Source: an uncultured Eubacteriales bacterium
Lineage (GTDB): Bacteria; Bacillota; Clostridia; Lachnospirales; Bianqueaceae
Assembly (NCBI GenBank): GCA_900315265.1
Contig: OMYN01000006.1
Span: 62,001 to 126,000 of the forward strand
DNA: 64,000 nucleotides
Direction: 5' to 3'
Part shown: piece after piece, positions 1 to 64,000 of the stretch
How positions within the stretch are numbered: the first letter of the stretch is position 1
How the letters are laid out: each line of letters starts with the position of its first letter
Notes under the pieces: generated by a model
Told to the model about the DNA's origin: nothing
Databases searched by the model: none
What the model saw: the letters and a program-made list of their open reading frames with translations, nothing else
Made by a program: the position numbers and the translations under genes

Positions 1-1264
1 TTTCATCGACGCCCACGATCAAAGTGATCTCGTTGACGCCCTGGATCACCAGACGTACACCGATATTCTGGTCGGCAATGGCCTTAAGGATCTGATAAGT
101 AGAACCGATCACATCCGCGATCCTTTGTCCTACGACCGCGACCAGAGCCAGATTGCGTTCGACTTTCATGCTGTAGGGATCGATCTCCCGGCGGATCCTG
201 CGCAGGATACTCTCCTCTTTTCCCTTGATCTCATCCGCGCTGACTACGACCGTCATCGTACCGATGCTGGAGGGCACATGCTCGACCATGACCATGGCCT
301 CCTCGAAGACCTGAAGGATCTTGCGGCCGAAAGTCAGACGGTCCGAACCGATATCCTTCTCAAAAGACATGGCCACAAAGCCTTTTTTGCCGGTGATGCC
401 GGTAATAAAGGCATGTTTTCCCGTGATCTGGTCGTCCGGCAGGATCCAGCTGCCCACATCCTGAGGACGGTTGGTGTTTTTGATGTTGATAGGGATGCCG
501 GCCGAACGGGCGGGAAAAATGGCCTCTTCATGAAAGACCTGGGCTCCCATGTAAGACAGCTCCCTGAGTTCGCCGTAGCTGACCTCTCTGACCGATCCGG
601 GATCGTCGATAATGTTGGGATCTGCTACCAGAAATCCCGACACATCGGTCCAGTTCTCATAGACATCGACATTCATCGCCTTGCTGACGATGGATCCAGT
701 GATATCGCTTCCGCCCCGTGAGAAGGTGCGGGTACGGCCGCTTTCATTGGCTCCGTAAAAGCCCGGCATGACAAACTTCTCCATACCGGAAAATTTCTCA
801 AATGCCGCGTAGGTCAGATTTTCATCGAACTGACCGCGGGCGTCGAACCGGATACACTCCTCCGGATCCAGAAAAGGATAGTCCAGGATCTTTGACAACA
901 GACGTCCGCACAGATATTCGCCCCGACTCACCAGATATTCCCGTGACAGGCCTTCTTCCATGCGGCTGATAATGGTCCGGTACTCGTTTTCCAGTGAAAA
1001 GTCCAGGCCCAGATCACGGATGATCTCGTTGTAACGCTCTTCGATCTTTTTGAAGTATTCTCTTCCTTGGTCGGAATCGTGTTTCTGGATCTCAAAGCAT
1101 TTAATAAGCATATCCGTTACTTTGACATCCCCCTTGAAGCGCCTGCCCGGCGCGGACGGGATCACATAAAGGCGGGAAGGATCGGCTTTGATAATGTCGA
1201 CGACCTTCTGAACATGCTCGGCGTCCGCAAGGGAACTGCCGCCGAATTTAACTGTTTTTCTCAT
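1..1264 (-). CDS. lysC: Aspartate kinase (C-terminus cut off by window edge)
   Basis: Phosphorylates aspartate, the first step of the lysine/threonine/methionine (and diaminopimelate) pathway. About 421 codons are visible. The protein begins MRKTVKFGGSS, the nucleotide-binding KFGGSS signature of aspartokinases. The middle holds SRGGSDITG (substrate/phosphate binding), and the last third reads as tandem ACT domains (LVAVVGQRI, LVIQGVNEITLIVGVDE), the usual site of feedback inhibition. The family is about 440-460 aa, so only the last 20-40 residues should lie outside the window. A second ATG lies two codons upstream, but the GAGG sits 7 nt before the ATG at 1264, which favours that start. It lies downstream of ftsZ beyond a strong terminator, and no clear promoter of its own is visible in the 40 nt between, so readthrough may feed it. 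Confidence 0.93.
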   Translation of the reverse strand, partial: MRKTVKFGGSSLADAEHVQKVVDIIKADPSRLYVIPSAPGRRFKGDVKVTDMLIKCFEIQKHDSDQGREYFKKIEERYNEIIRDLGLDFSLENEYRTIISRMEEGLSREYLVSRGEYLCGRLLSKILDYPFLDPEECIRFDARGQFDENLTYAAFEKFSGMEKFVMPGFYGANESGRTRTFSRGGSDITGSIVSKAMNVDVYENWTDVSGFLVADPNIIDDPGSVREVSYGELRELSYMGAQVFHEEAIFPARSAGIPINIKNTNRPQDVGSWILPDDQITGKHAFITGITGKKGFVAMSFEKDIGSDRLTFGRKILQVFEEAMVMVEHVPSSIGTMTVVVSADEIKGKEESILRRIRREIDPYSMKVERNLALVAVVGQRIADVIGSTYQILKAIADQNIGVRLVIQGVNEITLIVGVDE

Positions 1265-1305
1265 CAGCATGCCTCGTTAAGGGAGAAATTTCGGACTGTC
1301 GGAGT

Positions 1306-1336
1306 CAAAAAAAGCGGTCTGCAGTTGCAGACCGCT
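1306..1336 (-). terminator. Rho-independent terminator after ftsZ
   Basis: Perfect 10-bp stem (1313-1322 with 1327-1336), 4-nt loop, then a run of T on the minus strand. It ends the dcw transcript just after the ftsZ stop codon and before the aspartate kinase gene. Confidence 0.9.
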
Positions 1337-1353
1337 CTGTCTGGCTTACTTAC

Positions 1354-2565
1354 TTACTTTCTTTTCTTGCGCTGTAGGAAACCGGGAATGTCGATCGGGA
1401 CTTCATCGGTATCGGTCTTATCGGATGAAAAAGAAGAATAGGAATCCGCCGTGCTCGTCTGTACCGGAGTGCGGTAGGAAGAACCCTGGAAACCGGACGC
1501 CTGTCCGACCGGCTTGAAGTTCTTGGAAGTCAGCTCAACAGCGCTGTCTTCGGTCTCGGTTTTTTTAGCCGCGGGCTCATTAGTATCGGTCTTGGTCGCG
1601 TCATTATCACCGAAATCGGTAGCGATAACGGTTACCATGATCTCATCGTCCATCGAATCATCCGTAGAAGTACCGATGATGATCTCCGCGTTTTCATCGA
1701 CCAGAGAACTGATATAATCGGAAACTGCATCAAATTCATACAGAGTCATATCGGGACCGCCGCAGATATTGACCAGAACAGCCTTTGCGCCTTCGATCGA
1801 GGTATCCATCAAAGGAGAAGCAATGGCCTGCTCTGCCGCTTTTCTGGCTTTATCCTCACCGGTAGCGCGGCCGATACCCATATGGGCAAGGCCTTTGTCA
1901 TGCATTACCGTGCGGACATCGGCAAAGTCAAGGTTGATCATGCCGGGCCGGTAGATCAGATCGGAAATGCCCTGAACGCCTTCCCTGAGGACTTCGTCCG
2001 CCATATGGAAGGCTTCATTGATGGTCGTTTTCTTGTCCGCCACATCCAGAAGACGATCGTTGGAAATGGTGATCAGCGTATCTACGTTCTGACTTAAGGC
2101 TTCGATACCTTTCAGGGCAGAAGCCATTCTCTTTTTACCTTCAAATTTAAAAGGTTTGGTTACAACGCCGACGGTCAGGATCCCCATCTGCTTGGCGATC
2201 CCGGCAACGATCGGGGCGGCTCCGGTGCCGGTCCCGCCGCCCATTCCGGCGGTAACGAATACCATATCGCAGCCTTCAAGAGATTTGCGGATCTCTTCTT
2301 CGCTTTCCTGTGCTGCTTTCTGGCCGATCTCGGGGTTGGCTCCGGCTCCCAGGCCGTGAGTCAGCTTTTCGCCGATGACCAGCTTGTTCTGCGCTTTTCC
2401 GCGCTGCAGGACTTGTTTATCCGTATTGATGATCAGAAAATCCGCGCCTTTGAGTCCATCGGCGATCATGCGCTCTACGGCGTTATTTCCGCCGCCGCCG
2501 ACACCAACGACTGTGATCTTTGCGGTCGTCTGACCTTCATCTTTTGTATCTTCGTACTCGATCAT
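1354..2565 (-). CDS. ftsZ: Cell division protein FtsZ
   Basis: Tubulin-like GTPase that polymerises into the Z-ring at midcell. The 403-residue protein has the tubulin signature GGGTGTG at residues 109-115, the N-terminal glycine-rich [10 protein letters not shown] nucleotide-binding loop, and the C-terminal conserved peptide ([12 protein letters not shown]) that binds division partners. A Ser/Thr/Asp-rich linker of about 70 residues separates core and tail. The start chosen is ATG at 2565 ([10 protein letters not shown]) because GAGGAGGG lies 5 nt upstream; a longer in-frame TTG start at 2580 has no such site. It is the last gene of the dcw cluster and has a good promoter of its own at 2640-2668 in the 137-nt gap after ftsQ. 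The usual upstream neighbour ftsA is absent. Confidence 0.98.
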
Positions 2566-2639
2566 AGCTGCCCTCCTCAATTTTCCCCGGGCTCGGGATA
2601 CAAGGTATATGCAGAATCCGGGAGTCTAATCATGCAACC

Positions 2640-2668
2640 ATCATAAACGTTTTTTTTCTATAAATCAA
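2640..2668 (-). promoter_or_regulatory. Internal promoter for ftsZ
   Basis: TTGATT (2663-2668, minus strand), 17-nt spacer, TATGAT (2640-2645), in the 137-nt ftsQ-ftsZ gap. It would give ftsZ expression independent of the cluster promoter, with a leader of about 70 nt. Confidence 0.6.
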
Positions 2669-2702
2669 GTAAATTGTTGACATCGTCCGGCAAGAGCCTT
2701 CC

Positions 2703-3764
2703 TCAGGGAGTCTGAGAGTCCTGATTTTGCGAACCTTCGCCTTGATCCTGACTCTCGTTCTGACTGTCCGAACCATCGGAATTATCAGAACTTCCGGAAC
2801 TTTCTTCCGCCGGCTGCGACGAATCATTCAAAAGGCCTGAAAGATCTGTTTCCGCCTGGCTGTTTTCCTGATAAGGTTCGATATAAATGGAACTGTTGAT
2901 ATCCTCGATATGAAGGGTCCCTTTGGGAAGAGACGGTTCCTGTTTCAAAAGGGCTGCCAGGATGCCGATCTTCCGCTCCATGTCGGTCATCGATCCGCAG
3001 GAGACAGTCAAATTATCCGTCTTGAGCAGAATGTTGTCCAAACTGCGCACATTGACGGTATGCACGGTCGTATTAAGATCGTACTTCTTCAGGTTGGCCC
3101 CAATCGTTACGACAGCGTCATATTTTTCTGCGTCCTGGGTATTCAGCGAATCGCCGATTGAAAAACTACCCACTTCAATGCCTTCGATGACCGGAAGATC
3201 CTGGTCCGGCTGATTGGTGGAAGATGCGACCTGTCCGCGGCGGTCGATACACAAATAGGTCCCCTGAAAATACACATAGCCTATGGTCTGGCTTTCTTCT
3301 ACGACGATCTTCACCCTATCAGGCCATTTCATGTAGACATCCACCGTCGAAAGACGGGGATCCATCCGGGGCGTTTTGTTGAAATGAGTCAGGGCATAGC
3401 GGAAAAGATTGGTTCCTTTCGTCAGGCCCAGGTCCCGGGCGATCTGCTCCGACGAGACCCGCTCGTTGCCGCTGATCTCGATGTCCTTAAGATCAAAGAG
3501 GGGGCTGTTCAAAACCAGTATCAGAGCCAGCAGCAGACCCAGAATGACAAAGAAAATGTTTCTGCGGCGGCGGCCGGCTTTTCTCTCTTCTTCTCTTCCC
3601 AGATTGCCCACTTTGAGGACTTGTCCGGCCCCCAGGCCGTCCTCCCGGCCGTCATCTGAATCGCTCGTAAAGTTTTCGCTGTTCTGATCCGGATCGGTTT
3701 CTACCTTTGTTTCCTCTTCCGTTTCCGGGTCCGCGGCCTCTTTATATTGGTCGGAATCTGTCAC
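2703..3764 (-). CDS. ftsQ: Divisome protein FtsQ/DivIB (POTRA domain)
   Basis: Bitopic membrane protein of the FtsQ-FtsL-FtsB subcomplex that controls septal peptidoglycan synthesis. An acidic cytoplasmic tail (about residues 1-60) and a basic KAGRRRR stretch precede one membrane segment (about 69-87, IFFVILGLLLALILVL). Then come a POTRA domain (LFDLKDIEISGNERVSSEQI, about 90-160) and the FtsQ/DivIB beta domain. The C-terminus from about residue 300 is a Ser/Gln/Asp/Glu-rich, probably disordered tail that is not part of the usual family core. Start is GTG at 3764, 7 nt after GGAGG. It sits between ftsW and ftsZ; murG, often found between ftsW and ftsQ, is missing. The family call rests on TM-POTRA architecture and position. 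Confidence 0.88.
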   Translation of the reverse strand: MTDSDQYKEAADPETEEETKVETDPDQNSENFTSDSDDGREDGLGAGQVLKVGNLGREEERKAGRRRRNIFFVILGLLLALILVLNSPLFDLKDIEISGNERVSSEQIARDLGLTKGTNLFRYALTHFNKTPRMDPRLSTVDVYMKWPDRVKIVVEESQTIGYVYFQGTYLCIDRRGQVASSTNQPDQDLPVIEGIEVGSFSIGDSLNTQDAEKYDAVVTIGANLKKYDLNTTVHTVNVRSLDNILLKTDNLTVSCGSMTDMERKIGILAALLKQEPSLPKGTLHIEDINSSIYIEPYQENSQAETDLSGLLNDSSQPAEESSGSSDNSDGSDSQNESQDQGEGSQNQDSQTP

Positions 3765-3808
3765 ACTGCCGCCTCCTCTCTTTTCTAATTACGAACCTGC
3801 CGATACCT

Positions 3809-5338
3809 TCACGCTGCCTTCGTGTCTGTCTGACGGTTGTAAGCGGAAATATCCAGAAGGATACCGACACTTGCCATCAAAAAGAACATTGACGAACCGC
3901 CGTAGCTGATAAAAGGAAGGGACACACCGGTCGGCGGGATCGAATTGGTATTGACCCCGATGTTGAGGATCGCCTGCAGGACGATCTGGCCTACCAGGCC
4001 GGCTGCCAGAAGAGAAGTGAAGCGGTCGGGGGCGTACAGACTGATGCGGATGCCGTTCCAGGCAAACATAGCAAAGATCATAATGACCACAAAGGCTCCG
4101 AACCAACCCAGTTCTTCGCAGATAATGGCAAAAATAATGTCGTTGTAAGCTTCGGGGATATAGCCCAGTTTCTGGATGCTCTGCCCAAGCCCCCGGCCGA
4201 AAAAGCCTCCGGACCCAACCGCATACAGGGACTGGACCGTCTGGTACCCGTCGCCCAGCGCATATTTGAATGGATCCAGCCAGGCTTTGATACGCATGCT
4301 CCTGTACATGAATTTATTCAGGATCTTTCCCAGTCCCGACGGCATCGACTCGACCGGGACCAAAAGAGGCAGCCAGATCAGCAAGATCAAAATTGCCGCA
4401 AGGGGAAGAACGATGCCGATAAAATGACGGGGCTTGCAGCCTCCTATATACATGATCAAAAGGCCGATAAAGGCGATGATCACGGCGCTGGAAAGGTTTT
4501 CGACAGCAACCAGGATGGTGGGCAGTCCCAATACGCACAGCAATTTGAGAAAAGTCCTCAGACGGCCGATCTCTCCTTTATGGATCTCCACCAGGTAGGC
4601 CATGATGATGGCCATGGCCAGCTTGGACAGCTCGGAAGGCTGGAAGTTGACCGGACCCACCTGGATCCACCGGGTCGAGCCGTTTACCTCGGTTCCCACA
4701 AATAAAACGGCCAGCTGAAAGAACAAGGCGATAAAATACACGGCCCAGGCAAAACGGGACAGCCATTTGATCGGGATGTGGGCAAAAATGAACATGGTCA
4801 AAAGGCCTACCACGATCCACATAGCCTGGCGGCGAAAGAAATACATACTGTCGCCCAAAGCTGTGTAAGCATAGTAATAACTGGAACTGGTCACCATGAT
4901 CAAGCCGAACAGAAGCAGGATGACCACACAGGAGATCAGCTGGAAATTGCTCTCCTTGCGTTTGGGAAGGATCATGGTCTCCCAGGGACGTTTGGGCCGG
5001 CTCTTCTGTTTGGTCAGGATCGCCCCGGTACGCCGTCCGACGTTCTGCGTCCTTTGAGGGGCCGTTTTCTGACGGGACGTACTGCGGCCTGCTGCCGGGC
5101 GGGCTGTCTGTGCTTTATGGGCGTTCGATGTCCGTTCTCTTTCATAATAAGAACGTTCCTGACGGTCCGGCTGCCGGCTGACGCTCCGGTTCTGATAAAG
5201 GTAGGGATCCTGCATCCTGAGCCGGCTGGTACGATCGGATACCTGCTTGAAATCCTCTTCCCTCAGTTCCCGGATATTGTCCGGATAGGAAGAAGACGGC
5301 CCCGAAGCAGCCCTTTTGCCTCTTGTGCTTCTTGGCAA
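3809..5338 (-). CDS. ftsW: SEDS glycosyltransferase FtsW (SpoVE/FtsW type)
   Basis: Polytopic membrane enzyme of the SEDS family that polymerises lipid II into septal glycan strands together with a class B PBP. The family hallmark NFQPSELSK is present, together with the C-terminal GVNTNSIPPTGVSLPFISYGG stretch. About ten membrane segments begin near residue 132. The first 130 residues are unusual: a basic, Arg/Gln/Ser-rich cytoplasmic extension (for example RPAAGRSTSRQ and KQKSRPKRPWE) not found in ordinary FtsW proteins of about 370-400 aa. Start is TTG at 5338, 7 nt after GGAGG, which supports the extension being translated. It lies between murD and ftsQ, and its partner transpeptidase gene is in the same cluster. 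Confidence 0.95.
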   Translation of the reverse strand: MPRSTRGKRAASGPSSSYPDNIRELREEDFKQVSDRTSRLRMQDPYLYQNRSVSRQPDRQERSYYERERTSNAHKAQTARPAAGRSTSRQKTAPQRTQNVGRRTGAILTKQKSRPKRPWETMILPKRKESNFQLISCVVILLLFGLIMVTSSSYYYAYTALGDSMYFFRRQAMWIVVGLLTMFIFAHIPIKWLSRFAWAVYFIALFFQLAVLFVGTEVNGSTRWIQVGPVNFQPSELSKLAMAIIMAYLVEIHKGEIGRLRTFLKLLCVLGLPTILVAVENLSSAVIIAFIGLLIMYIGGCKPRHFIGIVLPLAAILILLIWLPLLVPVESMPSGLGKILNKFMYRSMRIKAWLDPFKYALGDGYQTVQSLYAVGSGGFFGRGLGQSIQKLGYIPEAYNDIIFAIICEELGWFGAFVVIMIFAMFAWNGIRISLYAPDRFTSLLAAGLVGQIVLQAILNIGVNTNSIPPTGVSLPFISYGGSSMFFLMASVGILLDISAYNRQTDTKAA

Positions 5339-5367
5339 AACGTTACCTCCGCTATAGTTGGTAAAGG

Positions 5368-6759
5368 TTACTGATTATCTTTGATGTAGTCCGCGACCAG
5401 CCCGCGGAAAATGTCGCCCCGCTGTTCATAACTCTTGAACATATCCCAGCTTGCGCAGGCAGGCGACAAAAGAACGCTGTCGCCCGGCTGTGCACTTTGG
5501 GCAGCCACCTTCACTGCTTCTTCAAAAGTCTTAGCCTTGTAAATATTTTCTTTAGGGAAACCGTATTTGAGCGCGCAGGCTTCGATATCGCCTGCGGTCA
5601 CGCCGACAAGGATCAGGCGGCGCACACGGTCATTGAAAAGCCTGCACCAGTCATCGTAAGGAGTTCCCTTGTCATAGCCTCCCCCGATCAGAACGGTTTT
5701 TTTGCTCTTCATAGCCAGGAGGCCTTTGATGGCCGCATCCGGGTTCGTAGCTTTGGAATCATTGTAGAAAGAAATGCCGTTGATCTGTCCGACCGGTTCG
5801 ATGCGGTGTGCGACTCCCTTGAATTCATGGAGTCCCCTGGTGACGTATTCAAGCGGGATGCCGGCTTTCAGGCACAGGGCCGCGGCTGCCATGGCGTTTT
5901 CCTCATTATGAGGCCCGAAGATCTTCATATCATCGATACGGGTCACTTCGACGACCTTGCCGTCCAGATCCGCTACGATGGATCCGTCCCTGGACCACAC
6001 GCCGCCCTTGCTTTCATGGGTATGACTGAACCACACGACCGTCGGGCCATTGTCTTTCTCGGACAATTCCAATCCTTTGGCGCGGACAGCCTCATCATCG
6101 TAATTGAGAATGCAGAAATCGCCTGCCGTCTGATTTTCATAAATGCGGCATTTGGCGGCTTTATAAGCCTCATAGGTATGATGGCGGTTCAGATGATCCG
6201 GCGTAAAGTTGAGGATGGCCGACAGATGAGGGTGAAAATTCTCAATGCTCTCCAACTGGAAACTGGAAAGCTCCAGAGCGATATATGCGTCGGCCGGAGT
6301 GTTCAAAGCGGCTTCGGTAAAGGAAAATCCAATGTTTCCGGCAGCTCTTGACTGCGGTTTGTACAGTTTCGCAATCTCTTCGACCAGCGAAGTCGTGGTG
6401 GTCTTTCCGTTCGTACCGGTAATACCGATGACGGTTGCTTTTGCAAAATAGGAAGACAGTTCGATCTCGCTCCAGATCCTGGCCCCGGCTTTGCGGGCAC
6501 TTTGCACATAATCAGCGTCGGTGGGAACAGCCGGACTAAGGATGAGATAGTCCTGGGCTGCTGCCTCTTCCAAAGTCGGTTTGCGGCCCAAAATAAGGGT
6601 CACGCCCTGAGGGAGCTTTTCCAACTTGTCGCTCAGTTCCTCAGCCTTTTTCATATCGGTCACAGTGACAAGGGCCCCCTGGTCGCTGCACAGCCGAGCC
6701 GCTCCCAGTCCCGAAAGAGCCAGTCCTACGATCATAACGCGCTTATTCCTAAGTTCCAT
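5368..6759 (-). CDS. murD: UDP-MurNAc-L-alanine:D-glutamate ligase MurD
   Basis: Cytoplasmic Mur ligase that adds D-glutamate to UDP-MurNAc-Ala using ATP. The 463-residue protein has a Rossmann-like N-terminus (VMIVGLALSGLGAA), the Mur ligase P-loop GTNGKTT at residues 115-121, the central-domain DHLNRHHTYEAY element and the C-terminal-domain motif FYNDSKATNPDA. Length is normal for the family. ATG at 6759 follows AAGGAGAAGCT. It lies 30 nt after mraY and 29 nt before ftsW, within the dcw transcript. Confidence 0.98.
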   Translation of the reverse strand: MELRNKRVMIVGLALSGLGAARLCSDQGALVTVTDMKKAEELSDKLEKLPQGVTLILGRKPTLEEAAAQDYLILSPAVPTDADYVQSARKAGARIWSEIELSSYFAKATVIGITGTNGKTTTTSLVEEIAKLYKPQSRAAGNIGFSFTEAALNTPADAYIALELSSFQLESIENFHPHLSAILNFTPDHLNRHHTYEAYKAAKCRIYENQTAGDFCILNYDDEAVRAKGLELSEKDNGPTVVWFSHTHESKGGVWSRDGSIVADLDGKVVEVTRIDDMKIFGPHNEENAMAAAALCLKAGIPLEYVTRGLHEFKGVAHRIEPVGQINGISFYNDSKATNPDAAIKGLLAMKSKKTVLIGGGYDKGTPYDDWCRLFNDRVRRLILVGVTAGDIEACALKYGFPKENIYKAKTFEEAVKVAAQSAQPGDSVLLSPACASWDMFKSYEQRGDIFRGLVADYIKDNQ

Positions 6760-6789
6760 AGCTTCTCCTTATATTTCAATTAATTACTA

Positions 6790-7749
6790 TCAATTAAACA
6801 GGATCCATAAGGAAACCAGGCAGGCCAGTGCTGTCACGATGTCAAAGATGACGACGACACGGGTCTCGTGCCAGCCCAGCTGCTCAAAATGATGGTGGAT
6901 CGGTGCCATCCTGAAAAGACGTTTGCCGTGAGTCAGCTTAAAATAGCCTACCTGCAGGATGACTGAAACGACTTCCGCAACATAAATGATGCCGAAGATC
7001 AGCACCATAAAAGGCATGTCCAGGATAAAAATGATCGATCCGATGAAGCCCCCCAGAGCCAGCGATCCGGTATCCCCCATAAAGACCTTGGCCGGATAAG
7101 CATTGTAGCAAAGGTAGCCCAGAAGGCCTCCGAAGAAGGCGGAAGTAACGATCTCAAGGCTGCTTCCGTACAAAGCGCAGACAATAGTCAGGAAAAAGGC
7201 GATGATACCGGTCACCGAAGCCGAAAGGCCATCCAGACCGTCGGTAAAGTTGGTGCCGTTATTGATCGCCATCATTGCGAATACCACCAGGACATAATAC
7301 CAGAAACCGAAATCGACGGTCTTCTTGATGATGCGGAAGGTCACGCTGGTCCCGTAACCGTGAGTCCCCAGATACACAGCAAACAGGACAGACACGATAA
7401 ACTGCAGGCCGAATTTCTGCCAGCTCTTCAGCCCCTCATTGTGCTTGAAGACCTCTTTGAGCATATCGTCCAGAAGGCCGATCAGGCCGAAGGCAAAAGT
7501 CATGATAATAACGATCCATCCTTCTTTGACACGGCCGGCAAAAATCAGGCTTACCAGTAAAAGGGCCAGCATCCAGATAATACCGCCCATGGTGGGAGTC
7601 CCCTGTTTTTTCAGGTGGGACTTAGGGCCTTCCTCACGGATATACTGACCGAACTTGAGTTTGTGAAGGAGCGGGATCATAAAGCGGCCAATGATCAGTG
7701 CCGCGGCAAAGGAACAAAGAGCGGGAACAACTGCAAATGTCAGATCCAT
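6790..7749 (-). CDS. mraY: Phospho-MurNAc-pentapeptide transferase MraY
   Basis: Integral membrane enzyme that transfers phospho-MurNAc-pentapeptide to undecaprenyl phosphate, making lipid I. The 319-residue sequence shows the family motifs KKQGTPTMGG, the acidic GLLDDMLK (Mg2+/active-site aspartates), NFTDGLDGLS, MGDTGSLALGG and the histidine-rich PIHHHFE, spread over about ten membrane helices. ATG at 7749 lies 9 nt after GAGGTG. It sits between murF and murD in the dcw cluster. Confidence 0.98.
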   Translation of the reverse strand: MDLTFAVVPALCSFAAALIIGRFMIPLLHKLKFGQYIREEGPKSHLKKQGTPTMGGIIWMLALLLVSLIFAGRVKEGWIVIIMTFAFGLIGLLDDMLKEVFKHNEGLKSWQKFGLQFIVSVLFAVYLGTHGYGTSVTFRIIKKTVDFGFWYYVLVVFAMMAINNGTNFTDGLDGLSASVTGIIAFFLTIVCALYGSSLEIVTSAFFGGLLGYLCYNAYPAKVFMGDTGSLALGGFIGSIIFILDMPFMVLIFGIIYVAEVVSVILQVGYFKLTHGKRLFRMAPIHHHFEQLGWHETRVVVIFDIVTALACLVSLWILFN

Positions 7750-7755
7750 ATCTGC

Positions 7756-9141
7756 TTACACCTCTTTTTGAAGCCACCGGCACAGGGGAGTAAATCCCAT
7801 GGCGTGCGAGGCTTTCAGAAGAATTATATCATCCGGCTTCAGTATACTCAAAAGATTCTCTTCCAGGTCATCCACCGTCTTGAAATACAGCACCGGGCGC
7901 CCCTTGGCAAGGGGAAGAGCCGCCTGATACATGGCTTGGGATCTTTCTCCCACGCAGATCAGGCCGTCCACGGACGCAAGGCTCATGGCAAAGGCACCGA
8001 CCTCTTCATGTCCCTGCTGGGAATAATCGCCCAGTTCGAACATGTCGCCCAGGATCGCGATGCGCCGCCCTCCTGCCATCTGAGACAGGGTCGTCAGCGC
8101 GCTCTTCATAGAAACGGGATTCGCGTTGTAAGTATCATCGATCACGGTCCACTTGTCACCGGGGATCAGGGCCAGCCGGTGAGGTGTAGGCTGATAGGAA
8201 GCCATCCCTTTCAGGATCTGTTCTTTGCTCAGCCCCAGGTTAACAGCAGCCATGACGGCCGGTGCGGCGTTCAAAGCCATATGCTGTCCGATCGTTGCCA
8301 AAGTCATATCAAATGTCTGTCCCCGGTAGGAAATGACCACGTGCAGGCCCCGGCTCTGCTGTTCTGAAAGCAGGATGCGGCAGTCATTCTGTGCGCCGAA
8401 CCCGAAATATTCGGTCTTTCTGGGCAGCCTGCCCTTTTGGGCATACAGCCGTTCGTCATCACCGCAGGCCAGCAGCAGCCCGTCCTCTTTTATATGAGGA
8501 ACGATCTCCAGCTTTGCCTTCAGGATGCCTTCGCGGGATCCAAGATTTTCGATGTGGGCCGTGCCCACGTTGGTGATCACACCTATATCCGGCTGGGCCA
8601 GTGATGCCATAAAGTCGATCTCACCTGCGTGGCCCATTCCCATTTCGATGACGGCCGCCTGGGTCGTATCGTCCATGGTCAGCAGCGTCATGGGAACTCC
8701 GAAGATATTGTTCAGATTTCCCTGGGTCTTTAACGTATGAAACTTACCGGACAGGGCTGCTGCAATCATGTCCTTGCAGCTGGTCTTTCCCACACTGCCG
8801 GTAACACCCACTACAGGAATATATTTTCCTGTCTGTAACTGTCGTTTATAACCCCGGGCCAAGGAGCCGTAAGCTTTCAGACTGTCGGGAACCAGGAAGA
8901 CTGTCTTTCCTTCCGGGATAGGATCCGGCCTTTTCGAACATAAAGCCGCCTGGCAGCCTGAAAGAAGAGCCTTTTCCGCAAAATCGTTGCCGTCAAAGTT
9001 TTCCCCTTTAAGGGCGACAAAAAGGCCACCTTCCGCTGCTTTCCTGGAATCGGTAAGGACCTTGTCCACCGTTCCTTCCGCGGGGCCCAGCAACTCGGCG
9101 CCTGTCAGGCGCCGGATCATGTCATAGCTGATCGTCTGCAT
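7756..9141 (-). CDS. murF: UDP-MurNAc-tripeptide:D-Ala-D-Ala ligase MurF
   Basis: Last cytoplasmic Mur ligase; adds the D-Ala-D-Ala dipeptide to make UDP-MurNAc-pentapeptide. The protein (461 aa from the chosen start) has the P-loop GVTGSVGKTSCKD, the central-domain DDTYNANPVSMK motif and the C-terminal-domain GDMFELGDYS element typical of MurF. The frame is open 41 codons further upstream, but that stretch overlaps the end of ftsI and reads unlike a MurF N-terminus. ATG at 9141 (MQTISYDMIRRLTG) lies 25 nt after the ftsI stop codon and matches the family's beginning. murE, usually directly upstream, is absent. Confidence 0.96.
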   Translation of the reverse strand: MQTISYDMIRRLTGAELLGPAEGTVDKVLTDSRKAAEGGLFVALKGENFDGNDFAEKALLSGCQAALCSKRPDPIPEGKTVFLVPDSLKAYGSLARGYKRQLQTGKYIPVVGVTGSVGKTSCKDMIAAALSGKFHTLKTQGNLNNIFGVPMTLLTMDDTTQAAVIEMGMGHAGEIDFMASLAQPDIGVITNVGTAHIENLGSREGILKAKLEIVPHIKEDGLLLACGDDERLYAQKGRLPRKTEYFGFGAQNDCRILLSEQQSRGLHVVISYRGQTFDMTLATIGQHMALNAAPAVMAAVNLGLSKEQILKGMASYQPTPHRLALIPGDKWTVIDDTYNANPVSMKSALTTLSQMAGGRRIAILGDMFELGDYSQQGHEEVGAFAMSLASVDGLICVGERSQAMYQAALPLAKGRPVLYFKTVDDLEENLLSILKPDDIILLKASHAMGFTPLCRWLQKEV

Positions 9142-9166
9142 CGTATGATTACTCCCGATTGGTAAC

Positions 9167-11245
9167 TTATTGTCCTGTCGTATCCCCGCCGGTATCCGTC
9201 TGATCACTGTAGCCGTCGCTGCCGCCGTCATACGTGGCGGTGCCGTCATCGGTCGTCGTATCATCTGAGCCGGTGGTGCTGTCCGTCGACTGATCCTGGC
9301 TGTCGGTGTTGGTCCAGTCGGTTCCGGTATCCTGCGACTGGCTGCCGGAAGTATTGCCCCCGCCTTCCGAGCCTATATAGTTGCGGATATCAATGGTGCT
9401 GGGAGAAGGTACGTCTGCGTTGATGGAAGGATCCGGATACATGCCAAGGGCAGGCAGGATCGATTCCCAGATCTGGCCGGATAAAAGCGCGATCTGATGG
9501 GAAGAACCGGTATTCGTCTCGTCCAAAATGACCAGCATGACATATTCGGGATCGTCTGCCGGTACAAAGGATTCGAAAGATACGATATATTTACCCTCCA
9601 CATACTGGCCGTCATCGCCCAGTTTCTCACCGGTACCGGTCTTGCCTCCGATGTGATAGCCGGGAACGCGGGCCAGGGCTCCTGTTCCTTCGCCCTCGAC
9701 AACGTTCAGGCAGTACTGGCGGATCTTCTTGCTGACTTCCTCGGAAACCGTATTGCGAAGCACTTCCTTGCTCCGGGTCGAAACGGCATTGCCGGAAGCA
9801 TCATCGATCTCGCTGACCACATAAGGTTTCAGGTATTCGCCGCCGTTGATGATCGAATTAAAAGCGCAGATCTGCTGGATAGGGGTCACACGGAAGCCCT
9901 GTCCGAAGGAAGTCGTCGCCTTTTCGAACGGTCCCATATAGTTGGTAAGGCCCAGGGCATCCGCCTCATCCTCCGACAGATAAATAAGACTGCGGTTGTC
10001 GCCTACCTCACCGGAAATATCGATACCGGTCAGCGTCCCCAGTCCGAAAGCTTCCTGATATTCCAGCCATTTGCTGGTAGGCAGAAGTTCGCTGATCTGG
10101 GCCATGCCGACGTTGCAGGAATTGCGGATAATGTCCGAGATGGTTTCCTGACCGTGGGCTTCGCCGTTGGCACAGTTGACTTCTGCATCATAGATCTGGT
10201 AATGTCCGCTGCAATAAAAAGGTGTATTCTCGTTAATGACCGCTTCATTCAAAGCGGCTGCTGCAAATACAGGCTTAAAGGTAGAACCGGGTTCATAGGT
10301 AGAACTGATGACCCAGCTGTTCCAGATCCTGGGGTAGTAATCCTGATCGCTGGTATCCGGATACCGCTGCTGATATTCCTTGGACAGGCCGGATACCTCA
10401 TTGACATTATTCAGGTTAAAGGTGGGCACTTCCGCTTCCGCTACCAAAGCGCCTGTTTTGGAATTCATCAGGATCACCGCACCTCGTAAGGCGTTGGTCT
10501 TCTGCACGGCATCCTGCAGGATCTGTTCGATATTGTACTGGACTTTGGAATCGATGGTCAGTGTCAGGTTATCGCCGTTCTGGGGGGCCAGATATTCCTC
10601 GACATAACTGTTGCCGCTGGCAGCCACGACCATCTTTCGGCCGGATGTGCCCTCCAGCTGATCGTTATAATATTGCTCGACACCGTAGGTACCGTTAAAG
10701 CCAATGACATGGGCAGCAAGGGAATCATTGACATACTGGCGGTTTTCGTCTTCTTCGAACCAGACGCCTACGACTTTTCCCTTATCGATCCCCTGCTGGA
10801 TGCTTTCCATCTGAGCAGCCGAAATACCTTTCCCTTCCGGCAGCTTCATATACCGATAGGATTCGTACTCGGAAGTCATGAATTTCCGGATGGGGCTGTC
10901 GTCCTGCAGCTTCAAGGTATTGACCAGCTGATCAAGGGTAGACAGCTGCTGGGATTCAGAAGCTTCGATCAGCACCTGGCAGTCCAGGATGACATTGTAG
11001 ACACGGGTACTTTGAGCCAGGACATTTCCGTTTCGGTCCAGGATGGATCCCCTTAAGGCAGGGATCTCAACATCGGTCGATGACAGCTGCTGAGCTTCCG
11101 CCCTCTGCTGATACTCCTCGCCGTGCACTCCCTTGATATAACCTACTCTCACCAGAAGAGCCAGCATCAGGATCCCCGCAATGATCGAAACAGCGACCGT
11201 GCGCCGGCTCCTTATCTTATATTCTCTGCTTTTATTGCTGCTCAT
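9167..11245 (-). CDS. ftsI: Class B penicillin-binding protein (FtsI/PBP2B/SpoVD family)
   Basis: Membrane-anchored transpeptidase that cross-links septal peptidoglycan, partner of FtsW. It has a short basic N-tail, one membrane anchor (about residues 15-33), a PBP dimerisation domain (RGSILDRNGNVLAQS) and the transpeptidase domain with all three motifs: STFK with catalytic Ser321, SCN in the RNSCNVGMAQ segment, and KTG starting at Lys535. No PASTA domains follow. From about residue 625 the protein ends in a disordered acidic Ser/Thr/Gly/Asp-rich tail of some 65 residues outside the cell, which is unusual. ATG at 11245 follows AGGGG. It sits between ftsL and murF. Whether it is the vegetative division or sporulation (SpoVD) paralogue cannot be decided here. 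Confidence 0.95.
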   Translation of the reverse strand: MSSNKSREYKIRSRRTVAVSIIAGILMLALLVRVGYIKGVHGEEYQQRAEAQQLSSTDVEIPALRGSILDRNGNVLAQSTRVYNVILDCQVLIEASESQQLSTLDQLVNTLKLQDDSPIRKFMTSEYESYRYMKLPEGKGISAAQMESIQQGIDKGKVVGVWFEEDENRQYVNDSLAAHVIGFNGTYGVEQYYNDQLEGTSGRKMVVAASGNSYVEEYLAPQNGDNLTLTIDSKVQYNIEQILQDAVQKTNALRGAVILMNSKTGALVAEAEVPTFNLNNVNEVSGLSKEYQQRYPDTSDQDYYPRIWNSWVISSTYEPGSTFKPVFAAAALNEAVINENTPFYCSGHYQIYDAEVNCANGEAHGQETISDIIRNSCNVGMAQISELLPTSKWLEYQEAFGLGTLTGIDISGEVGDNRSLIYLSEDEADALGLTNYMGPFEKATTSFGQGFRVTPIQQICAFNSIINGGEYLKPYVVSEIDDASGNAVSTRSKEVLRNTVSEEVSKKIRQYCLNVVEGEGTGALARVPGYHIGGKTGTGEKLGDDGQYVEGKYIVSFESFVPADDPEYVMLVILDETNTGSSHQIALLSGQIWESILPALGMYPDPSINADVPSPSTIDIRNYIGSEGGGNTSGSQSQDTGTDWTNTDSQDQSTDSTTGSDDTTTDDGTATYDGGSDGYSDQTDTGGDTTGQ

Positions 11246-11261
11246 TTTTCATCCCCTGAAA

Positions 11262-11301
11262 AGAAAGGGCTGACAAAGCCCTCAGCTTCGTCAGCCCCTT
11301 A
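11262..11301 (-). terminator. Terminator-like hairpin between ftsL and ftsI
   Basis: On the minus strand, AAGGGGCTGAC (11290-11300) pairs with GTCAGCCCTTT (11264-11274), followed by a short T-rich stretch. It lies in the 60-nt gap between the ftsL stop and the ftsI start, so it could attenuate transcription inside the cluster or act as an mRNA processing or stability element. Confidence 0.5.
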
Positions 11302-11305
11302 CTCA

Positions 11306-11935
11306 TTAACGAAACCAGTGAAATGTGACCTTACTGTCACTGATATCTGCAACCGGCAGGTTACTGGTCGTATAGCTCTGATTATCGACGGTAATAATGA
11401 TCGTATGATCGGAATCCGCTTCCACCATACCCAGTGTGCCTACCGCATAGGTATAAAGATCGGACATGTTCATCTGCTCACTGACCTGCTGCTGCTCCAC
11501 GTTGTTTTCTTTCTGTGCATCCTGCAGCTGTGCTTCCAGGTCATTGATCGACGCATTCAGGTTGAAGACCTGGATGTACATCATCATCAGGTATAAGAGC
11601 CCGCCCGCTATCGCAACAGCGAATACGAAAAAGCCGAATTTATTCTTGATCTGTCCCATGTCATGCGCCTCTGTAAATCGCTCGTAGCGGTTTTTTAGTG
11701 CAGGGCCGGGCTGCTGCTCCACACGGCGGCTCTCTTCTTTTACGTGTTTGACCTTTTTCGGTACAGACGGATCTTCGCTGGAAAAAGGCAGGTCCATATC
11801 GGGACGGCCAACTTCCCGTCTGACTGCCAAACTGCCTTCCGTACGAGGACTGTATCTTCTTTGAAAACCGTCATCCTCTTCAAAAAAATCGTCGGCGCTC
11901 AATTCCTGCGCCGGCGGTACTTTTCTTTGTGCCAT
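11306..11935 (-). CDS. ftsL: FtsL-like septum protein (TM + coiled coil)
   Basis: The 209-residue bitopic protein is placed exactly where ftsL sits, between rsmH and the PBP gene. It has a charged cytoplasmic region of about 97 residues, one membrane segment (about 98-118, FGFFVFAVAIAGGLLYLMMM), then a coiled-coil segment (about 120-145, INDLEAQLQDAQKENN) of the kind that pairs FtsL with DivIC/FtsB. It ends in a short beta-rich tail. Sequence conservation in FtsL is low, so the call rests mainly on topology and position. ATG at 11935 follows GGAGG. The cytoplasmic part is longer than in most FtsL proteins. Confidence 0.8.
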   Translation of the reverse strand: MAQRKVPPAQELSADDFFEEDDGFQRRYSPRTEGSLAVRREVGRPDMDLPFSSEDPSVPKKVKHVKEESRRVEQQPGPALKNRYERFTEAHDMGQIKNKFGFFVFAVAIAGGLLYLMMMYIQVFNLNASINDLEAQLQDAQKENNVEQQQVSEQMNMSDLYTYAVGTLGMVEADSDHTIIITVDNQSYTTSNLPVADISDSKVTFHWFR

Positions 11936-11981
11936 ATTTCAGCCTCCGGCCGTACAATATCCCTTCCGTCAGGATCCTGAC

Positions 11982-12944
11982 TTACATCGGAATGATCTTT
12001 TCACAGATCCTGAGCTTGGCGCTGCGCGCCCGGGGATTCCCTTCCAGTTCTTCTTCCGACGGCTCGATCGGTTTACGGGTTATGATTTTGATCTTGGGCT
12101 TCTTCCCGCATACGCAGACCGGGAATTCCGGCGGGCATGTACAGGGATTCTCAAGATTCTTAAAAGTCTGTTTAACGATCCGGTCCTCCAGAGAATGAAA
12201 GGTGATGATACACAGCCTTCCGCCTGGATTTAACACATCCACCATGTCCCGGATCGATTGTTCCAGTATACCCAGCTCATTGTTGACTTCGATCCGGATC
12301 GCCTGAAAGGTCCTTTTCGCCGGATGAGGCCCGTGCTGCCGAGCCTTGGCCGGTATCGCCGCCTTGATCACATCCGACAACTCAAAAGTCGTGCGGATCG
12401 GTTTTTCACTGCGGCGGTCAACAATAAACTGTGCAATGCGCGAAGCCCAGCGTTCTTCCCCGTAATCCCTGATGACTCTGGTAAGGTCTTCTTTGGAATA
12501 TTCATTTACGACCTTTTCAGCCGTAAGAGGATTGCGCTGATCCATGCGCATATCGAGTTCTGCGTCATGCATATACGAAAATCCGCGCTCCCCCACATCC
12601 AACTGATGGGATGAAACGCCGATATCAAGCAGTATACCATCTACTGCCTCAATATGCAACGCGTTTAAGATCTGTTTGATGTTTGAAAAATTATCCCGCA
12701 CCAGCTGCGTATTTTTATTTTTATATTCCTGCAGCTTGGCGCGGCCATTTTCAATCGCATCTTCGTCCTGGTCGATCCCGATGAAGCGGCCGTTCCCGTT
12801 TAAACGGCTGATGACCTCCACGGCATGGCCCCCGCCCCCGAAAGTACCGTCGACATAGGTACCGTACGGGTCAATGGCAAGCCCCTCGATTGCTTCACTT
12901 TTCAAAACAGGCACATGAACGAACTGTACCTTTTCTGTTTGCAT
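11982..12944 (-). CDS. rsmH: 16S rRNA (cytosine1402-N4)-methyltransferase RsmH
   Basis: SAM-dependent methyltransferase that modifies C1402 in the ribosomal P site. Family motifs are clear: [13 protein letters not shown] at the N-terminus, the SAM-binding [43 protein letters not shown], and the C-terminal [16 protein letters not shown]. The start is ATG at 12944 ([12 protein letters not shown]), 8 nt after GAGGG; a GTG three codons upstream abuts the same Shine-Dalgarno sequence and is less likely. It directly follows mraZ, the conserved order in most bacteria. Confidence 0.98.
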
Positions 12945-12964
12945 TGCTCTCACCCTCAGCTTAA

Positions 12965-13414
12965 TCAGATCCCGCTAGCTCTTAACTCTTCAGCCAGCCT
13001 GCCTGATTTGAAAAGTTCGTCATCTTCGTTATAGGCTTCCCACTTGGTTTTATCCCAGATCTCAATATGGTCGTCCTGGCCTGCCAGCACTATATCTTTA
13101 TCGAGGCCGGCATATTCGCGCAGTTCCGGCACGATCATGACACGTCCCTGTCTATCTGTCTGGGTGTCCTGAACGTGTGTAAAGAACTTTCGGCGGAGTT
13201 TTCTTGCTTCCGGATCGCTGGTGGTCAGCTTTGAAAGCTTTTCACTCAGGCGGCGGAAAGCATCTTCGGGGTAGACGCACAGGCAGGATTCATCTTTCTG
13301 TCCCCACAGATCAATGGTGATGTAAAAAGTCTGGTTCAGCTGATCGCGGTATTTTGCCGGCATAATGATGCGGCCTTTTCCATCGACGCTGTGATAATAC
13401 TCACCAAAGAACAT
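12965..13414 (-). CDS. mraZ: Transcriptional regulator MraZ
   Basis: First gene of the dcw cluster; MraZ proteins form rings and repress their own operon by binding spaced repeats upstream. The 149-residue product shows the two AbrB-like repeats: [22 protein letters not shown] near the N-terminus and [21 protein letters not shown] in the middle. The frame stays open upstream, but ATG at 13414 is preceded 8 nt away by AGGAGG and matches the family's length of about 143. The promoter and a repeat array fitting MraZ operators lie immediately upstream, consistent with autoregulation. Confidence 0.97.
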
Positions 13415-13444
13415 GACGTCTGCCTCCTTTCCCGTTTGTGTACT

Positions 13445-13520
13445 CCACTTCGCTCCATTTCGTACCACTTGCCGCCATTTTAGCACATGCATCTTCCCTT
13501 TGCAATGCATTTGCTCCACT
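13445..13520 (-). promoter_or_regulatory. MraZ-box array (five 10-bp-phased AARTGG repeats)
   Basis: On the minus strand the hexamer AA(A/G)TGG starts at 13480, 13470, 13460 and 13450, exactly 10 bp apart, alternating AAATGG/AAGTGG. A fifth AAGTGG lies four helical turns upstream (13515-13520). Known MraZ operators are three or more short GTG/TGG-containing repeats with 10-bp spacing. The array overlaps the -10 element and the start of the transcript, a position suited to repression. Confidence 0.82.
13477..13505 (-). promoter_or_regulatory. Promoter of the dcw cluster (PmraZ)
   Basis: TTGCAA (13500-13505, minus strand), 17-nt spacer, extended -10 TGC-TAAAAT (13477-13482). The start of transcription would be near 13470, inside the MraZ-box array, giving a leader of about 55 nt before mraZ. 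Confidence 0.75.
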
Positions 13521-13536
13521 TTTACGGCAAAAAGGT

Positions 13537-13576
13537 AAAAAAAAGAAGACGCCGTCCGGGTCGGGGACAGCGTCTT
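13537..13576 (-). terminator. Terminator of pepC
   Basis: On the minus strand GACGCTGTCC pairs with GGACGGCGTC with one mismatch across a 7-nt loop, followed by a T-rich run. It separates the aminopeptidase gene from the dcw promoter. Confidence 0.88.
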
Positions 13577-13652
13577 TCTTCTGCGATTACCATATTAATT
13601 GTAAATGTCTTTGGCACTCTCAAATAACCCTCTTTGATACTTTCAAAGAAGA

Positions 13653-14960
13653 TCAAATGGAAGTCCAGGGATCCAGAACTTCCGACTCTGTTTCTTTCAG
13701 AGCTTTCTCTTCATCCGTCAGATAGGCGGTGTCTATGATGGCTTCATAGACGTATTCTCTGAACCAATGCTCACTGCAGACAAAGTAGCCCTTGCGTCCG
13801 GCTTCTTCGCCCCAGCTGTTTTCGATCTTCCAGCGGGTGGGTCTTCCCTCTTCATCCAGGTCCACGCCGACCAGGATCATGGCATGGTTAGCATAACTAT
13901 CCAGATAGTCCAGACGGTCTTCCTTGCTGAGGGACAGGTCGATATTGCCTAAAACGCCGTCATAATCAAAGCTTTCCGGATCCCAGACACCTTCGCTGCG
14001 GTTTTCGAAGGCTTCGCAGTCGCAGCCGAACCAGACAGGGACGCCGCCTTTCAACTGGGCCAGGCAAAGCTTTTCCACCTCGTCAAAAGGTACATTGATA
14101 AAGTCAACATTTCCTTCCGCCATCGATCCCTTATAATGGAAAACATAGTGATGGCCAAATTCTTTGCCCTGAGCATGCTCACTGACGACAGATACCAGGT
14201 TATCCAAAGCGCTTCCCGCATATTCGGTATATAAAGTCTGAGGCGTCAGACCGCGCAGGACATGATACTGCTGGTCTTTGTCCCTGTAGGTAAGATCAAA
14301 AGTCTTGGGAGGCTGGCCGAAAACGATACACTGCAGCTTGTAGATCTGGCTCATCATCTCCTCTTTACGGGGCTGGGGATCTTTGCCTTCTTTGACCAGA
14401 CGGCGAAGTTCCGCTATATCTTTGTGCAGCAGGGTGTCGATCTTAAGGCGATAAGAGGCGGTATGACCGGAGGCATAAGTCTCAGGCATTGCCTGTGCCG
14501 GGCAGATACCATACTTGCGGATCAGATCCCTGGCCATGTCAAAATGCCCTCCGTCCCCCAGTCCTCCCAGTAAAAATTCCATGATGTGACTGTCAAGAGG
14601 CTCTTTAGCATATTCGATCGCCATCTCCAGCATATTATTGGCTTTTTCCAATTTGTCATAAAAAGCCATATAGTTACCAGACAGTGTAAACTCATCCACG
14701 TTAAATCTGTCGGCTAATACTTCGCGCAGGATATTGAGCGCCGCATAAGCCCAGCAGCGCCCGCTCTTCTCCTGAGCCGTGATCCCTCTGGTCCTGACCT
14801 CGATTCGGAAGGGACCGCTCAATTTAGCAGCCTCCATAGGGAGATAAGCCAGATCGGTGATATCGGTTTTGGAAGCGGCCGCCGTCATGGTGCGGGCATG
14901 GGAGTCGCTGTCGTACTCCGAACGGAATCTGTCCAACAGTTCATTGCTGATTGCTTTCAT
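13653..14960 (-). CDS. pepC: Aminopeptidase C / bleomycin hydrolase family (C1B cysteine peptidase)
   Basis: Cytoplasmic papain-fold aminopeptidase that trims N-terminal residues from peptides. The 435-residue protein carries the catalytic triad in family context: Cys69 in SGRCWAYA, His359 in YANHAMILVGV and Asn381 in IENSWGEE. Length matches the family (about 440-450). ATG at 14960 follows AAAGG, and a promoter (TTGTCC-17-TATAAT) lies 30-60 nt upstream. It is transcribed alone, divergent from the MATE transporter gene, and has its own terminator. Confidence 0.97.
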   Translation of the reverse strand: MKAISNELLDRFRSEYDSDSHARTMTAAASKTDITDLAYLPMEAAKLSGPFRIEVRTRGITAQEKSGRCWAYAALNILREVLADRFNVDEFTLSGNYMAFYDKLEKANNMLEMAIEYAKEPLDSHIMEFLLGGLGDGGHFDMARDLIRKYGICPAQAMPETYASGHTASYRLKIDTLLHKDIAELRRLVKEGKDPQPRKEEMMSQIYKLQCIVFGQPPKTFDLTYRDKDQQYHVLRGLTPQTLYTEYAGSALDNLVSVVSEHAQGKEFGHHYVFHYKGSMAEGNVDFINVPFDEVEKLCLAQLKGGVPVWFGCDCEAFENRSEGVWDPESFDYDGVLGNIDLSLSKEDRLDYLDSYANHAMILVGVDLDEEGRPTRWKIENSWGEEAGRKGYFVCSEHWFREYVYEAIIDTAYLTDEEKALKETESEVLDPWTSI

Positions 14961-14991
14961 ATTGTTACCTTTCCCGAAAAAACATAAGGAT

Positions 14992-15020
14992 ATTATATCT
15001 TATTGCCCTGCCTGGGACAA
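14992..15020 (-). promoter_or_regulatory. Promoter of pepC
   Basis: TTGTCC (15015-15020, minus strand), 17-nt spacer, consensus TATAAT (14992-14997). Confidence 0.7.
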
Positions 15021-15054
15021 GCCTGAGGCAATAGCGTGCCCGTCTCGCCTGCAA

Positions 15055-15083
15055 TTGACTCTTTTTCATGCACGTGTTAAAAT
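15055..15083 (+). promoter_or_regulatory. Promoter of the MATE gene at 15.1 kb
   Basis: TTGACT (15055-15060), 17-nt spacer, TAAAAT (15078-15083), about 60 nt before the start codon. Confidence 0.68.
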
Positions 15084-15141
15084 TAATTTCAATGCGCGAT
15101 TTTTATACATTAATATGTAACTCTTTCCGCAAGAGGGGCTT

Positions 15142-16590
15142 ATGACAACTGCAAGCAAAACAAAAGAACCTTTCGAATGGGGCCCGTTTTTAAAAGGGCT
15201 GGCTGCTCTGGCCATCCCCATTGCCTTTCAGAACCTTCTGACAACGACCGGCAGCATGGTGGATACCATCATGCTGGGCCGCCTTGGTGAACGCGAAGTC
15301 GGAGCGGTCGGCCTGTGCTCCAACTTTGCCAGCCTGATGTTTTCCTGCTACTGGGGCTTCGCGGGCGGCGGCGTCATGTTCATCTCCCAGTACTGGGGCG
15401 CCAAGGACGACAAAGGCATCAACCGCAGCTACGGCATCACCTTATCCTTTATGATGACCGTTTCCTTTATATACTTTATCCTGGCGACATTTTTCCCCTG
15501 GATCCCCATGAGACTGTATACCGATAATCCCGAGATCCAGGCCATCGGCATCCGCTACCTTCACTACGCCGGCGCTTCCTACATTTTTTCCGTGCTGTCG
15601 ACCGTCATGAGCCTTCTGCTGCGCAGTATGGAAAAAGTCAAAGTCCCTCTGATCGCTTCCATCGCCTCCCTGATTGCCAACATCTTTCTTAATTATGTCC
15701 TTATTTTCGGCAAACTCGGTTTTCCTGCCATGGGCATAGAAGGGGCCGCCCTGGCTACGTCGATCGCTGCTTTTGTCAACTGTGCCGTGATCGCGGCGGC
15801 CTGCCTGATCAAAAAACAGCGTTATATCTTTGAATTCAGCCAGCATTTCAAGTGGAGCGGAGCCTTTATCCGCCTTTATCTGCGCCGCTGCGCCCCTATC
15901 ATTGCCAACGAACTGGGCATCGGTATCGGACTTTTACTGATCAACATCGTGCTTGGCCGCCAGATCGAACCGGTTATTGCCGCCGTTGCTGTATTCAATG
16001 TCCTTCAGGGCGTCATCATCGCCTTCTTCGGAGGTTTTTCCAGCGCTGCCTCAGTCCTGGTCGGGTCCAAAGTCGGAGCCGGCGAACCGGAAGTAGCATA
16101 CCAGCGGGGCATACGCCTGGTTTATCTTTCCAGCGCTGTCGTCGCCATCGCCTGTGCGGTCATTTTTGCCCTCCACCGTCCCATTCTGACCGCAATGGGC
16201 CTTTCCGGCCAGTCCTACTGGTACGCTAAATATATGTTTCTGATCTACAGCTGCGTGGCCGTCGTCCGGCTGGGCAACTGGACCCATAACGATATGTACC
16301 GGTCTGCGGGAGATTCCGCCTACGGATCCATCCTGGAGCTCAGCTTCATGTTCGGCATGGTCGTCCCCGCCGTTTACCTGTCCAACTACCTGTTCAAAGC
16401 GCCTTTTCTGGTCGTCTTCTACTGCATGTTCTGCGACGAACCCATCCGCTACATCCTCATGCAGGTCCATCTCTACTCCGGAAAATGGATCAAGCCGGTT
16501 TCCGAAGAAGGAAAGAAAGCCCTGCCGGCCTTTCAGAAAGCCCACGGGATCAAGGTAAAAGAAGGGAAAAAAGCCGTGAAGTCGAATTAA
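15142..16590 (+). CDS. MATE family efflux transporter
   Basis: Twelve-helix multidrug/toxin extrusion transporter driven by Na+ or H+. The 482-residue sequence has the MatE repeat organisation: the first half begins LAIPIAFQNLLTTTGSMVDTIMLGRLG and continues with the family's QYWGAKD loop. The second half restarts near residue 250 (RCAPIIANELGIGIG). The C-terminus ends in a Lys-rich cytoplasmic tail. ATG at 15142 follows AGAGGGG. It is monocistronic between its promoter and a strong terminator. Substrate cannot be inferred. Confidence 0.93.
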   Translation: MTTASKTKEPFEWGPFLKGLAALAIPIAFQNLLTTTGSMVDTIMLGRLGEREVGAVGLCSNFASLMFSCYWGFAGGGVMFISQYWGAKDDKGINRSYGITLSFMMTVSFIYFILATFFPWIPMRLYTDNPEIQAIGIRYLHYAGASYIFSVLSTVMSLLLRSMEKVKVPLIASIASLIANIFLNYVLIFGKLGFPAMGIEGAALATSIAAFVNCAVIAAACLIKKQRYIFEFSQHFKWSGAFIRLYLRRCAPIIANELGIGIGLLLINIVLGRQIEPVIAAVAVFNVLQGVIIAFFGGFSSAASVLVGSKVGAGEPEVAYQRGIRLVYLSSAVVAIACAVIFALHRPILTAMGLSGQSYWYAKYMFLIYSCVAVVRLGNWTHNDMYRSAGDSAYGSILELSFMFGMVVPAVYLSNYLFKAPFLVVFYCMFCDEPIRYILMQVHLYSGKWIKPVSEEGKKALPAFQKAHGIKVKEGKKAVKSN

Positions 16591-16615
16591 ACTGTCTAAG
16601 AAACTGCCCATATAA

Positions 16616-16673
16616 AAGGGACACCCGAAGCCAAAGCTGTGATCACGCAGGGCTTTAGGCGTCCCTCTTTTTT
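16616..16673 (+). terminator. Terminator between convergent MATE and mnmA genes
   Basis: Long hairpin (AAAGGGAC...GTCCCT arms, 16616-16666) followed by a T run on the plus strand. The minus strand also has a short T-rich stretch, so it may serve mnmA too. Confidence 0.85.
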
Positions 16674-16682
16674 GCAATGTTT

Positions 16683-17768
16683 CTATATAGATTTGATCTT
16701 GCCGCCGCCCACAACGGTATCGCCGTCATAAATAACGGCAGACTGGCCGCGGGTCAGAGCTCTTTGAGGCTGATCGAAGGTAACTTTCAGCTGATCGTCA
16801 TCCGTTTGTTCGACCAGGCCCGGCTGTGCTATAGCGCTGTAGCGGGCTTTGATCATGGCATGGATAGGCCTTTCCAGCCGGTCGGCCGAGATCAGGTTCA
16901 AATGATCGACGGTCATGACCGACGAATACAGGTCGCTGTCCCTGCCTAAAACGACCTCATTGCGGGCAAGGTCGATCCGCTTAACATACATAGGTTCCGG
17001 AAGAGCCAGGCCCAGTCCTTTCCGCTGGCCCCGGGTATAGCGGATCACTCCTTTATGGGTCCCCAGGACTTTACCGTCCTCCGTTACAAAATTGCCCTCC
17101 GGCCATTTCCTGCCGGTATACCGTTCGATAAAATCCGCATATGACCCGTTCTGCACGAAACAGATATCCTGGCTGTCCCTTTTGTGAGACGTGATCAAAC
17201 CTCCCTTTTCTGCGATCCGGCGTACCTGAGGTTTGGTCAGCTGTCCCAGCGGGAACAAGGCCCTCCTGAGCTGACCCTGCGTCAGCTCATAAAGCATATA
17301 GGTCTGGTCTTTGGACGTGTCCAGCGCCTTTTTCAAAAGATAGCGCCCCGTATCCGGATCCTGCTGGACCCGGGCATAGTGGCCGGTAGCGACATGATCA
17401 AAGCCAAGCTCGATGCCGCGTTTCAAGAGCCGGTCGAATTTCAGATAACGGTTGCACTCCACACAGGGGTTAGGCGTCCGCCCCTGCTCATATTCTTCCA
17501 CAAAATCCGCGATCACATGCTGTTCGAAATCGTCCGAAAAATTGAAGACATAATAAGGAATATCCAGCGTCCCCGCCACTTCCCTGGCGTCTTCGATATC
17601 GCTCAAAGAGCAGCAGGTCTTCTCTCTGACAACTCCGATATCTTCATTATAGTACAGCTTCATGGTAACGCCCATGACGCTGTAGCCCTCTTCCTTCAGC
17701 AAAAGAGCGGCTACGCTGGAATCAACGCCGCCGCTCATGCCTACGATCACACTGTGTCTCAGTTCCAC
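16683..17768 (-). CDS. mnmA: tRNA-specific 2-thiouridylase MnmA
   Basis: Makes the 2-thio modification of U34 in tRNA-Lys/Glu/Gln. The 361-residue protein has the PP-loop GMSGGVDSS (residues 10-18), the two catalytic cysteines Cys102 (TPNPCVECN) and Cys203 (SQDICFV), and the YTRGQRKGLG segment of the central domain. Start is GTG at 17768 after GAGGT. It lies 9 nt downstream of the N-acyl-D-amino-acid deacylase gene and is probably cotranscribed with it. Confidence 0.97.
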   Translation of the reverse strand: MELRHSVIVGMSGGVDSSVAALLLKEEGYSVMGVTMKLYYNEDIGVVREKTCCSLSDIEDAREVAGTLDIPYYVFNFSDDFEQHVIADFVEEYEQGRTPNPCVECNRYLKFDRLLKRGIELGFDHVATGHYARVQQDPDTGRYLLKKALDTSKDQTYMLYELTQGQLRRALFPLGQLTKPQVRRIAEKGGLITSHKRDSQDICFVQNGSYADFIERYTGRKWPEGNFVTEDGKVLGTHKGVIRYTRGQRKGLGLALPEPMYVKRIDLARNEVVLGRDSDLYSSVMTVDHLNLISADRLERPIHAMIKARYSAIAQPGLVEQTDDDQLKVTFDQPQRALTRGQSAVIYDGDTVVGGGKIKSI

Positions 17769-17777
17769 AGAAAAACC

Positions 17778-19370
17778 TCACTGCTTTCTAAGTAACCGGC
17801 CAAAGGACTCTTCTTCTTTGATATTGTCCCTGGCTGCGATCTGACCGGCCAGCAGGGTGTAATCGATGCCGGCTGCCAGCTGTTTGGGCTGTGTATAGGT
17901 CGCCGTATCCCGGATCTTTGCCGGGTCAAAAACGTTCAGATCGGCTGCATAGCCTTCCCGGATCAGGCCGCGGTCCTTCAGGCCGACCCGCGCAGCAGGC
18001 ATGCCGGTCATCTTGTGAATGGCCTGAGCAAGATTCATGATATGGCGTTCATTGACATACTCGCGGATCACCCTGGGGAAAGAGCCGTACAGACGGGGAT
18101 GAGGGCTGTCGCCTCCCCCGTACAGGGAATCGGAGATCACCGCGCAGTAAGGAAGCGACAGGACCCGGTCCACATCATCCTGGCTCATACTCATGATGGT
18201 GATGCCGACTTTGCCCTCTTCTTCCGCTACCAGGGAGCCGAACCAGGGGGCCGGATCATCAAGGCCCAGCTGATCCGCTATCTCCTGTACATTTTTACCG
18301 CACCAGCAGCGGTTCTTTTCCAGATTGACACTGCCGATCACAACACGCTCCCAGCCGATGCTTTCGACCATGTTATCCCATCCCGGCTGCTTTTTCATGA
18401 TCTGGTCAACCAGCTTACGGCCGCCTTCCTGCGTCCCAAGCCAGGCAAGGTCATGGCCTTCCAAAACACTGGGCGGGATCAAAGACAGAGCTGTTGTCGC
18501 ACCGCCTGTATAAGGATAAGCGTCGCAGGTAACGATCTGACCTTCCGCCCGGGCTTTCTCGATCTCGCCGATAGCTTCCCCGATCGCACTGCCCCAGTTG
18601 CGGACACCGGTCGCTTTAAAGTGGCTGATGTTCAGCGGGCATCCGGCTTCCCTTGCAATACCGATCACTTCTTTGACCGACTCCACCAGACTGTCGCCTT
18701 CGCCGCGGATATGAGTGCACATGATGCCTCCGTATTCCGCGCACTTTTTTGCCATAGCCGTAAAATCCTGGTGAGACAGGTAGCACTCGGGCGTATACAT
18801 AATACCAAAGGACAGCCCGACAGCTCCGGCCTTCATCGCGTCTTCGACCAGACGGACCGCTTCCGCCCTTTCCTGATCGGTAAAGCCGCGGGTCTGATAA
18901 CCCATGACAGCCGTCGCGTTGGCGCCGACACCGGTAAGCGAAGCCACGTTGATCGGAAGTTTTTTGGCTTCCAGCGCATCCATAAATTCGGCAAACGTGG
19001 ACATGGTACACCCTTCGGGCACTTTACCAAGACAGGGTTCGATATAGGCGAACTGCTCCTTTGCCCGGGACGGCTGATTGGGAAAAGCCCCCAGCCCGCA
19101 GTTGCCCGCGACAGCACTGGTGATCCCCTGGGCCAGCTCCAGCTTGCCGAAATCCGGGTCGAACAAAGCGGCCAGGTCGTGGTGACGGTGGATATCGACA
19201 AAACCGGGAGTCAGTGCCTTACCCTTGGCATCGATCACCTGGCTGCCCGTCTCGCGGGAAGGGCCGTGGATGATACGGCTTATTTTTCCTTCCTTGATTT
19301 CCACGCAGCCCAAAAAAGGCTCGGCGCCTGTTCCGTCATAAATCATCGCATTGATGATTTTTCTGATCAT
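17778..19370 (-). CDS. N-acyl-D-amino-acid deacylase (D-aminoacylase) family amidohydrolase
   Basis: Metal-dependent amidohydrolase that removes N-acyl groups from D-amino acids. The 530-residue protein begins with the small beta domain (IINAMIYDGTG, LTPGFVDIHRHHD). His61 and His63 form the HxH metal motif, VAGNCGLG follows, and LNISHFKATG and CTHIRGEGDSL match D-aminoacylase signatures. Length fits the family (about 480-530). ATG at 19370 has a modest AAAGG site. Downstream of gerW and upstream of mnmA on the same strand. Assignment to this subfamily rather than a dihydroorotase-like enzyme is fairly secure; the exact substrate is not. Confidence 0.88.
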   Translation of the reverse strand: MIRKIINAMIYDGTGAEPFLGCVEIKEGKISRIIHGPSRETGSQVIDAKGKALTPGFVDIHRHHDLAALFDPDFGKLELAQGITSAVAGNCGLGAFPNQPSRAKEQFAYIEPCLGKVPEGCTMSTFAEFMDALEAKKLPINVASLTGVGANATAVMGYQTRGFTDQERAEAVRLVEDAMKAGAVGLSFGIMYTPECYLSHQDFTAMAKKCAEYGGIMCTHIRGEGDSLVESVKEVIGIAREAGCPLNISHFKATGVRNWGSAIGEAIGEIEKARAEGQIVTCDAYPYTGGATTALSLIPPSVLEGHDLAWLGTQEGGRKLVDQIMKKQPGWDNMVESIGWERVVIGSVNLEKNRCWCGKNVQEIADQLGLDDPAPWFGSLVAEEEGKVGITIMSMSQDDVDRVLSLPYCAVISDSLYGGGDSPHPRLYGSFPRVIREYVNERHIMNLAQAIHKMTGMPAARVGLKDRGLIREGYAADLNVFDPAKIRDTATYTQPKQLAAGIDYTLLAGQIAARDNIKEEESFGRLLRKQ

Positions 19371-19404
19371 ATCTGTCTGCCTTTCTCTTGCCTGTGCTTT
19401 TCAG

Positions 19405-19803
19405 TTAGTCTTTTTCTTTATTAAGGTCCATCTTTTCGACGACGTCCTTAACGGCCTTGTCGTCGTCCTTATGGGTCCCCCGGATCTTATCGATGATATC
19501 GGGGACCATATCGATCGCCTTGCTGACGGTGTCCTGGTTTTTGATATTGACCAGACGGATCTTATCGTTTTGAATGACCAGCACGGCGCTGGGAGACATT
19601 TTTGCGCTGACGCCTCCTCCTACGCCGGCATACTTTTCTTTATTGCGCTGTCCGGCGCCGACTCCGAGGCTGACGTCGACCAGAGGCAAAATGATCATAT
19701 CGCCCATGGTGACCGGTTCCCCGATGACCGCTTTGGTCGATACAAAGCCTTCCATCTGATTCAGCAGATTTCTGAGAGATTCATTCGTGTTGGCTTGTGA
19801 CAT
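19405..19803 (-). CDS. GerW (YtfJ) family sporulation/germination protein
   Basis: The 132-residue protein has the GerW family pattern: an N-terminal helix, VIGEPVTMGDMIILPLVDVSLGVGAG, a glycine-rich GVGGGVSAKMSPSAVLVI segment, then a charged helical tail with DMVPDIIDKI. In Bacillus the family member YtfJ/GerW is needed for normal spore germination; the function in Clostridia is less clear. ATG at 19803 follows AAGGAG. It overlaps the end of the DUF2953 gene by 23 nt, a pairing seen repeatedly in Clostridia, which implies cotranscription. Its presence suggests a spore-forming lineage. Confidence 0.9.
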   Translation of the reverse strand: MSQANTNESLRNLLNQMEGFVSTKAVIGEPVTMGDMIILPLVDVSLGVGAGQRNKEKYAGVGGGVSAKMSPSAVLVIQNDKIRLVNIKNQDTVSKAIDMVPDIIDKIRGTHKDDDKAVKDVVEKMDLNKEKD

Positions 19804-21127
19804 CGTCTGTCTCCTTTTGGTTCGTTGATTGTTTCTTTTGTTTGACCAGCCCTTTGACCGTTTTGATCAGCAGGCGCACCCGTTTGCTGGCAAGTGCCCG
19901 TAAGGCCGGCCATACCAGCAAAGTCCACAAACAGAAATGCCCGTTTCCCGTCAGGGTAAAATCGATGACCTTACTTTCGAAATCCCCTTCCAGGCTTATA
20001 TAGTCCCTGCGGGTCTGCTTAGGAAAGAGCAGCGGGGATAAGAAATCATAATACCCGAGTATCCTGCCTGTCCAATAGGGGTCGCCCGTTCCGAAAACGG
20101 CATCCGCCTGTATATGTTTGAAAAAGAGAGCTTTCAGGATCCTTCTGACCAGCGTCATCAGGTCCCTGCCGGTGGCTTCTTTATCGGGGAAGCTCTGCCA
20201 GGCATCCAGATAAGGACGAATGGGCTTCGTTTTTTCTGCGATAAAGTCCTCTATCGTATCCGGGGCATCCAAAAGACGATCGATAAAGTCCAGGGCCAGA
20301 TCCAGGCCTCTATCTGAAAGATCAAGGACCTTATCCGCCAGGTCGGCCAGAGTCTTTCGATCCTTTTTAGGTCCGGCCTTGGGGGCTTCCTTTCGTGTTC
20401 CTTTCCTCTCTTTGGTTTTCTTCTCTTTCAGAAGCCTTTCCTCTTGTCTTTTTTCGCTCCTCTTTTTGCGGTCCGCTGCTTTTTGCTCCAGATTTTTCTG
20501 AGCGTTTGCCACGATCCGCCTTGCTGCCTGAAGAGGATTTTCCTTACCGGGTACCGCTTCAACATGGCTGTGCAGCTCCGGCTCCGGTTCTGGTTCAGTC
20601 CGGGGCAGCACTTCCTGCTCCGATCTGATTTCCGGCTGAAGCGGTTCAGGCTCCGCTGCCTGATCCGGCTGAAGATAGGATCCAGGCTGATCTTTTTGCT
20701 CCGCCTTTTCTTCCCGGTTGTCCAGATCCTCTTCCTCTAAAGAACCGTGTTTGAAAAAGCGTTCTTCTTTGAAAAAGCGTTCTTCTTTTTTCTTTCTAGG
20801 TTTCTTTTTTTCTGCTGCTTCGGATCCTGCCAGCTGCTTGGGGCCGAGCTTTACGCTCCATACCAGTTTCTTATCCTTATAAGAAACCTTAGCCCTGAGC
20901 AGATGGAAGAGCCAGGCCGCTTTAGCTTGTACCTGAATGTCCTTTCCCTCTTTGGAGGCATCAGCATGATAGCCCAAAGGGCAGAACAAAAGAATCGCAA
21001 GCAGTACCAATGCCAGTCCGACCACACCGATCACGATCCACATTACGATCAGGAGGATCCATTTCAAGACCGACAGGACGACGGTCCCGACCGACAGGCT
21101 GAGGGCAGCAGTCAGGCATGTTATCAT
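19781..21127 (-). CDS. DUF2953 membrane-anchored protein
   Basis: The 448-residue protein starts with one or two membrane helices (residues 10-52, rich in Leu/Val/Ile, ending FCPLGYHAD). A DUF2953-like beta-rich part follows (VQAKAAWLFHLLRAKVSYKD), then a very charged Glu/Lys-rich insertion (about 110-265). The C-terminus carries the conserved DUF2953 block (ADAVFGTGDPYWTGRILGYYDF and the FLSPLLF that follows). Function unknown; linkage to gerW suggests a sporulation role. ATG at 21127 follows AGGAGG. The charged insertion contains a near repeat (KEERFFKEERFFKHG). Confidence 0.8.
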   Translation of the reverse strand: MITCLTAALSLSVGTVVLSVLKWILLIVMWIVIGVVGLALVLLAILLFCPLGYHADASKEGKDIQVQAKAAWLFHLLRAKVSYKDKKLVWSVKLGPKQLAGSEAAEKKKPRKKKEERFFKEERFFKHGSLEEEDLDNREEKAEQKDQPGSYLQPDQAAEPEPLQPEIRSEQEVLPRTEPEPEPELHSHVEAVPGKENPLQAARRIVANAQKNLEQKAADRKKRSEKRQEERLLKEKKTKERKGTRKEAPKAGPKKDRKTLADLADKVLDLSDRGLDLALDFIDRLLDAPDTIEDFIAEKTKPIRPYLDAWQSFPDKEATGRDLMTLVRRILKALFFKHIQADAVFGTGDPYWTGRILGYYDFLSPLLFPKQTRRDYISLEGDFESKVIDFTLTGNGHFCLWTLLVWPALRALASKRVRLLIKTVKGLVKQKKQSTNQKETDDVTSQHE

Positions 21128-21161
21128 GGCTTCCTCCTTTTCAATGAATTAGATGGTCCGA

Positions 21162-21410
21162 TCAGGTCGACTGTTTCCCATACAGGTCAAGGAGTACGGC
21201 TTTGACCCGTTTCATATCTGGGTCTTCATGATAAGCCTTCATAAGCATATCCTGGATCTCTTTCAGTGCGCTTTCGCGGTCCTCCCGATGGCCAAGAGTG
21301 ATATATCCGCCTTCCTGACGCTGAAATTTCTCCAGTTTTGAATCCGCGATCAGCTCCAGCACCGTTTTATGATCCGGGTGAAGACAGATCCAGTATCCTT
21401 CAGATTTCAC
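21162..21410 (-). CDS. Small hypothetical protein overlapping the zinc-ribbon gene
   Basis: About 82 residues (VKSEGYWICLHPDHKTVLELIADSK...). GTG at 21410 overlaps the last codons of the upstream zinc-ribbon gene by 11 nt, pointing to translational coupling; an in-frame ATG 12 codons further upstream is the alternative, but neither has a good ribosome site. The composition (acidic and basic helices, no membrane segment) looks like a real soluble protein. I do not recognise the family. It lies between the zinc-ribbon gene and the DUF2953 gene in the same direction. Confidence 0.6.
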   Translation of the reverse strand: MKSEGYWICLHPDHKTVLELIADSKLEKFQRQEGGYITLGHREDRESALKEIQDMLMKAYHEDPDMKRVKAVLLDLYGKQST

Positions 21411-21918
21411 GGCCGCATTTCTTGCAGAACTTAGCGTCCGGGTCATTGCCGGTGCCGCAGCTGGGGCAGAATTTCAAAACCGGTATCCCGTCCTTTTTTT
21501 CGGCGCCATCAGCCTTTTCTTCCGGGCCAGGGTCAGGATCGGCATCCTCAGTATCCTCATCCTTGTCATCGGATCCGTCGGAGGACTCTTGTGCGTTTAC
21601 AGTAGGAGCCCCGGTCTCTTCTTCTTTTTTCCGGGCTTCCAGATCTTTTTTCATGCGGGCAATAGCCTCTTCCTGCTCGGTTACCTGGCTGCAGGCAGCT
21701 TTAACGATATTTTCATCCCGGCGCAGCGTTCCCATTTCGATCTGGTACATGATGCGGCCAAGAGCGCGATAAGCTTTATCGCGGTCTGTCTCCGCCTTTT
21801 TGATATCGATATGCAGCTTGGCTTCGGAAGCCTTCTGCTTGGTTTTTTCGGTGACAACATCCGTCAGGGCCTGTACATCCGATACAAAGCGGTCAAGATA
21901 ATCTTTATAATCCATCAT
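21400..21918 (-). CDS. Coiled-coil protein with C-terminal zinc ribbon
   Basis: The 172-residue protein has a long predicted coiled coil (about residues 20-105, KQKASEAKLHIDIKKAETD...), an acidic Ser/Asp/Glu-rich linker (about 110-145) and a C-terminal zinc ribbon CPSCG...FCKKCGREI with four cysteines. Such proteins are common in Clostridia and of unknown function. ATG at 21918 (with a second ATG directly after) follows GGAGAGGAG. It is the first gene of the group leading to DUF2953 and gerW, with a plausible promoter (TTGTGA-18-TAAAAT, 21952-21981). Confidence 0.78.
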   Translation of the reverse strand: MMDYKDYLDRFVSDVQALTDVVTEKTKQKASEAKLHIDIKKAETDRDKAYRALGRIMYQIEMGTLRRDENIVKAACSQVTEQEEAIARMKKDLEARKKEEETGAPTVNAQESSDGSDDKDEDTEDADPDPGPEEKADGAEKKDGIPVLKFCPSCGTGNDPDAKFCKKCGREI

Positions 21919-21951
21919 AAGCTCCTCTCCAGTAAAACATACAATAAAAAT

Positions 21952-21981
21952 ATTTTAGGTCATAAGCGAATTGTATCACAA
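21952..21981 (-). promoter_or_regulatory. Possible promoter of the zinc-ribbon/DUF2953/gerW group
   Basis: TTGTGA (21976-21981), 18-nt spacer, TAAAAT (21952-21957), about 34 nt before the zinc-ribbon start codon. Confidence 0.4.
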
Positions 21982-22007
21982 AGATACTAAAAGGCCTATA
22001 GAAAAGG

Positions 22008-22044
22008 GCAAAAAAATCAGGCCTGCCTTTTGACAAGCCTGATT
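22008..22044 (-). terminator. Terminator of the cold-shock gene
   Basis: AATCAGGC pairs with GCCTGATT (22037-22044 with 22015-22022), followed by a T run on the minus strand, about 90 nt after the csp stop codon. Confidence 0.8.
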
Positions 22045-22135
22045 CGCCTCTTCATAGTAAGCACGCTTCGTACCAGCGTGATTGGACGCTTCGAACGAGA
22101 TCGGTCTTATATGAAAAATGGTCCTCTGGATCTGA

Positions 22136-22351
22136 TCAGCCTACAACGACAACATTAGCTGCACGTTTTTTAGCCGGGTTCTTGGGGTCATCTTCGATAT
22201 CGAAAGTAACCTTCTGGCCTTCATTCAGAGTCTTGAAGCCATCGGCCTGGATTGCAGAGAAATGAACGAATACGTCATCTCCGCCATCATCGTTGGCGAT
22301 AAAGCCATAGCCTTTCTCCGGATTGAACCATTTAACTGTACCCTGATTCAT
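22136..22351 (-). CDS. csp: Cold-shock domain protein (CspA/B family)
   Basis: A 71-residue OB-fold RNA chaperone. It has RNP1 KGYGFI and RNP2 VFVHFSAI, and begins [18 protein letters not shown]. The frame is open for another 42 codons upstream, but ATG at 22351 carries AGGAGG and matches family length; the extra stretch is untranslated leader. A consensus promoter (TTGACA-17-TATGAT) gives a 145-nt leader, long for this genome but typical of cold-regulated csp genes. Confidence 0.95.
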
Positions 22352-22496
22352 GTTGGTACCTCCTGTTGTGATTTGGGTATATGACCATAAAAAAACCATA
22401 TACTTTTGGCAACCATCTGTACGAGATGACAAACATCTGCAAGATAGCTTGCAAAAGCATACGGTCATTTCGATCACTTGGTATAACTTTGTTTAC
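22352..22496 (-). promoter_or_regulatory. Long structured 5' leader of csp
   Basis: About 145 nt between the predicted transcription start and the csp start codon. It includes GTATATG...CATATAC arms (about 22378-22405) around a U-rich loop. Long leaders with temperature-dependent structure are known for csp mRNAs; that role here is inferred. Confidence 0.5.
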
Positions 22497-22502
22497 GCCT
22501 GC

Positions 22503-22531
22503 ATCATACTATACTTTTGATACGGTGTCAA
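22503..22531 (-). promoter_or_regulatory. Promoter of csp
   Basis: Consensus TTGACA (22526-22531), 17-nt spacer, TATGAT (22503-22508) on the minus strand. Confidence 0.85.
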
Positions 22532-22596
22532 GCAATTTCTACCAAAATTACCAAAAATACACTGAAATATTAATAATTTTCGGCAGATTTTTATGA

Positions 22597-23838
22597 TTAT
22601 CGCCAGTTGTACAGAAAATTTACAAGCGTTTCTTCCTGGCCTGTCACGCTGCCCTGGACCATTTTGCCCTTTCCGCCGCCCCGGACACTAAACACTTCTT
22701 TAAATTCTTTCATAAATGCCGTCATATCGGCCGACTCCGACCCGATCAGAAAGGTATACTCATCCTTCCCGGCAGGCATCAAAACGGCAGCCAGGCCCTC
22801 AAAACCGGGCATCAGCTCATTGACCAGCTTTCTGGCCTGAGCCATTTCGACCGGCTCCGTCAGTACCAGATTTTTCTGATCCTTTCCCAGTTTTTTCAGA
22901 CTTTCCGCCTTTGCCTCGATCAGCCGGCCTGACAGGTCTTTGACTTTTTCTTTTTCCTCTTTGAGCTGATCCTTAAGAGCCGCTACCGAACGGCTGACCT
23001 GATCCTGATTGGTCGTTAACAGATCCGCCGTTTCCCTGAGCATGTCCATACGTTCTCTGACAGCTTTCAGCGCTCTCATACCGCAGACGATCGTGATCCT
23101 GACCCCGCCCTTGTAACGGTCCCAGCGCAGGATGCGGACCATGCCGATCTCGCCGGTGGATGCCGTATGAGGAGCGCAGCAGGCGCAGCGGTCCACCCGC
23201 TGCTCATTTTGACCAATATCCACGATACGGACACGGCCTGTCAGCTCCTTCTTGCTGCGATAATCCATCGAAGCCAATTCCTCTTTCGAGGGATAAAAAA
23301 CAAGGATAGGAAGGTCCTGATAGATGACCCGGTTGGTCTTTTCCTCGATCAGATCTATCTGCTGCTGGTTCAGTTCCTTATCAAGATCCAGCGTCGTCAC
23401 CTGATCTCCCAGATGGAAGCCCACGTTGGTGCAGCCGTACAAACTATGAGCCAGCCCGGAAAAGATATGCTCCCCCGAATGCTGCTGCATACGGTCAAAC
23501 CGCTTTTCATAATCGATCTGACCGATAACCCTGCATCCCTCGCCGAAAAGGGCAAGCACTGCGTCCGGATCCTGATCCCCTATTTGCATATAGTGATAAA
23601 CGGTCTCTTCCTTTTCCTGAACATCCGTTACCGGAAAGACGGGGCCTTTCGGATCGCCGGATCCATCCGATAAACCGATCTCCCCCGTATCGCAGGCCTG
23701 TCCGCCCCCTTCCGCAAAGAAGGCCGTCCGGTCCAGGACAAGGCAGATCTCCCCTTTATTGGGCCCCTTGAAGGCGCTGAGGACCGATGCCGTAAAGCGT
23801 GCCTGATGAGGCTGAGTATCATAAATCTTGATGGTCAT
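22597..23838 (-). CDS. alaX: Alanyl-tRNA editing protein AlaX (long form with DHHA1)
   Basis: Free-standing editing factor that hydrolyses mischarged Ser/Gly-tRNA-Ala. The 413-residue protein has the AlaRS-editing core with zinc/substrate motif HxxxH (His120, His124 in QQHSGEHIFSG) and CxxxH (Cys220, His224). A coiled-coil segment (about 265-305) follows, and then a C-terminal DHHA1-like domain with GGGKGKMVQGS. The glycine-rich AEGGGQACDTG near residue 45 is typical of AlaX-M/L. ATG at 23838. It is the last gene of the ECF-kinase-hydrolase-ispD-alaX operon, 21 nt after ispD. Confidence 0.93.
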   Translation of the reverse strand: MTIKIYDTQPHQARFTASVLSAFKGPNKGEICLVLDRTAFFAEGGGQACDTGEIGLSDGSGDPKGPVFPVTDVQEKEETVYHYMQIGDQDPDAVLALFGEGCRVIGQIDYEKRFDRMQQHSGEHIFSGLAHSLYGCTNVGFHLGDQVTTLDLDKELNQQQIDLIEEKTNRVIYQDLPILVFYPSKEELASMDYRSKKELTGRVRIVDIGQNEQRVDRCACCAPHTASTGEIGMVRILRWDRYKGGVRITIVCGMRALKAVRERMDMLRETADLLTTNQDQVSRSVAALKDQLKEEKEKVKDLSGRLIEAKAESLKKLGKDQKNLVLTEPVEMAQARKLVNELMPGFEGLAAVLMPAGKDEYTFLIGSESADMTAFMKEFKEVFSVRGGGKGKMVQGSVTGQEETLVNFLYNWR

Positions 23839-23859
23839 ACATACGGCTCCTTATTCGGA

Positions 23860-24639
23860 TCAGGCGCGGCTCTCCTCCAGTCTTTGACGACTGCGCAGGA
23901 TCTGGTCGGCCATTTTCAGATCATCCGGTGTAGTGATCTTGATGTTTTCATAGGACCCTTCAACGATCTCAATGTCGGTATCCATATATTTTTCCATGAC
24001 CTGAGCGTCATCCGTGCAGCGGAAATCGCCCATCACGGCAGCATGGCGGTAGCCCTCCAGGATATCCGGATAGCGGAAGGCCTGGGGAGTCTGAGCACTG
24101 TATAAACGCGACCGGTCCGGGGTCGATTCCACCTTTCCCCGGCTGACGATCTTGATCGTGTCCTTGACCGGGACGGCCGCGATAGCGCCTCCGCTTCTTG
24201 CGGCCGCCTCGATCGTTTTTTCTATTATATCTATATCGATAAAAGGACGGGCCCCGTCGTGAATAACAGCCATAGTGCAGTCTTTAGGTAGACTGGACAG
24301 GCCGATCAGAACGGATTCCTGACGGCGGCTGCCTCCGGGAATGATCTTCTTTACCTTATCCAGATCATTGGAGGCGACCAGATCTTTACAATGAGTCAGG
24401 TCCTCTTTCCCTGTCACCAGCACGATACCGCTGACCGAAGGGCAGTTTTGAAAGGCCTCCAGCGTATAGACCAGCAGTTCTTTGTCTCCCAGATGGATAA
24501 ACTGCTTTTTCTGAGGCTGTCCCAGCATACGGCGGATATCATCGTATTCCGGCTGCTTCAAGGCTTCCATCATACGGCTGCCGGTCCCCGCGGCCGGAAT
24601 GACAGCCCAGATCTTCTCCGGGCCGATCCCTGTAATCAT
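23860..24639 (-). CDS. ispD: 2-C-methyl-D-erythritol 4-phosphate cytidylyltransferase IspD
   Basis: Third enzyme of the MEP isoprenoid pathway; joins CTP and methylerythritol phosphate. The 259-residue protein has the CTP-binding loop IPAAGTGSRM near the N-terminus, KKQFIHLGDKELL, VIHDGARPFI, VKDTIK, the QTPQAFRY stretch and TDDAQVMEKY, all IspD hallmarks. An acidic insertion after the first loop (EALKQPEYDDIRRML) makes it slightly longer than usual (about 230). The start codon overlaps the upstream stop as TAATG. Confidence 0.96.
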   Translation of the reverse strand: MITGIGPEKIWAVIPAAGTGSRMMEALKQPEYDDIRRMLGQPQKKQFIHLGDKELLVYTLEAFQNCPSVSGIVLVTGKEDLTHCKDLVASNDLDKVKKIIPGGSRRQESVLIGLSSLPKDCTMAVIHDGARPFIDIDIIEKTIEAAARSGGAIAAVPVKDTIKIVSRGKVESTPDRSRLYSAQTPQAFRYPDILEGYRHAAVMGDFRCTDDAQVMEKYMDTDIEIVEGSYENIKITTPDDLKMADQILRSRQRLEESRA

Positions 24640-25235
24640 TATTCAGCGACCTCGATTTCCTGTCCGGGAACAAGAACGACTTTACCGTCCGCATGGAAAC
24701 GGTCGGCTACTTTCTGGTCAAACAGTTCTCCCGGTTTGGTGTGGACAGGGACCGAATGACGGGCCTTGATCAAGGCAGCGCACTCGGAAGCCTCTTCAGG
24801 CCCCATGTTGTAGATGCCGTCGGTCGGAAGAAAGGCATAGTCCAACTGTAATGACGGCATGGTCTTCATATAATCGGTCTTGGACGTATCGCCTGAAAAA
24901 TATAAACGGCTGTCTCCGGTATCGATGACAAATCCGACACATTTGGATGGATCATGATGATCATTCCCCGCCGGCACGCCGCTGATGGTCAGGTCATCGG
25001 CCCGGACCGTTTCATAACGGCCGTTTTTCAGAAAATCGCAAGACCTGAGGATACGGCCCCCTGCTTTGACTTTGATCAGGTAAACGGCATTATGGTCGCT
25101 GTGTTCATGAGAAACCAGGACCAGATCCGCCGGCTTGTCGTAGCCCTTGCCCGCGTAAGGATCGATATAGACGACGGTTCCTTTTGCGGTAGTCAGACGG
25201 AAAGACCCATGTCCCTGATACAACACTTTGCTCAT
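24639..25235 (-). CDS. Metallo-beta-lactamase-fold hydrolase (UPF0173-like)
   Basis: The 198-residue protein has the MBL-fold metal motif SHEHSDHN (HxHxDH) near residue 42, later metal-ligand positions in PAGNDHH, a FSGDTSKTDYM aspartate motif, and a C-terminal VPVHTKPGE histidine. It resembles the small UPF0173/UlaG-like group. Substrate unknown. The frame is open for 64 more codons upstream, but ATG at 25235 has AAAGGAGG 7 nt before it. It lies 13 nt after the kinase gene and overlaps ispD by one base. Confidence 0.85.
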   Translation of the reverse strand: MSKVLYQGHGSFRLTTAKGTVVYIDPYAGKGYDKPADLVLVSHEHSDHNAVYLIKVKAGGRILRSCDFLKNGRYETVRADDLTISGVPAGNDHHDPSKCVGFVIDTGDSRLYFSGDTSKTDYMKTMPSLQLDYAFLPTDGIYNMGPEEASECAALIKARHSVPVHTKPGELFDQKVADRFHADGKVVLVPGQEIEVAE

Positions 25236-25248
25236 TGCAGTACCTCCT

Positions 25249-25845
25249 TTAGCCATCGATCGAAATGACCCTGTCCGCACACTCGCGGACACGGCAGTTT
25301 GCGAAATAAAGTTCCTCCAACGGGATCCAGCGGGCGTTGAAATCAGCAAGGCCTTCTTTGCCGTTGCGGGCCAGGATCCTCTTCTGCTGGCGATTTTTAT
25401 CGATATCCACGAAAAACTTCCAATCATAGTAAGGTCTCAGATAGGTATTCAGGCTGTAGGACCCTTCCACCAGACAGACCGGTGTCGCTTTCATATGGAT
25501 GACCGGCAGGAACTCGTCTGTCGGAAAAACATAGCGGCGAAGGTCGAAATCCTGTCCCCTTTTCATGGGGATCAGGACTTCTTTGATAAAACGTTCGTGG
25601 TCGATGTTTTCACCGGGCGTTTTGTAGCGCTGCCCTGTCCTTTGAAAGGGCTGCAGGTAGAAATCGTCCATATGGACAAGGGTCCATCCGAAACGTTCTC
25701 CGACAAACTTGCCCAGCGTTGTTTTGCCCGATCCGCACCGTCCGTCGATCGCGATGATAACGGGGCCGTCGTGTTTTTCCTTTAATAAAAGGGCGGCATC
25801 AGCCTTGATGACTTCTGCCGCCTCCCGGATCGTCAGTGTTTGCAT
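25249..25845 (-). CDS. Uridine-kinase-like P-loop kinase
   Basis: The 198-residue P-loop NTPase has the Walker A loop DGRCGSGKTT (residues 34-43), a VHMDDFYLQP aspartate motif and an arginine-rich lid region (NRQQKRILARNG). This is the layout of the uridine kinase/phosphoribulokinase family, but the sequence is divergent and the phosphate acceptor is unknown. ATG at 25845 overlaps the stop codon of the ECF gene (TAATG), so the kinase is translationally coupled to a vitamin-type uptake component. A role in trapping the imported compound by phosphorylation is a reasonable inference. Confidence 0.75.
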   Translation of the reverse strand: MQTLTIREAAEVIKADAALLLKEKHDGPVIIAIDGRCGSGKTTLGKFVGERFGWTLVHMDDFYLQPFQRTGQRYKTPGENIDHERFIKEVLIPMKRGQDFDLRRYVFPTDEFLPVIHMKATPVCLVEGSYSLNTYLRPYYDWKFFVDIDKNRQQKRILARNGKEGLADFNARWIPLEELYFANCRVRECADRVISIDG

Positions 25846-26384
25846 TATCGTTTGAAAGGTACCGTTTTCGTTTTGTCAAGAACCACCATGACAGTTGGGA
25901 TCAGAACCAGATGAAGGATGATTCCCGGCCACGCGTTGATGAAGGCACCTGCCATAAACATTTTCATGGTAAAGCCGCTTCCCCCGAAGCCTAAAAGAAA
26001 GCCCATAGCCAGTCCGTAGACGGCTCGGCCCGCCAGCATGGCAATGATCAGCGATAGAACGACTGCCCATACCCCCTGATGGCGGATGTGATGATAGATC
26101 AGACCGATGACAGCTCCGTAGGTCGCGCATTCAAACATCATCTCGATAGCGACCGGATACAGGACAGGAATGCCGAACAAGGCAGACCTCAGGATCGGAC
26201 AGATCAATCCGACAAGAAGTCCGTACTGCCAGCCGCAGACCAGACCGCACAGATAAACAGCGATATGCATAGGAGACAGCATCTTTCCGATAGTCGGTAT
26301 CTGACCTGTCAGGAAAGGCAGCACCAATCCTAAAGCCAGGAATAAAGCAGCCAGCACCAGGTCCTTCACGTGTTTATGATCCAT
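25845..26384 (-). CDS. ECF transporter substrate-binding (S) component
   Basis: The 179-residue integral membrane protein has five to six hydrophobic helices. The first carries the small-residue-rich LVLAALFLALGLVLP pattern that in ECF S components contacts the shared EcfT subunit, and MLSPMHIAVYLCGLVCGWQYG follows. It would bind a vitamin or similar micronutrient and work with a shared energising module encoded elsewhere. ATG at 26384 follows GAAGGGGTG; an in-frame alternative start 6 codons upstream is less well placed. First gene of a five-gene operon. A folded leader RNA precedes it. The substrate is not evident. Confidence 0.85.
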   Translation of the reverse strand: MDHKHVKDLVLAALFLALGLVLPFLTGQIPTIGKMLSPMHIAVYLCGLVCGWQYGLLVGLICPILRSALFGIPVLYPVAIEMMFECATYGAVIGLIYHHIRHQGVWAVVLSLIIAMLAGRAVYGLAMGFLLGFGGSGFTMKMFMAGAFINAWPGIILHLVLIPTVMVVLDKTKTVPFKR

Positions 26385-26399
26385 AAATTCACCCCTTCT

Positions 26400-26477
26400 C
26401 AAACAGTACTGCTTCTGCAGTGTTCAAGAGACGGCTTCTGCCGTCAGGGATCCTTCATAAATCCTCCTGACTGTTTG
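26400..26477 (-). promoter_or_regulatory. Folded leader RNA of the ECF operon with tandem C-AGAA-G hairpins
   Basis: On the minus strand CAAACAGT (26470-26477) pairs perfectly with ACTGTTTG (26400-26407), closing a domain. Inside are two perfect hairpins with identical AGAA loops: GACGGC-AGAA-GCCGTC (26430-26445) and ACTGC-AGAA-GCAGT (26408-26421). An alternative stem, GTCAGG/CCTGAC, competes with both the closing stem and the first hairpin. The domain ends directly before the ECF ribosome site. A 5-codon open frame (MKDP-stop, 26444-26458) with AGGAGG lies inside. It does not match a riboswitch class I can recall. Confidence 0.55.
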
Positions 26478-26492
26478 TACCTTTATTAAATC

Positions 26493-26521
26493 ATTCTACT
26501 ACAAAGTTACTATACAAGCAA
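26493..26521 (-). promoter_or_regulatory. Promoter of the ECF-kinase-MBL-ispD-alaX operon
   Basis: TTGCTT (26516-26521), 17-nt spacer, TAGAAT (26493-26498) on the minus strand, giving a leader of about 100 nt. Confidence 0.6.
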
Positions 26522-26558
26522 TAAAAAAGATACCGGGACCTATTCAAGTCCCGGTATC
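26522..26558 (-). terminator. Terminator of the cstA transcript
   Basis: Perfect 11-bp stem GATACCGGGAC/GTCCCGGTATC (26529-26539 with 26548-26558) and a T6 run on the minus strand. A second short hairpin (GCAGAAAG/CTTTCTGC, 26565-26588) precedes it. Confidence 0.92.
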
Positions 26559-26596
26559 CTGCCTGCAGAAAGCTCTCCTTCTTTCTGCATGATATT

Positions 26597-28348
26597 TTAT
26601 TTTGCAGCTGCTTTAACAGCTTTCTTAGCGTCATGCTGTTTCTTCAGAGCCATGATAGCTTCAACAGCCAGCCACAGAGCCAGAACAAACAGGAAGATGG
26701 CGATGATCGCACGGGCCCAGCACCAGCCGGCACCTTCGACACCTGCAATTGCCTGGGTAAGGTTGGAACGTACGGTCAGTACCAGAGAAGTCTCGGTAAC
26801 GATCAGCATGAAGATCATGGGGAAGTAGAACATCTGGTTCTTCTTGCCAACTTTGCCAAGCCATACGCATACAGCCAGCAGACCGATGGCAGCCAGCAGC
26901 TGGTTGGCAGCTCCGAACAGAGCCCAGATCTTGGAATATCCGGTCATACCAAGAGAAATGCCCAGAACAACGGTCAGGATGGTTGCGAAATAAGGATCAG
27001 CCAGAAGGCGTTTGATACCTTTCTTATCCTTATAGGTCTCACCGGGCTCCAGCCAGAACTCCTGGAACATATAACGGGCAAGGCGGGTCGCGGTATCCAG
27101 AGAAGTCAGGCAGAATACGGAAACAGCCAGGACCAGCATGGAATAAGCAACGCTGTAAACCTTCTCACTGCCGCCGAAGATCTTCTGCAGCATCAGGCCG
27201 ATACCGCGGGCAAGAACTTTGGTAGGAGCAACGGTCTCACCGCCGACATATTCTTTCCAGATGAAGGAAACCGCGCAGACGGAAATGATGGCTACGACGC
27301 ACTCGATCAGCATAGAGCCATAAGCGATCGGCAGGGCGTCTTTTTCTTTATCCAACTGTTTGGAGGTCGTTCCGGAGCTTACCAGTGAATGGAAACCGGA
27401 AATGGCACCGCAGGCGATAGTAACGAACAGAGCCGGGAACATGAAACCTAAGGAGTTTCCGGTAGGAGCAAGAGTATCAACGAAACCGGTGAATGCCGGC
27501 ATATCTTTCATGGACGGATGCGCGCCGATGATACCGATGACGGAAACGATGATCATGAAGTAAAGCAGGAAGGAGCTCAGATAATCACGGGGCTGCAGCA
27601 GGATCCATACAGGAGTGACCGAAGCGACCGCGATATAAACACCCAGAAGGATCATCCAGGTCTTGTTGGACAGGTAGATCGGATGCCAGTTGAGGCCAAG
27701 GATAACAATAGCGACGATACCAACGATGCCGATGATCGTGGAAACGCCGACGCCTGCATGACGGCGGTAAACGGCAAAACCGAAGACGACGGCCAGCAGG
27801 ATGAAGAGCAGCGAAATCATCGCTGTAGAAGCGTTAGCAGAGCTTGCGACCTTATCAACGACACCGGCATCGGTGTAGGTTGCCTGAAAAGTGCTGGCTA
27901 CAATAGCCGCAAAGGCTGCAACGACCAGCAGCAGAACCAGATATGCGAAGATAAGGAACAGGGTCTTGGCGCGTTTTCCGATCGAGCTTTCGATGATCTC
28001 ACCGATAGACTGTCCGTTATTGCGCAGCGATGCGAACAGAGCGCCGAAATCGTGAACGCCGCCCATAAAGATGCCGCCGATCAGTACCCAAAGTACAACC
28101 GGTACCCATCCGAAAACGGCTGCCTGGATAGGTCCGTTGATGGGGCCGGCTCCGGCGATGGATGAAAAATGATGTCCCATAAGGACAGCGGGTTTAGCCG
28201 GGACGTAGTCCTGGCCGTCTTCCATGGTATGTGCGGGGGTCGGGTCTCCTTCTCCGACGCCCCAGGTCTTTGCCAGCCAGCGGCCGTAGAACAGATAGCC
28301 ACAGGCAAGAATGGCAATGCCCACCAGCAGAAGTACAACTGTGTTCAT
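26597..28348 (-). CDS. cstA: Carbon starvation protein CstA family transporter
   Basis: Large integral membrane carrier; characterised members of the CstA/BtsT family take up pyruvate, and CstA was first linked to peptide use. The 583-residue protein has about 16-18 helices and family stretches PAKPAVLMGHHFSSIAGAGP, GPIQAAVFGWVP, GGIFMGGVHDF and ACGAISGFHSLVSSGTTSKQ. The frame is open another 50 codons upstream into the preceding gene, but ATG at 28348 has GAAGGGAAATTA before it and overlaps the upstream stop as TAATG. It is the second gene of a T-box-controlled two-gene unit. Confidence 0.95.
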   Translation of the reverse strand: MNTVVLLLVGIAILACGYLFYGRWLAKTWGVGEGDPTPAHTMEDGQDYVPAKPAVLMGHHFSSIAGAGPINGPIQAAVFGWVPVVLWVLIGGIFMGGVHDFGALFASLRNNGQSIGEIIESSIGKRAKTLFLIFAYLVLLLVVAAFAAIVASTFQATYTDAGVVDKVASSANASTAMISLLFILLAVVFGFAVYRRHAGVGVSTIIGIVGIVAIVILGLNWHPIYLSNKTWMILLGVYIAVASVTPVWILLQPRDYLSSFLLYFMIIVSVIGIIGAHPSMKDMPAFTGFVDTLAPTGNSLGFMFPALFVTIACGAISGFHSLVSSGTTSKQLDKEKDALPIAYGSMLIECVVAIISVCAVSFIWKEYVGGETVAPTKVLARGIGLMLQKIFGGSEKVYSVAYSMLVLAVSVFCLTSLDTATRLARYMFQEFWLEPGETYKDKKGIKRLLADPYFATILTVVLGISLGMTGYSKIWALFGAANQLLAAIGLLAVCVWLGKVGKKNQMFYFPMIFMLIVTETSLVLTVRSNLTQAIAGVEGAGWCWARAIIAIFLFVLALWLAVEAIMALKKQHDAKKAVKAAAK

Positions 28349-28920
28349 TAATTTCCCTTCTTTCCGAAGAATGTTTTTTTCCGGGGCTGAAAGACCCGGT
28401 ATAAGAATTTCGCGGTATCCCTGCCGACCCGGTTGGATACAATCGGTCCACCCGAAAGCGGGATCGCAGCTGAACGGAGTTCCATCCAGCCGTACCACGA
28501 AAATCTAAAACTTTTTCGATAGCGGCTCTTTTTGATGACACGGGCTGCTTCAGGTGTCATCGAACCGCAGAGCACCAGACAGCAGGCATAGGAAGCCATA
28601 TGGTTTTTGACCGGCTTTACCAAAGCCTTGGCACGTACAAGCGTATCTGCCACCAGCCTTGCGGCGGTCTCTTCATCCAAGCGATCTACCAGATAAACAT
28701 AAGCGTACTCATGTTCGTTGGTCTCCCAAAGCTTGGCCTTGCTGGTCAGGACGTATTTTTCATCCCGCTGATGATACTCGCAGAAAGCTCCCAACAGGGG
28801 TTCTCCGCTGTCCGGCTTCTCGGTAATGTCGTAGTAGCCCCGGTAGCTCTTCAGGATGATTTCCAGTGCCTTATCGGGACTTAAGATCTTGTCCGGCTCA
28901 GGTCTATAGGTAAGAGCCAT
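28348..28920 (-). CDS. Unknown protein translationally coupled to cstA
   Basis: The 190-residue protein is not recognised. No signal peptide or membrane helix is obvious. The N-terminal two thirds look like a compact soluble domain (SPDKALEIILKSYRGYYDIT, AYVYLVDRLDEETAARLVADTL, Cys-containing MASYACCLVLCGSMTPEAA). The C-terminus is strongly basic and aromatic (KKSRYRKSFRFSWYGWMELR, RVFQPRKKTFFGKKGN), which could bind membrane or nucleic acid. ATG at 28920 follows AAAGGAGG; its stop overlaps the cstA start (TAATG). Sharing one T-box leader and coupled translation, it is likely to act with CstA, for example as a cytoplasmic partner or regulator. Confidence 0.82.
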   Translation of the reverse strand: MALTYRPEPDKILSPDKALEIILKSYRGYYDITEKPDSGEPLLGAFCEYHQRDEKYVLTSKAKLWETNEHEYAYVYLVDRLDEETAARLVADTLVRAKALVKPVKNHMASYACCLVLCGSMTPEAARVIKKSRYRKSFRFSWYGWMELRSAAIPLSGGPIVSNRVGRDTAKFLYRVFQPRKKTFFGKKGN

Positions 28921-28979
28921 CCGTGCCTCCTTTTACCAAAGTGAAGATCCTTACTGCTTTTCATTCGATCAAAGATAGT

Positions 28980-29288
28980 AAAAGGCTCCGTCTCATTAGA
29001 GACGGAGCCTTATCATCAGCTTCGCACCACTCTCATGCAGGGAATCCGGAACAGATTTACAACATAGCCACTATCCCTTCATCCACCGGTCAGACAACCG
29101 GCCTCTTTACTTAACGGAGGAGTCCCGGCGGTACTTACTTAACGTCATTGTTTGTTCAGCACCGCTGCTCACGGGTGATAAAAAATCCGACCCTTCGCGC
29201 TGTCTCACACCATCCGACAACTCTCTGCGCGTCCAGGTCAGCTTTCGCATCCCGATCTATGCATTTCTACGATCTATCTTGAATTTTA
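28980..29288 (-). promoter_or_regulatory. T-box riboswitch leader of the unknown-protein/cstA operon
   Basis: Minus strand, about 305 nt. Stem I contains AGAGAG followed by a GTTGTC/GACAGC helix capped by GGATGGTGTGA, and CGCGC/GCGCG plus GACC/GGGTC helices below it. A stem III-like CTCC-GTTAAGTAAA-GAGG hairpin follows. The T-box core reads GAGAG-TGGT-GCG (about 29023-29035); its AGAG arm can pair with CTCT in the terminator's 5' side, replacing the usual AGGG/CCCT pair. The terminator is a 12-bp stem (28982-29011) ending in TTTT. The specifier is uncertain: ATC (Ile), followed by A and the CCCG lower stem, is the best reading. Confidence 0.87.
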
Positions 29289-29293
29289 AGCAA

Positions 29294-29322
29294 ATTATAA
29301 ACATTGGCCTTTTGTTCGTCAA
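29294..29322 (-). promoter_or_regulatory. Promoter of the T-box/cstA transcript
   Basis: TTGACG (29317-29322), 17-nt spacer, consensus TATAAT (29294-29299) on the minus strand, immediately before the T-box leader. Confidence 0.82.
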
Positions 29323-29421
29323 GCAAAAAATGCTAAAACTTGCGAGGTTTTTTAACAGCTCCTTCATGATTTGTTCACAAAAAGCCGACGTTCTCCCTTA
29401 CATGCCCCGCCGCGCAGCAAA

Positions 29422-29450
29422 CAAAAAACGGCAAATATAACTTTGCCGTT
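29422..29450 (-). terminator. Terminator after the tRNA-Ser genes
   Basis: Minus-strand hairpin AACGGCAAA/TTTGCCGTT followed by a T run, just downstream of tRNA-Ser(GGA). The 130 nt between this and the T-box promoter shows nothing else recognisable. Confidence 0.88.
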
Positions 29451-29458
29451 TTCAGAAG

Positions 29459-29547
29459 CGGAGATGAAGAGATTTGAACTCTTGCGCCGCTATTAACGGC
29501 CTACTCCCTTTCCAGGGGAGCCCCTTCAGCCACTTGGGTACATCTCC
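29459..29547 (-). tRNA. tRNA-Ser (anticodon GGA)
   Basis: Class II cloverleaf: acceptor GGAGATG/CATCTCC, D arm CCCAAGTGGCTGAAGGGG, anticodon arm CTCCC-CTGGAAA-GGGAG (anticodon GGA), a long variable arm (GCCGTTAATAGCGGC) and T arm AAGAG-TTCAAAT-CTCTT. Discriminator G as expected for serine; CCA is not encoded. It decodes UCC/UCU. Confidence 0.96.
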
Positions 29548-29640
29548 ATGTGTCCTACTATCAAGTAGTCGGTGTGAAATTGTCGGTCAACTGCCAAGCA
29601 TTTCAGACGGTATCGTATCTGCCGCAAGATCTGTTGGTAA

Positions 29641-29726
29641 CGGAAAGGGTGGGATTCGAACCCACGGCTCCTTACGGAGACACTGGATTTCGAGGCCAGC
29701 TCCTTAAGCCACTCGGACACCTCTCC
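29641..29726 (-). tRNA. tRNA-Ser (anticodon CGA)
   Basis: Class II tRNA: acceptor GGAGAGG/CCTTTCC with one G-U pair, D arm TCCGAGTGGCTTAAGGA, anticodon loop CTCGAAA (anticodon CGA, reads UCG), variable arm TGTCTCCGTAAGGAGCC, T arm GTGGGTTCGAATCCCAC, discriminator G, no encoded CCA. The pair closing the anticodon loop is a C-U mismatch. First gene of a two-tRNA transcript. Confidence 0.95.
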
Positions 29727-29753
29727 AAATCCTCGTCGCAAAACGCAAGTACG

Positions 29754-29783
29754 ATTATATGGGACAAACACATCCTTTGTCAA
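29754..29783 (-). promoter_or_regulatory. Promoter of the two tRNA-Ser genes
   Basis: TTGACA (29778-29783), 18-nt spacer, TATAAT (29754-29759) on the minus strand, 27 nt before the tRNA-Ser(CGA). Confidence 0.82.
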
Positions 29784-29863
29784 GATGTTTTTCCTAATAT
29801 TTTGTGGTAGAATACAGAAAACCATCATTTCCCGCTTTTGTTCAAATTAAGTGGAGAATCCTT

Positions 29864-30823
29864 ATGAAACTGATACAGCTCCGTTATTTTACAGAAGTCG
29901 CCAAAGTCCAAAACGTTACCCAGGCGGCCAAAAACTTATTTGTTGCTCAGCCCTCTGTCACAGCGGCCATACAATCTCTGGAAAGGGAATTTCATGTCAA
30001 CCTTTTTTACCGCCAGAGCAAACACATGATCCTGACCCGCGAGGGAGAGTATTTCTACCAGCGGGCAGCTGAACTTTTGTCCCAGGCAGACGAACTGGAA
30101 CGGACGATGAAAAATTTCGGCGGCATGGAAAAGACGATCAAGATCGGCATCCCCCCTATGATCGGTTCCTTCATCTTCCCTCCCCTCTTCCGCGCTTTCC
30201 GCAGCAGCTATCCGGATATAAGTCTGGATATCCAGGAGTACGGATCTGTGCAGACGGCCCAGATGCTGCTGGAAGATCTGATCGATGTAGCGATCGTCAT
30301 CGCAGACGATTCCCTGAAGAACCGTTTCCACGTAAGGCCCCTCCTTGAGACCAGGCTGGTACTGGCTGTCTCCGCCCATAGCCCGCTGGCCGGTAAAGAA
30401 TCCATTACGATCGATCAGCTGGCAGATCTGCCTTTGATACTGATGCGTCAGGATTCCTATCAGGGCAACGAGATCATCAACCGTTTCAAAAAAGCCGGGA
30501 TCACCCCCAACGTCGTCCTGCGCTCCTCTCAGATCTACACGATCAAAGAGTTCACCCGTGACAATGCGACCGGTTCTTTCCTATTCAAGGATATCGTCGT
30601 CGCGGACCCCGAAATGGTAGGCATCGATCTTGACCCTCCTATCCCCATCACCATCGGACTGATATGGAAGCGGAATAAAGTTGTCTACAGCGGGACCTCT
30701 GACTTTATCGACTTTGTGTCCCGTTACGATTTTCAGAAAACGGTCGGCGCCGGCATGTCCGTGGTCAAGGGAGCCGGCCCGGACAAAGTCAAAAAAGAGA
30801 GCCGTACCAAATCGGCTAAATAG
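29864..30823 (+). CDS. LysR-family transcriptional regulator
   Basis: The 319-residue protein has the LysR N-terminal winged HTH (MKLIQLRYFTEVAKVQNVTQAA, then SVTAAIQSLEREF) and the C-terminal periplasmic-binding-like effector domain from about residue 90. The frame is open 20 codons upstream, but ATG at 29864 follows GTGGAG and is the canonical LysR beginning. The last 30 residues are Lys-rich. It is encoded directly upstream of malic enzyme in the same direction; LysR proteins such as MleR control malate genes in Firmicutes, so malate-responsive control is a plausible inference. Confidence 0.93.
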   Translation: MKLIQLRYFTEVAKVQNVTQAAKNLFVAQPSVTAAIQSLEREFHVNLFYRQSKHMILTREGEYFYQRAAELLSQADELERTMKNFGGMEKTIKIGIPPMIGSFIFPPLFRAFRSSYPDISLDIQEYGSVQTAQMLLEDLIDVAIVIADDSLKNRFHVRPLLETRLVLAVSAHSPLAGKESITIDQLADLPLILMRQDSYQGNEIINRFKKAGITPNVVLRSSQIYTIKEFTRDNATGSFLFKDIVVADPEMVGIDLDPPIPITIGLIWKRNKVVYSGTSDFIDFVSRYDFQKTVGAGMSVVKGAGPDKVKKESRTKSAK

Positions 30824-30846
30824 ATCACGTCATATTATCTTTCTAT

Positions 30847-30875
30847 TTTACGAACGGGTGCCGGAGCGATATAAT
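30847..30875 (+). promoter_or_regulatory. Promoter of malic enzyme
   Basis: TTTACG (30847-30852), 17-nt spacer, consensus TATAAT (30870-30875), 70 nt before the malic enzyme start codon. Confidence 0.6.
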
Positions 30876-30945
30876 GACCTAAGCGCGGCCGGCATGCCCT
30901 TGCCGGATCCATCATTAACTATCCGTATAGAAAGGTAATATAAAT

Positions 30946-32124
30946 ATGTCTGATTATTATGAAAGAAGTTTGAAACTCCATGCTGAGAATCGCGGCAAGA
31001 TCACCATCGTTCCTAAAGTACCGGTAAAAACCAAGGATGATCTGTCGATCGCTTATACGCCCGGCGTGGCCGCTCCCTGTCTCGAGATCCAGAAGGATAT
31101 CAGTAAATCATATCTTTACACCAACCGCTGGAATACGGTCCTGGTTGCCACAGACGGAAGCGCTGTGCTGGGTCTGGGCGATATAGGCCCCGAGGCGGGC
31201 ATGCCTGTAATGGAAGGAAAATGTGTTCTTTTCAAGGAATTCGGCGGAGTTGATGCCTTCCCTCTGTGCATTAAAAGTCATGATGTCGATGAGATCGTCA
31301 ACACGATCTATCTGATCTCCGGTTCTTTCGGCGGCGTCAATCTGGAAGACATCTCCGCTCCCCGCTGTTTTGAGATCGAAAAGAAACTGAAAGAAAAATG
31401 CGACATACCCATCTTCCACGATGACCAGCACGGCACGGCGGTCATTACTCTGGCCGGTCTGATCAATGCTCTGAAGATCGTCGGAAAGAAAAAAGAAGAG
31501 ATCAAAGTCGTCATCAACGGCGCCGGGGCAGCCGCCATCGCTATCTGCCGCCTGCTGCTTTCCTACGGTGTAAAAACCGTCATCCTCTGCGACCGGGGCG
31601 GTGCTATATACGACGGCCGGACCGAACATATGAATCCGATCAAAGAAGAAATGGCCAAAGTCACCAATCCTTCCAAAGAACAAGGCAGACTCGGAGATGT
31701 GATCAAAAAGGCGGATGTATTCATCGGTGTCAGCGCCCCCAAGTCGCTGACTCAGGATATGGTCCGCTCTATGAATAAGGATGCTGTCATTTTTGCCTGC
31801 GCCAACCCCGAGCCGGAGATCTATCCGGACCAGGCCAAGGCTGCAGGTGCTGCTGTCGTTTCGACCGGCCGCAGCGATTTTCCCAACCAGATCAACAACG
31901 TTCTGGCCTTCCCCGGTATCTTCCGCGGTGCTTTTGACGTACGCGCAAGCCAGATCAACGACGAAATGAAAATGGCCGCTTCTCTGGCCCTGGCAGATCT
32001 CATTTCCGATCAGGAATTGACTAGCGACTATATCATCCCGTCTGTCTTTGACGAACGTGTCTGCAAGGCTGTTTCTTCCGCTGTTGCCGATGCTGCCCGC
32101 AGGACAGGCGTGGCCCGTATATAA
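30946..32124 (+). CDS. Malic enzyme (NAD(P)-dependent malate dehydrogenase, decarboxylating)
   Basis: Converts malate to pyruvate and CO2 with reduction of NAD(P)+. The 392-residue short bacterial form has the catalytic Tyr region (SIAYTPGVAAPCLEI), VATDGSAVLGLGDIGPEAGMP, the metal-binding FHDDQHGTAV and the Rossmann loop NGAGAAAIA. Length fits the family without a phosphotransacetylase extension. ATG at 30946 follows AAAGG. Its product, pyruvate, is the substrate of PFL encoded 1.6 kb downstream. Cofactor preference cannot be read safely. Confidence 0.96.
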   Translation: MSDYYERSLKLHAENRGKITIVPKVPVKTKDDLSIAYTPGVAAPCLEIQKDISKSYLYTNRWNTVLVATDGSAVLGLGDIGPEAGMPVMEGKCVLFKEFGGVDAFPLCIKSHDVDEIVNTIYLISGSFGGVNLEDISAPRCFEIEKKLKEKCDIPIFHDDQHGTAVITLAGLINALKIVGKKKEEIKVVINGAGAAAIAICRLLLSYGVKTVILCDRGGAIYDGRTEHMNPIKEEMAKVTNPSKEQGRLGDVIKKADVFIGVSAPKSLTQDMVRSMNKDAVIFACANPEPEIYPDQAKAAGAAVVSTGRSDFPNQINNVLAFPGIFRGAFDVRASQINDEMKMAASLALADLISDQELTSDYIIPSVFDERVCKAVSSAVADAARRTGVARI

Positions 32125-32139
32125 GCAGGAGACACTACC

Positions 32140-32616
32140 ATGGCTGATTTTTTAAAAAACCTGATCCATAATCCGGATGATAAGAATGATGAAGTTCCTA
32201 CGGGAGCCAAAAAATATTATGGATTGATCATTATAGTCGTCATACTGGCAGCTTGTCTGGTCGGTATTGCGATCGGAAAAAACGTTGATGAAAAAACGGA
32301 TCAGGTGCTTAGCTCTTTTCAGGCCCCTTTATATGATCACGAACTCCCTCAGGATTCGATTCTTCTTGACCAGGAATGTAAAAAGAATACGGACGGCAGT
32401 GTTTTTGCCTGTCTGATACTGCAAACCAAACTGTCACAATCCGATCTGGAAACTTTCTATAAGGACATCGACCCCCAGCCCGCTTATGAGGGGCAGACTG
32501 CCAGCCTTAAGGTCATTCAGGTCACCGACGACAGCCTGACCAGCGTTCAAAAATCAGACGAATACCAGAAAGGCGCCGGAGACTGCTGGTTCATTTACAT
32601 GTACAGCGGTAAATAA
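32140..32616 (+). CDS. Membrane-anchored hypothetical protein
   Basis: The 158-residue protein has a short charged cytoplasmic N-tail, one membrane helix (about residues 28-46, GLIIIVVILAACLVGIAIG) and an extracytoplasmic domain of about 110 residues with two cysteines (DQECKKNTDGSVFAC) that could pair and a third near the end. Not recognised. It lies 15 nt after malic enzyme and 12 nt before tlyA, all in one direction, so it is probably cotranscribed. Confidence 0.75.
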   Translation: MADFLKNLIHNPDDKNDEVPTGAKKYYGLIIIVVILAACLVGIAIGKNVDEKTDQVLSSFQAPLYDHELPQDSILLDQECKKNTDGSVFACLILQTKLSQSDLETFYKDIDPQPAYEGQTASLKVIQVTDDSLTSVQKSDEYQKGAGDCWFIYMYSGK

Positions 32617-32628
32617 GGGAGAGGGAAC

Positions 32629-33456
32629 TTGAAGGAGAGACTGGATGTACTGCTCGTAAAAAACGGATCCTTTCCGTCGAGGCAGAAGGCACAGGAAGGC
32701 ATCCTTGCCGGCCAGGTCTATGTAAACGGCCGGAAAGAAGAAAAGCCGGGAGCAAAGTTCGACATCGATTCGAAGATCGAGGTGCGCGGACAGACCCTCC
32801 GCTATGTTTCCAGAGGCGGCCTGAAACTGGAAAAGGCCTTAAGCTCATTTCCCATCAGCCTGGGAGGCAAAGTGTGCATGGACATCGGTGCTTCCACGGG
32901 AGGATTTACCGACTGCATGCTCCAAAACGGTGCTGCCAAAGTCTACTCGATCGATGTGGGACACGGACAGCTGGACCAAAAACTGAGGAATGACAGGCGT
33001 GTCGTCTACATGGAAGGCTTCAATGTCCGTTATCTGACTCCGAAGGATCTTCCGGACCGGCCGGACTTTGCCTCCGTCGATGTTTCTTTCATTTCGCTGA
33101 CAATGGTCCTCGGGCCGGCCGTTTCCGTCCTTTCCGATAAGGGAGAGATGGTCGCACTGATCAAGCCGCAGTTTGAAGCAGGCCGTGATAAGGTGGGCAA
33201 AAAAGGGGTCGTCCGCAGCCACAGCGTCCATGAGGAAGTTATTCGGAAGATCCGGGACTTGGCGCAGGCATCCGGCCTTACGGTGCGGGGACTGACCTAT
33301 TCTCCGATCAAGGGCCCGGAAGGCAACATAGAATATCTGATCTGGCTCTCGAAAAGCCCGCAGGACGGCATCGCGCTTTCGGACGGGATGATCGCTCAGA
33401 TCGTCCGTCAGGCTCACGATGGTCTTGACCGCGGAGCAGAAGAAGCGAAGGGATGA
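32629..33456 (+). CDS. tlyA: TlyA family rRNA (cytidine-2'-O)-methyltransferase
   Basis: Two-domain protein of 275 aa. An N-terminal S4 RNA-binding domain (ERLDVLLVKNGSFPSRQKAQ, residues 2-60) is joined to an FtsJ/RrmJ-type SAM methyltransferase (MDIGASTGGFTDCML, SIDVGHGQLDQKL, IKPQFEAGRDKVGKKGVVR). TlyA methylates 16S/23S rRNA in mycobacteria; hemolysin naming is historical. The start is TTG at 32629 after GGGAGAGGG. Its usual Clostridia neighbours (dxs, NAD kinase, argR) are absent. Confidence 0.93.
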   Translation: MKERLDVLLVKNGSFPSRQKAQEGILAGQVYVNGRKEEKPGAKFDIDSKIEVRGQTLRYVSRGGLKLEKALSSFPISLGGKVCMDIGASTGGFTDCMLQNGAAKVYSIDVGHGQLDQKLRNDRRVVYMEGFNVRYLTPKDLPDRPDFASVDVSFISLTMVLGPAVSVLSDKGEMVALIKPQFEAGRDKVGKKGVVRSHSVHEEVIRKIRDLAQASGLTVRGLTYSPIKGPEGNIEYLIWLSKSPQDGIALSDGMIAQIVRQAHDGLDRGAEEAKG

Positions 33457-33552
33457 CTTTTTATTCGGCGCGGTCATGCCGGGAACGGGTAATTTAAATA
33501 ATTTTTCTTATGTTTCCATCAGATTTTTATATAGATCCGATGTAAAAAAAGA

Positions 33553-33581
33553 TTGCGCCGTTTACTTTCCTATGATAGAAT
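33553..33581 (+). promoter_or_regulatory. Promoter of pflB
   Basis: TTGCGC (33553-33558), 17-nt spacer, TAGAAT (33576-33581), giving a leader of about 155 nt. A second, weaker candidate (TTGTCA-18-TATTGT) lies about 100 nt downstream. Confidence 0.55.
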
Positions 33582-33619
33582 ACGACCGCAATATCTTGTG
33601 GTTATATTTCTTTAATGAA

Positions 33620-33634
33620 CACAATATGTTGTGG
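33620..33634 (+). promoter_or_regulatory. Candidate operator palindrome upstream of pflB
   Basis: CACAA-TATG-TTGTG is a perfect 5-bp inverted repeat about 32 nt after the predicted transcription start. A further TTGTGG lies just upstream at 33596-33601, making an additional distant inverted pair with CACAA. TTGTG/CACAA half-sites resemble redox-sensing (Rex-like) operators, but the 4-nt spacing is shorter than the classical Rex site. Confidence 0.35.
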
Positions 33635-33743
33635 TTTCGGTCTGTAATTTAACGTTATTTCTTTGTCAAGAGCACCGTATTTTGTGTATTGTGCACGAGC
33701 GATGCTTCCGGCAATAACTTTCTCACAAGAAAGGATTCATGAT

Positions 33744-35996
33744 ATGTTTTCATCTGACGATTGGAGCGGTTTCGAAGGACGCCTCTGGAAAGAGGAAATC
33801 AACGTAAGAGACTTTATCCAGAAAAACTACAAACCTTATGACGGGGATGCTTCCTTCCTGGCCGGCCCGACCGAGGCTACCGATAAACTCTGGGGCCGTC
33901 TTCAGCAGCTGCAGAAGGAAGAAAGAGCCAAGGGCGGCGTCCTTGATATGGACACCGACATCGTTTCCACGATCACTTCCCATAAACCGGGATATATCGA
34001 CGACACATTAAAGGATCTGGAAAAGGTCGTCGGCCTTCAGACCGATAAGCCGCTAAAACGAGCCTTCATGCCTTTCGGCGGTATCCGTATGGCCGAGGAA
34101 GCCTGCACTACCAACGGTTATACTCCTTCGCCGGAACTTCATAAGATCTTCACCGAATACGGCCGCACTCATAACGATGGTGTATTCGACGCTTACACTC
34201 CCGAGATGAAAAAGGCCCGCCATAACAAGATCATCACCGGTCTGCCGGATACCTACGGCCGCGGCCGTATCGTGGGCGACTACCGCCGGGTAGCCCTGTA
34301 CGGTATCGACAACCTGATTGCTGAAAAGCAGAAAGATTTTGCAAACTGCGGCGACGGCACCATGACAGACGATGTCATCCGCCTTCGCGAAGAGATTTCC
34401 ATGCAGATCCGGGCTCTGAAGCAGATGAAGGTCATGGCAGCTTCTTACGGTTTCGATATTTCCAAACCGGCTAAAAACGCTAAAGAAGCGGTCCAGTGGC
34501 TCTACTTCGGCTATCTGGCCGCCATCAAGACCCAAAACGGCGCGGCTATGAGCATCGGACGTATCTCCACCTTCCTGGATATTTATATCCAGCGCGATCT
34601 GGACAAAGGTACTCTTACCGAAAGCGAAGCTCAGGAACTGATCGATCATCTGTGCATGAAACTCAGAATGGTCAAGTTTGCCCGCATTCCTTCTTACCAG
34701 CAGCTCTTCTCCGGAGACCCCGTCTGGGCGACCCTGGAGGTAGCCGGCAAGGGCACCGACGGCCGCAGCATGGTCACCAAAAATGATTTCCGTTTCCTGC
34801 ATACCCTTGAAAACATGGGACCTTCTCCCGAACCTAACCTGACGGTCCTGTTTTCTTCTTCGCTGCCTCAGGCTTTCCGTGACTACGCAGCCAAGATCTC
34901 CATCAATACAAGCTCCATCCAGTATGAAAACGATGATGTCATGCGTCCTATCTGGGGTGATGACTACTCCATCTGCTGCTGTGTTTCCGCTACCCAGACC
35001 GGTAAAGAGATGCAGTTCTTCGGGGCCCGCGCCAACCTGGCAAAATGCCTTCTGTATGCCATCAACGGCGGAGTCGATGCCCGTACCGGCGAGCAGGTAG
35101 GACCCGAATACCGTCCCATCACTTCCGAATACCTGGATTACGATGAAGTCATTGCCAAATATGACCGTATGATGGACTGGCTGGCAGGCCTGTATGTCAA
35201 CACCCTGAACCTGATCCAGTACATGCACGACAAATATTACTATGAAGCTGCTGAGATGGCTCTGATCGATACCAACGTACGCCGCACCTTCGCGACCGGT
35301 ATCGCCGGGTTCTCTCATGTAGTCGATTCCCTGAGCGCCATCAAGTACGCCAAGGTCAAAGTCATCCGCGACGAAAGAGGTCTTGCCGTTGATTACCAGA
35401 CCGAGGGCGACTTCCCCCGCTACGGCAACGACGACGACCGGGCAGACGATATCGCTGTTGAACTGCTGCATACCTTCATCACCAAGATCCGCAGGCATCA
35501 CACCTATCGTAATTCCGAGCCTACGACTTCGATCCTGACCATTACGTCCAACGTCGTATACGGAAAAGCAACCGGCAATATGCCTGACGGCCGCCGGGCA
35601 GGAGCACCTTTGTCCCCCGGAGCCAACCCCAGCTACGGTGCTGAAAAGAACGGTCTTCTGGCTTCTTTAAACTCCACCGCCAAACTGCCTTACGAATGGG
35701 CCCTGGACGGCATTTCCAACACGCAGACCATCAACCCCGATGCTCTTGGCCATACTGAAGACGAACGCGTCAACAATCTGGTCCAGGTCCTGGACGGTTA
35801 TTTCGATCAAAGCGCTCATCACCTTAATGTCAACGTATTCGGTAAAGAAAAGCTCTACGACGCTATGGAACATCCGGAAAAAGAAGAGTACGCCAACTTC
35901 ACCATCCGCGTTTCCGGTTACGCTGTTAAATTTATCGATCTGACCCGCGAACAGCAGCTGGACGTGATCGCCCGCACCTGCCACGCCGTTTTATAA
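33744..35996 (+). CDS. pflB: Formate C-acetyltransferase (pyruvate formate-lyase)
   Basis: Glycyl-radical enzyme that cleaves pyruvate with CoA to acetyl-CoA and formate without oxygen. The 750-residue product has the catalytic cysteine cluster ([12 protein letters not shown]) and the C-terminal glycyl radical motif RVSGYAVKF with Gly725. N-terminal sequence [24 protein letters not shown] is typical. The frame is open 27 codons upstream, but ATG at 33744 is preceded by AAAGGA. Followed 7 nt later by the activase gene, forming the classic pflBA unit. Confidence 0.99.
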
Positions 35997-36003
35997 GGAA
36001 AAT

Positions 36004-36873
36004 ATGAATCAAAAAACTTCTGTCGTCGGAGCTGTCCACTCGCTCGAATCCTTCGGGCTGGTGGACGGCCCCGGCGTTCGTTTTGTCATCTTTCTTCAGG
36101 GCTGCCGTATGCGCTGCCGTTACTGCCACAACCCCGAGACCTGGATGATCCCTTCGCTTGATCATGTCGATGCGCTTCCCGTGGCCTCGTCCCCTGTCGA
36201 CCCGGACAGCATCACCCAGTCCGGGTCCTTGACCGCCGTCGGAGAAAAAACTCAAGGCAGGCTGGCTAAATGCACCTTCACCTTATGGACAGCCGAAGCC
36301 CTCTTCAAACGGGCCTATCGTTATCATAACTACTGGAAAAATAACGGAGGCATCACCATCAGCGGCGGAGAACCGCTGCTGCAGATGCCTTTCGTCACTT
36401 CCATCTTCCAGCAGGCTCACAGCAAGGGCATCCATACCACGTTAGATACGGCAGGACAGCCCTTTGCTCCGGACGATCCGGCTTTTATGGAAAAATTTGA
36501 CCGGCTGATGGCCGTGACCGATCTGTTTATGCTGGACCTGAAGGAAATCGATCCTGACTGCCACAAGGCCCTGACCGGCTGGTCCAACCAGTCGATCCTG
36601 GCTATGGCCTCCTATCTTTCCGACCACGGAAAGCTCATGTGGATCCGCCGCGTCCTGGTGCCCGGCCTTACAGACGACGAGGACGACCTGGTCCGCACCC
36701 GCCAGTTTATCGATTCCTTACAGACAGTCGACCGGGTGGAGGTCCTTCCCTATCACACGCTGGGGATAACCAAATGGCAGGCTTTGGGACTTTCTTATTC
36801 CCTGGACGGTGTTCCGGTTCCTACGGATCAGCAGGTAGAAAAAGCCGAAAGGCTGCTGGGGATCCGAAAATAA
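36004..36873 (+). CDS. pflA: Pyruvate formate-lyase activating enzyme
   Basis: Radical SAM enzyme that installs the glycyl radical on PFL. The 289-residue protein has the cluster motif CRMRCRYC (CX3CX2C) in the QGCRMRCRYCHNPETW context, the GGITISGGEPLLQ SAM-binding stretch, and LDLKEIDPDCHKALTG. It is longer than most PFL activases (about 245-260) because of an insertion of about 30 residues between PETWM and the FTLWTAEAL helix (SLDHVDALPVASSPVDPDS...). It directly follows pflB and ends before a bidirectional terminator. Confidence 0.97.
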   Translation: MNQKTSVVGAVHSLESFGLVDGPGVRFVIFLQGCRMRCRYCHNPETWMIPSLDHVDALPVASSPVDPDSITQSGSLTAVGEKTQGRLAKCTFTLWTAEALFKRAYRYHNYWKNNGGITISGGEPLLQMPFVTSIFQQAHSKGIHTTLDTAGQPFAPDDPAFMEKFDRLMAVTDLFMLDLKEIDPDCHKALTGWSNQSILAMASYLSDHGKLMWIRRVLVPGLTDDEDDLVRTRQFIDSLQTVDRVEVLPYHTLGITKWQALGLSYSLDGVPVPTDQQVEKAERLLGIRK

Positions 36874-36879
36874 GCAAAA

Positions 36880-36917
36880 AAAAGGCTTTGAAAACCGATT
36901 GATTTTCAAAGCCTTTT
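36880..36917. terminator. Bidirectional terminator between pflA and tRNA-Gly
   Basis: Perfect 15-bp stem AAAAGGCTTTGAAAA/TTTTCAAAGCCTTTT with an 8-nt loop, ending in T runs on both strands. It serves pflB-pflA on the plus strand and tRNA-Gly on the minus strand. Confidence 0.92.
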
Positions 36918-36921
36918 ACAG

Positions 36922-36993
36922 AGCGCGAAACGAGATTCGAACTCGCGACCCTCGCCTTGGCAAGGCGATGCTCTACCTCTGAGCCATTCGCGC
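36922..36993 (-). tRNA. tRNA-Gly (anticodon GCC)
   Basis: Standard cloverleaf: acceptor GCGCGAA/TTCGCGC, D arm GGCTCAGAGGTAGAGC, anticodon arm CGCCT-TGCCA-AGGCG (anticodon GCC), T arm GCGAGTTCGAATCTCG-type, discriminator U, no encoded CCA. Confidence 0.97.
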
Positions 36994-37023
36994 ACGTCAA
37001 TTGCTTATCGCAACGACTACACT

Positions 37024-37052
37024 ACTATATCATAAAGGTCCGGGCATGTCAA
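37024..37052 (-). promoter_or_regulatory. Promoter of tRNA-Gly
   Basis: TTGACA (37047-37052), 17-nt spacer, TATAGT (37024-37029) on the minus strand. Confidence 0.83.
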
Positions 37053-37071
37053 CCCAGGCCTTTCATTTTTG

Positions 37072-37134
37072 CGATGGGAATTCCACTTCGTGAAATTCCA
37101 CTTCGTGAAATTCCTCCCCATGAAATTCCCATCG
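37072..37134. repeat. REP-like palindromic/tandem repeat
   Basis: Outer inverted repeat CGATGGGAATT (37072-37082) and AATTCCCATCG (37124-37134). Between them are three tandem ATTCC...TGAA units of about 14 bp, the first two identical and each containing the self-complementary CACTTCGTG. It lies between the tRNA-Gly promoter and the end of the VOC gene. It resembles dispersed intergenic palindromes of Clostridia; no second copy was seen in this window. Confidence 0.75.
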
Positions 37135-37142
37135 TAAAAATT

Positions 37143-37514
37143 TTACATCTCCTGGAAAAATTCGATCAGCTCTCCGTTAAGACCGCGCACAAAAGCAACG
37201 CCGATCTTAAGGCCGTTAAGATCGCCATGTCCCGGCTCCTTGACAGATTCAGCTCCGGCGTCCAAGGCAGTTTTGTAATCCGCATCTACATCGGCGCTGC
37301 GCAGAGCGACATGTTCGAAATGTGCGTTTTCCTCTGCACCCGTGTCGGAGTTTGCAAAGATCTCGATAATATTATTGCCGCCGACATCCATCATACAAAC
37401 GTCACCGAACTGCCGGACGATAGAGCATCCCAGTTTTTTGTAAAATTCAATGGTCTGGTCTATATTTTTGACTCCTTTGAGGGCCACATGATGATAACCC
37501 AAGCGCTGAACCAT
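37143..37514 (-). CDS. VOC/glyoxalase-fold protein
   Basis: The 123-residue protein consists of two beta-alpha-beta-beta-beta modules of the vicinal oxygen chelate superfamily: LGYHHVALKGVKNIDQTIEFYKKLG at the start, and HFEHVALRSADVDADYKTALDAG in the second half, ending GVAFVRGLNGELIEFFQ. His and Glu positions fit metal ligands. It may be a glyoxalase-type lyase or an epimerase/resistance relative; the substrate is not inferable. Minus strand, monocistronic. Confidence 0.85.
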   Translation of the reverse strand: MVQRLGYHHVALKGVKNIDQTIEFYKKLGCSIVRQFGDVCMMDVGGNNIIEIFANSDTGAEENAHFEHVALRSADVDADYKTALDAGAESVKEPGHGDLNGLKIGVAFVRGLNGELIEFFQEM

Positions 37515-37671
37515 AACTGAATCCTCTTTTCATGAAATATTTACGAACCTCGTGCTGATTGCTACTATTGTAATAGTCTGCTCTGCCCCTGTCAAACGGC
37601 GGACAGAAAAACTGTCCAAAAAAGCAGGGCCCGGGCGTCGGAAAGTCTCATAAGGAGCCCGCTTTGTGCGG

Positions 37672-37701
37672 TTGACACTCTTTTAAGGGGTAGCATATAA
37701 T
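37672..37701 (+). promoter_or_regulatory. Promoter of purA-guaA
   Basis: TTGACA (37672-37677), 18-nt spacer, TATAAT (37696-37701), 45 nt before the purA start codon. Confidence 0.8.
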
Positions 37702-37746
37702 ATATGAAGCACTTGAAACATTGTCCCTTTCAAGGAGGTTATAGGA

Positions 37747-39024
37747 ATGGTTCGAGCTATTGTCGGCGCTAACTGGGGTGATGAAGGAAAAGGTAAGATC
37801 ACCGATATGCTGGCGGCCAAGTCGGATATTGTCGTACGTTTTCAGGGAGGACATAACGCCGGTCATACCATTATCAATGAGCATGGCCGTTTTGCCCTTC
37901 ATCTTCTGCCCAGCGGATCCTGCTACCCGCATATCGTCAATATCCAGGGCAACGGTGTTGCCCTGGATGTAGGCGCTCTGATCAAAGAGCTGGCGGATGT
38001 ACGTTCCAAAGGGGTCGAGCCTAAACTGCTGATCTCCGACCGGGCTCAGCTGGTCATGCCTTATCACGTTCTTCTGGATACCTATGAAGAAGAGCGGCTT
38101 GGCGCCGCCGCCTTTGGTTCCACCAAATCCGGCATTGCACCTTTCTTCTCTGATAAATATGCCAAGATCGGTTTCCAGGTAAATGAACTCTTCTATCCGG
38201 ACGAGCTGAAGGAAAAGCTCCACCGCGTCGTTGAGCTCAAGAATCTGCTGCTTGAGTACGTATACCATAAGCCGCTTCTGGATGAAAACGAACTGTTCGA
38301 CCAGATGATGACCTGGAAAGACGAGATCGCTCCTTTTGTGACCGATACCGCCTCCTATCTGCAGAACGCCATCAAAGAGGGCAAGACCATCCTGCTGGAA
38401 GGCCAGCTGGGCACCATGAAAGATCCGGACTTCGGCATCTACCCCATGGTAACCTCTTCGTCGCCTCTGGCCGGTTACGGGGCTATCGGTGCCGGCATCC
38501 CTGCCCGCGAGATCAAGGATGTCATCTGCGTCTCCAAGGCGTATTCTTCTGCTGTCGGCGCCGGTGAATTCGTATCCGAGATCTTCGGAGACGAAGCTCA
38601 GGCTCTGCGTCTTCACGGAGGCGACAAGGGTGAGTTCGGCGCTACCACCGGACGTCCCAGACGTGTCGGCTGGTATGATACGGTCGCATCCCGCTATGGT
38701 GTCCGCATGCAGAGCGCAACCGAAGTTGCCCTGACCGCGATCGACTGCCTGTCCTATCTGGACGAGATCCCTGTCTGCGTCGGCTATGAGATCAACGGCA
38801 AAGTCACCAAAGACTTCCCAGTAACTCCTCTTCTGAAGAAGGCTAAACCGGTCCTGAAAGTATTCCCAGGCTGGAAAACGAACATCCGAGGTATCACCAA
38901 ATTTGAAGACCTGCCCAAAGAAGCTCAGGACTACGTCCTGTTCATCGAGTCGGAGATCGGTGTACCGATCACCATGGTATCCACCGGACCCAAACGGGAA
39001 GAGATCATTTACCGCAACAAATAA
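37747..39024 (+). CDS. purA: Adenylosuccinate synthetase
   Basis: Joins aspartate to IMP with GTP, the first step to AMP. The 425-residue protein has the GDEGKGK P-loop (near residue 12), the HNAGHT catalytic His region, LISDRAQLVMPYH, the GTTRGIGP-equivalent region (here AAAFGSTKSGIAP, a variant), and the GEFVSEIFGDEA segment. Length fits the family. ATG at 37747 follows AAGGAGG. It is followed 26 nt later by guaA. The divergence from the usual GTTxRGIGP consensus places it in a distinct clade. Confidence 0.95.
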   Translation: MVRAIVGANWGDEGKGKITDMLAAKSDIVVRFQGGHNAGHTIINEHGRFALHLLPSGSCYPHIVNIQGNGVALDVGALIKELADVRSKGVEPKLLISDRAQLVMPYHVLLDTYEEERLGAAAFGSTKSGIAPFFSDKYAKIGFQVNELFYPDELKEKLHRVVELKNLLLEYVYHKPLLDENELFDQMMTWKDEIAPFVTDTASYLQNAIKEGKTILLEGQLGTMKDPDFGIYPMVTSSSPLAGYGAIGAGIPAREIKDVICVSKAYSSAVGAGEFVSEIFGDEAQALRLHGGDKGEFGATTGRPRRVGWYDTVASRYGVRMQSATEVALTAIDCLSYLDEIPVCVGYEINGKVTKDFPVTPLLKKAKPVLKVFPGWKTNIRGITKFEDLPKEAQDYVLFIESEIGVPITMVSTGPKREEIIYRNK

Positions 39025-39050
39025 AACCTTCTTCTGAAAAGGAAACGTAC

Positions 39051-40583
39051 ATGGAAAAAATCCTTGTTCTTGACTTCGGCGGCCAGTACAACCAGCTGAT
39101 CGCCCGCCGCGTGCGTGACCTTCATGTGTATGCGGAGATCCTGCCCTACACCACCCCTCTGGAGACTATCAAACAGAACGGTTATAAGGGCATCATCTTT
39201 ACCGGCGGCCCCAACAGCGTATACCTGGAGGAATCGCCCCACTATACTCCCGCTATTCTTGACCTCGGCATCCCCGTGCTGGGTATCTGCTACGGCGCCC
39301 AGCTGATGGCTTACATGCTGGGAGGCACCATCGAAGGCGCCAAGACCCGCCAGTACGGGCATACGGACATGACCGTCACCAAAGCGGAAAGTCTGCTGAT
39401 GAAGCAGATCCCTTCGGTGAGTACCTGCTGGATGAGCCATACCGATTATATTTCAAAGGTACCGGACCATTTCACCATCAGCGCCGTGACCGATACCTGC
39501 CCCACTGCCGCTATGGAATGGGCGGAAAAAAAGCTGTACGCTGTGCAGTTTCATCCAGAGGTTTCTCATACCGCCTACGGCAATCAGATTTTGTCCAACT
39601 TCCTCTTTGATGTCTGCGGCTGTGCGGGCGACTGGGTCATGGATGACTTTATCGATCGCACCGTCAAAGAACTGCGTCAGCAGATCGGTAACAAGGGCGT
39701 TGTCTTAGGTCTTTCTGGAGGCGTCGATTCCTCCGTTGCCGCAGCCCTTTTGTCAAAAGCGGTCGGCAGGCAGCTGACCTGCGTCTTTGTCGATCAGGGA
39801 CTCATGCGCAAAAACGAGGGCGATGATGTCGAAAATGCTTTCAAAGGCACTTTTGACATGAATTTTGTCCGCGTCAACTGTCAGGAAGCCTTCCTGTCTC
39901 ACCTGAAGGGCGTGACCGATCCCGAGGACAAACGCAAGATCATCGGCACAGAGTTTTATAAAGTATTCTGGGATATCGTCCGGGAAAAATACTCGGACGG
40001 ATATTTCGCCCAGGGGACCATCTACCCCGACCGCATCGAAAGCGGCAAGGGAGATGCCGCCAAGATCAAGACCCATCACAATCAGGTAGGTATGCCCAAG
40101 GACATTCATTTTGACGGTGTCATCGAACCTCTCAAAGATTTGTTTAAGGATGAAGTCCGTCAGGTAGGTGAAAAGCTGGGTCTGCCTCATGATCTGGTAT
40201 GGCGGCAGCCCTTCCCCGGGCCGGGTCTTGGAGTCCGCGTCATCGGTGAAGTCACTGCTGAGAAGGTCAAGATCCTTCAGGACGCCGACTGGGTTCTGCG
40301 CGATGAAGTCGCCAAGAGCCATTATGATGATAAAATGGCTCAGTTCTTCGCGGTGCTTCCCGGTGTCAAGACCGTAGGCGTCATGGGAGATGCCCGCACC
40401 TATGAAAATCTGATCGTCATCCGTGCTGTCACCACAGACGATTTCATGACGGCCGACTGGGCTAAGATCCCTTATGATCTGTTAGGCCGTATCTCCAACC
40501 GCATCATTAACGAAGTCGATCATGTCAACCGCGTAGCCTACGATATCACCAGTAAGCCGCCGGGCACGGTCGAGTGGGAATAA
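39051..40583 (+). CDS. guaA: GMP synthase (glutamine-hydrolysing)
   Basis: Converts XMP to GMP. The 510-residue protein comprises an N-terminal class I glutamine amidotransferase (FTGGPNSVY, the nucleophile Cys in GICYGAQ, His/Glu in QFHPEV), the PP-loop ATP pyrophosphatase (GLSGGVDSSV) and the C-terminal dimerisation domain ending VAYDITSKPPGTVEWE. ATG at 39051 follows AAAAGGAAA. The intact 3' end abuts a mobilizable element; the guaA 3' end is a known integration hotspot for genomic islands. Confidence 0.98.
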   Translation: MEKILVLDFGGQYNQLIARRVRDLHVYAEILPYTTPLETIKQNGYKGIIFTGGPNSVYLEESPHYTPAILDLGIPVLGICYGAQLMAYMLGGTIEGAKTRQYGHTDMTVTKAESLLMKQIPSVSTCWMSHTDYISKVPDHFTISAVTDTCPTAAMEWAEKKLYAVQFHPEVSHTAYGNQILSNFLFDVCGCAGDWVMDDFIDRTVKELRQQIGNKGVVLGLSGGVDSSVAAALLSKAVGRQLTCVFVDQGLMRKNEGDDVENAFKGTFDMNFVRVNCQEAFLSHLKGVTDPEDKRKIIGTEFYKVFWDIVREKYSDGYFAQGTIYPDRIESGKGDAAKIKTHHNQVGMPKDIHFDGVIEPLKDLFKDEVRQVGEKLGLPHDLVWRQPFPGPGLGVRVIGEVTAEKVKILQDADWVLRDEVAKSHYDDKMAQFFAVLPGVKTVGVMGDARTYENLIVIRAVTTDDFMTADWAKIPYDLLGRISNRIINEVDHVNRVAYDITSKPPGTVEWE

Positions 40584-40641
40584 GTATGGCCGCTGAAAAT
40601 ATGGCTTAAACAAAGGGTTTGCGGCACCTCAAAGGGCTCTG

Positions 40642-40663
40642 TGATAACATTTTGATAACATTT
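40642..40663 (+). repeat. Tandem 11-bp repeat at the guaA-proximal end of the mobile element
   Basis: TGATAACATTT occurs twice back to back, 59 nt after the guaA stop. Short direct repeats near the end of an integrase-bearing element are typical of integrase/excisionase arm-binding sites; this role is inferred. Confidence 0.5.
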
Positions 40664-40779
40664 GAAATTCTGCTTTTGTTCTGAAGAAGCACATATGGCT
40701 TGCAGGTACATGGATCCGGACCAGTAAAACAGCTGGCCGAGGATACAGTCAGCGGGCTGAACGTGCAGAAGAGAATAAG

Positions 40780-40829
40780 GAGCAGGGTTCTACTGAACTT
40801 TAGAAGTTTGGTAGGACCCTGCTCTTTTT
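40780..40829 (+). terminator. Terminator downstream of guaA, at the edge of the element
   Basis: Hairpin with GAGCAGGGTTCTAC/GTAGGACCCTGCTC arms followed by TTTTT on the plus strand. The minus-strand side has a weak T-rich stretch and may also end the XRE gene transcript. The 196 nt between guaA and this hairpin hold only the 11-bp repeats. Confidence 0.75.
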
Positions 40830-40856
40830 GTTTCTGCAGAAATTGCCGTCTGTGAG

Positions 40857-41381
40857 TTATTGTTCATCCGTTTTCAGCGCTTTGGACAGTTCATCGGAAA
40901 GCTTCTGGGAAGGAACTTTTGCAGAACGGACAGTGGAACTGTTAAGGGAATAATTGTAGCGCCAGCGGTCATATTCCTCTTTGGATATTTCCCCGGCGTC
41001 CAGCTTTGCTTTCATGGCGGCCCAGTCGTCCAGCATCGTCCAAAGAACCGAGCCGGGCTGTGTAACAGATTTATCAAGGCGCAGGCATACTGTGCCGTCA
41101 ATCGTATCGACGGAGAGACCGTAAACGTCTTCCAGGGTGAACAGTGTGTGGATCAGACCGATGTATGTATCAATATCCGGAACGGCAAGGGACTCGGGAA
41201 CGACACCAAAGATCTCAGCCATTGCTTTGGTCAGGTCAGCCTTGGGCTTCCTGGAGTTGTTCTCATATTGTGCGATCCTGACATCCGCTCCCTTCTTTTC
41301 GAAGCCGAGCAGCTGTCCCAGGCCGTTCATGGTCAGATTGTTCCTCAAGCGGAAGAAATGTATTCGCTCGCCGATAGCCAT
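40857..41381 (-). CDS. XRE-family HTH repressor of the mobile element
   Basis: The 174-residue protein has an N-terminal lambda-repressor-like HTH (IGERIHFFRLRNNLTMNGLGQLL... RIAQYENNSRKPKADL, residues 3-60) and a C-terminal helical region. It is transcribed divergently from the excisionase-like gene across a 200-nt control region holding palindromes, the usual arrangement for an element's lysogeny-type repressor. ATG at 41381 follows AGGAGG. Promoter TTGATT-17-TACACT at 41425-41453. Confidence 0.85.
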   Translation of the reverse strand: MAIGERIHFFRLRNNLTMNGLGQLLGFEKKGADVRIAQYENNSRKPKADLTKAMAEIFGVVPESLAVPDIDTYIGLIHTLFTLEDVYGLSVDTIDGTVCLRLDKSVTQPGSVLWTMLDDWAAMKAKLDAGEISKEEYDRWRYNYSLNSSTVRSAKVPSQKLSDELSKALKTDEQ

Positions 41382-41424
41382 CGCAGGTACCTCCTGTCAT
41401 TTGATGATAAATCCAGATAAGTCG

Positions 41425-41453
41425 AGTGTAGCAGATATGCTTAGAACAATCAA
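41425..41453 (-). promoter_or_regulatory. Promoter of the XRE repressor gene
   Basis: TTGATT (41448-41453), 17-nt spacer, TACACT (41425-41430) on the minus strand. Confidence 0.5.
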
Positions 41454-41459
41454 TGCAAA

Positions 41460-41548
41460 ACTAAATAAATTTATTTAGTAAATACCATTCAGGACTCTTG
41501 ACACTAAGCAAATATATATAGTATATTAACACTAAGCAAAATTGCTTA
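41460..41548. promoter_or_regulatory. Operator region with palindromes and forward promoter
   Basis: A perfect 20-bp palindrome ACTAAATAAA/TTTATTTAGT (41460-41479) comes first. Next is a promoter TTGACA (41498-41503)-18-TATATT (41522-41527). ACTAAGCAAA occurs twice (41503-41512 and 41531-41540), the second copy being half of the palindrome TAAGCAA-AA-TTGCTTA (41533-41548). Copies flank the -10 element, as expected for repressor operators. Confidence 0.65.
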
Positions 41549-41579
41549 ATGCCATCTTGAAGAAAAGGAGGGAAAACAG

Positions 41580-41855
41580 ATGCCAGGAATAAAAGAAAGA
41601 ACCGGGGAAAAGATGTTCATGCGTGCGGAGGAAGTCGCGACGGTACTGGATGTTACCGTGCCGTATGCTTATAAGCTGATCCGCAGGCTGAACCGGGAAC
41701 TGGCGGGAAGAGGATGCTTTGTGAACGCCGGAAGGATCGACAGGAAGTATTTCTATGACCAGTTTTACGGGACGTCAGGCGGTGCGGCGCATAAGACCAT
41801 GGCCAATGAGGAAGACATCGACAACAATCAGTCAGTGAAGAAGGAGGACAGGTAA
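41580..41855 (+). CDS. Excisionase-like small HTH protein
   Basis: The 91-residue protein contains a winged-helix/MerR-like HTH (MRAEEVATVLDVTVPYAYKLIRRLNREL, residues 15-43) followed by AGRIDRKYFYDQFYG, the pattern of excisionase/DNA-binding proteins that precede integrases in Clostridia mobile elements. ATG at 41580 follows AGGAGGG. It ends exactly at the integrase start codon. Confidence 0.8.
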   Translation: MPGIKERTGEKMFMRAEEVATVLDVTVPYAYKLIRRLNRELAGRGCFVNAGRIDRKYFYDQFYGTSGGAAHKTMANEEDIDNNQSVKKEDR

Positions 41856-43007
41856 ATGCCGGCATACAAAGACAGAAATGGAAACTGGTACGTTATGATC
41901 CGCTATAAGGATTGGACGGGTGCCAGCAGGCAGAAATGCCAGAGGGGTTTCGAGACAAAGCGGGATGCTCTGGACTGGGAAGCACAGTACAAGCTCCAGA
42001 AACGTGCGGACGTTGAAATGACACTGGAAAGCTTTTATGAGCTTTATACAGAGGATCTCAAGCCCCGGGTGAAAGAAAGCACATGGGAGACGAAGGACAG
42101 CATCGTGCAGAGCAAGATCCTTCCGTATCTGGGAAAGCGGAAGCTTTCTGAAATAACGGCGAAGGATATCGTCGACTGGCAGAATACGGTGATGCTGCTT
42201 CCGGGAAGAGACGGCCATACGATTACACCCACATATCAAAAGACGATCCACAACCAGCTTTCAGCAATCTTCAACCATGCGATCCGTTATTACCGGCTGC
42301 CGGTCAATCCGGCCAGAATCGCCGGGGGCATGGGCAAAGAGGAAAGCCGGGAAATGAAGTTCTGGACTAAAGAAGAGTATCAGAAATTTGCACACGTCAT
42401 GATGGACAGACCTCTCTACTATTACGCTTTTGAAGTCCTTTACTGGTGAGGGATCCGTGAGGGAGAGCTGTTTGCGCTGACGCCTGCAGATTTCGATTTT
42501 GAGAAGAAAACGCTACGAATCAACAAGTCCTACCAGCGCATCCGGGGAAAAGACGTGATCACGGATCCGAAGACGGCCGCCGGCAATCGAACGATCAGGA
42601 TCCCCGACTTCCTCTGCGAAGAAATGAAAGACTGTCTGAAACAGTTCTACGATATCGGACCCAACGACAGATTGTTCCCGCTTTCGAAGAGCCGGATGTG
42701 CAGGGCGATGGAGTCAGGGAGCAAAAAGGCCGGCGTACAGCGTATCCGTATCCACGACCTGCGGCATTCTCATGTATCGCTTCTGATCAATCAGGGATTT
42801 TCAGCTTTTGAGATTGGAAAGCGTGTCGGACACAGCGGGGACAAGATCACTTACCGTTATGCTCATCTGTTTCCGAACAAGCAGGATGCGATGGCCGATT
42901 TTCTTGAAAGTCAGCGCGGAAATTATGGCGGAACAGGAGTGGAAAGATCAGAAAGCAGCAATAACGAAATCAGAAGTGCGAATCAATCAGACAGCGAGGA
43001 GGAATAA
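41856..43007 (+). pseudogene. int: Tyrosine site-specific integrase with premature TGA
   Basis: A full-length integrase frame (383 codons) interrupted at 42447-42449 by one in-frame TGA. The upstream part (197 aa) has the AP2-like/SAM-like N-terminal domains (YKDRNGNWYVMIRYKDW) and reaches ALYWxG-like FEVLYW. The downstream part continues in frame with GIREGELFAL (catalytic Arg), HDLRHSH (His/Arg), VGHSGDKITYRYAHL (His and nucleophile Tyr). Related integrases read YWCGIREGE or YWTGxREGE here, so a Cys codon changed to TGA is likely. AGGAGG precedes ATG at 41856. Unless read through, the element cannot integrate or excise by itself. Confidence 0.88.
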
Positions 43008-43010
43008 AAG

Positions 43011-43355
43011 ATGTCAGCAAAAAATCTCGACCGGCAGCACAGATGGAGAAATGTGACCGTGGCGTTCCGGGTGTCTCCGGAGGAAGGAGAAATGATCAAT
43101 TCCTGCGTCCGGGTATCCGGGCTTACCAAGCAGGACTATATCACAAGAAAACTCACGGACCGGACGGTAGTCGTACAGGGCAATCCCAAAGTCTTTCTGG
43201 GACTGCAGACGGAAATGCAGGAGATCCTTGAAGAACTCGAAAGGATCGATGCAGGGAGCGGAATTTATGAAGATCTGCTAGAACGCATTGCCCTGATCGC
43301 ATCTGTCATGGAGGAGATGAAGGAGGAAAGCGATTGGAAGAAGAAAAGAAAATGA
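43011..43355 (+). CDS. MobC-like mobilisation accessory protein
   Basis: The 114-residue protein begins with a basic stretch and a ribbon-helix-helix-like segment (RNVTVAFRVSPEEGEMINSCVRVSGLTKQDYITRKL). This pattern belongs to MobC/relaxosome accessory proteins of MobA/MobL mobilizable elements. A helical acidic C-terminus follows. ATG at 43011 follows GAGGAGG, 3 nt after the integrase stop. It overlaps the next gene by 22 nt. It likely helps the relaxase recognise oriT. Confidence 0.72.
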   Translation: MSAKNLDRQHRWRNVTVAFRVSPEEGEMINSCVRVSGLTKQDYITRKLTDRTVVVQGNPKVFLGLQTEMQEILEELERIDAGSGIYEDLLERIALIASVMEEMKEESDWKKKRK

Positions 43356-44086
43356 CCGCTTTAAATCCGGCTGTTGGCGCGGCCGGAAAGCGATCATTCA
43401 TTGATAAAAACGTCAACGACATACTACCAGAGGGAAGTGCAGAATTCAATATTTTCTGTGAGATCCGGAGCAAAGTCTCTGCAAGAGAAGCAGCTGAATA
43501 TTATGGTCTGAAGGTTGGAAGGAACGGGATGGCATGCTGTCCTTTTCATCCGGATCGGCATCCCAGCCTGAAACTGGACGAAAGATTCCATTGCTTCGGC
43601 TGCGGGGCTGACGGGGACGTCATCGACTATGTTTCCCGTCTCACAGGGCTTACCTTATATGAATCCGCACTCAAACTCTGTCATGATTTCGGCATTATGG
43701 TTCCTCAGACATCATCAGTATCCAGCAGAAAAGCCAGGCCTGGAGTAAGGAGGTGTCCTGCCGGAAAGCGTCAGGAAAAGACCAGAATCCAGGAAAAATT
43801 CCGCCGCTGGAGAGACTGGGCGATCGATGTGCTGAAGGAATATACCGGGAACATGGAACTTTGGAAAGAAAGGTATGCACCGACAGATCCGTATGCAGAG
43901 TGGAATCCTCTGTTCGTGGAAGCACTCCAGAACTTCGACAGGGTCAGCTACTATCTGGATGTTCTCTGCCTGGAAAGAGAGGAAGAACAGATCGCGTTTT
44001 TTATCGACATGCGGGAGGAGGTGAGGCGCATTGACAAGCGAAACAAAGAGCCCGGAGGACAATATGGAAATAGAAGAACTGCTTGA
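43334..44086 (+). CDS. CHC2 zinc-finger (DnaG-type) primase-like protein
   Basis: The 250-residue protein has a DnaG-like CHC2 zinc finger: VSAREAAEYYGLKVGRNGMACCPFHPDRHPSL...RFHCFGCGADGDVIDYV. It lacks a TOPRIM catalytic domain; the rest is helical. Such N-terminal primase fragments accompany VapE helicases in mobilizable elements and are thought to take part in element replication. Start is TTG at 43334, 7 nt after AGGAGG. Its end overlaps the helicase gene by 56 nt. Confidence 0.83.
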   Translation: MEEEKKMTALNPAVGAAGKRSFIDKNVNDILPEGSAEFNIFCEIRSKVSAREAAEYYGLKVGRNGMACCPFHPDRHPSLKLDERFHCFGCGADGDVIDYVSRLTGLTLYESALKLCHDFGIMVPQTSSVSSRKARPGVRRCPAGKRQEKTRIQEKFRRWRDWAIDVLKEYTGNMELWKERYAPTDPYAEWNPLFVEALQNFDRVSYYLDVLCLEREEEQIAFFIDMREEVRRIDKRNKEPGGQYGNRRTA

Positions 44087-45404
44087 TGAGGAACTTTCCC
44101 GGACAGAGAAACTGACTGCGGAGGATGTCGCTGCAGAACTGGGAGTCACGGACAAAGGTCTTGTCCGTCAGTCCATTCAGAATGCCGTCACGGTCCTTTT
44201 GAAAGATCCGCTTCTTGCCGGCAGGATCCGGAGAAATGAACTGACCGATAAAACAGAGATTATTGGGGATGTCGGCTGGAAACGCCGCGGCAGTGCCATC
44301 ACTGACACAGACGTGAATCAGATCCGGCTCTATCTGGAAAAGACCTATGGTCTGACAAGGGAGAAGCAGATCCGGGCTACCATCGATATCGTGAGCAGCG
44401 AAAACAGTTTCCATCCGATCCGGGATTATCTGAACAGCCTCAAGTGGGATGGCCGTGAAAGGATCCGGTATCTCATTCCCAGATATCTGGGCGCGGAGGA
44501 AAGTCCCTATGTTTACGAAATGACGAAGCTGATGATGCTGGGTGCCATCAACCGGGTATTTCATCCGGGCTGCAAATTTGAAATCATGCTTTGTCTGGTC
44601 GGCGGTCAGGGTGCAGGAAAATCCACGCTGCTCCGATTCCTTGCAATCAGGGACGAATGGTTCACGGATGATCTTCGGAGACTGGATGACGAAAATGTCT
44701 ACCGGAAAATACAGGGGCACTGGTTTATTGAGATGGCAGAAATGCTCGCGACGAACAGTGCAAAGAGTATCGAACTGATCAAGTCTTTCTTAAGCCGCAC
44801 GAAAGAAACCTACAAGATTCCCTATGAAACGCATCCGGAGGATCGGCCGCGGCAGTGCATCTTCCTCGGCTCGTCCAACAATGTGAATTTCCTTCCCTAC
44901 GACACGACCGGCAACCGGAGATTCGCACCGATTCCGATCTGCGCGGAGAAAGCAGAACGCCATCCGCTTGATGACGAAAAAGAATGCCGGGATTATATCA
45001 TTCACTGCTGGGCCGAAGCGATGGAGATTTACAGATCCGGAGATTACAGCCTTACATTTCCGAAAGAACTGGACGACGATGTCCGGAAAATGCAGGCGGA
45101 TTATATGCCGGATGATTCTACTTTCGGTGTGATTCAGAATTACCTGGACACGTTTAATGGGGAGTATGTCTGCGCCATCCAGATCTACGAAGAAGCCTTC
45201 AAACTGACCTATGACCCGCAGAAGCGGAGTGTGCTTCAGCCGATCAATAACGTCATGAATCAGGGCATGCCTGGATGGGATTCAAAGGCGGTGACTCATA
45301 AATTCAAAGAGTATGGTGCCCAGAGGGCATGGCACCGGAAGAAAGGTGATGACAATGGCGGATTTTACCCGGTCAGCAAAGACGAGGATGTTCCGTTCCA
45401 TTAA
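44031..45404 (+). CDS. VapE/phage-type (D5-like) helicase-ATPase
   Basis: The 457-residue protein of the virulence-associated E family has Walker A GGQGAGKST at residues 191-199, a WFIEMAEML Walker-B-like acidic motif, a sensor region FLGSSNNVNFLP and GNRRFAPIPI. An N-terminal segment precedes the ATPase (WDGRERIRYLIPRYLG). These SF3-like/AAA+ proteins act as replication helicases in satellites and mobilizable elements. TTG at 44031 follows GGGAGGAGG. Iteron-like repeats lie immediately downstream. Confidence 0.87.
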   Translation: MTSETKSPEDNMEIEELLDEELSRTEKLTAEDVAAELGVTDKGLVRQSIQNAVTVLLKDPLLAGRIRRNELTDKTEIIGDVGWKRRGSAITDTDVNQIRLYLEKTYGLTREKQIRATIDIVSSENSFHPIRDYLNSLKWDGRERIRYLIPRYLGAEESPYVYEMTKLMMLGAINRVFHPGCKFEIMLCLVGGQGAGKSTLLRFLAIRDEWFTDDLRRLDDENVYRKIQGHWFIEMAEMLATNSAKSIELIKSFLSRTKETYKIPYETHPEDRPRQCIFLGSSNNVNFLPYDTTGNRRFAPIPICAEKAERHPLDDEKECRDYIIHCWAEAMEIYRSGDYSLTFPKELDDDVRKMQADYMPDDSTFGVIQNYLDTFNGEYVCAIQIYEEAFKLTYDPQKRSVLQPINNVMNQGMPGWDSKAVTHKFKEYGAQRAWHRKKGDDNGGFYPVSKDEDVPFH

Positions 45405-45419
45405 ATCTCGGTTAGGAAT

Positions 45420-45485
45420 GTAAACGAGTAAACGTAAACGAGAAAGAAAAAAGTTTTTTCTGCCTCGTTTACCGTTTACGTTTAC
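45420..45485. repeat. Iteron-like inverted array of GTAAACG heptamers
   Basis: GTAAACG at 45420, 45428 and 45434 on the plus strand, and its complement CGTTTAC at 45466, 45473 and 45479, flank an A/T-rich centre containing AGAAAAAA/TTTTTTCT-type symmetry (about 45443-45460). The 3+3 arrangement next to a helicase gene suits a replication origin or initiator-binding site. Confidence 0.72.
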
Positions 45486-45584
45486 GACCGGATAAGGAGA
45501 GAAGGACTCAAATTGTTTAAAACTGACCGCAGGAACATGATTTTTCATAAGACAGCAAATCCAAAGAGCCCTCGGCGACTGAGA

Positions 45585-45632
45585 GCGAAATACTCCCTTT
45601 GCACAGCCTGCGGCCATGCAAAGGTATTTCGC
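45585..45632 (+). other. Candidate oriT: long inverted repeat before the relaxase gene
   Basis: GCGAAATAC...CTTTGCA (45585-45603) pairs with TGCAAAG...GTATTTCGC (45617-45632): 9-bp and 7-bp stems separated by a small asymmetric bulge, 13-nt loop. A second small palindrome (CTCGC-GTG-GCGAG) follows at about 45643-45656. The position just upstream of a MobA/MobL relaxase gene is where such relaxases nick. Confidence 0.68.
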
Positions 45633-45660
45633 CCTCCGGGGGCTCGCGTGGCGAGAGGAG

Positions 45661-47148
45661 ATGACGCTTATTACAAGACATTCCTTTATCAGAATGACGA
45701 AACTCACGGATGTGCGCGGACGCATGGACTACATCAGCAATCCGAAACGGCAGGAACACTTGTATGCAGTGTGGGGTACAGCAAAACCGGAATACTGGGA
45801 ATATCTTTCCCGGCAGGCACAGTTTGAGTTTTGGCGGAGCAACCAGAAAACAGGAAAATGTATCGAAGCCCGGGAACTCATCATCGCGCTGCCCGAGAGC
45901 CTCCAAAGCAAAGATCCGGAAAAACTCCTGCAGCTCTTTGCCGCGACATTCCGCATGGAGTATGGGGTGGACTGCGTCGCGGCGCTCCATCACAACAAGG
46001 CAATGACGAACTATCACATCCATCTGATCTTTGCCGACCGGGAACCTCTGGAAAAGACGGAGGTCCGGTACGCTTCACGCAATATGTTTTACGATGAGAA
46101 CGGCAGGCACGTACGGACGAAAAAAGAAATTCTGGATGCGGAAGGACAAGTCCGGCCGGGCTGCAGGATCCTGGCAAAAGGAGAAATCTATGATGTCAAA
46201 TGGTTCTCCGGTCGGAAGGAGATCTTCAAGAGCAAGGAATTCCTGCCGGAAGTGAAAAGACGGTTTACCGATCTGATCAATAGCTGTGTGGAGCGGGAGG
46301 AAGACAGGGTCCAGGTGTTTAATCCGGAGGGACCGTATCTGCCGACAAAGAAAATCGGAAAGAACAATCCGCTTGCGGAAGAGATCCGGCGTGACAACGA
46401 GCTCCGGCAGGAGTGGAACCGAACCGTGGACCAGGTGCTGATTGCCGGCGGAAGTCAGGAAGAAGTGGCTGCGTTCAAAAAAGAAGAAGTAGTGGATCAG
46501 GTGGCGGAGACCGTACGGAAGGAAGGACGGAAGCCGGAACTGTTCGCGGATCTCCTGCGCAGGGCGATTTCGATTCTGAAGGAATTTCTCGCGATTCTCA
46601 TGAAATCGGAAGAGAAGACCGAGACAACCAGAGAGCCGCAGACAAAAGCAAAGGGGCAGACTGCACAGAGCAAGAGAGTTGAAAAGAAAGAGGCTGTGGA
46701 AGCTGCTGAGCTTCGGCTTATGAAGATCCGCCCCATCCATGAAAAGCTCTGCCGGATCAACCGGAAACTTTACGCGCTGCAAAATCAGCAGAAGATCCTC
46801 CAGAAAGCACTGGACGGCATGCCCCGTTCCCTGTTCAACCGGAAAGACAGGAAAGTACTCCAGGAGCGGATCGAGGGGATCGGGCGGCAGATCGAGACCT
46901 GCAGAACACAACTGGAGTTTATCCCGACACAGTACGGTTTCGGCAGCGTCAGTGCCGCGGAAGCGGAATACCGGTCCGCGAAAAAACAGCTGGATCAGAT
47001 CCGAAACGAGCAGGACAACCGGGACGGTAAGATACCATCAGGCAATAACGAACGTCCAAGCGTCCTCGAGGAATTGCGGAAGAACAGAAGAGATACTGAC
47101 CGTGTAAGATACGAGAGGAAAACGATGAGAGAAGAAGCAGCTCTATAA
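45661..47148 (+). CDS. MobA/MobL-family relaxase
   Basis: Nicks oriT and pilots single-stranded DNA for conjugative mobilisation. The 495-residue protein begins MTLITRHSFIRMTKLTDVRGRMDYI, typical of this clade, and has the metal-binding HxH motif in ALHHNKAMTNYHIHLIFADRE. The C-terminal third is coiled coil and highly charged. The frame is open 15 codons upstream through the oriT-like repeat, but homologous proteins begin at the ATG chosen. The ribosome site AGAGGAG is unusually close to it. No VirB/T4SS genes are present, so transfer would need a helper. Confidence 0.9.
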   Translation: MTLITRHSFIRMTKLTDVRGRMDYISNPKRQEHLYAVWGTAKPEYWEYLSRQAQFEFWRSNQKTGKCIEARELIIALPESLQSKDPEKLLQLFAATFRMEYGVDCVAALHHNKAMTNYHIHLIFADREPLEKTEVRYASRNMFYDENGRHVRTKKEILDAEGQVRPGCRILAKGEIYDVKWFSGRKEIFKSKEFLPEVKRRFTDLINSCVEREEDRVQVFNPEGPYLPTKKIGKNNPLAEEIRRDNELRQEWNRTVDQVLIAGGSQEEVAAFKKEEVVDQVAETVRKEGRKPELFADLLRRAISILKEFLAILMKSEEKTETTREPQTKAKGQTAQSKRVEKKEAVEAAELRLMKIRPIHEKLCRINRKLYALQNQQKILQKALDGMPRSLFNRKDRKVLQERIEGIGRQIETCRTQLEFIPTQYGFGSVSAAEAEYRSAKKQLDQIRNEQDNRDGKIPSGNNERPSVLEELRKNRRDTDRVRYERKTMREEAAL

Positions 47149-47152
47149 AACA

Positions 47153-47190
47153 CTGCCGCAGCCTTCCGGAAAAGGCTGCGGCAGATGTTT
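47153..47190 (+). terminator. Terminator after the relaxase gene
   Basis: 13-bp stem CTGCCGCAGCCTT/AAGGCTGCGGCAG (47153-47165 with 47172-47184) and a T-rich tail, 5 nt after the relaxase stop codon. Confidence 0.85.
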
Positions 47191-47215
47191 TGTAAAGATT
47201 TCTTGCACAAGTGTC

Positions 47216-47665
47216 TTATTTTTTATTTTCCCACTCCGAGATAGCGCGCAAAACGTGCTCGTCTTTGAGCGGGTTGTAGTAAGGATCTTGCTGAAGATTC
47301 AGATAACCGCTGTGGGATAGAATATTGATCGCAAGACCGTCAAACAAATCGCCGGCTTCGTCCCAATAGATGCCCATGTTTACCTTATAGTACAGATAGC
47401 TGATGAACTTGATAGGATTAGCGACTGGTTTGCTTCCTGCGTCATAATAGACATACAGATTTACAAAATTGATGACATCAGATGCGGTCGGGCATTCTTC
47501 ACGCAGATAGCGAAACCAGACCGGAAAAATTTCTTTCCAGGAGTAATGATCAAAAAGTTCCCAGGATTCCTTCAGGTGATTTTCCTGCCCTTCCGGATCG
47601 AATGAATCATCGGCAAACCGGCAGTCAAACAAATCTTCCGTGTATTCTTCTATAGATTTTTGCAT
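47216..47665 (-). CDS. Hypothetical protein at the right flank of the element
   Basis: About 149 residues from ATG at 47665 (MQKSIEEYTEDLFDC), which has AAAGGA 8 nt upstream. The frame is open and protein-like for 44 further codons (to 47797), so a longer form starting MNQPDPML is possible though it lacks a ribosome site. The protein is acidic, rich in Tyr/Trp, without signal peptide or membrane helix; it ends AISEWENKK. Not recognised. It may be cargo of the mobilizable element or a flanking host gene; its opposite direction leaves this open. Confidence 0.6.
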   Translation of the reverse strand: MQKSIEEYTEDLFDCRFADDSFDPEGQENHLKESWELFDHYSWKEIFPVWFRYLREECPTASDVINFVNLYVYYDAGSKPVANPIKFISYLYYKVNMGIYWDEAGDLFDGLAINILSHSGYLNLQQDPYYNPLKDEHVLRAISEWENKK

Positions 47666-47989
47666 CAGGATGTTCCTTTCTTTTTCTTGAAAACTGTGGA
47701 TGGCAATTTTCCAAATGTCTGCTTCCATCATCTGGCTGCAGAGCCATTCCAACATGCTGAGCATCGGATCAGGCTGATTCATAAAACTGAATAGCAATTT
47801 TGTGAGATCTGTGGTACATGAACCTCAATGGCTTTTCCACTATTCACTTTTGCGAACACTATTGTACGTTATCGTAAAACCCGATGTATATTATCTTTTA
47901 TAACTGTCCCGTACGGAAGTATTTTAAACAAGTCGAGTCCGTTTTACAAGAATATAGCATCTGTATAGAGGAGCTGAGCAGGCAGAAGC

Positions 47990-48018
47990 TTGACAAAACA
48001 TTTTGATTGAATGATAAT
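47990..48018 (+). promoter_or_regulatory. Promoter of the zinc-ribbon/DUF2085 pair
   Basis: TTGACA (47990-47995), 17-nt spacer, GATAAT (48013-48018). Confidence 0.65.
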
Positions 48019-48049
48019 ATTTTAAATCAATATCCAAAGGAGGAGAGCT

Positions 48050-48259
48050 ATGAAATGTCCTCGTTGCGGCAGCGAAAACTGTCAGATCATCAACGAAGTA
48101 TATACGACCGGTAAAGATTACAGTGTGGGAAAAGGCTGCCTGGGATACTTATTGTTAGGGCCCCTGGGAACCTTATGCGGAGCCTGCGGAGAAGGAAAAC
48201 AGACTCACAACCAGCAATACTGGGTCTGCAATAACTGCGGAAACAAATGGAAAGCTTAA
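48050..48259 (+). CDS. Small zinc-ribbon protein
   Basis: The 69-residue protein has two CxxC pairs at its ends (MKCPRCGSENC and VCNNCGNKWKA) that would form one zinc ribbon. Between them is a glycine-rich hydrophobic stretch (GCLGYLLLGPLGTLCGACG) that could touch a membrane. AAAGGAGG precedes ATG at 48050. It overlaps the DUF2085 gene by 13 nt. Function unknown. Confidence 0.8.
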   Translation: MKCPRCGSENCQIINEVYTTGKDYSVGKGCLGYLLLGPLGTLCGACGEGKQTHNQQYWVCNNCGNKWKA

Positions 48260-48618
48260 GTAAGTCCGACAAAATATGGCTCAAACTAATGGAACTGGGC
48301 CATTACACAGGATGTCATCAGATGGCATCCAGGAGTTTTTTTATTAAGGGCTACCAATTCCCCGTCTGTGCCCGGTGCACCGGTGTGATGATCGGGCAAA
48401 TATGCGGCTTTATCCTGGGGATCGCCCGGGTAATTATCCCACTGCCTGCGTCACTGCTTCTTTTACTGATCATGGGCATCGACTGGGGCATACAGAAAAT
48501 CGGCATTAAAGAATCAAATAATATAAGGCGCTTTATCACCGGAATCTGCGGGGGGATCGGTACCATGAACCTTTATTGCAGAGTGATCGTATTAATCATC
48601 AAAAGAGGAAACCGGTAA
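48247..48618 (+). CDS. DUF2085 membrane protein
   Basis: The 123-residue protein has the DUF2085 signature GCHQMASRSFFIKGYQFPVCARCTGV, with conserved Cys/His that may bind metal. Three membrane helices follow (IGQICGFILGIARVIIPL, SLLLLLIMGIDWGIQ, and one near the C-terminus). Function unknown. Its start lies inside the end of the zinc-ribbon gene, so the two are translationally coupled. A terminator hairpin overlaps its stop codon. Confidence 0.85.
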   Translation: MESLSKSDKIWLKLMELGHYTGCHQMASRSFFIKGYQFPVCARCTGVMIGQICGFILGIARVIIPLPASLLLLLIMGIDWGIQKIGIKESNNIRRFITGICGGIGTMNLYCRVIVLIIKRGNR

Positions 48619-48637
48619 CAAGCGGTTTCCTCTTTAA
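48602..48637 (+). terminator. Terminator of the zinc-ribbon/DUF2085 pair
   Basis: 13-bp stem AAAGAGGAAACCG/CGGTTTCCTCTTT, whose left arm overlaps the end of the DUF2085 reading frame. Confidence 0.82.
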
Positions 48638-48671
48638 TATGCACTGCTGGACCAGCCCATCATCAGGCCGG

Positions 48672-49118
48672 TCAATAGATTCTGAAAATTACTTCCTTAT
48701 CACCCCATAAATAGGTCCATAATGAAAGTTGTGACATCTGCTTATTAAGAATTCCTGTAGCTACACCTTTTCGGTTTTGAGGGTAAGAAGGTATTTCTCC
48801 CATCATCACATAATCAGTGCCATTAAAAGTACCGGTGAATGTATCATGATACAAAGTGCTGAAGCTGGCCGATTGTGAATGACTGGATTCCATCACATCA
48901 ATGTCTACGCGGATATGATCTTGAAGTAAAACCGAGGAATACTTGATTCCCTTACCATGTGCTGTCAACCGACGATCAACCTTACCGGTTGAATCATACA
49001 GACATCCATTAAGTTCAAAATTGACAGAACTTGGAAAATACAGGAACAGGATAGTAAAACATCCCATGATGCCTATCAGTATCCGAGTAATTGTACTCTT
49101 TGCTAATTCTACATTCAT
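48672..49118 (-). CDS. Hypothetical secreted/membrane-anchored protein
   Basis: The 148-residue protein has one N-terminal hydrophobic helix (about residues 11-28, RILIGIMGCFTILFLYFP) preceded by a Lys, fitting a signal anchor, then a beta-rich extracytoplasmic domain (SSVNFELNGCLYDSTGKVDRRL, TGTFNGTDYVMMGEIPSY). Not recognised. GAGGTGATCT lies rather far (about 14 nt) before ATG at 49118. Lower G+C than most neighbours is visible in its codons and flanks, consistent with acquired DNA. Confidence 0.65.
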   Translation of the reverse strand: MNVELAKSTITRILIGIMGCFTILFLYFPSSVNFELNGCLYDSTGKVDRRLTAHGKGIKYSSVLLQDHIRVDIDVMESSHSQSASFSTLYHDTFTGTFNGTDYVMMGEIPSYPQNRKGVATGILNKQMSQLSLWTYLWGDKEVIFRIY

Positions 49119-49457
49119 AAGGGTATTGAGATCACCTCGTTTTTTACTATTTCATTGTTAGTTCAAAATACCAAATCTATTAAATTTTTTCAATATATAC
49201 ATGATAAATTTTGCAACGCAATTAGCTTTTTACGGCATCGCTTTTATAAAGCAGTAATATTCAAACTCTTTATTGCCATTTCCCGTCTCATATCCGACAT
49301 TGCGATTCACTCTCACTAGCGAATCCGGCTTTCCCTATAATAAAAACTTTCCTTCATGCTATTCTGAATTTATGTTAGAATAGAACTACGAAATCTATGA
49401 ATATTTCGCAAAAAGGACTGTATATGTATCACTGTCAATGAGGAGGAACGACCTAGC
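49119..49457. other. A/T-rich intergenic region
   Basis: About 340 nt between divergent genes. It holds weak promoter-like elements for the S10 peptidase (a TAGAAT at about 49377 and a TATAAT at about 49337 without convincing -35 partners). No gene, RNA or repeat is recognisable. Confidence 0.5.
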
Positions 49458-50912
49458 ATGCTTTACAACACGGAGTGTATAAAACCTGAGGATTTCAAGC
49501 CCCAGCGTTTTGAATCGGATCATGAGATCACCTTACGGGGTAAAAAGATCCCTTACCATACGGTTTCCGAAGATAATGTCTTCTATAGCAAAGACGGAAA
49601 GCCGGAAGCTTCTATCTTTTCTTATTCCTATTTCCGCTCGGATGTAAAAGACACCCGTAATCGCCCGGTATGCTTTGCTTATAACGGAGGTCCGGGATCC
49701 GGTTCCTACTTTGTTCATGCCGGTTTTCTGGCCCCCCGCAGGGTCGTTTACGGCGAACCGGACCGTCCTACCGCTTTCGGCCCCTATGAAGTTCAGGATA
49801 ACCCGGACTGCCTGCTGGATGACGCCGACCTGGTCATCTGCGATGCCATCGGCACCGGCAACGGTATGCTGATCGATGAAGATAAAAAAGCCGATTACCT
49901 GGGCATCGAGCAGGACGGCGAGGCCTTTATCGCCTTTATCGAACGCTGGCTGAAAAAGTATAACCGCACCATGTCTCCCAAATATCTGATCGGCGAAAGC
50001 TACGGCTGCACCCGCAACGCTACCATCGTCGGTATTGGTGCCAACGGAGGCCGCGAACGCTCGTACGGTGTGTCTTTCGACGGCGTCGTCAACATAGGCA
50101 ATACCATCACCGTCGGTAAATACTTTGGTGAGGGTCTTTATGTCGAGCCCAGTGTCATCGGCTTTCCTACCTACGCCGGCGTCAACTGGTACCATCATCG
50201 TCCGACCAACCAGACCGTCAAAGAATTCGTCATGGAAGCCAAGAAATTTGCCGACACGGAGTATATGCTTGCCCTTTACAAGGGTGAGTCACTCAGCGAC
50301 GAGGAAAAAGCGCACATTATCGACAAAGTCACCTATTATACAGGCGTTTCCAAAGAATATCTGATCCGCAACGGGCTCAAGATCGATGACGACAACTACC
50401 GTCAGGAGGTCCTGAAAAAAGAAGGCAAGGCAGTGTCCCGTTATGACGGCCGTATGACCCGTCCGCTGGCCGAACCCGAAGTTTTCGAGGCAAAGCACAA
50501 CCTCTTCGATGATGCGACGGCAGACCGCTACGAGACCTACTTCTACGCTGTCGAGACCGGCGAGATCTTCCCGGACCTGAACATCAAGATGGATCGGCCC
50601 TATATTACCTCTCACAGTTATTGGAAGAACTGGGACAAGGAAGAAAAGATGGGCGTTACCGGCCTCAAGCTCAGAGACGCCATGACAAGACGGCCCGGTA
50701 TGCGCACCTTCTTTGCCAACGGCTGGTTCGACCTGTGCACCGAGTTCGGCTATGTCTTCCATACCCTGGACCACGCCGGGCTGCCTAAAGACCGGACCTT
50801 CGTCAAGGGCTATAACTCCGGACACATGATCTATATCGGAGAAGATAACGTCAAGGAACTGTCCGCCGATATCCGTACCTTTATCTTGGGCGGGGATCCG
50901 ACAAAGGGATGA
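49458..50912 (+). CDS. Serine carboxypeptidase-like protein (peptidase family S10)
   Basis: Alpha/beta-hydrolase with S10 features: oxyanion segment FAYNGGPGSGS (residues 74-83), nucleophile Ser181 in IGESYGCTR, Asp425 in ANGWFDL and His456 in YNSGHMIY. The 484-residue protein has no signal peptide, so it should act in the cytoplasm, as proposed for other bacterial S10-like proteins. ATG at 49458 is preceded by GAGGAGG at a somewhat long 11 nt. Single gene, convergent with a MATE gene. Confidence 0.93.
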   Translation: MLYNTECIKPEDFKPQRFESDHEITLRGKKIPYHTVSEDNVFYSKDGKPEASIFSYSYFRSDVKDTRNRPVCFAYNGGPGSGSYFVHAGFLAPRRVVYGEPDRPTAFGPYEVQDNPDCLLDDADLVICDAIGTGNGMLIDEDKKADYLGIEQDGEAFIAFIERWLKKYNRTMSPKYLIGESYGCTRNATIVGIGANGGRERSYGVSFDGVVNIGNTITVGKYFGEGLYVEPSVIGFPTYAGVNWYHHRPTNQTVKEFVMEAKKFADTEYMLALYKGESLSDEEKAHIIDKVTYYTGVSKEYLIRNGLKIDDDNYRQEVLKKEGKAVSRYDGRMTRPLAEPEVFEAKHNLFDDATADRYETYFYAVETGEIFPDLNIKMDRPYITSHSYWKNWDKEEKMGVTGLKLRDAMTRRPGMRTFFANGWFDLCTEFGYVFHTLDHAGLPKDRTFVKGYNSGHMIYIGEDNVKELSADIRTFILGGDPTKG

Positions 50913-50927
50913 AAAAAATATACATTT

Positions 50928-50968
50928 AAAAAAGCCCGGGATCTTTCCATGATCGGAAGCTCCCGGGC
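50928..50968 (-). terminator. Terminator of the MATE gene at 51 kb
   Basis: GCCCGGGA (50934-50941)/TCCCGGGC (50961-50968) stem extended by GGAAAG/CTTTCC-type pairs, with a T6 run on the minus strand. On the plus strand the same hairpin lacks a T tail but may still help end the S10 gene transcript. Confidence 0.78.
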
Positions 50969-51052
50969 AAAGCTATATAGGGCGAAAAATCAAAGGAGGC
51001 AATAGTACTAATAAATACTGACAAAAAGATGCGTGTGTCCAGTCCTGCACAC

Positions 51053-52462
51053 TTATCCGTCCACTCCTATCTTTGCCACTTCATTCATCTCCTTTTTCTC
51101 CGTAATGTCGGTGACCCAGCCGTATTTTCTATAATGTCGGTATTCAAACGGCATTTTAGTAAATTCATCCAGATTCATCAGACAGTAGACCAGCCAGGCA
51201 GGCAGCTTGAACAGGAAGGCGGAAATAAAAGCAATTGGCAGGATAACGCCCCATAAGTTGATCAGGTCGGCAAGAAAGCCGAAACGGGTGTCACCTCCGG
51301 CGGTAAAAATACCGGAGATCAAGGTGCTGTTGGCTGTTTTTCCTACCATATTGATGCCGCAAACGATCAACATGATCTTCAAAAACTGCATTGCAGGATC
51401 CGTCAGGTTTAAAGGCAGGAAAGGCAGCATAAACGACGTCAGTGCGATCAAGGCGCCCGAGACCGCTCCCACTGCCAGTGACATATGCATGATCCTCGTC
51501 CCTGCTTTTTTGGCTTCCTCCAGTTTACCGGCTCCTAACAGATTGCCGATAATAATGCCGGTCCCGGCTCCCAGCCCGCTGGAGGCACAGCCGGCTATAT
51601 TTTTGACGATACCCGCTGCCGCACTGGCCGCAACGGCATCACTCCCCAAATGACCCATGATCACCGAATACATGGTCATGGCTCCGCCCCAGGCGATCAT
51701 ATTTCCCAGAACCGGTTTTGTATATCGAAAATACGCCTTGGCCTGTTTTTGCGGTATGTGGATCATGTAAGAAAGTCTCAGACGGACTACCCTTTTTTTC
51801 CCGTTTTCGATCGCCGCCAGGATCAGTTCCGTCAACCGGGACAGGACCGTGGCCAGGGCCGCACCTGCAATGCCCATTTTAGGAAGTCCGGCCAATCCGA
51901 AAATAAAGAAGGCATTCAGGATTACATTCATCACGACCGGGACGGTTCCGAAAATGGAGCTTTTCAGGACCCTGTCTGTATTTTTCATCGTGCATAAGTA
52001 GATCTGAGAAAATCCCAGAAACAAATACGAAGGGCTTACCACTCTAAGATAGATGGCCCCGGACCGGATCAGATTCGGATCGGATGTATACAAACTCATC
52101 AGCGCCTGAGGGAAGATCAGCGCTAAAAGGGCGAAGATCAGTGAACATACCGCCGATGCGGTCGCAGCAATAGCTGTAATTTCTTCGACTGCCTGTTTAT
52201 CCTTTTTTCCCCAGTACTGAGCCACCATAGCAGACTGCCCGATCATACAGGATGATAGGAACAGCATATGGACAAAGGCAATCTGCCCTGCCAGAGAGAC
52301 AGCTGCCATTTCGTTCTGTGATAATGCACCCAGCATGACGGCATCGGACGCATTCACAACGGATGTCAGCAGGCTTTGTATGGCCATGGGAAAAGCCAGA
52401 TGCAGCATCCGGCTGCCCAGTGTACGTTCCTTCGCTGCCGGACCGGTACTTTCCTTGCTCAT
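51053..52462 (-). CDS. MATE family efflux transporter
   Basis: The 469-residue, 12-helix protein has MatE features (RMLHLAFPMAIQSLLTSVVNASDAVMLGAL, the AQYWGKKDKQAV loop, and the second repeat near residue 245 beginning KPVLGNMIAWGGAMTMYSVIM). It is divergent from a broken AraC-family regulator gene 170 nt away, which probably controlled it. The substrate is unknown. The end of the gene, around 51053-51250, encodes a basic cytoplasmic tail. Confidence 0.92.
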   Translation of the reverse strand: MSKESTGPAAKERTLGSRMLHLAFPMAIQSLLTSVVNASDAVMLGALSQNEMAAVSLAGQIAFVHMLFLSSCMIGQSAMVAQYWGKKDKQAVEEITAIAATASAVCSLIFALLALIFPQALMSLYTSDPNLIRSGAIYLRVVSPSYLFLGFSQIYLCTMKNTDRVLKSSIFGTVPVVMNVILNAFFIFGLAGLPKMGIAGAALATVLSRLTELILAAIENGKKRVVRLRLSYMIHIPQKQAKAYFRYTKPVLGNMIAWGGAMTMYSVIMGHLGSDAVAASAAAGIVKNIAGCASSGLGAGTGIIIGNLLGAGKLEEAKKAGTRIMHMSLAVGAVSGALIALTSFMLPFLPLNLTDPAMQFLKIMLIVCGINMVGKTANSTLISGIFTAGGDTRFGFLADLINLWGVILPIAFISAFLFKLPAWLVYCLMNLDEFTKMPFEYRHYRKYGWVTDITEKKEMNEVAKIGVDG

Positions 52463-52631
52463 GGCTTACTCCTTCCTTGTGGCAACTTCCTTGTTATCTG
52501 CATTATATTGCGTCTTGATCTCATATTTTAGTATAATTGATCATAATAATAGTAATATATTTCGCAATCCGGTCGATCCCCCCGGTGCCAAAAGGGCAGG
52601 GATCCCGTCACTGCCAGATAAGGAGGCTGCC

Positions 52632-53573
52632 ATGCCTTTCGACCGATCTCTTTCGACTTCTGCTTTCCCCAGCCATCTGGTCATGCGACCTGACCAGTCG
52701 GAGATCGTTTCCTACGATGATCCGGATTTTCCAGCTTATATCCGCCGCGGCTGCCTGTCCAGCTATTCTAATTATTCCGAGGTCAGTCACTGGCACCAGG
52801 ATCTGGAATTCATCGTGATCCTGTCCGGCTCCATGAATTTCCGGGTGGATACCGACAAAATCACCCTGCATCCGGGCGAGGGGTTGATGGTCAATTCGCG
52901 CCACTTTCATTTTGGTTTTTCAGCGGACCGCACGGAATGCGAATTTCTGGTCCTGCTGCTGCATCCCCTGCTCTTATGACTGACACAGGAAATGGCCGCT
53001 TCCTACGTGACCCCTATCATCCGCAACGAAGCGCTTCCCTACCTGCTTTTATCCCCCAAAACAGATTGGCAAAAACAGATCCTGGACCTTTTGCGAGTCC
53101 TGTATTTTCAACCTAGTCAAAAAGCCCGCTGCCTGCAGATCGAATCATCGTTTTTTTCTATATGGATGATCTTGTCCGAGCACCTGGACCAGATCCAGTC
53201 ATCAAAGATACAAAAAGAGCAAGCATCCGGGTACCTGACTCAGGTAAGAGACATGACCCTCTTCATCAACACCCACTATGCTCGCAAGATCAGCCTGGAC
53301 CAGATCGCCTCAGCCGGCCATGTGGGCCTGACCTTGTGCTGCGACCTCTTTCACCGCTATGTAGGGGAAACACCTGTCTCTTACCTCAATCATTACCGAC
53401 TGGGCAAAAGCATACGTATGCTCCGCCGATCCGACCTGTCCGTGGGCCAGATCGCCGATGCCTGTGGTTTTGGCAGCGCCAGTTATTTTACACGCCTGTT
53501 CAAAGCACGGTATGGGGTCTCACCTCTCCAATACCGAAAGGGATTGACCTATGGACGTACAGAAGGTTTATAG
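52632..53573 (+). pseudogene. AraC-family transcriptional regulator with premature TGA
   Basis: One frame of 313 codons interrupted by an in-frame TGA at 52977-52979. The N-terminal part (from ATG 52632, 5 nt after AGGAGG) has a cupin-like sensor (SEVSHWHQDLEFIVILSGSMNF, HPGEGLMVNSRHFH). After the stop the same frame runs on through helices to a C-terminal AraC double HTH (KISLDQIASAGHVG, VGQIADACGFGSASYFTRLFKARYGVSPLQYRK). The stop falls in HPLLL-stop-LTQE, where relatives have Cys or Ser. No ribosome site precedes the downstream ATG, so the HTH part is probably not made. Confidence 0.87.
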
Positions 53574-53590
53574 TATATCGATCTGTCGAT

Positions 53591-54124
53591 TTACCGGATA
53601 CTGGCGTCCTGGATGATCCGGACCATATCTTCGATCGATTCCTGATACCCGCGTCTTTCCCAGGCGTCTACGACCGCCCATAGGCCGATGCCGTAAAAAA
53701 TACTGTGGTAATCAGCCCTCGAACGGACGCCATATACCCGGGCAAAGGCTTCATAGGATACATTCAGCTTGGAAGTACTTATCAGCATCCTGCGGACGTC
53801 ACGATTGCAGTATACGTATTCAAAGAAGGAATAGGCATTTTCAGGATCAAATGTGTCCGGGCTTTTGACCTGATGAAGACTCGCATAGTTCTCCCACATA
53901 CGTATAAGTTTATAGACCACAATGTCGTCGCGGCTGCTGAAATAACGGAAATAGGTAGCCCTGCTGATATTGGCCTTGCGTATGATCTTATCAACGGTGA
54001 CCGTTTCATTTTTGGTCAGCAGACATAGATAGGCGTCTGCGATCCGGTCTCTCATGTTCTGCCGGGCCATCTGCCGCTTGCCGGCTGTTACCGGATCCAG
54101 AAAATAATGCTCTGTATCTTCCAT
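53591..54124 (-). CDS. TetR/AcrR-family transcriptional regulator
   Basis: The 177-residue protein has a TetR HTH (RIADAYLCLLTKNETVTVDKIIRKANISRATYFRYFSSRDDIVVY, about residues 27-71) and a helical ligand-binding C-terminal domain that is not recognised. ATG at 54124 follows AGGAG. It is divergent from the broken 3-hydroxyacyl-CoA dehydrogenase gene with 153 nt between, so it may have regulated that gene. It ends 17 nt from the convergent AraC pseudogene. Confidence 0.9.
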   Translation of the reverse strand: MEDTEHYFLDPVTAGKRQMARQNMRDRIADAYLCLLTKNETVTVDKIIRKANISRATYFRYFSSRDDIVVYKLIRMWENYASLHQVKSPDTFDPENAYSFFEYVYCNRDVRRMLISTSKLNVSYEAFARVYGVRSRADYHSIFYGIGLWAVVDAWERRGYQESIEDMVRIIQDASIR

Positions 54125-54277
54125 ATACTCTCCTGAGACTTTTTCCGCAAAGGTATCAAGTTTATTTGATCACGCCAATCGAATTGACGAAGAGACTTTG
54201 CATTATTAAACTTATAACTAAAAGTATAGCATACCTTCTATGCTTTTCAAAAAATTCATCATGAAAGGATGTCACCT

Positions 54278-55199
54278 ATGAACTTTAAAAAAGTAACCGT
54301 AATCGGCGGCGGGGTACTTGGCAGCCAAATCGCTTATCAGACCGCTTACTGCGGCTTCGATGTAACCATCTGGATGAGAAGCGAGTCTTCTATCACCCGG
54401 ACTCAGCCGAAAATCGATGCATTGCATCAAACCTATATCGATACGCTGAACCTGATGAATACCCCCGAGGGCAAACGGTCTGGCGGACCCCGCAGATTTT
54501 GATCTGGATAAATGTCTAGCTCAAAACGAAAATGCCTATAAGACCCTGAAGCTGGAAACCAGTTTGGAAAAGGCCCTGGGCGATGCCGATCTTGTTATCG
54601 AATCCATGGCGGAAGATCCTAAACAGAAGATCGAGTTCTATCAAAAAGCCGCATCTCTGCTTCCGGAGAAGACCGTTCTGGTCACCAACTCCTCTACGCT
54701 TCTTCCTTCTACCTTTGCTTCCTATACCGGCCGTCCGGAAAAGTATCTGTCTTTGCATTTTGCCAACCAGATCTGGCGAGCCAACACCGCTGAGATCATG
54801 AATCATGCCGGGACCGACCCTAAATATTACGACGAAGTCGTTGAGTTTGCCAAACAGATCCGCATGATCCCGCTGTGCCTGCACAAAGAGCAGCCCGGGT
54901 ACCTTCTGAATACGATGCTGGTACCGCTGTTAAACTCCGGTCTGTATCTGTGGGCTAACGATATTGCCGATCCGGAAACCATCGACCTTACCTGGCGTGT
55001 CGGCACCGGCGCTTCCATGGGCCCCTTCCAATTCTGCGACGTCATCGGTATTACGACCGTTTACAATGTTGTTGCCATCAACCCCGAAGCCAATAAACCC
55101 GGGACCGTTCATTATCTGATCAAACAGAAACTGCAGCCAATGATCGACGCAGGCCACCTGGGACGCGCTACCGGTGAAGGTTTCTACAAGTACAACTGA
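54278..55199 (+). pseudogene. 3-hydroxyacyl-CoA dehydrogenase, frameshifted
   Basis: From ATG 54278 (after AAAGGA) the frame encodes a Rossmann fold, MNFKKVTVIGGGVLGSQIAYQTA, to about residue 66. It then runs into a stop at 54502. Net +1 shift near 54473-54480 (one extra base or two missing) restores the coding frame: GLADPADFDLDKCLAQNENAY, then LEKALGDADLVIESMAEDPKQK and the C-terminal HAD domain (QPGYLLNTMLVPLLNSGLYLW, GTGASMGPFQFCDVIG) to 55199. The reconstructed protein would be about 306 aa, normal for NAD-dependent 3-hydroxyacyl-CoA dehydrogenases. A sequencing error is possible. Confidence 0.87.
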
Positions 55200-55234
55200 T
55201 CGTGATGTTATCAGCCTGATCGTACAAACTTCTA

Positions 55235-55281
55235 AAAGGACCGGGACCGGTAAGAAATTACCGATCCCGGTCCTTTATATT
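55235..55281 (+). terminator. Terminator after the dehydrogenase pseudogene
   Basis: AAAGGACCGGGA/TCCCGGTCCTTT stem, extended inward by CCGGTAA/TTACCG pairs, with a short T-rich tail. Confidence 0.75.
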
Positions 55282-55315
55282 CTTCGGTTTCGTATGCAGT
55301 ACATCCATAACTGTG

Positions 55316-56716
55316 TCAGGCATTCGAAATATCTTTCTGCGTCATGTCCCGGATCCACTTGCCGCTGTTGAGACGGTTGATACACCAAATGGATTTAATG
55401 ATCAGATCGACTTTCAGGCAGATAAAGGTAAACCAGCCCGGCATGTGAAAAACCAGACCGACCAGGGCTCCCAGCGGTATGCTGACGACCCACAAAAAGA
55501 GGATATCCGCCTTTAAGAGGAACTTGGTATCACCGCCTCCCCTAAGGACGCCTTTGGTCATAACACTCTGGATCGATCCGAAGATCATGATGAAACCGCT
55601 GGCTATCATCATACGTTTGGTTTCCAGAATGGTCTGATCGGACAGAGCGTAAAAACGTATGGTAAGCGGTCCCAGCAAGATGATAAGGATGCAGTTAAGG
55701 ATTCCGATCACAACACTCATCAGATAAAAGGTCTGCCCCTGGGCGAGGGCTTTTTCCCGGTCGCCGGCCCCGATGGTATTACCCGTTACGATACTGGCTG
55801 CGTTTGAAATGCCTCCGACGACGACCGTGAAGAGGCGGTCAACGACCTGCACGACCGAATTGGCGGCAACTACGACCGAGCCCATGTGGCCCAGCACAAT
55901 GCCGATCATGGTGTTGCCCAGGCCCAGCATGGTATCCGAGCAAAGAGCCGGGGCACCGGCCTTCAGATACCGGTTCATCAGATCTTTGCTTGGATTGACG
56001 AACAGATTGCGGACCTTAAAATTCAGTCTTTTATCTATAAAAAAGATATAAATAAAGGTAACCAGAAACTCGGAAGTCCGAGCAATCAGCGTACCCAGCG
56101 CCGCCCCAGCTATCTCCATGCGGGGAGCCCCCAGTTTTCCGAAAATGAAGACCCAGTTGGCAAAAAGATTGAAGACGAAGGATATGATAGAGGTGACCAG
56201 TCCCAAGGTGGCCTGCTGGACAGACCGCATCAGAAAGCTGGCTACCAGAGACGTACCGTGTATGATGTAGACAAAGGTCGTGATCTTCAGATATTTGACC
56301 CCTTGCTCGATGACATCCGGTTCCGTCGTAAAGAAGCCCATGATCGTTTCGGGGAAAAACCAAGTAAGAATCGCAAAAACAAAACCTGTGACGGCTGAAA
56401 TACGGATACCCAGATTCAATGTCTGACGGGCCCTTTCCAGTTGGCGGGCTCCCCAGAACTGAGCGATCAGTACACTGCAGCCGCCGATGATCCCCATGCA
56501 CAAAATGTTGTACAGGGAATAAAAAGTGTTGGCCAGGGAACTGGCGGACAGCTGAACTTCGCCGAAACTGCCCAGCATGACGGTATCCATCATGTTGACG
56601 CCCATGTTGATAGCCTGCTGTCCTGCTACCGGCAGCATGATAGCCAGCACGTTCTCGTAGAAGACCTTATCCTTTACGATGGTTATTTTCTTCATGCGCA
56701 GATGGTCCCTCCCCAT
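55316..56716 (-). CDS. MATE family efflux transporter
   Basis: The 466-residue MatE protein has LAIMLPVAGQQAINMGVNMMDTVMLGSFGE, an AQFWGARQLERA loop and the second repeat beginning KAGAPALCSDTMLGLGNTMIG. Two starts are possible: ATG at 56716 (AAGG 7 nt upstream) or ATG at 56695 (GGGAGGG 11 nt upstream, product MKKITIVKDKVF), seven codons shorter. It is the third MATE gene in the window and only distantly similar to the others. Substrate unknown. Confidence 0.92.
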   Translation of the reverse strand: MGRDHLRMKKITIVKDKVFYENVLAIMLPVAGQQAINMGVNMMDTVMLGSFGEVQLSASSLANTFYSLYNILCMGIIGGCSVLIAQFWGARQLERARQTLNLGIRISAVTGFVFAILTWFFPETIMGFFTTEPDVIEQGVKYLKITTFVYIIHGTSLVASFLMRSVQQATLGLVTSIISFVFNLFANWVFIFGKLGAPRMEIAGAALGTLIARTSEFLVTFIYIFFIDKRLNFKVRNLFVNPSKDLMNRYLKAGAPALCSDTMLGLGNTMIGIVLGHMGSVVVAANSVVQVVDRLFTVVVGGISNAASIVTGNTIGAGDREKALAQGQTFYLMSVVIGILNCILIILLGPLTIRFYALSDQTILETKRMMIASGFIMIFGSIQSVMTKGVLRGGGDTKFLLKADILFLWVVSIPLGALVGLVFHMPGWFTFICLKVDLIIKSIWCINRLNSGKWIRDMTQKDISNA

Positions 56717-56839
56717 GGAATAACCTTACTCAAAGTTTACAATTATATTCATTATACTCCTTTTATGTATCGATACAAACATTCTGCACATATATTTTTT
56801 ATATATTACCTTATTAATTGTTTAATATGTTAATCTTTA

Positions 56840-56881
56840 CAAAGAAAATGCCCAGGCAGAGTTACAGGTTTCTGCCTGGGC
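56840..56881 (-). terminator. Terminator of tex
   Basis: Perfect 11-bp stem GCCCAGGCAGA/TCTGCCTGGGC (56871-56881 with 56850-56860) with a T-rich tail on the minus strand. Confidence 0.85.
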
Positions 56882-56888
56882 TTCGTGT

Positions 56889-59147
56889 TTACATCCTACC
56901 GTTCATCGATAAAGCGATCCGTTTCCTTGCTACGTCTACGTCTACGACCGTGACGTCAACGACCTGTCCAACTTTAACGACCTCTAAAGGACTTGTGATA
57001 AAATGATCGGTCAGTCGGCTGATATGGACCAGGCCGTCCTGATGAACGCCTATATCCACAAAGACGCCGAAGTCCACGATATTGCGGACCGTCCCTTTCA
57101 GCTTCATCCCAGGTTTCAGATCTTCCATGGTCAAAACATCCGACTTAAGGATCGGGGCCGGCATATCCGTGCGGGGATCGCGGGCCGGTTTCTCCAATTC
57201 CGACAGAATGTCGTTCATCGTGATGGTACCGATCCCCAATTTCTCCGCTTCTTGAGCAGGATCCTTGACCATGCTGCGGGCCTCTTTGAAAGAGGCTGCC
57301 TGATCGGTCAGTCCCAATTCTTTCAGCAGCCTTTTTACCGCCTCGTAATTTTCGGGATGTACCGCTGTCGCGTCCAGGGCTTCCTTCCCTCCGTTGATAC
57401 GACAGAAGCCGGCGCACTGCTGGAAGGCTTTGGGTCCCAGTTTGGGTACCTTGAGCAGATCGCGGCGGCTCTCAAATCGACCGTTTTCTTCCCGGTAAGC
57501 GACTATATTTTTAGCCACCGAAGGACTGATGCCCGAAATATAGGACAAAAGCGAAGCCGATGCCGTATTCAGATCCACCCCTACCCGGTTGACGCAGTCC
57601 TCTACCACGCTGCCCAAAGCTTCCGACAATTTCTTCTGGTCCATGTCGTGCTGATACTGGCCGACCCCGACAGCCTTGGGATCGATCTTGACCAGCTCGG
57701 CCAGAGGATCCTGCAGGCGGCGGGCCATGCTGACAGCACTTCGCTGGCCTACGTCAAAAGAGGGGAATTCCTCGGTCGCTAACTTGCTGGCGCTGTAGAC
57801 CGAAGCCCCTGCCTCATTGACGATCACGTAGCGGACAGGCTTTGCGGACGGATTTTCGCGGGCGTATTCCCGGATGATCTGAACCACGACCTGTTCGGAC
57901 TCGCGGCTGGCCGTTCCATTACCCAGCGATATCAAAGTCACTTTGTCTTTGCGGATCAGCCCTTTGATGGTCCTCTTGGTCTCATCAACCTTACACTGGG
58001 GAGCCGTAGGAAAAACGACTGTTGTGTCCAGGACTTTACCGGTTACATCGACCACGGCGATCTTACAGCCGGTACGAAAGGCCGGATCCCAGCCCAGCAC
58101 CACCTGACCGGCAATGGGCGGCTGCATAAGCAGCTGGGTCAGATTAGATTTGAAAACAGTAATAGCCCCGTCCTGAGCCTCCTGGGTCAGCTGGGTCCGG
58201 ATCTGCCGCTCGATGGCCGGAGCCATCAACCGGTCGTAGGCATCCTTTGCCGCCTCTTCCAACTGGGGCGTCGTATAGGGATTTTTATGCAAAAGCCCCT
58301 GTGTCCCCAATAGATTCCGAACCAGAAACAGCTCGATATCCTCCTGCGGCGCCGTCACGGTAACCGTCAGAAAGCCTTCTGTCTCTCCCCTGTCCAGGGC
58401 CAGCACACGATACCCTTTGATCTGCCGGATCGGTTCGTCGAAATCCGCATACATATCGTAGATCGACTCCCGGCTTTCCAGTTTCTGGTTACGGATCCCT
58501 GCTTTACCGCCGTCCTCTTCCCTGCCGCCATCTTTTTTAACGGCTTTCTTTACAGAGTGAATATGTCCGCGGTTAACAGTGGCCCGGCGCACCCAGGCTC
58601 TCAGGTCGGCATCCTCACTGACCCTTTCCGCGATAATGTCGCGGGCCCCTTGCAGGGCCTCCTCCGGATTTTCGATTCTGAGTTTTTGGTCGATATCCGC
58701 ATCGGAAGCAGTTACATATTTGACGGCTTCCTCTTCGACCGGTCTATCCGTCTTCTGGGCCATAAGAAAATCTGCCAGAGCTTCAAGGCCCTTTTCCCGG
58801 GCCGCGGACGCTCTGGTCGTCCGTTTGGGCCGGAAGGGCTGATAAAGATCGTCGACGGCAACCTGGGTCTTGGCCTCCAGGATCTTCGCCTTCAGTTGGT
58901 CGGTCAGCTTGCCCTGGGCTTCGATCGAATCCAGGACCTGCTGCTTTTTGTCTTCCAGTGCCCTAAGAGAAGCCAGGCGGTCCGCCAGATCACGCAGCTG
59001 CTCATCGTTTAACGATCCGGTCGCTTCCTTGCGGTAGCGCGAAATGAAGGGGACCGTATTGCCCTCGTCCAGCAGCTTTACGGCAGCTTCGACCTGAGAG
59101 GGTCTTACCTTGAGTTCATCGGCAATGATGTGGGTGATTTCAGCCAT
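56889..59147 (-). CDS. tex: Tex family transcription accessory/RNA-binding protein
   Basis: The 752-residue protein has the Tex layout: N-terminal helical region (ITHIIADELKVRPSQVEAAVKLLDEGNTVPFISRYRKEATG), a YqgF/RNase H-like domain (VLGWDPAFRTGCKIAVVD), two helix-hairpin-helix motifs (LLSYISGISPSVAKNIVAYREENG and KLGPKAFQQCAGF) and a C-terminal S1 domain (GMKLKGTVRNIVDFGVFVDIGVHQDGLVHIS). It binds nucleic acids and influences transcription. A Lys/Gly/Glu-rich insertion (about residues 205-230) is slightly unusual. It lies 27 nt after the DAHP synthase gene on the same strand. Confidence 0.96.
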   Translation of the reverse strand: MAEITHIIADELKVRPSQVEAAVKLLDEGNTVPFISRYRKEATGSLNDEQLRDLADRLASLRALEDKKQQVLDSIEAQGKLTDQLKAKILEAKTQVAVDDLYQPFRPKRTTRASAAREKGLEALADFLMAQKTDRPVEEEAVKYVTASDADIDQKLRIENPEEALQGARDIIAERVSEDADLRAWVRRATVNRGHIHSVKKAVKKDGGREEDGGKAGIRNQKLESRESIYDMYADFDEPIRQIKGYRVLALDRGETEGFLTVTVTAPQEDIELFLVRNLLGTQGLLHKNPYTTPQLEEAAKDAYDRLMAPAIERQIRTQLTQEAQDGAITVFKSNLTQLLMQPPIAGQVVLGWDPAFRTGCKIAVVDVTGKVLDTTVVFPTAPQCKVDETKRTIKGLIRKDKVTLISLGNGTASRESEQVVVQIIREYARENPSAKPVRYVIVNEAGASVYSASKLATEEFPSFDVGQRSAVSMARRLQDPLAELVKIDPKAVGVGQYQHDMDQKKLSEALGSVVEDCVNRVGVDLNTASASLLSYISGISPSVAKNIVAYREENGRFESRRDLLKVPKLGPKAFQQCAGFCRINGGKEALDATAVHPENYEAVKRLLKELGLTDQAASFKEARSMVKDPAQEAEKLGIGTITMNDILSELEKPARDPRTDMPAPILKSDVLTMEDLKPGMKLKGTVRNIVDFGVFVDIGVHQDGLVHISRLTDHFITSPLEVVKVGQVVDVTVVDVDVARKRIALSMNGRM

Positions 59148-59174
59148 AGGTCTCCAATCCTACTTCTGCCGACA

Positions 59175-60206
59175 TTACAGCTTATCGGCTATATCATAGA
59201 TCATTTTTTCGGTCTCTCTCCAGCCCAGGCAGGGGTCGGTAATGGACTTTCCATAAATCAGGTTATCACCGATCTTCTGGTTGCCCGGTTCGATGTAGCT
59301 TTCGATCATGAAGCCTTTGATCATCTTCTTGAGCAGCGGATCATAGTTCATGGAATGCAGGACCTCACTGGCGATCCTGGGCTGCTGGTCATATTTCTTG
59401 CCGGAGTTGCTGTGGTTGGTATCGATGATGATGGCCGGATTTTTTAGATTCAGGTCTTGATATTTCTGGGCGATATACTGCAGGTCTTCGAAATGATAAT
59501 TGGGGATGCTGCGGCCCATGGAATCGCTGCCTCCTCTTAAAACGGCATGAGCATAGAGGTTACCGCTGGAAGAAACTTCATAACGGCGGTATACGAAGTC
59601 ATGGCCGGACTGGGCTGCCTTTATGGCGTTGAACATGATGCTGATATCGCCGGAAGTCCCGTTCTTCATACCGACCGGGATGTCGACGCCGCTGCTGGTC
59701 AGGCGGTGCTGCTGGTTCTCGACCGAGCGGGCGCCGACAGCCACATAGCCCAGCACGTCGTCCAGATAAGGATGGTTATCAGGATAAAGCATCTCATCGG
59801 CTGCTGTCATACCGGTCTCCTGAAGGACACGGATATGCATGTGGCGGATGGCTTTGATACCCTCGAAGGCATTGGGCTTGCCGGTTGGATCGGGCTGATG
59901 CATCATGCCCTTATAGCCGGCTCCGGTCGTGCGCGGTTTATTGGTATAGACACGGGGAATGATCAGGATCTTGTCCGCCACCTTTTCCTGCACCTTGGCC
60001 AGGCGGCAGGCATAATCAACGACCGCTTCCTCATTATCAGCCGAGCAGGGTCCGATGATCAGTAAAAAGCGCTCGTAATCGCCGGACAGTACTTGTTTGA
60101 TGCGCTCCACCCGGTTTTTACGGATAGTCGCCAGTTCCGGACTGACCGGCAGGATCTCTTTCAAATGTTCCGCGGACGGAAGCTCATGTTCATACAAAAA
60201 ACTCAT
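59175..60206 (-). CDS. aroF: 3-deoxy-7-phosphoheptulonate (DAHP) synthase, AroF/G/H class
   Basis: First enzyme of the shikimate pathway, joining PEP and erythrose 4-phosphate. The protein (343 aa from ATG 60206, preceded by AAGGAGAACGATC) has the class I-alpha motifs LIIGPCSADNEEAVVDYA, RVYTNKPRTTGAGYKG, VGARSVENQQHRLTSSG, PVGMKNGTSGD and IIDTNHSNSGKK. The frame is open 22 codons upstream into a terminator hairpin and that part is not coding. Which aromatic amino acid inhibits it cannot be read. Confidence 0.97.
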   Translation of the reverse strand: MSFLYEHELPSAEHLKEILPVSPELATIRKNRVERIKQVLSGDYERFLLIIGPCSADNEEAVVDYACRLAKVQEKVADKILIIPRVYTNKPRTTGAGYKGMMHQPDPTGKPNAFEGIKAIRHMHIRVLQETGMTAADEMLYPDNHPYLDDVLGYVAVGARSVENQQHRLTSSGVDIPVGMKNGTSGDISIMFNAIKAAQSGHDFVYRRYEVSSSGNLYAHAVLRGGSDSMGRSIPNYHFEDLQYIAQKYQDLNLKNPAIIIDTNHSNSGKKYDQQPRIASEVLHSMNYDPLLKKMIKGFMIESYIEPGNQKIGDNLIYGKSITDPCLGWRETEKMIYDIADKL

Positions 60207-60241
60207 GATCGTTCTCCTTATCACATCTAACGATTGAATAT

Positions 60242-60273
60242 TAAAAAATGCATCTTCTAATAGAAGATGCATT
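60242..60273 (-). terminator. Terminator upstream of aroF
   Basis: Perfect 13-bp stem AATGCATCTTCTA/TAGAAGATGCATT (60247-60259 with 60261-60273) with a T6 run on the minus strand. It ends the serine hydrolase transcript. Because it lies between a possible aroF promoter and the gene, an attenuator role was considered but the predicted transcription start is within the stem. Confidence 0.82.
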
Positions 60274-60303
60274 ATTGTAGCACAAAAAGCAAAGAGCTAG
60301 CAA
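60274..60303 (-). promoter_or_regulatory. Possible promoter of aroF-tex
   Basis: TTGCTA (60298-60303), 18-nt spacer, TACAAT (60274-60279) on the minus strand, overlapping the edge of the terminator hairpin. Confidence 0.42.
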
Positions 60304-60316
60304 CAAAGGCAGCTAT

Positions 60317-61492
60317 TCACATGGACAGGCAGGTATACAAAACATTTCGCAGGCGGGGCTGATAGAAAACTTCCTGCTGGTTGAGCATGTGATGGGTATA
60401 AAACATGGACAGCTGACACGAAGGATCCGCCAGGACCGTTGCCCCGGCCGCGCCTCCCCAGCCGAATTCTCCCAGATTGCCGGTGGATCCGCCGGCCTTG
60501 TCGACCAGGGTGCGGACGCCGATCCCGTAACCGTATCCCTTCATCTGGATCCAGTCGAAACCGGGCCGTGTCTTATCATTCAGCTGATCGGTCCTCATAA
60601 AATCGATGGTACCGGGAGCCAGGATCCTTTGGCCGTTAGGCCCCACTCCCCCGCAGGCAAGAGCCGCAGCCAGGACGGAATAGTCATGGGCCGAGGTAGT
60701 GATACCGGCGCCGCCACTGTCATATTCGGGTCCGTAAACATAAGAACAGTCCTTACCTGCGTCTTCCAGATAGCCGTCAAACTTGGGCACTGCCTTGCCG
60801 GATTGCTGGGCGATCAGATCGACCTGGTCCGAATCCACATAGCGGTAGAGCTTGGCCATCTTATCCCGGACGCTTTCGTTGTGGTAGTAAGAATCATTCA
60901 TGCCCAAGGGCTCAAAAATGTGCTCCTTGACATAATCGCGGAACTTCTGCCCGCTGATGACCTCGATCACCCCGGCCATGACGTCCAGCCCCAGACTGTA
61001 ATGCCAATTGTCCCCCGGCTCAAATAAAAGCGGATCGTCCGCCAGATGCCTGACCACCGTAAGGGTATCCATGCGTCCTTTCGACTCGATCCGGGCATTT
61101 TTAAAGCCCTGGGTATTATCATCGTAGCTAAGGCCCCCCGTCATCGTCAGAAGATGGCGGATGGTCAGCGGTTTTTGGGCCTTGCGCACCTGACCGTCCT
61201 CCCCTTTGACATACAGGGTGCCAAACTCGGGAATATAAGTCGAAACCGGCTCGTCCAGCAGAAAATACCCCTTCTCATACAGCTGCATGGCGGCCACGGC
61301 CGTGGTCACCTTAGAGCAGGAATAAATATTGTACAGGCTGTCTTTCTGCATGGGGATCTTCTTTTCTATATCTTCCCACCCCGACTGATAATTAAATACT
61401 TCTTTTCCGCCTATGCGGACGCTGACCGTGTTCCCCGGTATGCGCCAGGCACACAGACGGTCCATAAAATCTTTCAGTAACGTAAAATCCAT
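60317..61492 (-). CDS. Serine hydrolase of the beta-lactamase/PBP4-like family
   Basis: The 391-residue protein has the class C beta-lactamase/esterase fold motifs: SxxK at Ser58-Lys61 (YSCSK), the Tyr motif at Tyr165 (HYSLG, the usual YxN changed to YSL), and a late GGAAGATVLADPS segment in place of KTG. No signal peptide is present, so it is probably a cytoplasmic esterase or D-aminopeptidase relative rather than a secreted beta-lactamase. ATG at 61492 lies 6 nt after the glycerate kinase stop codon, so the two are probably cotranscribed. Confidence 0.88.
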   Translation of the reverse strand: MDFTLLKDFMDRLCAWRIPGNTVSVRIGGKEVFNYQSGWEDIEKKIPMQKDSLYNIYSCSKVTTAVAAMQLYEKGYFLLDEPVSTYIPEFGTLYVKGEDGQVRKAQKPLTIRHLLTMTGGLSYDDNTQGFKNARIESKGRMDTLTVVRHLADDPLLFEPGDNWHYSLGLDVMAGVIEVISGQKFRDYVKEHIFEPLGMNDSYYHNESVRDKMAKLYRYVDSDQVDLIAQQSGKAVPKFDGYLEDAGKDCSYVYGPEYDSGGAGITTSAHDYSVLAAALACGGVGPNGQRILAPGTIDFMRTDQLNDKTRPGFDWIQMKGYGYGIGVRTLVDKAGGSTGNLGEFGWGGAAGATVLADPSCQLSMFYTHHMLNQQEVFYQPRLRNVLYTCLSM

Positions 61493-61498
61493 GGCTGA

Positions 61499-62644
61499 TC
61501 ATTGTCCGATCTGCATTCCTGCCCTTATCATACGGAAAGTGCGGACCGCTCCTTTATAGTACAGCTCCTGTGCCCTGTCCAGGGCTTCTTCAAGAGACAT
61601 GGGTCCATCCACTGTCGTCATCAGCGACTCGATCCCATGCTGGTAAATATCTTCGTAATCCTTGCCCAGGCTGCCGGATAAGGCAACAGCCGGGATGCCG
61701 TGGGCGGCGGACCTTTCCCCGACACCCTGCAGCACCTTGCCGAAGGCGCTCTGCCAGTCGGTACGGCCTTCGCCCGTAACGACCAGATCGACATTCGTCA
61801 AACGGGCATCAAAATCGATCAGATCCAGCACCGTTTCGATACCGGACTTCATCTGAGCATGACAGAAAATGAGAAGGGCAGCGCCCAGACCGCCGGCCGC
61901 GCCTGTCCCCTGAGTCCCGTTGGGATCGATCCCGAATTTCCGGATGATGACCTGACGGTAATTTTCCATTCCCGCTTCCAGCTGGTCCAGGATCTGGGGA
62001 GTACCTCCCTTTTGCGGTCCGAAAGTATAAGTGGCACCGTGAGGACCGGTCAGGGGATTGGTCACATCGCACATGACCGTAAATCGTGCATCCGATACCT
62101 TAGGGTCCAGGCCGGAAACGTCGATGTCGGCGACCCTGGCCAGATCTTCGCCTCTTCCTTCCAGGACCTGTCCGTTTTTATCCAGGAAACGAACACCTAG
62201 AGCGCTGGCAAAACCCATGCCGCCGTCATTAGTAGCCGATCCGCCGATGGCGATGCTGACCTTGCGGATGCCCGCATCCAAGATGGCTTTGAGTAATTCG
62301 CCCGTGCCTTTGGTCGTTGTCTTGCGCGGATCGCGAAGATCACGGGGCACCATGGGCAGGCCGGACGCTGCCGCCATTTCCATGACGGCTTCGTCTTCCC
62401 CGATCCTGCCGTAAAAAGCGGTTTCCTCTTCCATCAAAGGGCCGTGGACCCTGACATCGACCAGGCTCCCTCCCCGGGCTTTGACGACCGCCTGGGTGGT
62501 ACCTTCGCCGCCGTCCGCGACCGGGACACCGCTGATCTGAGTGTCCGGTCCGAAGACTTCCTTTGCCGCCCTGCTCAACAGGTCGATGGTCTGATCGCTG
62601 GTCAGCGTTCCTTTAAAAGAGTCAGAAGCGCATAAAATATTCAT
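61499..62644 (-). CDS. glxK: Glycerate kinase (GarK/GlxK type)
   Basis: Phosphorylates D-glycerate to 2- or 3-phosphoglycerate. The 381-residue protein begins MNILCASDSFKGTLTSDQ and has PVADGGEGTTQA, ATNDGGMGFASALG, CDVTNPLTGPHGATYTFGPQKGG and VVTGEGRTDWQS, all glycerate kinase 2 signatures. The frame extends 17 codons upstream, but ATG at 62644 has GGAGG 7 nt before it. Downstream of a GntP permease gene, from which it is separated by a terminator-like hairpin; together they form a glycerate uptake and use module. Confidence 0.96.
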   Translation of the reverse strand: MNILCASDSFKGTLTSDQTIDLLSRAAKEVFGPDTQISGVPVADGGEGTTQAVVKARGGSLVDVRVHGPLMEEETAFYGRIGEDEAVMEMAAASGLPMVPRDLRDPRKTTTKGTGELLKAILDAGIRKVSIAIGGSATNDGGMGFASALGVRFLDKNGQVLEGRGEDLARVADIDVSGLDPKVSDARFTVMCDVTNPLTGPHGATYTFGPQKGGTPQILDQLEAGMENYRQVIIRKFGIDPNGTQGTGAAGGLGAALLIFCHAQMKSGIETVLDLIDFDARLTNVDLVVTGEGRTDWQSAFGKVLQGVGERSAAHGIPAVALSGSLGKDYEDIYQHGIESLMTTVDGPMSLEEALDRAQELYYKGAVRTFRMIRAGMQIGQ

Positions 62645-62657
62645 AGGCAGACCTCCG

Positions 62658-62704
62658 AAAAAAATCCCGGTACCTTTCGTACATGGCGTTTCCAAGGTAC
62701 CGGG
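62658..62704 (-). terminator. Terminator-like hairpin between gntP and glxK
   Basis: CCCGGTACCTT pairs with AAGGTACCGGG (62666-62676 with 62693-62703) and is followed by a T7 run on the minus strand that ends only a few bases before the glxK ribosome site. It would reduce or end readthrough from gntP into glxK. Confidence 0.85.
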
Positions 62705-62722
62705 GCTTCAGGTTATATTATA

Positions 62723-64000
62723 TCAGAAAATCAGGGACAGGATAAAGATCTCGATGGCTGCGGCAAGTCCGATGATCAGGGTGCCCACCGTCTGAGTCTT
62801 GTAACCCTGCTGAGGAGTCATTCCGCCGAATTCGGTAACGACCCAGAAGTAAGAATCGTTGGCATGAGAAACGACCATAGCGCCGGCGCCGATCGCCATA
62901 ACGCACAGGGTCATCTGTACCGGAGTCGTCCAGCCAAGAGCCGGAAGAAGCGGTGCAACGATACCGGCCGTCGTAGTCAGGGCAACGGTAGAAGATCCCT
63001 GAGCCGTCTTCAGGATCGCAGACAGCAGGAAGGGGAAGAAAATTCCCATGGCCTGCAGGACCGTCGCATGGGCGGAGATGTAGTTGACCATGTCGGAGCT
63101 GGAAATGACTTTACCCAGGACACCGCCGGCCGCCGTGATGAACAGGATGGGGCCCACGGTCTTCAGGGTATCGTTGGTGATATTGTAAAAGTCCTTCAGC
63201 TTTTTAGCCTGTACCAGCTGAATGACACCGAATACCGTGCCGACTGCCAGGGCAATGATCGGTTTGCCCAGGAACTGGAAAAGATCGCTGGCAAAACCGG
63301 ATGCCTTTGCCATACTCAGGATAGACGCGGCCGCCATCAGAATGATGGGAAGAAGAATGGGAGCCAGGGCCAGCCATCCTGCCGGAAGCTTGCCGTATTC
63401 GGCTACCAGTTCTTCATAAGATTTTTTATTATCGGAAAGATCAGCCTCGTCGTTGGCTTTTACTTTCTTACCGATAAACTGCGCATAGAAATAACCGGCG
63501 ATCAGAGGGAAGATGGAGCACAGAGCACCGATCCCCATGACCAAAAGAAGGTTATCTCCGACACCGATGGTAGAAGCAGCCGCGATCGGTCCGGGAGTGG
63601 GAGGAATGAATACATGAGCCGTATACAGACCGAAACTCAGAGCCATGGACATGGCGACCGAGGATGCCCCAGTCCGTTTTACCAGGGCCTTGCGGATGGG
63701 GTTCAGGATAACAAAACCGGAATCGCAGAATACCGGGATGGAAACGACCCAGCCCATCAGTTCCATAGCCAGGACCGGATGATTTTTGCCGACCAGTTTG
63801 ATAGTCATGTCAGCCAGCTTCAGCGCCGCACCGGTCTTTTCCAGGATAGCGCCGATCAAAGCGCCCAGGATGATAACGATACCGATGCTGGTAAAAGTAC
63901 CGGAAAAACCGGTGCCGATGACCGTTGCCAGACCCGGGACTTTGGTTCCGTCCTCCAGCGTCTTATCAACCAGCGGGATGCCGGCGACCAGTCCCAGCAC
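62723..64000 (-). CDS. GntP-family permease (5' end outside the window)
   Basis: About 425 residues of a GntP/gluconate:H+ symporter family protein with roughly 11 visible helices. Family segments are GIVIILGALIGAILEKTGAA, SIPVFCDSGFVIL, HVFIPPTPGPIAAA and GAGAMVVSHANDSYFWVV. Only some 10-30 N-terminal residues should be missing. The neighbouring glycerate kinase suggests glycerate rather than gluconate as substrate (inference). Confidence 0.93.
   Translation of the reverse strand: MLGLVAGIPLVDKTLEDGTKVPGLATVIGTGFSGTFTSIGIVIILGALIGAILEKTGAALKLADMTIKLVGKNHPVLAMELMGWVVSIPVFCDSGFVILNPIRKALVKRTGASSVAMSMALSFGLYTAHVFIPPTPGPIAAASTIGVGDNLLLVMGIGALCSIFPLIAGYFYAQFIGKKVKANDEADLSDNKKSYEELVAEYGKLPAGWLALAPILLPIILMAAASILSMAKASGFASDLFQFLGKPIIALAVGTVFGVIQLVQAKKLKDFYNITNDTLKTVGPILFITAAGGVLGKVISSSDMVNYISAHATVLQAMGIFFPFLLSAILKTAQGSSTVALTTTAGIVAPLLPALGWTTPVQMTLCVMAIGAGAMVVSHANDSYFWVVTEFGGMTPQQGYKTQTVGTLIIGLAAAIEIFILSLIF

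Follow-up and report, generated by a model that had tools for sequence, protein, structure and literature searches.

A probable cis-acting attenuator RNA family before ECF S-component, nickel-uptake and lar genes in DUF3842-bearing bacteria

Genes and features of the locus

The window (the whole stretch of 64,000 nucleotides that was analysed) carries on its minus strand a gene for an ECF transporter S component of 179 aa (25845..26384; PF12822, Pfam E 9.6e-15), whose start codon is at 26384. The second gene (25249..25845, minus strand; PF00485, E 1.4e-7) comes next with a one-base overlap; its product is a P-loop kinase in the phosphoribulokinase/uridine kinase superfamily. As the S-component gene is on the minus strand, its leader RNA is the reverse complement of about 26480-26385, and all leader features given below are on that strand. 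Upstream, the leader borders on a cstA-like gene, which has a terminator of its own (stem 26560-26527). Directly upstream of the leader we read a possible weak promoter, TTGCTT-17-TAGAAT (26493..26521, minus strand), which is an inference only; a consensus promoter scan found no promoter and did not pick up this one either. A PDB sequence search with the S component as query gave no useful match.

In many relatives the kinase is extended at its N terminus by a further domain of about 170 aa (a 347-aa ORF in L173; also L147, L155-L157, L172, L180 and L181), the first 81 residues of which had no Pfam match. Two ordinary tRNA genes were found by cmscan elsewhere in the window, at 29459-29547 and 29641-29726 on the minus strand.

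Structure of the window leader

Three hairpins lie within a closing stem of 8 bp, whose 5′ strand CAAACAGU (26470..26477) pairs with the 3′ strand ACUGUUUG (26400..26407). The first of them, P1, is GGAUUU[AUGAA]GGAUCC (26448..26464) and corresponds to the hairpin RAUACY[AYGAA]GGURUY, which is the most conserved part of the RNA family described below. P2, GACGGC[AGAA]GCCGUC (26430..26445), has the conserved C-AGAA-G tip that was also found in orthologous leaders, and P3, ACUGC[AGAA]GCAGU (26408..26421), is the second AGAA hairpin of the leader, located exactly in the sequence and also through the alignment to model R3. An alternative stem can form between CUCUUGAACA (26430-26421) and UGUUUGAG (26405-26398). 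The ribosome-binding site of the S-component gene, AGAAGGGG (26392..26399), is unpaired while P1 is formed, and base-paired in the alternative fold.

The folding energy of the leader, on the transcribed strand, was better than that of shuffled sequences (z −3.0), and not one of 20,000 dinucleotide shuffles contained three hairpins with (N)NGAA loops within 150 nt. Pairs of such hairpins, at 19 and 23 nt, precede the start of the S-component gene. The minimum-energy fold of the leader cut at the ribosome site consists of the closing stem with P1, P2 and P3. When the ribosome site was included, the sequence AUCCC (26447..26451), which overlaps the 3′ strand of P1, paired with GGGGU of the ribosome site in the minimum free energy fold (−38.6 vs −32.8 kcal/mol); the start codon is hidden in this putative OFF state. 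A translational switch is thus predicted by the folding model for the window leader, without an experiment. The leader is diverged in that its P1 has two U-G pairs and that no terminator follows.

A sequence-only reading had noticed an 8-bp closing stem around two C-AGAA-G hairpins, a competing stem, and an end right at the ribosome site. Our analysis confirmed this observation as real, and all of these elements held with exact placement on the minus strand; the positions had been given for the plus strand, and the structures are actually on the transcribed minus strand. The third hairpin, P1, just 5′ of those described, had been overlooked.

Orthologous leaders

Homologs of the S component were found in 42 of 96 relatives and in 128 of 392 genomes of the order. 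Among 108 distinct leaders of these genes, 34 had hairpins with (N)NGAA loops, as against 1.9 in shuffles, and 10 had adjacent hairpin pairs with loops 17–26 nt apart, as against none. Loops of the NGAA type were present in 21 leaders (1.2 expected), and AGAA was the commonest tetraloop closed by C-G on a stem of >=5 (12 leaders vs 0.12 expected). The latter count is slightly inflated, for it includes three leaders (L017, L027 and L096) whose AGAA hairpin, 190–240 nt upstream, lies in the DUF3842 coding sequence, where by eye it corresponds to the MAEAI codons.

P1 and P2 are also present in species of the same genus (L013: GAUAUU[CUGAA]GGUAUC, then GCCGC[AGAA]GCGGC), and in some orthologous leaders the hairpins occur 2–4 times. 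The leader of the closest ortholog (L003, 71% identity) is without the element, and no other leader showed the closing stem. In S-component leaders from two other genera of the window's family (L009 and L012), a pair of hairpins is similarly placed but the loops differ (UCAA/CAA and CCA), which looks like a sister version with altered recognition letters.

Covariance-model searches and anatomy of the family

A covariance model of P1, P2 and the tail, built from 11 leaders including that of the window (model R2), was applied to 391 genomes of the class and gave 61 matches, 50 of which were examined. Thirty-two of the examined matches lay directly before an S-component gene (31 without the window, which is itself in R2), and 11 lay before nikM, larC, larE-linked, FecCD or NikB-type genes: nikM/cbiM in three cases, larC in one, a FecCD permease in one, a methyltransferase with a NikB-type permease in one, and a small membrane protein in five. 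The remaining seven had no sensible context. Matches with a sensible context span 22 families.

In L197, L223, L226, L228 and L237 the gene after the RNA encodes this small membrane protein (MACFLVPxAEA...HExVPWFPF; about 140 aa), and in L197 larE comes after it. The protein is likely to be lar-linked, and its role is unassigned.

The consensus of the blind hits is RAUACY[AYGAA]GGURUY followed, after a few nucleotides, by P2, whose tip is often AGAA or UGAA, then by a strand complementary to the 3′ strand of P1 and a U-run. Since one strand is common to both, P1 and the terminator are mutually exclusive. In many of the blind hits a strong terminator with P2 as its tip forms from the GG onward, and in many P1 and P2 form when only the first 42 nt are folded; a second terminator type is built on the 5′ strand of P1 (GUGGUAU-U6). 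GAAGG is strictly conserved across the loop and 3′ strand of P1, the tip of P2 is conserved, and the loops observed in the family are AUGAA, ACGAA, AAGAA, AGAA and UGAA. On 26 blind-found rows, P1 was 91.7% paired with three compensated pairs, and slid controls gave 31–44%. We claim covariation for P1 only, as P2 of the blind set could not be cleanly aligned by MAFFT; another alignment (A4) gave higher covariation, but its rows had been picked for hairpins and it is therefore partly circular.

Model R3 was built without the window as an honest test of its membership. The window leader was the top match of R3 in the 64 kb (16.1 bits, E 0.063), aligned via P2 and P3, and on this basis we regard it as a likely member of the family, diverged and of the translational kind. 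A model of the terminator type only (R1) gave the window leader no score; it is therefore not of the plain terminator type, which was rejected.

The structures could also be nothing more than the hairpins of an ordinary terminator or ribosome site, without conservation, or inverted repeats that arose by chance, and the weak family-model score of the window leader is in favour of this. Against it stand the enrichment over shuffles, the covariation, and the blind recovery before the same genes in all those families, and we consider such an explanation very unlikely. The family itself, with its stems and loops and its gene contexts, is shown by these comparisons, and that it is real, conserved and uncatalogued is very likely. 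Its anatomy makes it very likely to act as an attenuator as well, in the absence of expression or switching data.

Comparison with known RNAs

The covariance models of Rfam 15 gave nothing at or above the gathering cut-off for the window leader or for strong family members. Membership in the HMP-PP (thiS motif) riboswitch class was considered, as the two have a comparable small layout embedded in a terminator: both are compact leaders in which P1 excludes an intrinsic terminator and P2, with a conserved tip loop, is the terminator tip. However, thiS-motif RNAs are found exclusively with thiazole/thiamin genes (PMC6478431), and 0 of the 50 examined matches had such genes; the genes of the family are those for ECF-S/kinase, nickel transport and lar. 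The HMP-PP riboswitch also has a G-U wobble block at nt 24-27/46-49, a 5-nt P2 loop and an essential C35 (PMC6478431). Neither the G24-27/U46-49 block nor the 5-nt tip loop is present in the family, which instead has GAA loops, mostly NGAA tips closed by C-G, as well as tandem hairpin repeats and a translational version. The identity was ruled out on genes and conserved letters, and class membership is very unlikely.

Like an ANTAR antiterminator, the family has two small hairpins with a linker of a few nucleotides and conserved loops, and excludes a terminator. ANTAR targets (EutV, NasR) have hexanucleotide loops with A at position 1 and G at position 4 (PMC3369931), whereas the loops of the family are [N]NGAA closed by C-G, on longer stems. 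This identity was ruled out by the loop rule, as there are no hexanucleotide A1/G4 loops.

Guanidine-IV RNAs are about 95 nt long with a pseudoknot, and their genes are exporters, transaminase and GNAT (PMC7736828, PMC9788692). They and the Gd4v variant, whose ligand is unknown, resemble the family in that there are two hairpins, the 3′ one of which is a terminator (PMC7736828, PMC9788692). Unlike theirs, the family matches had no exporter, transaminase or GNAT gene, having ECF or lar genes instead, and both Guanidine-IV and Gd4v were ruled out on their different anatomy and genes.

Co-occurrence with DUF3842

DUF3842 was found in 41 of 41 genomes of the class that have the RNA in a sensible context, vs 94 of 350 others (p 1e-21), and of the 42 relatives with an S-component gene, 25 have DUF3842, 16 of them together with the RNA, whereas none of the 17 that lack DUF3842 has the RNA. 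The co-occurrence is shown by these counts; the p-values for it and for ECF/LarE below are uncorrected for phylogeny and ignore shared ancestry. The DUF3842 gene is <=3 kb from the RNA in 24 of the 41 genomes, and elsewhere or on another contig in 17. Sixteen of the 24 near genes are upstream on the same strand, and eight are on the opposite strand beyond the operon. DUF3842 is also present in many genomes without detected RNA. The protein is small, and its predicted fold (pLDDT 86) resembles nucleotide-binding domains of the Rossmann type; VIA-align found no specific functional match beyond Rossmann-type folds, and its conserved residues look as enzyme-like as regulator-like.

Because it is present in all 41 RNA-bearing genomes, DUF3842 is the leading candidate for the sensor, either as reader of the RNA or else as a core protein of the same pathway; RNA binding and an effector role are unproven. 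As a protein attenuator, DUF3842 would bind the tandem GAA-loop hairpins in response to a pyridine-type nucleotide and would set termination or translation, by analogy with PyrR in pyr operons. PyrR is the RNA-binding attenuation protein of these operons. If DUF3842 is the reader, the two would be alike in that a nucleotide-sensing protein acts on a conserved leader hairpin; they differ in that no relationship of DUF3842 to PyrR is known, and its RNA binding is inferred. The strict co-occurrence, the nearness to the RNA at varying places and the nucleotide-binding fold support this explanation. Against it, DUF3842 has no recognised RNA-binding motif and may instead serve the same pathway as an enzyme or carrier. 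We give this explanation about an equal chance of being right or wrong.

Links with nickel and the nickel-pincer nucleotide

The nickel-pincer nucleotide is made from NaAD by LarB, LarE and LarC (PMC7583248). In a same-genus operon (L168-L170), the RNA is followed by genes for ECF-S, nikM, nikQ, nikO and larC. It lies before larC and an ECF-S gene in another genome (G079), and before FecB/FecC-type genes, larE and larB in a third (G053; LarB and LarE were confirmed by NCBIfam). The prediction that the RNA would be found between DUF3842 and larE in genomes without the ECF gene held (L238, 35.5 bits; L239, 29.2 bits), and the search at DUF3842 genes of such genomes also gave an RNA near larC (L241, 18.6 bits). 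These gene contexts incline us to link the family to nickel-pincer or nickel metabolism, on a modest balance of probability.

Among the 96 relatives, the ECF gene was present in 11 of 11 LarC-bearing genomes without LarE vs 10 of 39 with LarE (p 9e-6); of those with LarA, 10 of 11 without LarE had it vs 6 of 17 with LarE. The window genome has LarC, and LarA was not detected in it. Because the ECF gene is in all LarC-bearing relatives that lack LarE, the S component and kinase may well salvage a nickel-pincer precursor. The simplest reading is that they supply the product of LarE (with LarB), a pincer nucleoside; the transported compound is inferred, and this could go either way. No LarA, LarC or LarE was over the cut-off in six genomes (G044, G065, G071, G075, G081 and G090) despite RNA, ECF gene and DUF3842, so the pincer link is not universal.

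At three loci (L146, L152 and L158), a gene whose product by eye resembles exported 5′-nucleotidases comes after the ECF gene or kinase, with MoxR-like and DUF58-like genes behind it. An extracellular nucleotidase beside a nucleoside importer would possibly fit nucleotide salvage, with annotation by eye only.

Proposed mechanism and the reader of the RNA

Taken as a whole, the observations are likely best explained by a family of cis-acting attenuator RNAs for nickel-pincer, nickel and ECF genes in DUF3842-bearing bacteria. In this explanation the family would control lar (nickel-pincer-nucleotide), nickel-uptake and ECF-S/kinase genes in the DUF3842-bearing members of the class. Expression would be on when P1 is formed. 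When P1 is open, its 3′ strand would pair downstream, in most members to give an intrinsic terminator with P2 as its tip, and in the window leader with the ribosome site so that the start codon is hidden. The GAA-loop hairpins (P1, P2, often repeated) would be the recognition sites, and the state of the nickel-pincer cofactor or nickel the signal. Where the S component and kinase lie downstream, they may take up a pincer nucleoside which the cell is unable to synthesise, and then rephosphorylate it; for this step we see no better than a balanced case. Switching and its direction, signal, effector and transported compound are all inferred, as there are no binding, expression or switching data.

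As to the reader of the signal, the alternative to DUF3842 on the hairpins is a riboswitch, in which the P1-P2 RNA would directly bind the nickel-pincer nucleotide, a precursor or Ni2+, and the ligand would choose between P1 and the terminator or ribosome-site hairpin, by analogy with the HMP-PP riboswitch. It is supported by the strictly conserved GAAGG and the conserved tip of P2, by the terminator-embedded layout resembling that riboswitch, and by the controlled genes, which form a coherent small-molecule pathway. However, the 2–4 hairpin copies in some leaders suit a protein site better than a single aptamer, and the RNA co-occurs perfectly with a protein family whose gene is often located elsewhere. 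In the absence of binding data, we place the riboswitch slightly behind, as the less favoured possibility.

The sequence-only reading had proposed a possible structured regulatory RNA, of no class recognised by eye, before the ECF gene, in the place of a vitamin riboswitch. Its regulatory part is supported by the covarying stems and the AGAA-type loops kept in orthologous leaders, and by the blind covariance-model search, which recovers the RNA before the same ECF gene in many families; the absence of a known class also held, with no Rfam match for the leader. The riboswitch part is left undecided: small-molecule binding is not shown, and a protein, of which DUF3842 is the best candidate, may read the RNA instead. 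The pathway linked with it is suggestive of nickel and the nickel-pincer nucleotide, and not of one of the classical vitamins.

Our search of the open-access literature (supplements and closed-access papers were outside its scope) found no report of this RNA in connection with larC, nickel-pincer, DUF3842 or ECF, and no regulatory RNA for nickel-pincer cofactor status was found in the literature searched. The family is an uncatalogued cis-regulatory RNA with strong comparative support and a concrete pathway, and it opens two questions to testing: by what means the status of the nickel-pincer cofactor is signalled in bacteria, and where the cofactor comes from in bacteria that have LarC or LarA without LarE. 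It also provides a first functional lead for DUF3842 and for the ECF S component of the window type. A bolder reading remains possible, though less likely than not, namely that of a new widespread RNA class that reports the status of the nickel-pincer nucleotide, is read by DUF3842 as a new RNA-binding sensor, and controls an unrecognised ECF/nucleoside-kinase salvage of the cofactor in gut and rumen anaerobes lacking LarE.

In one further genome (G106; L136/L164), the RNA has hem/siroheme genes on one side and, on the other, a FecBCD operon that ends in an FmdE-like gene, a locus that possibly suggests a tie to nickel or cobalt tetrapyrroles.
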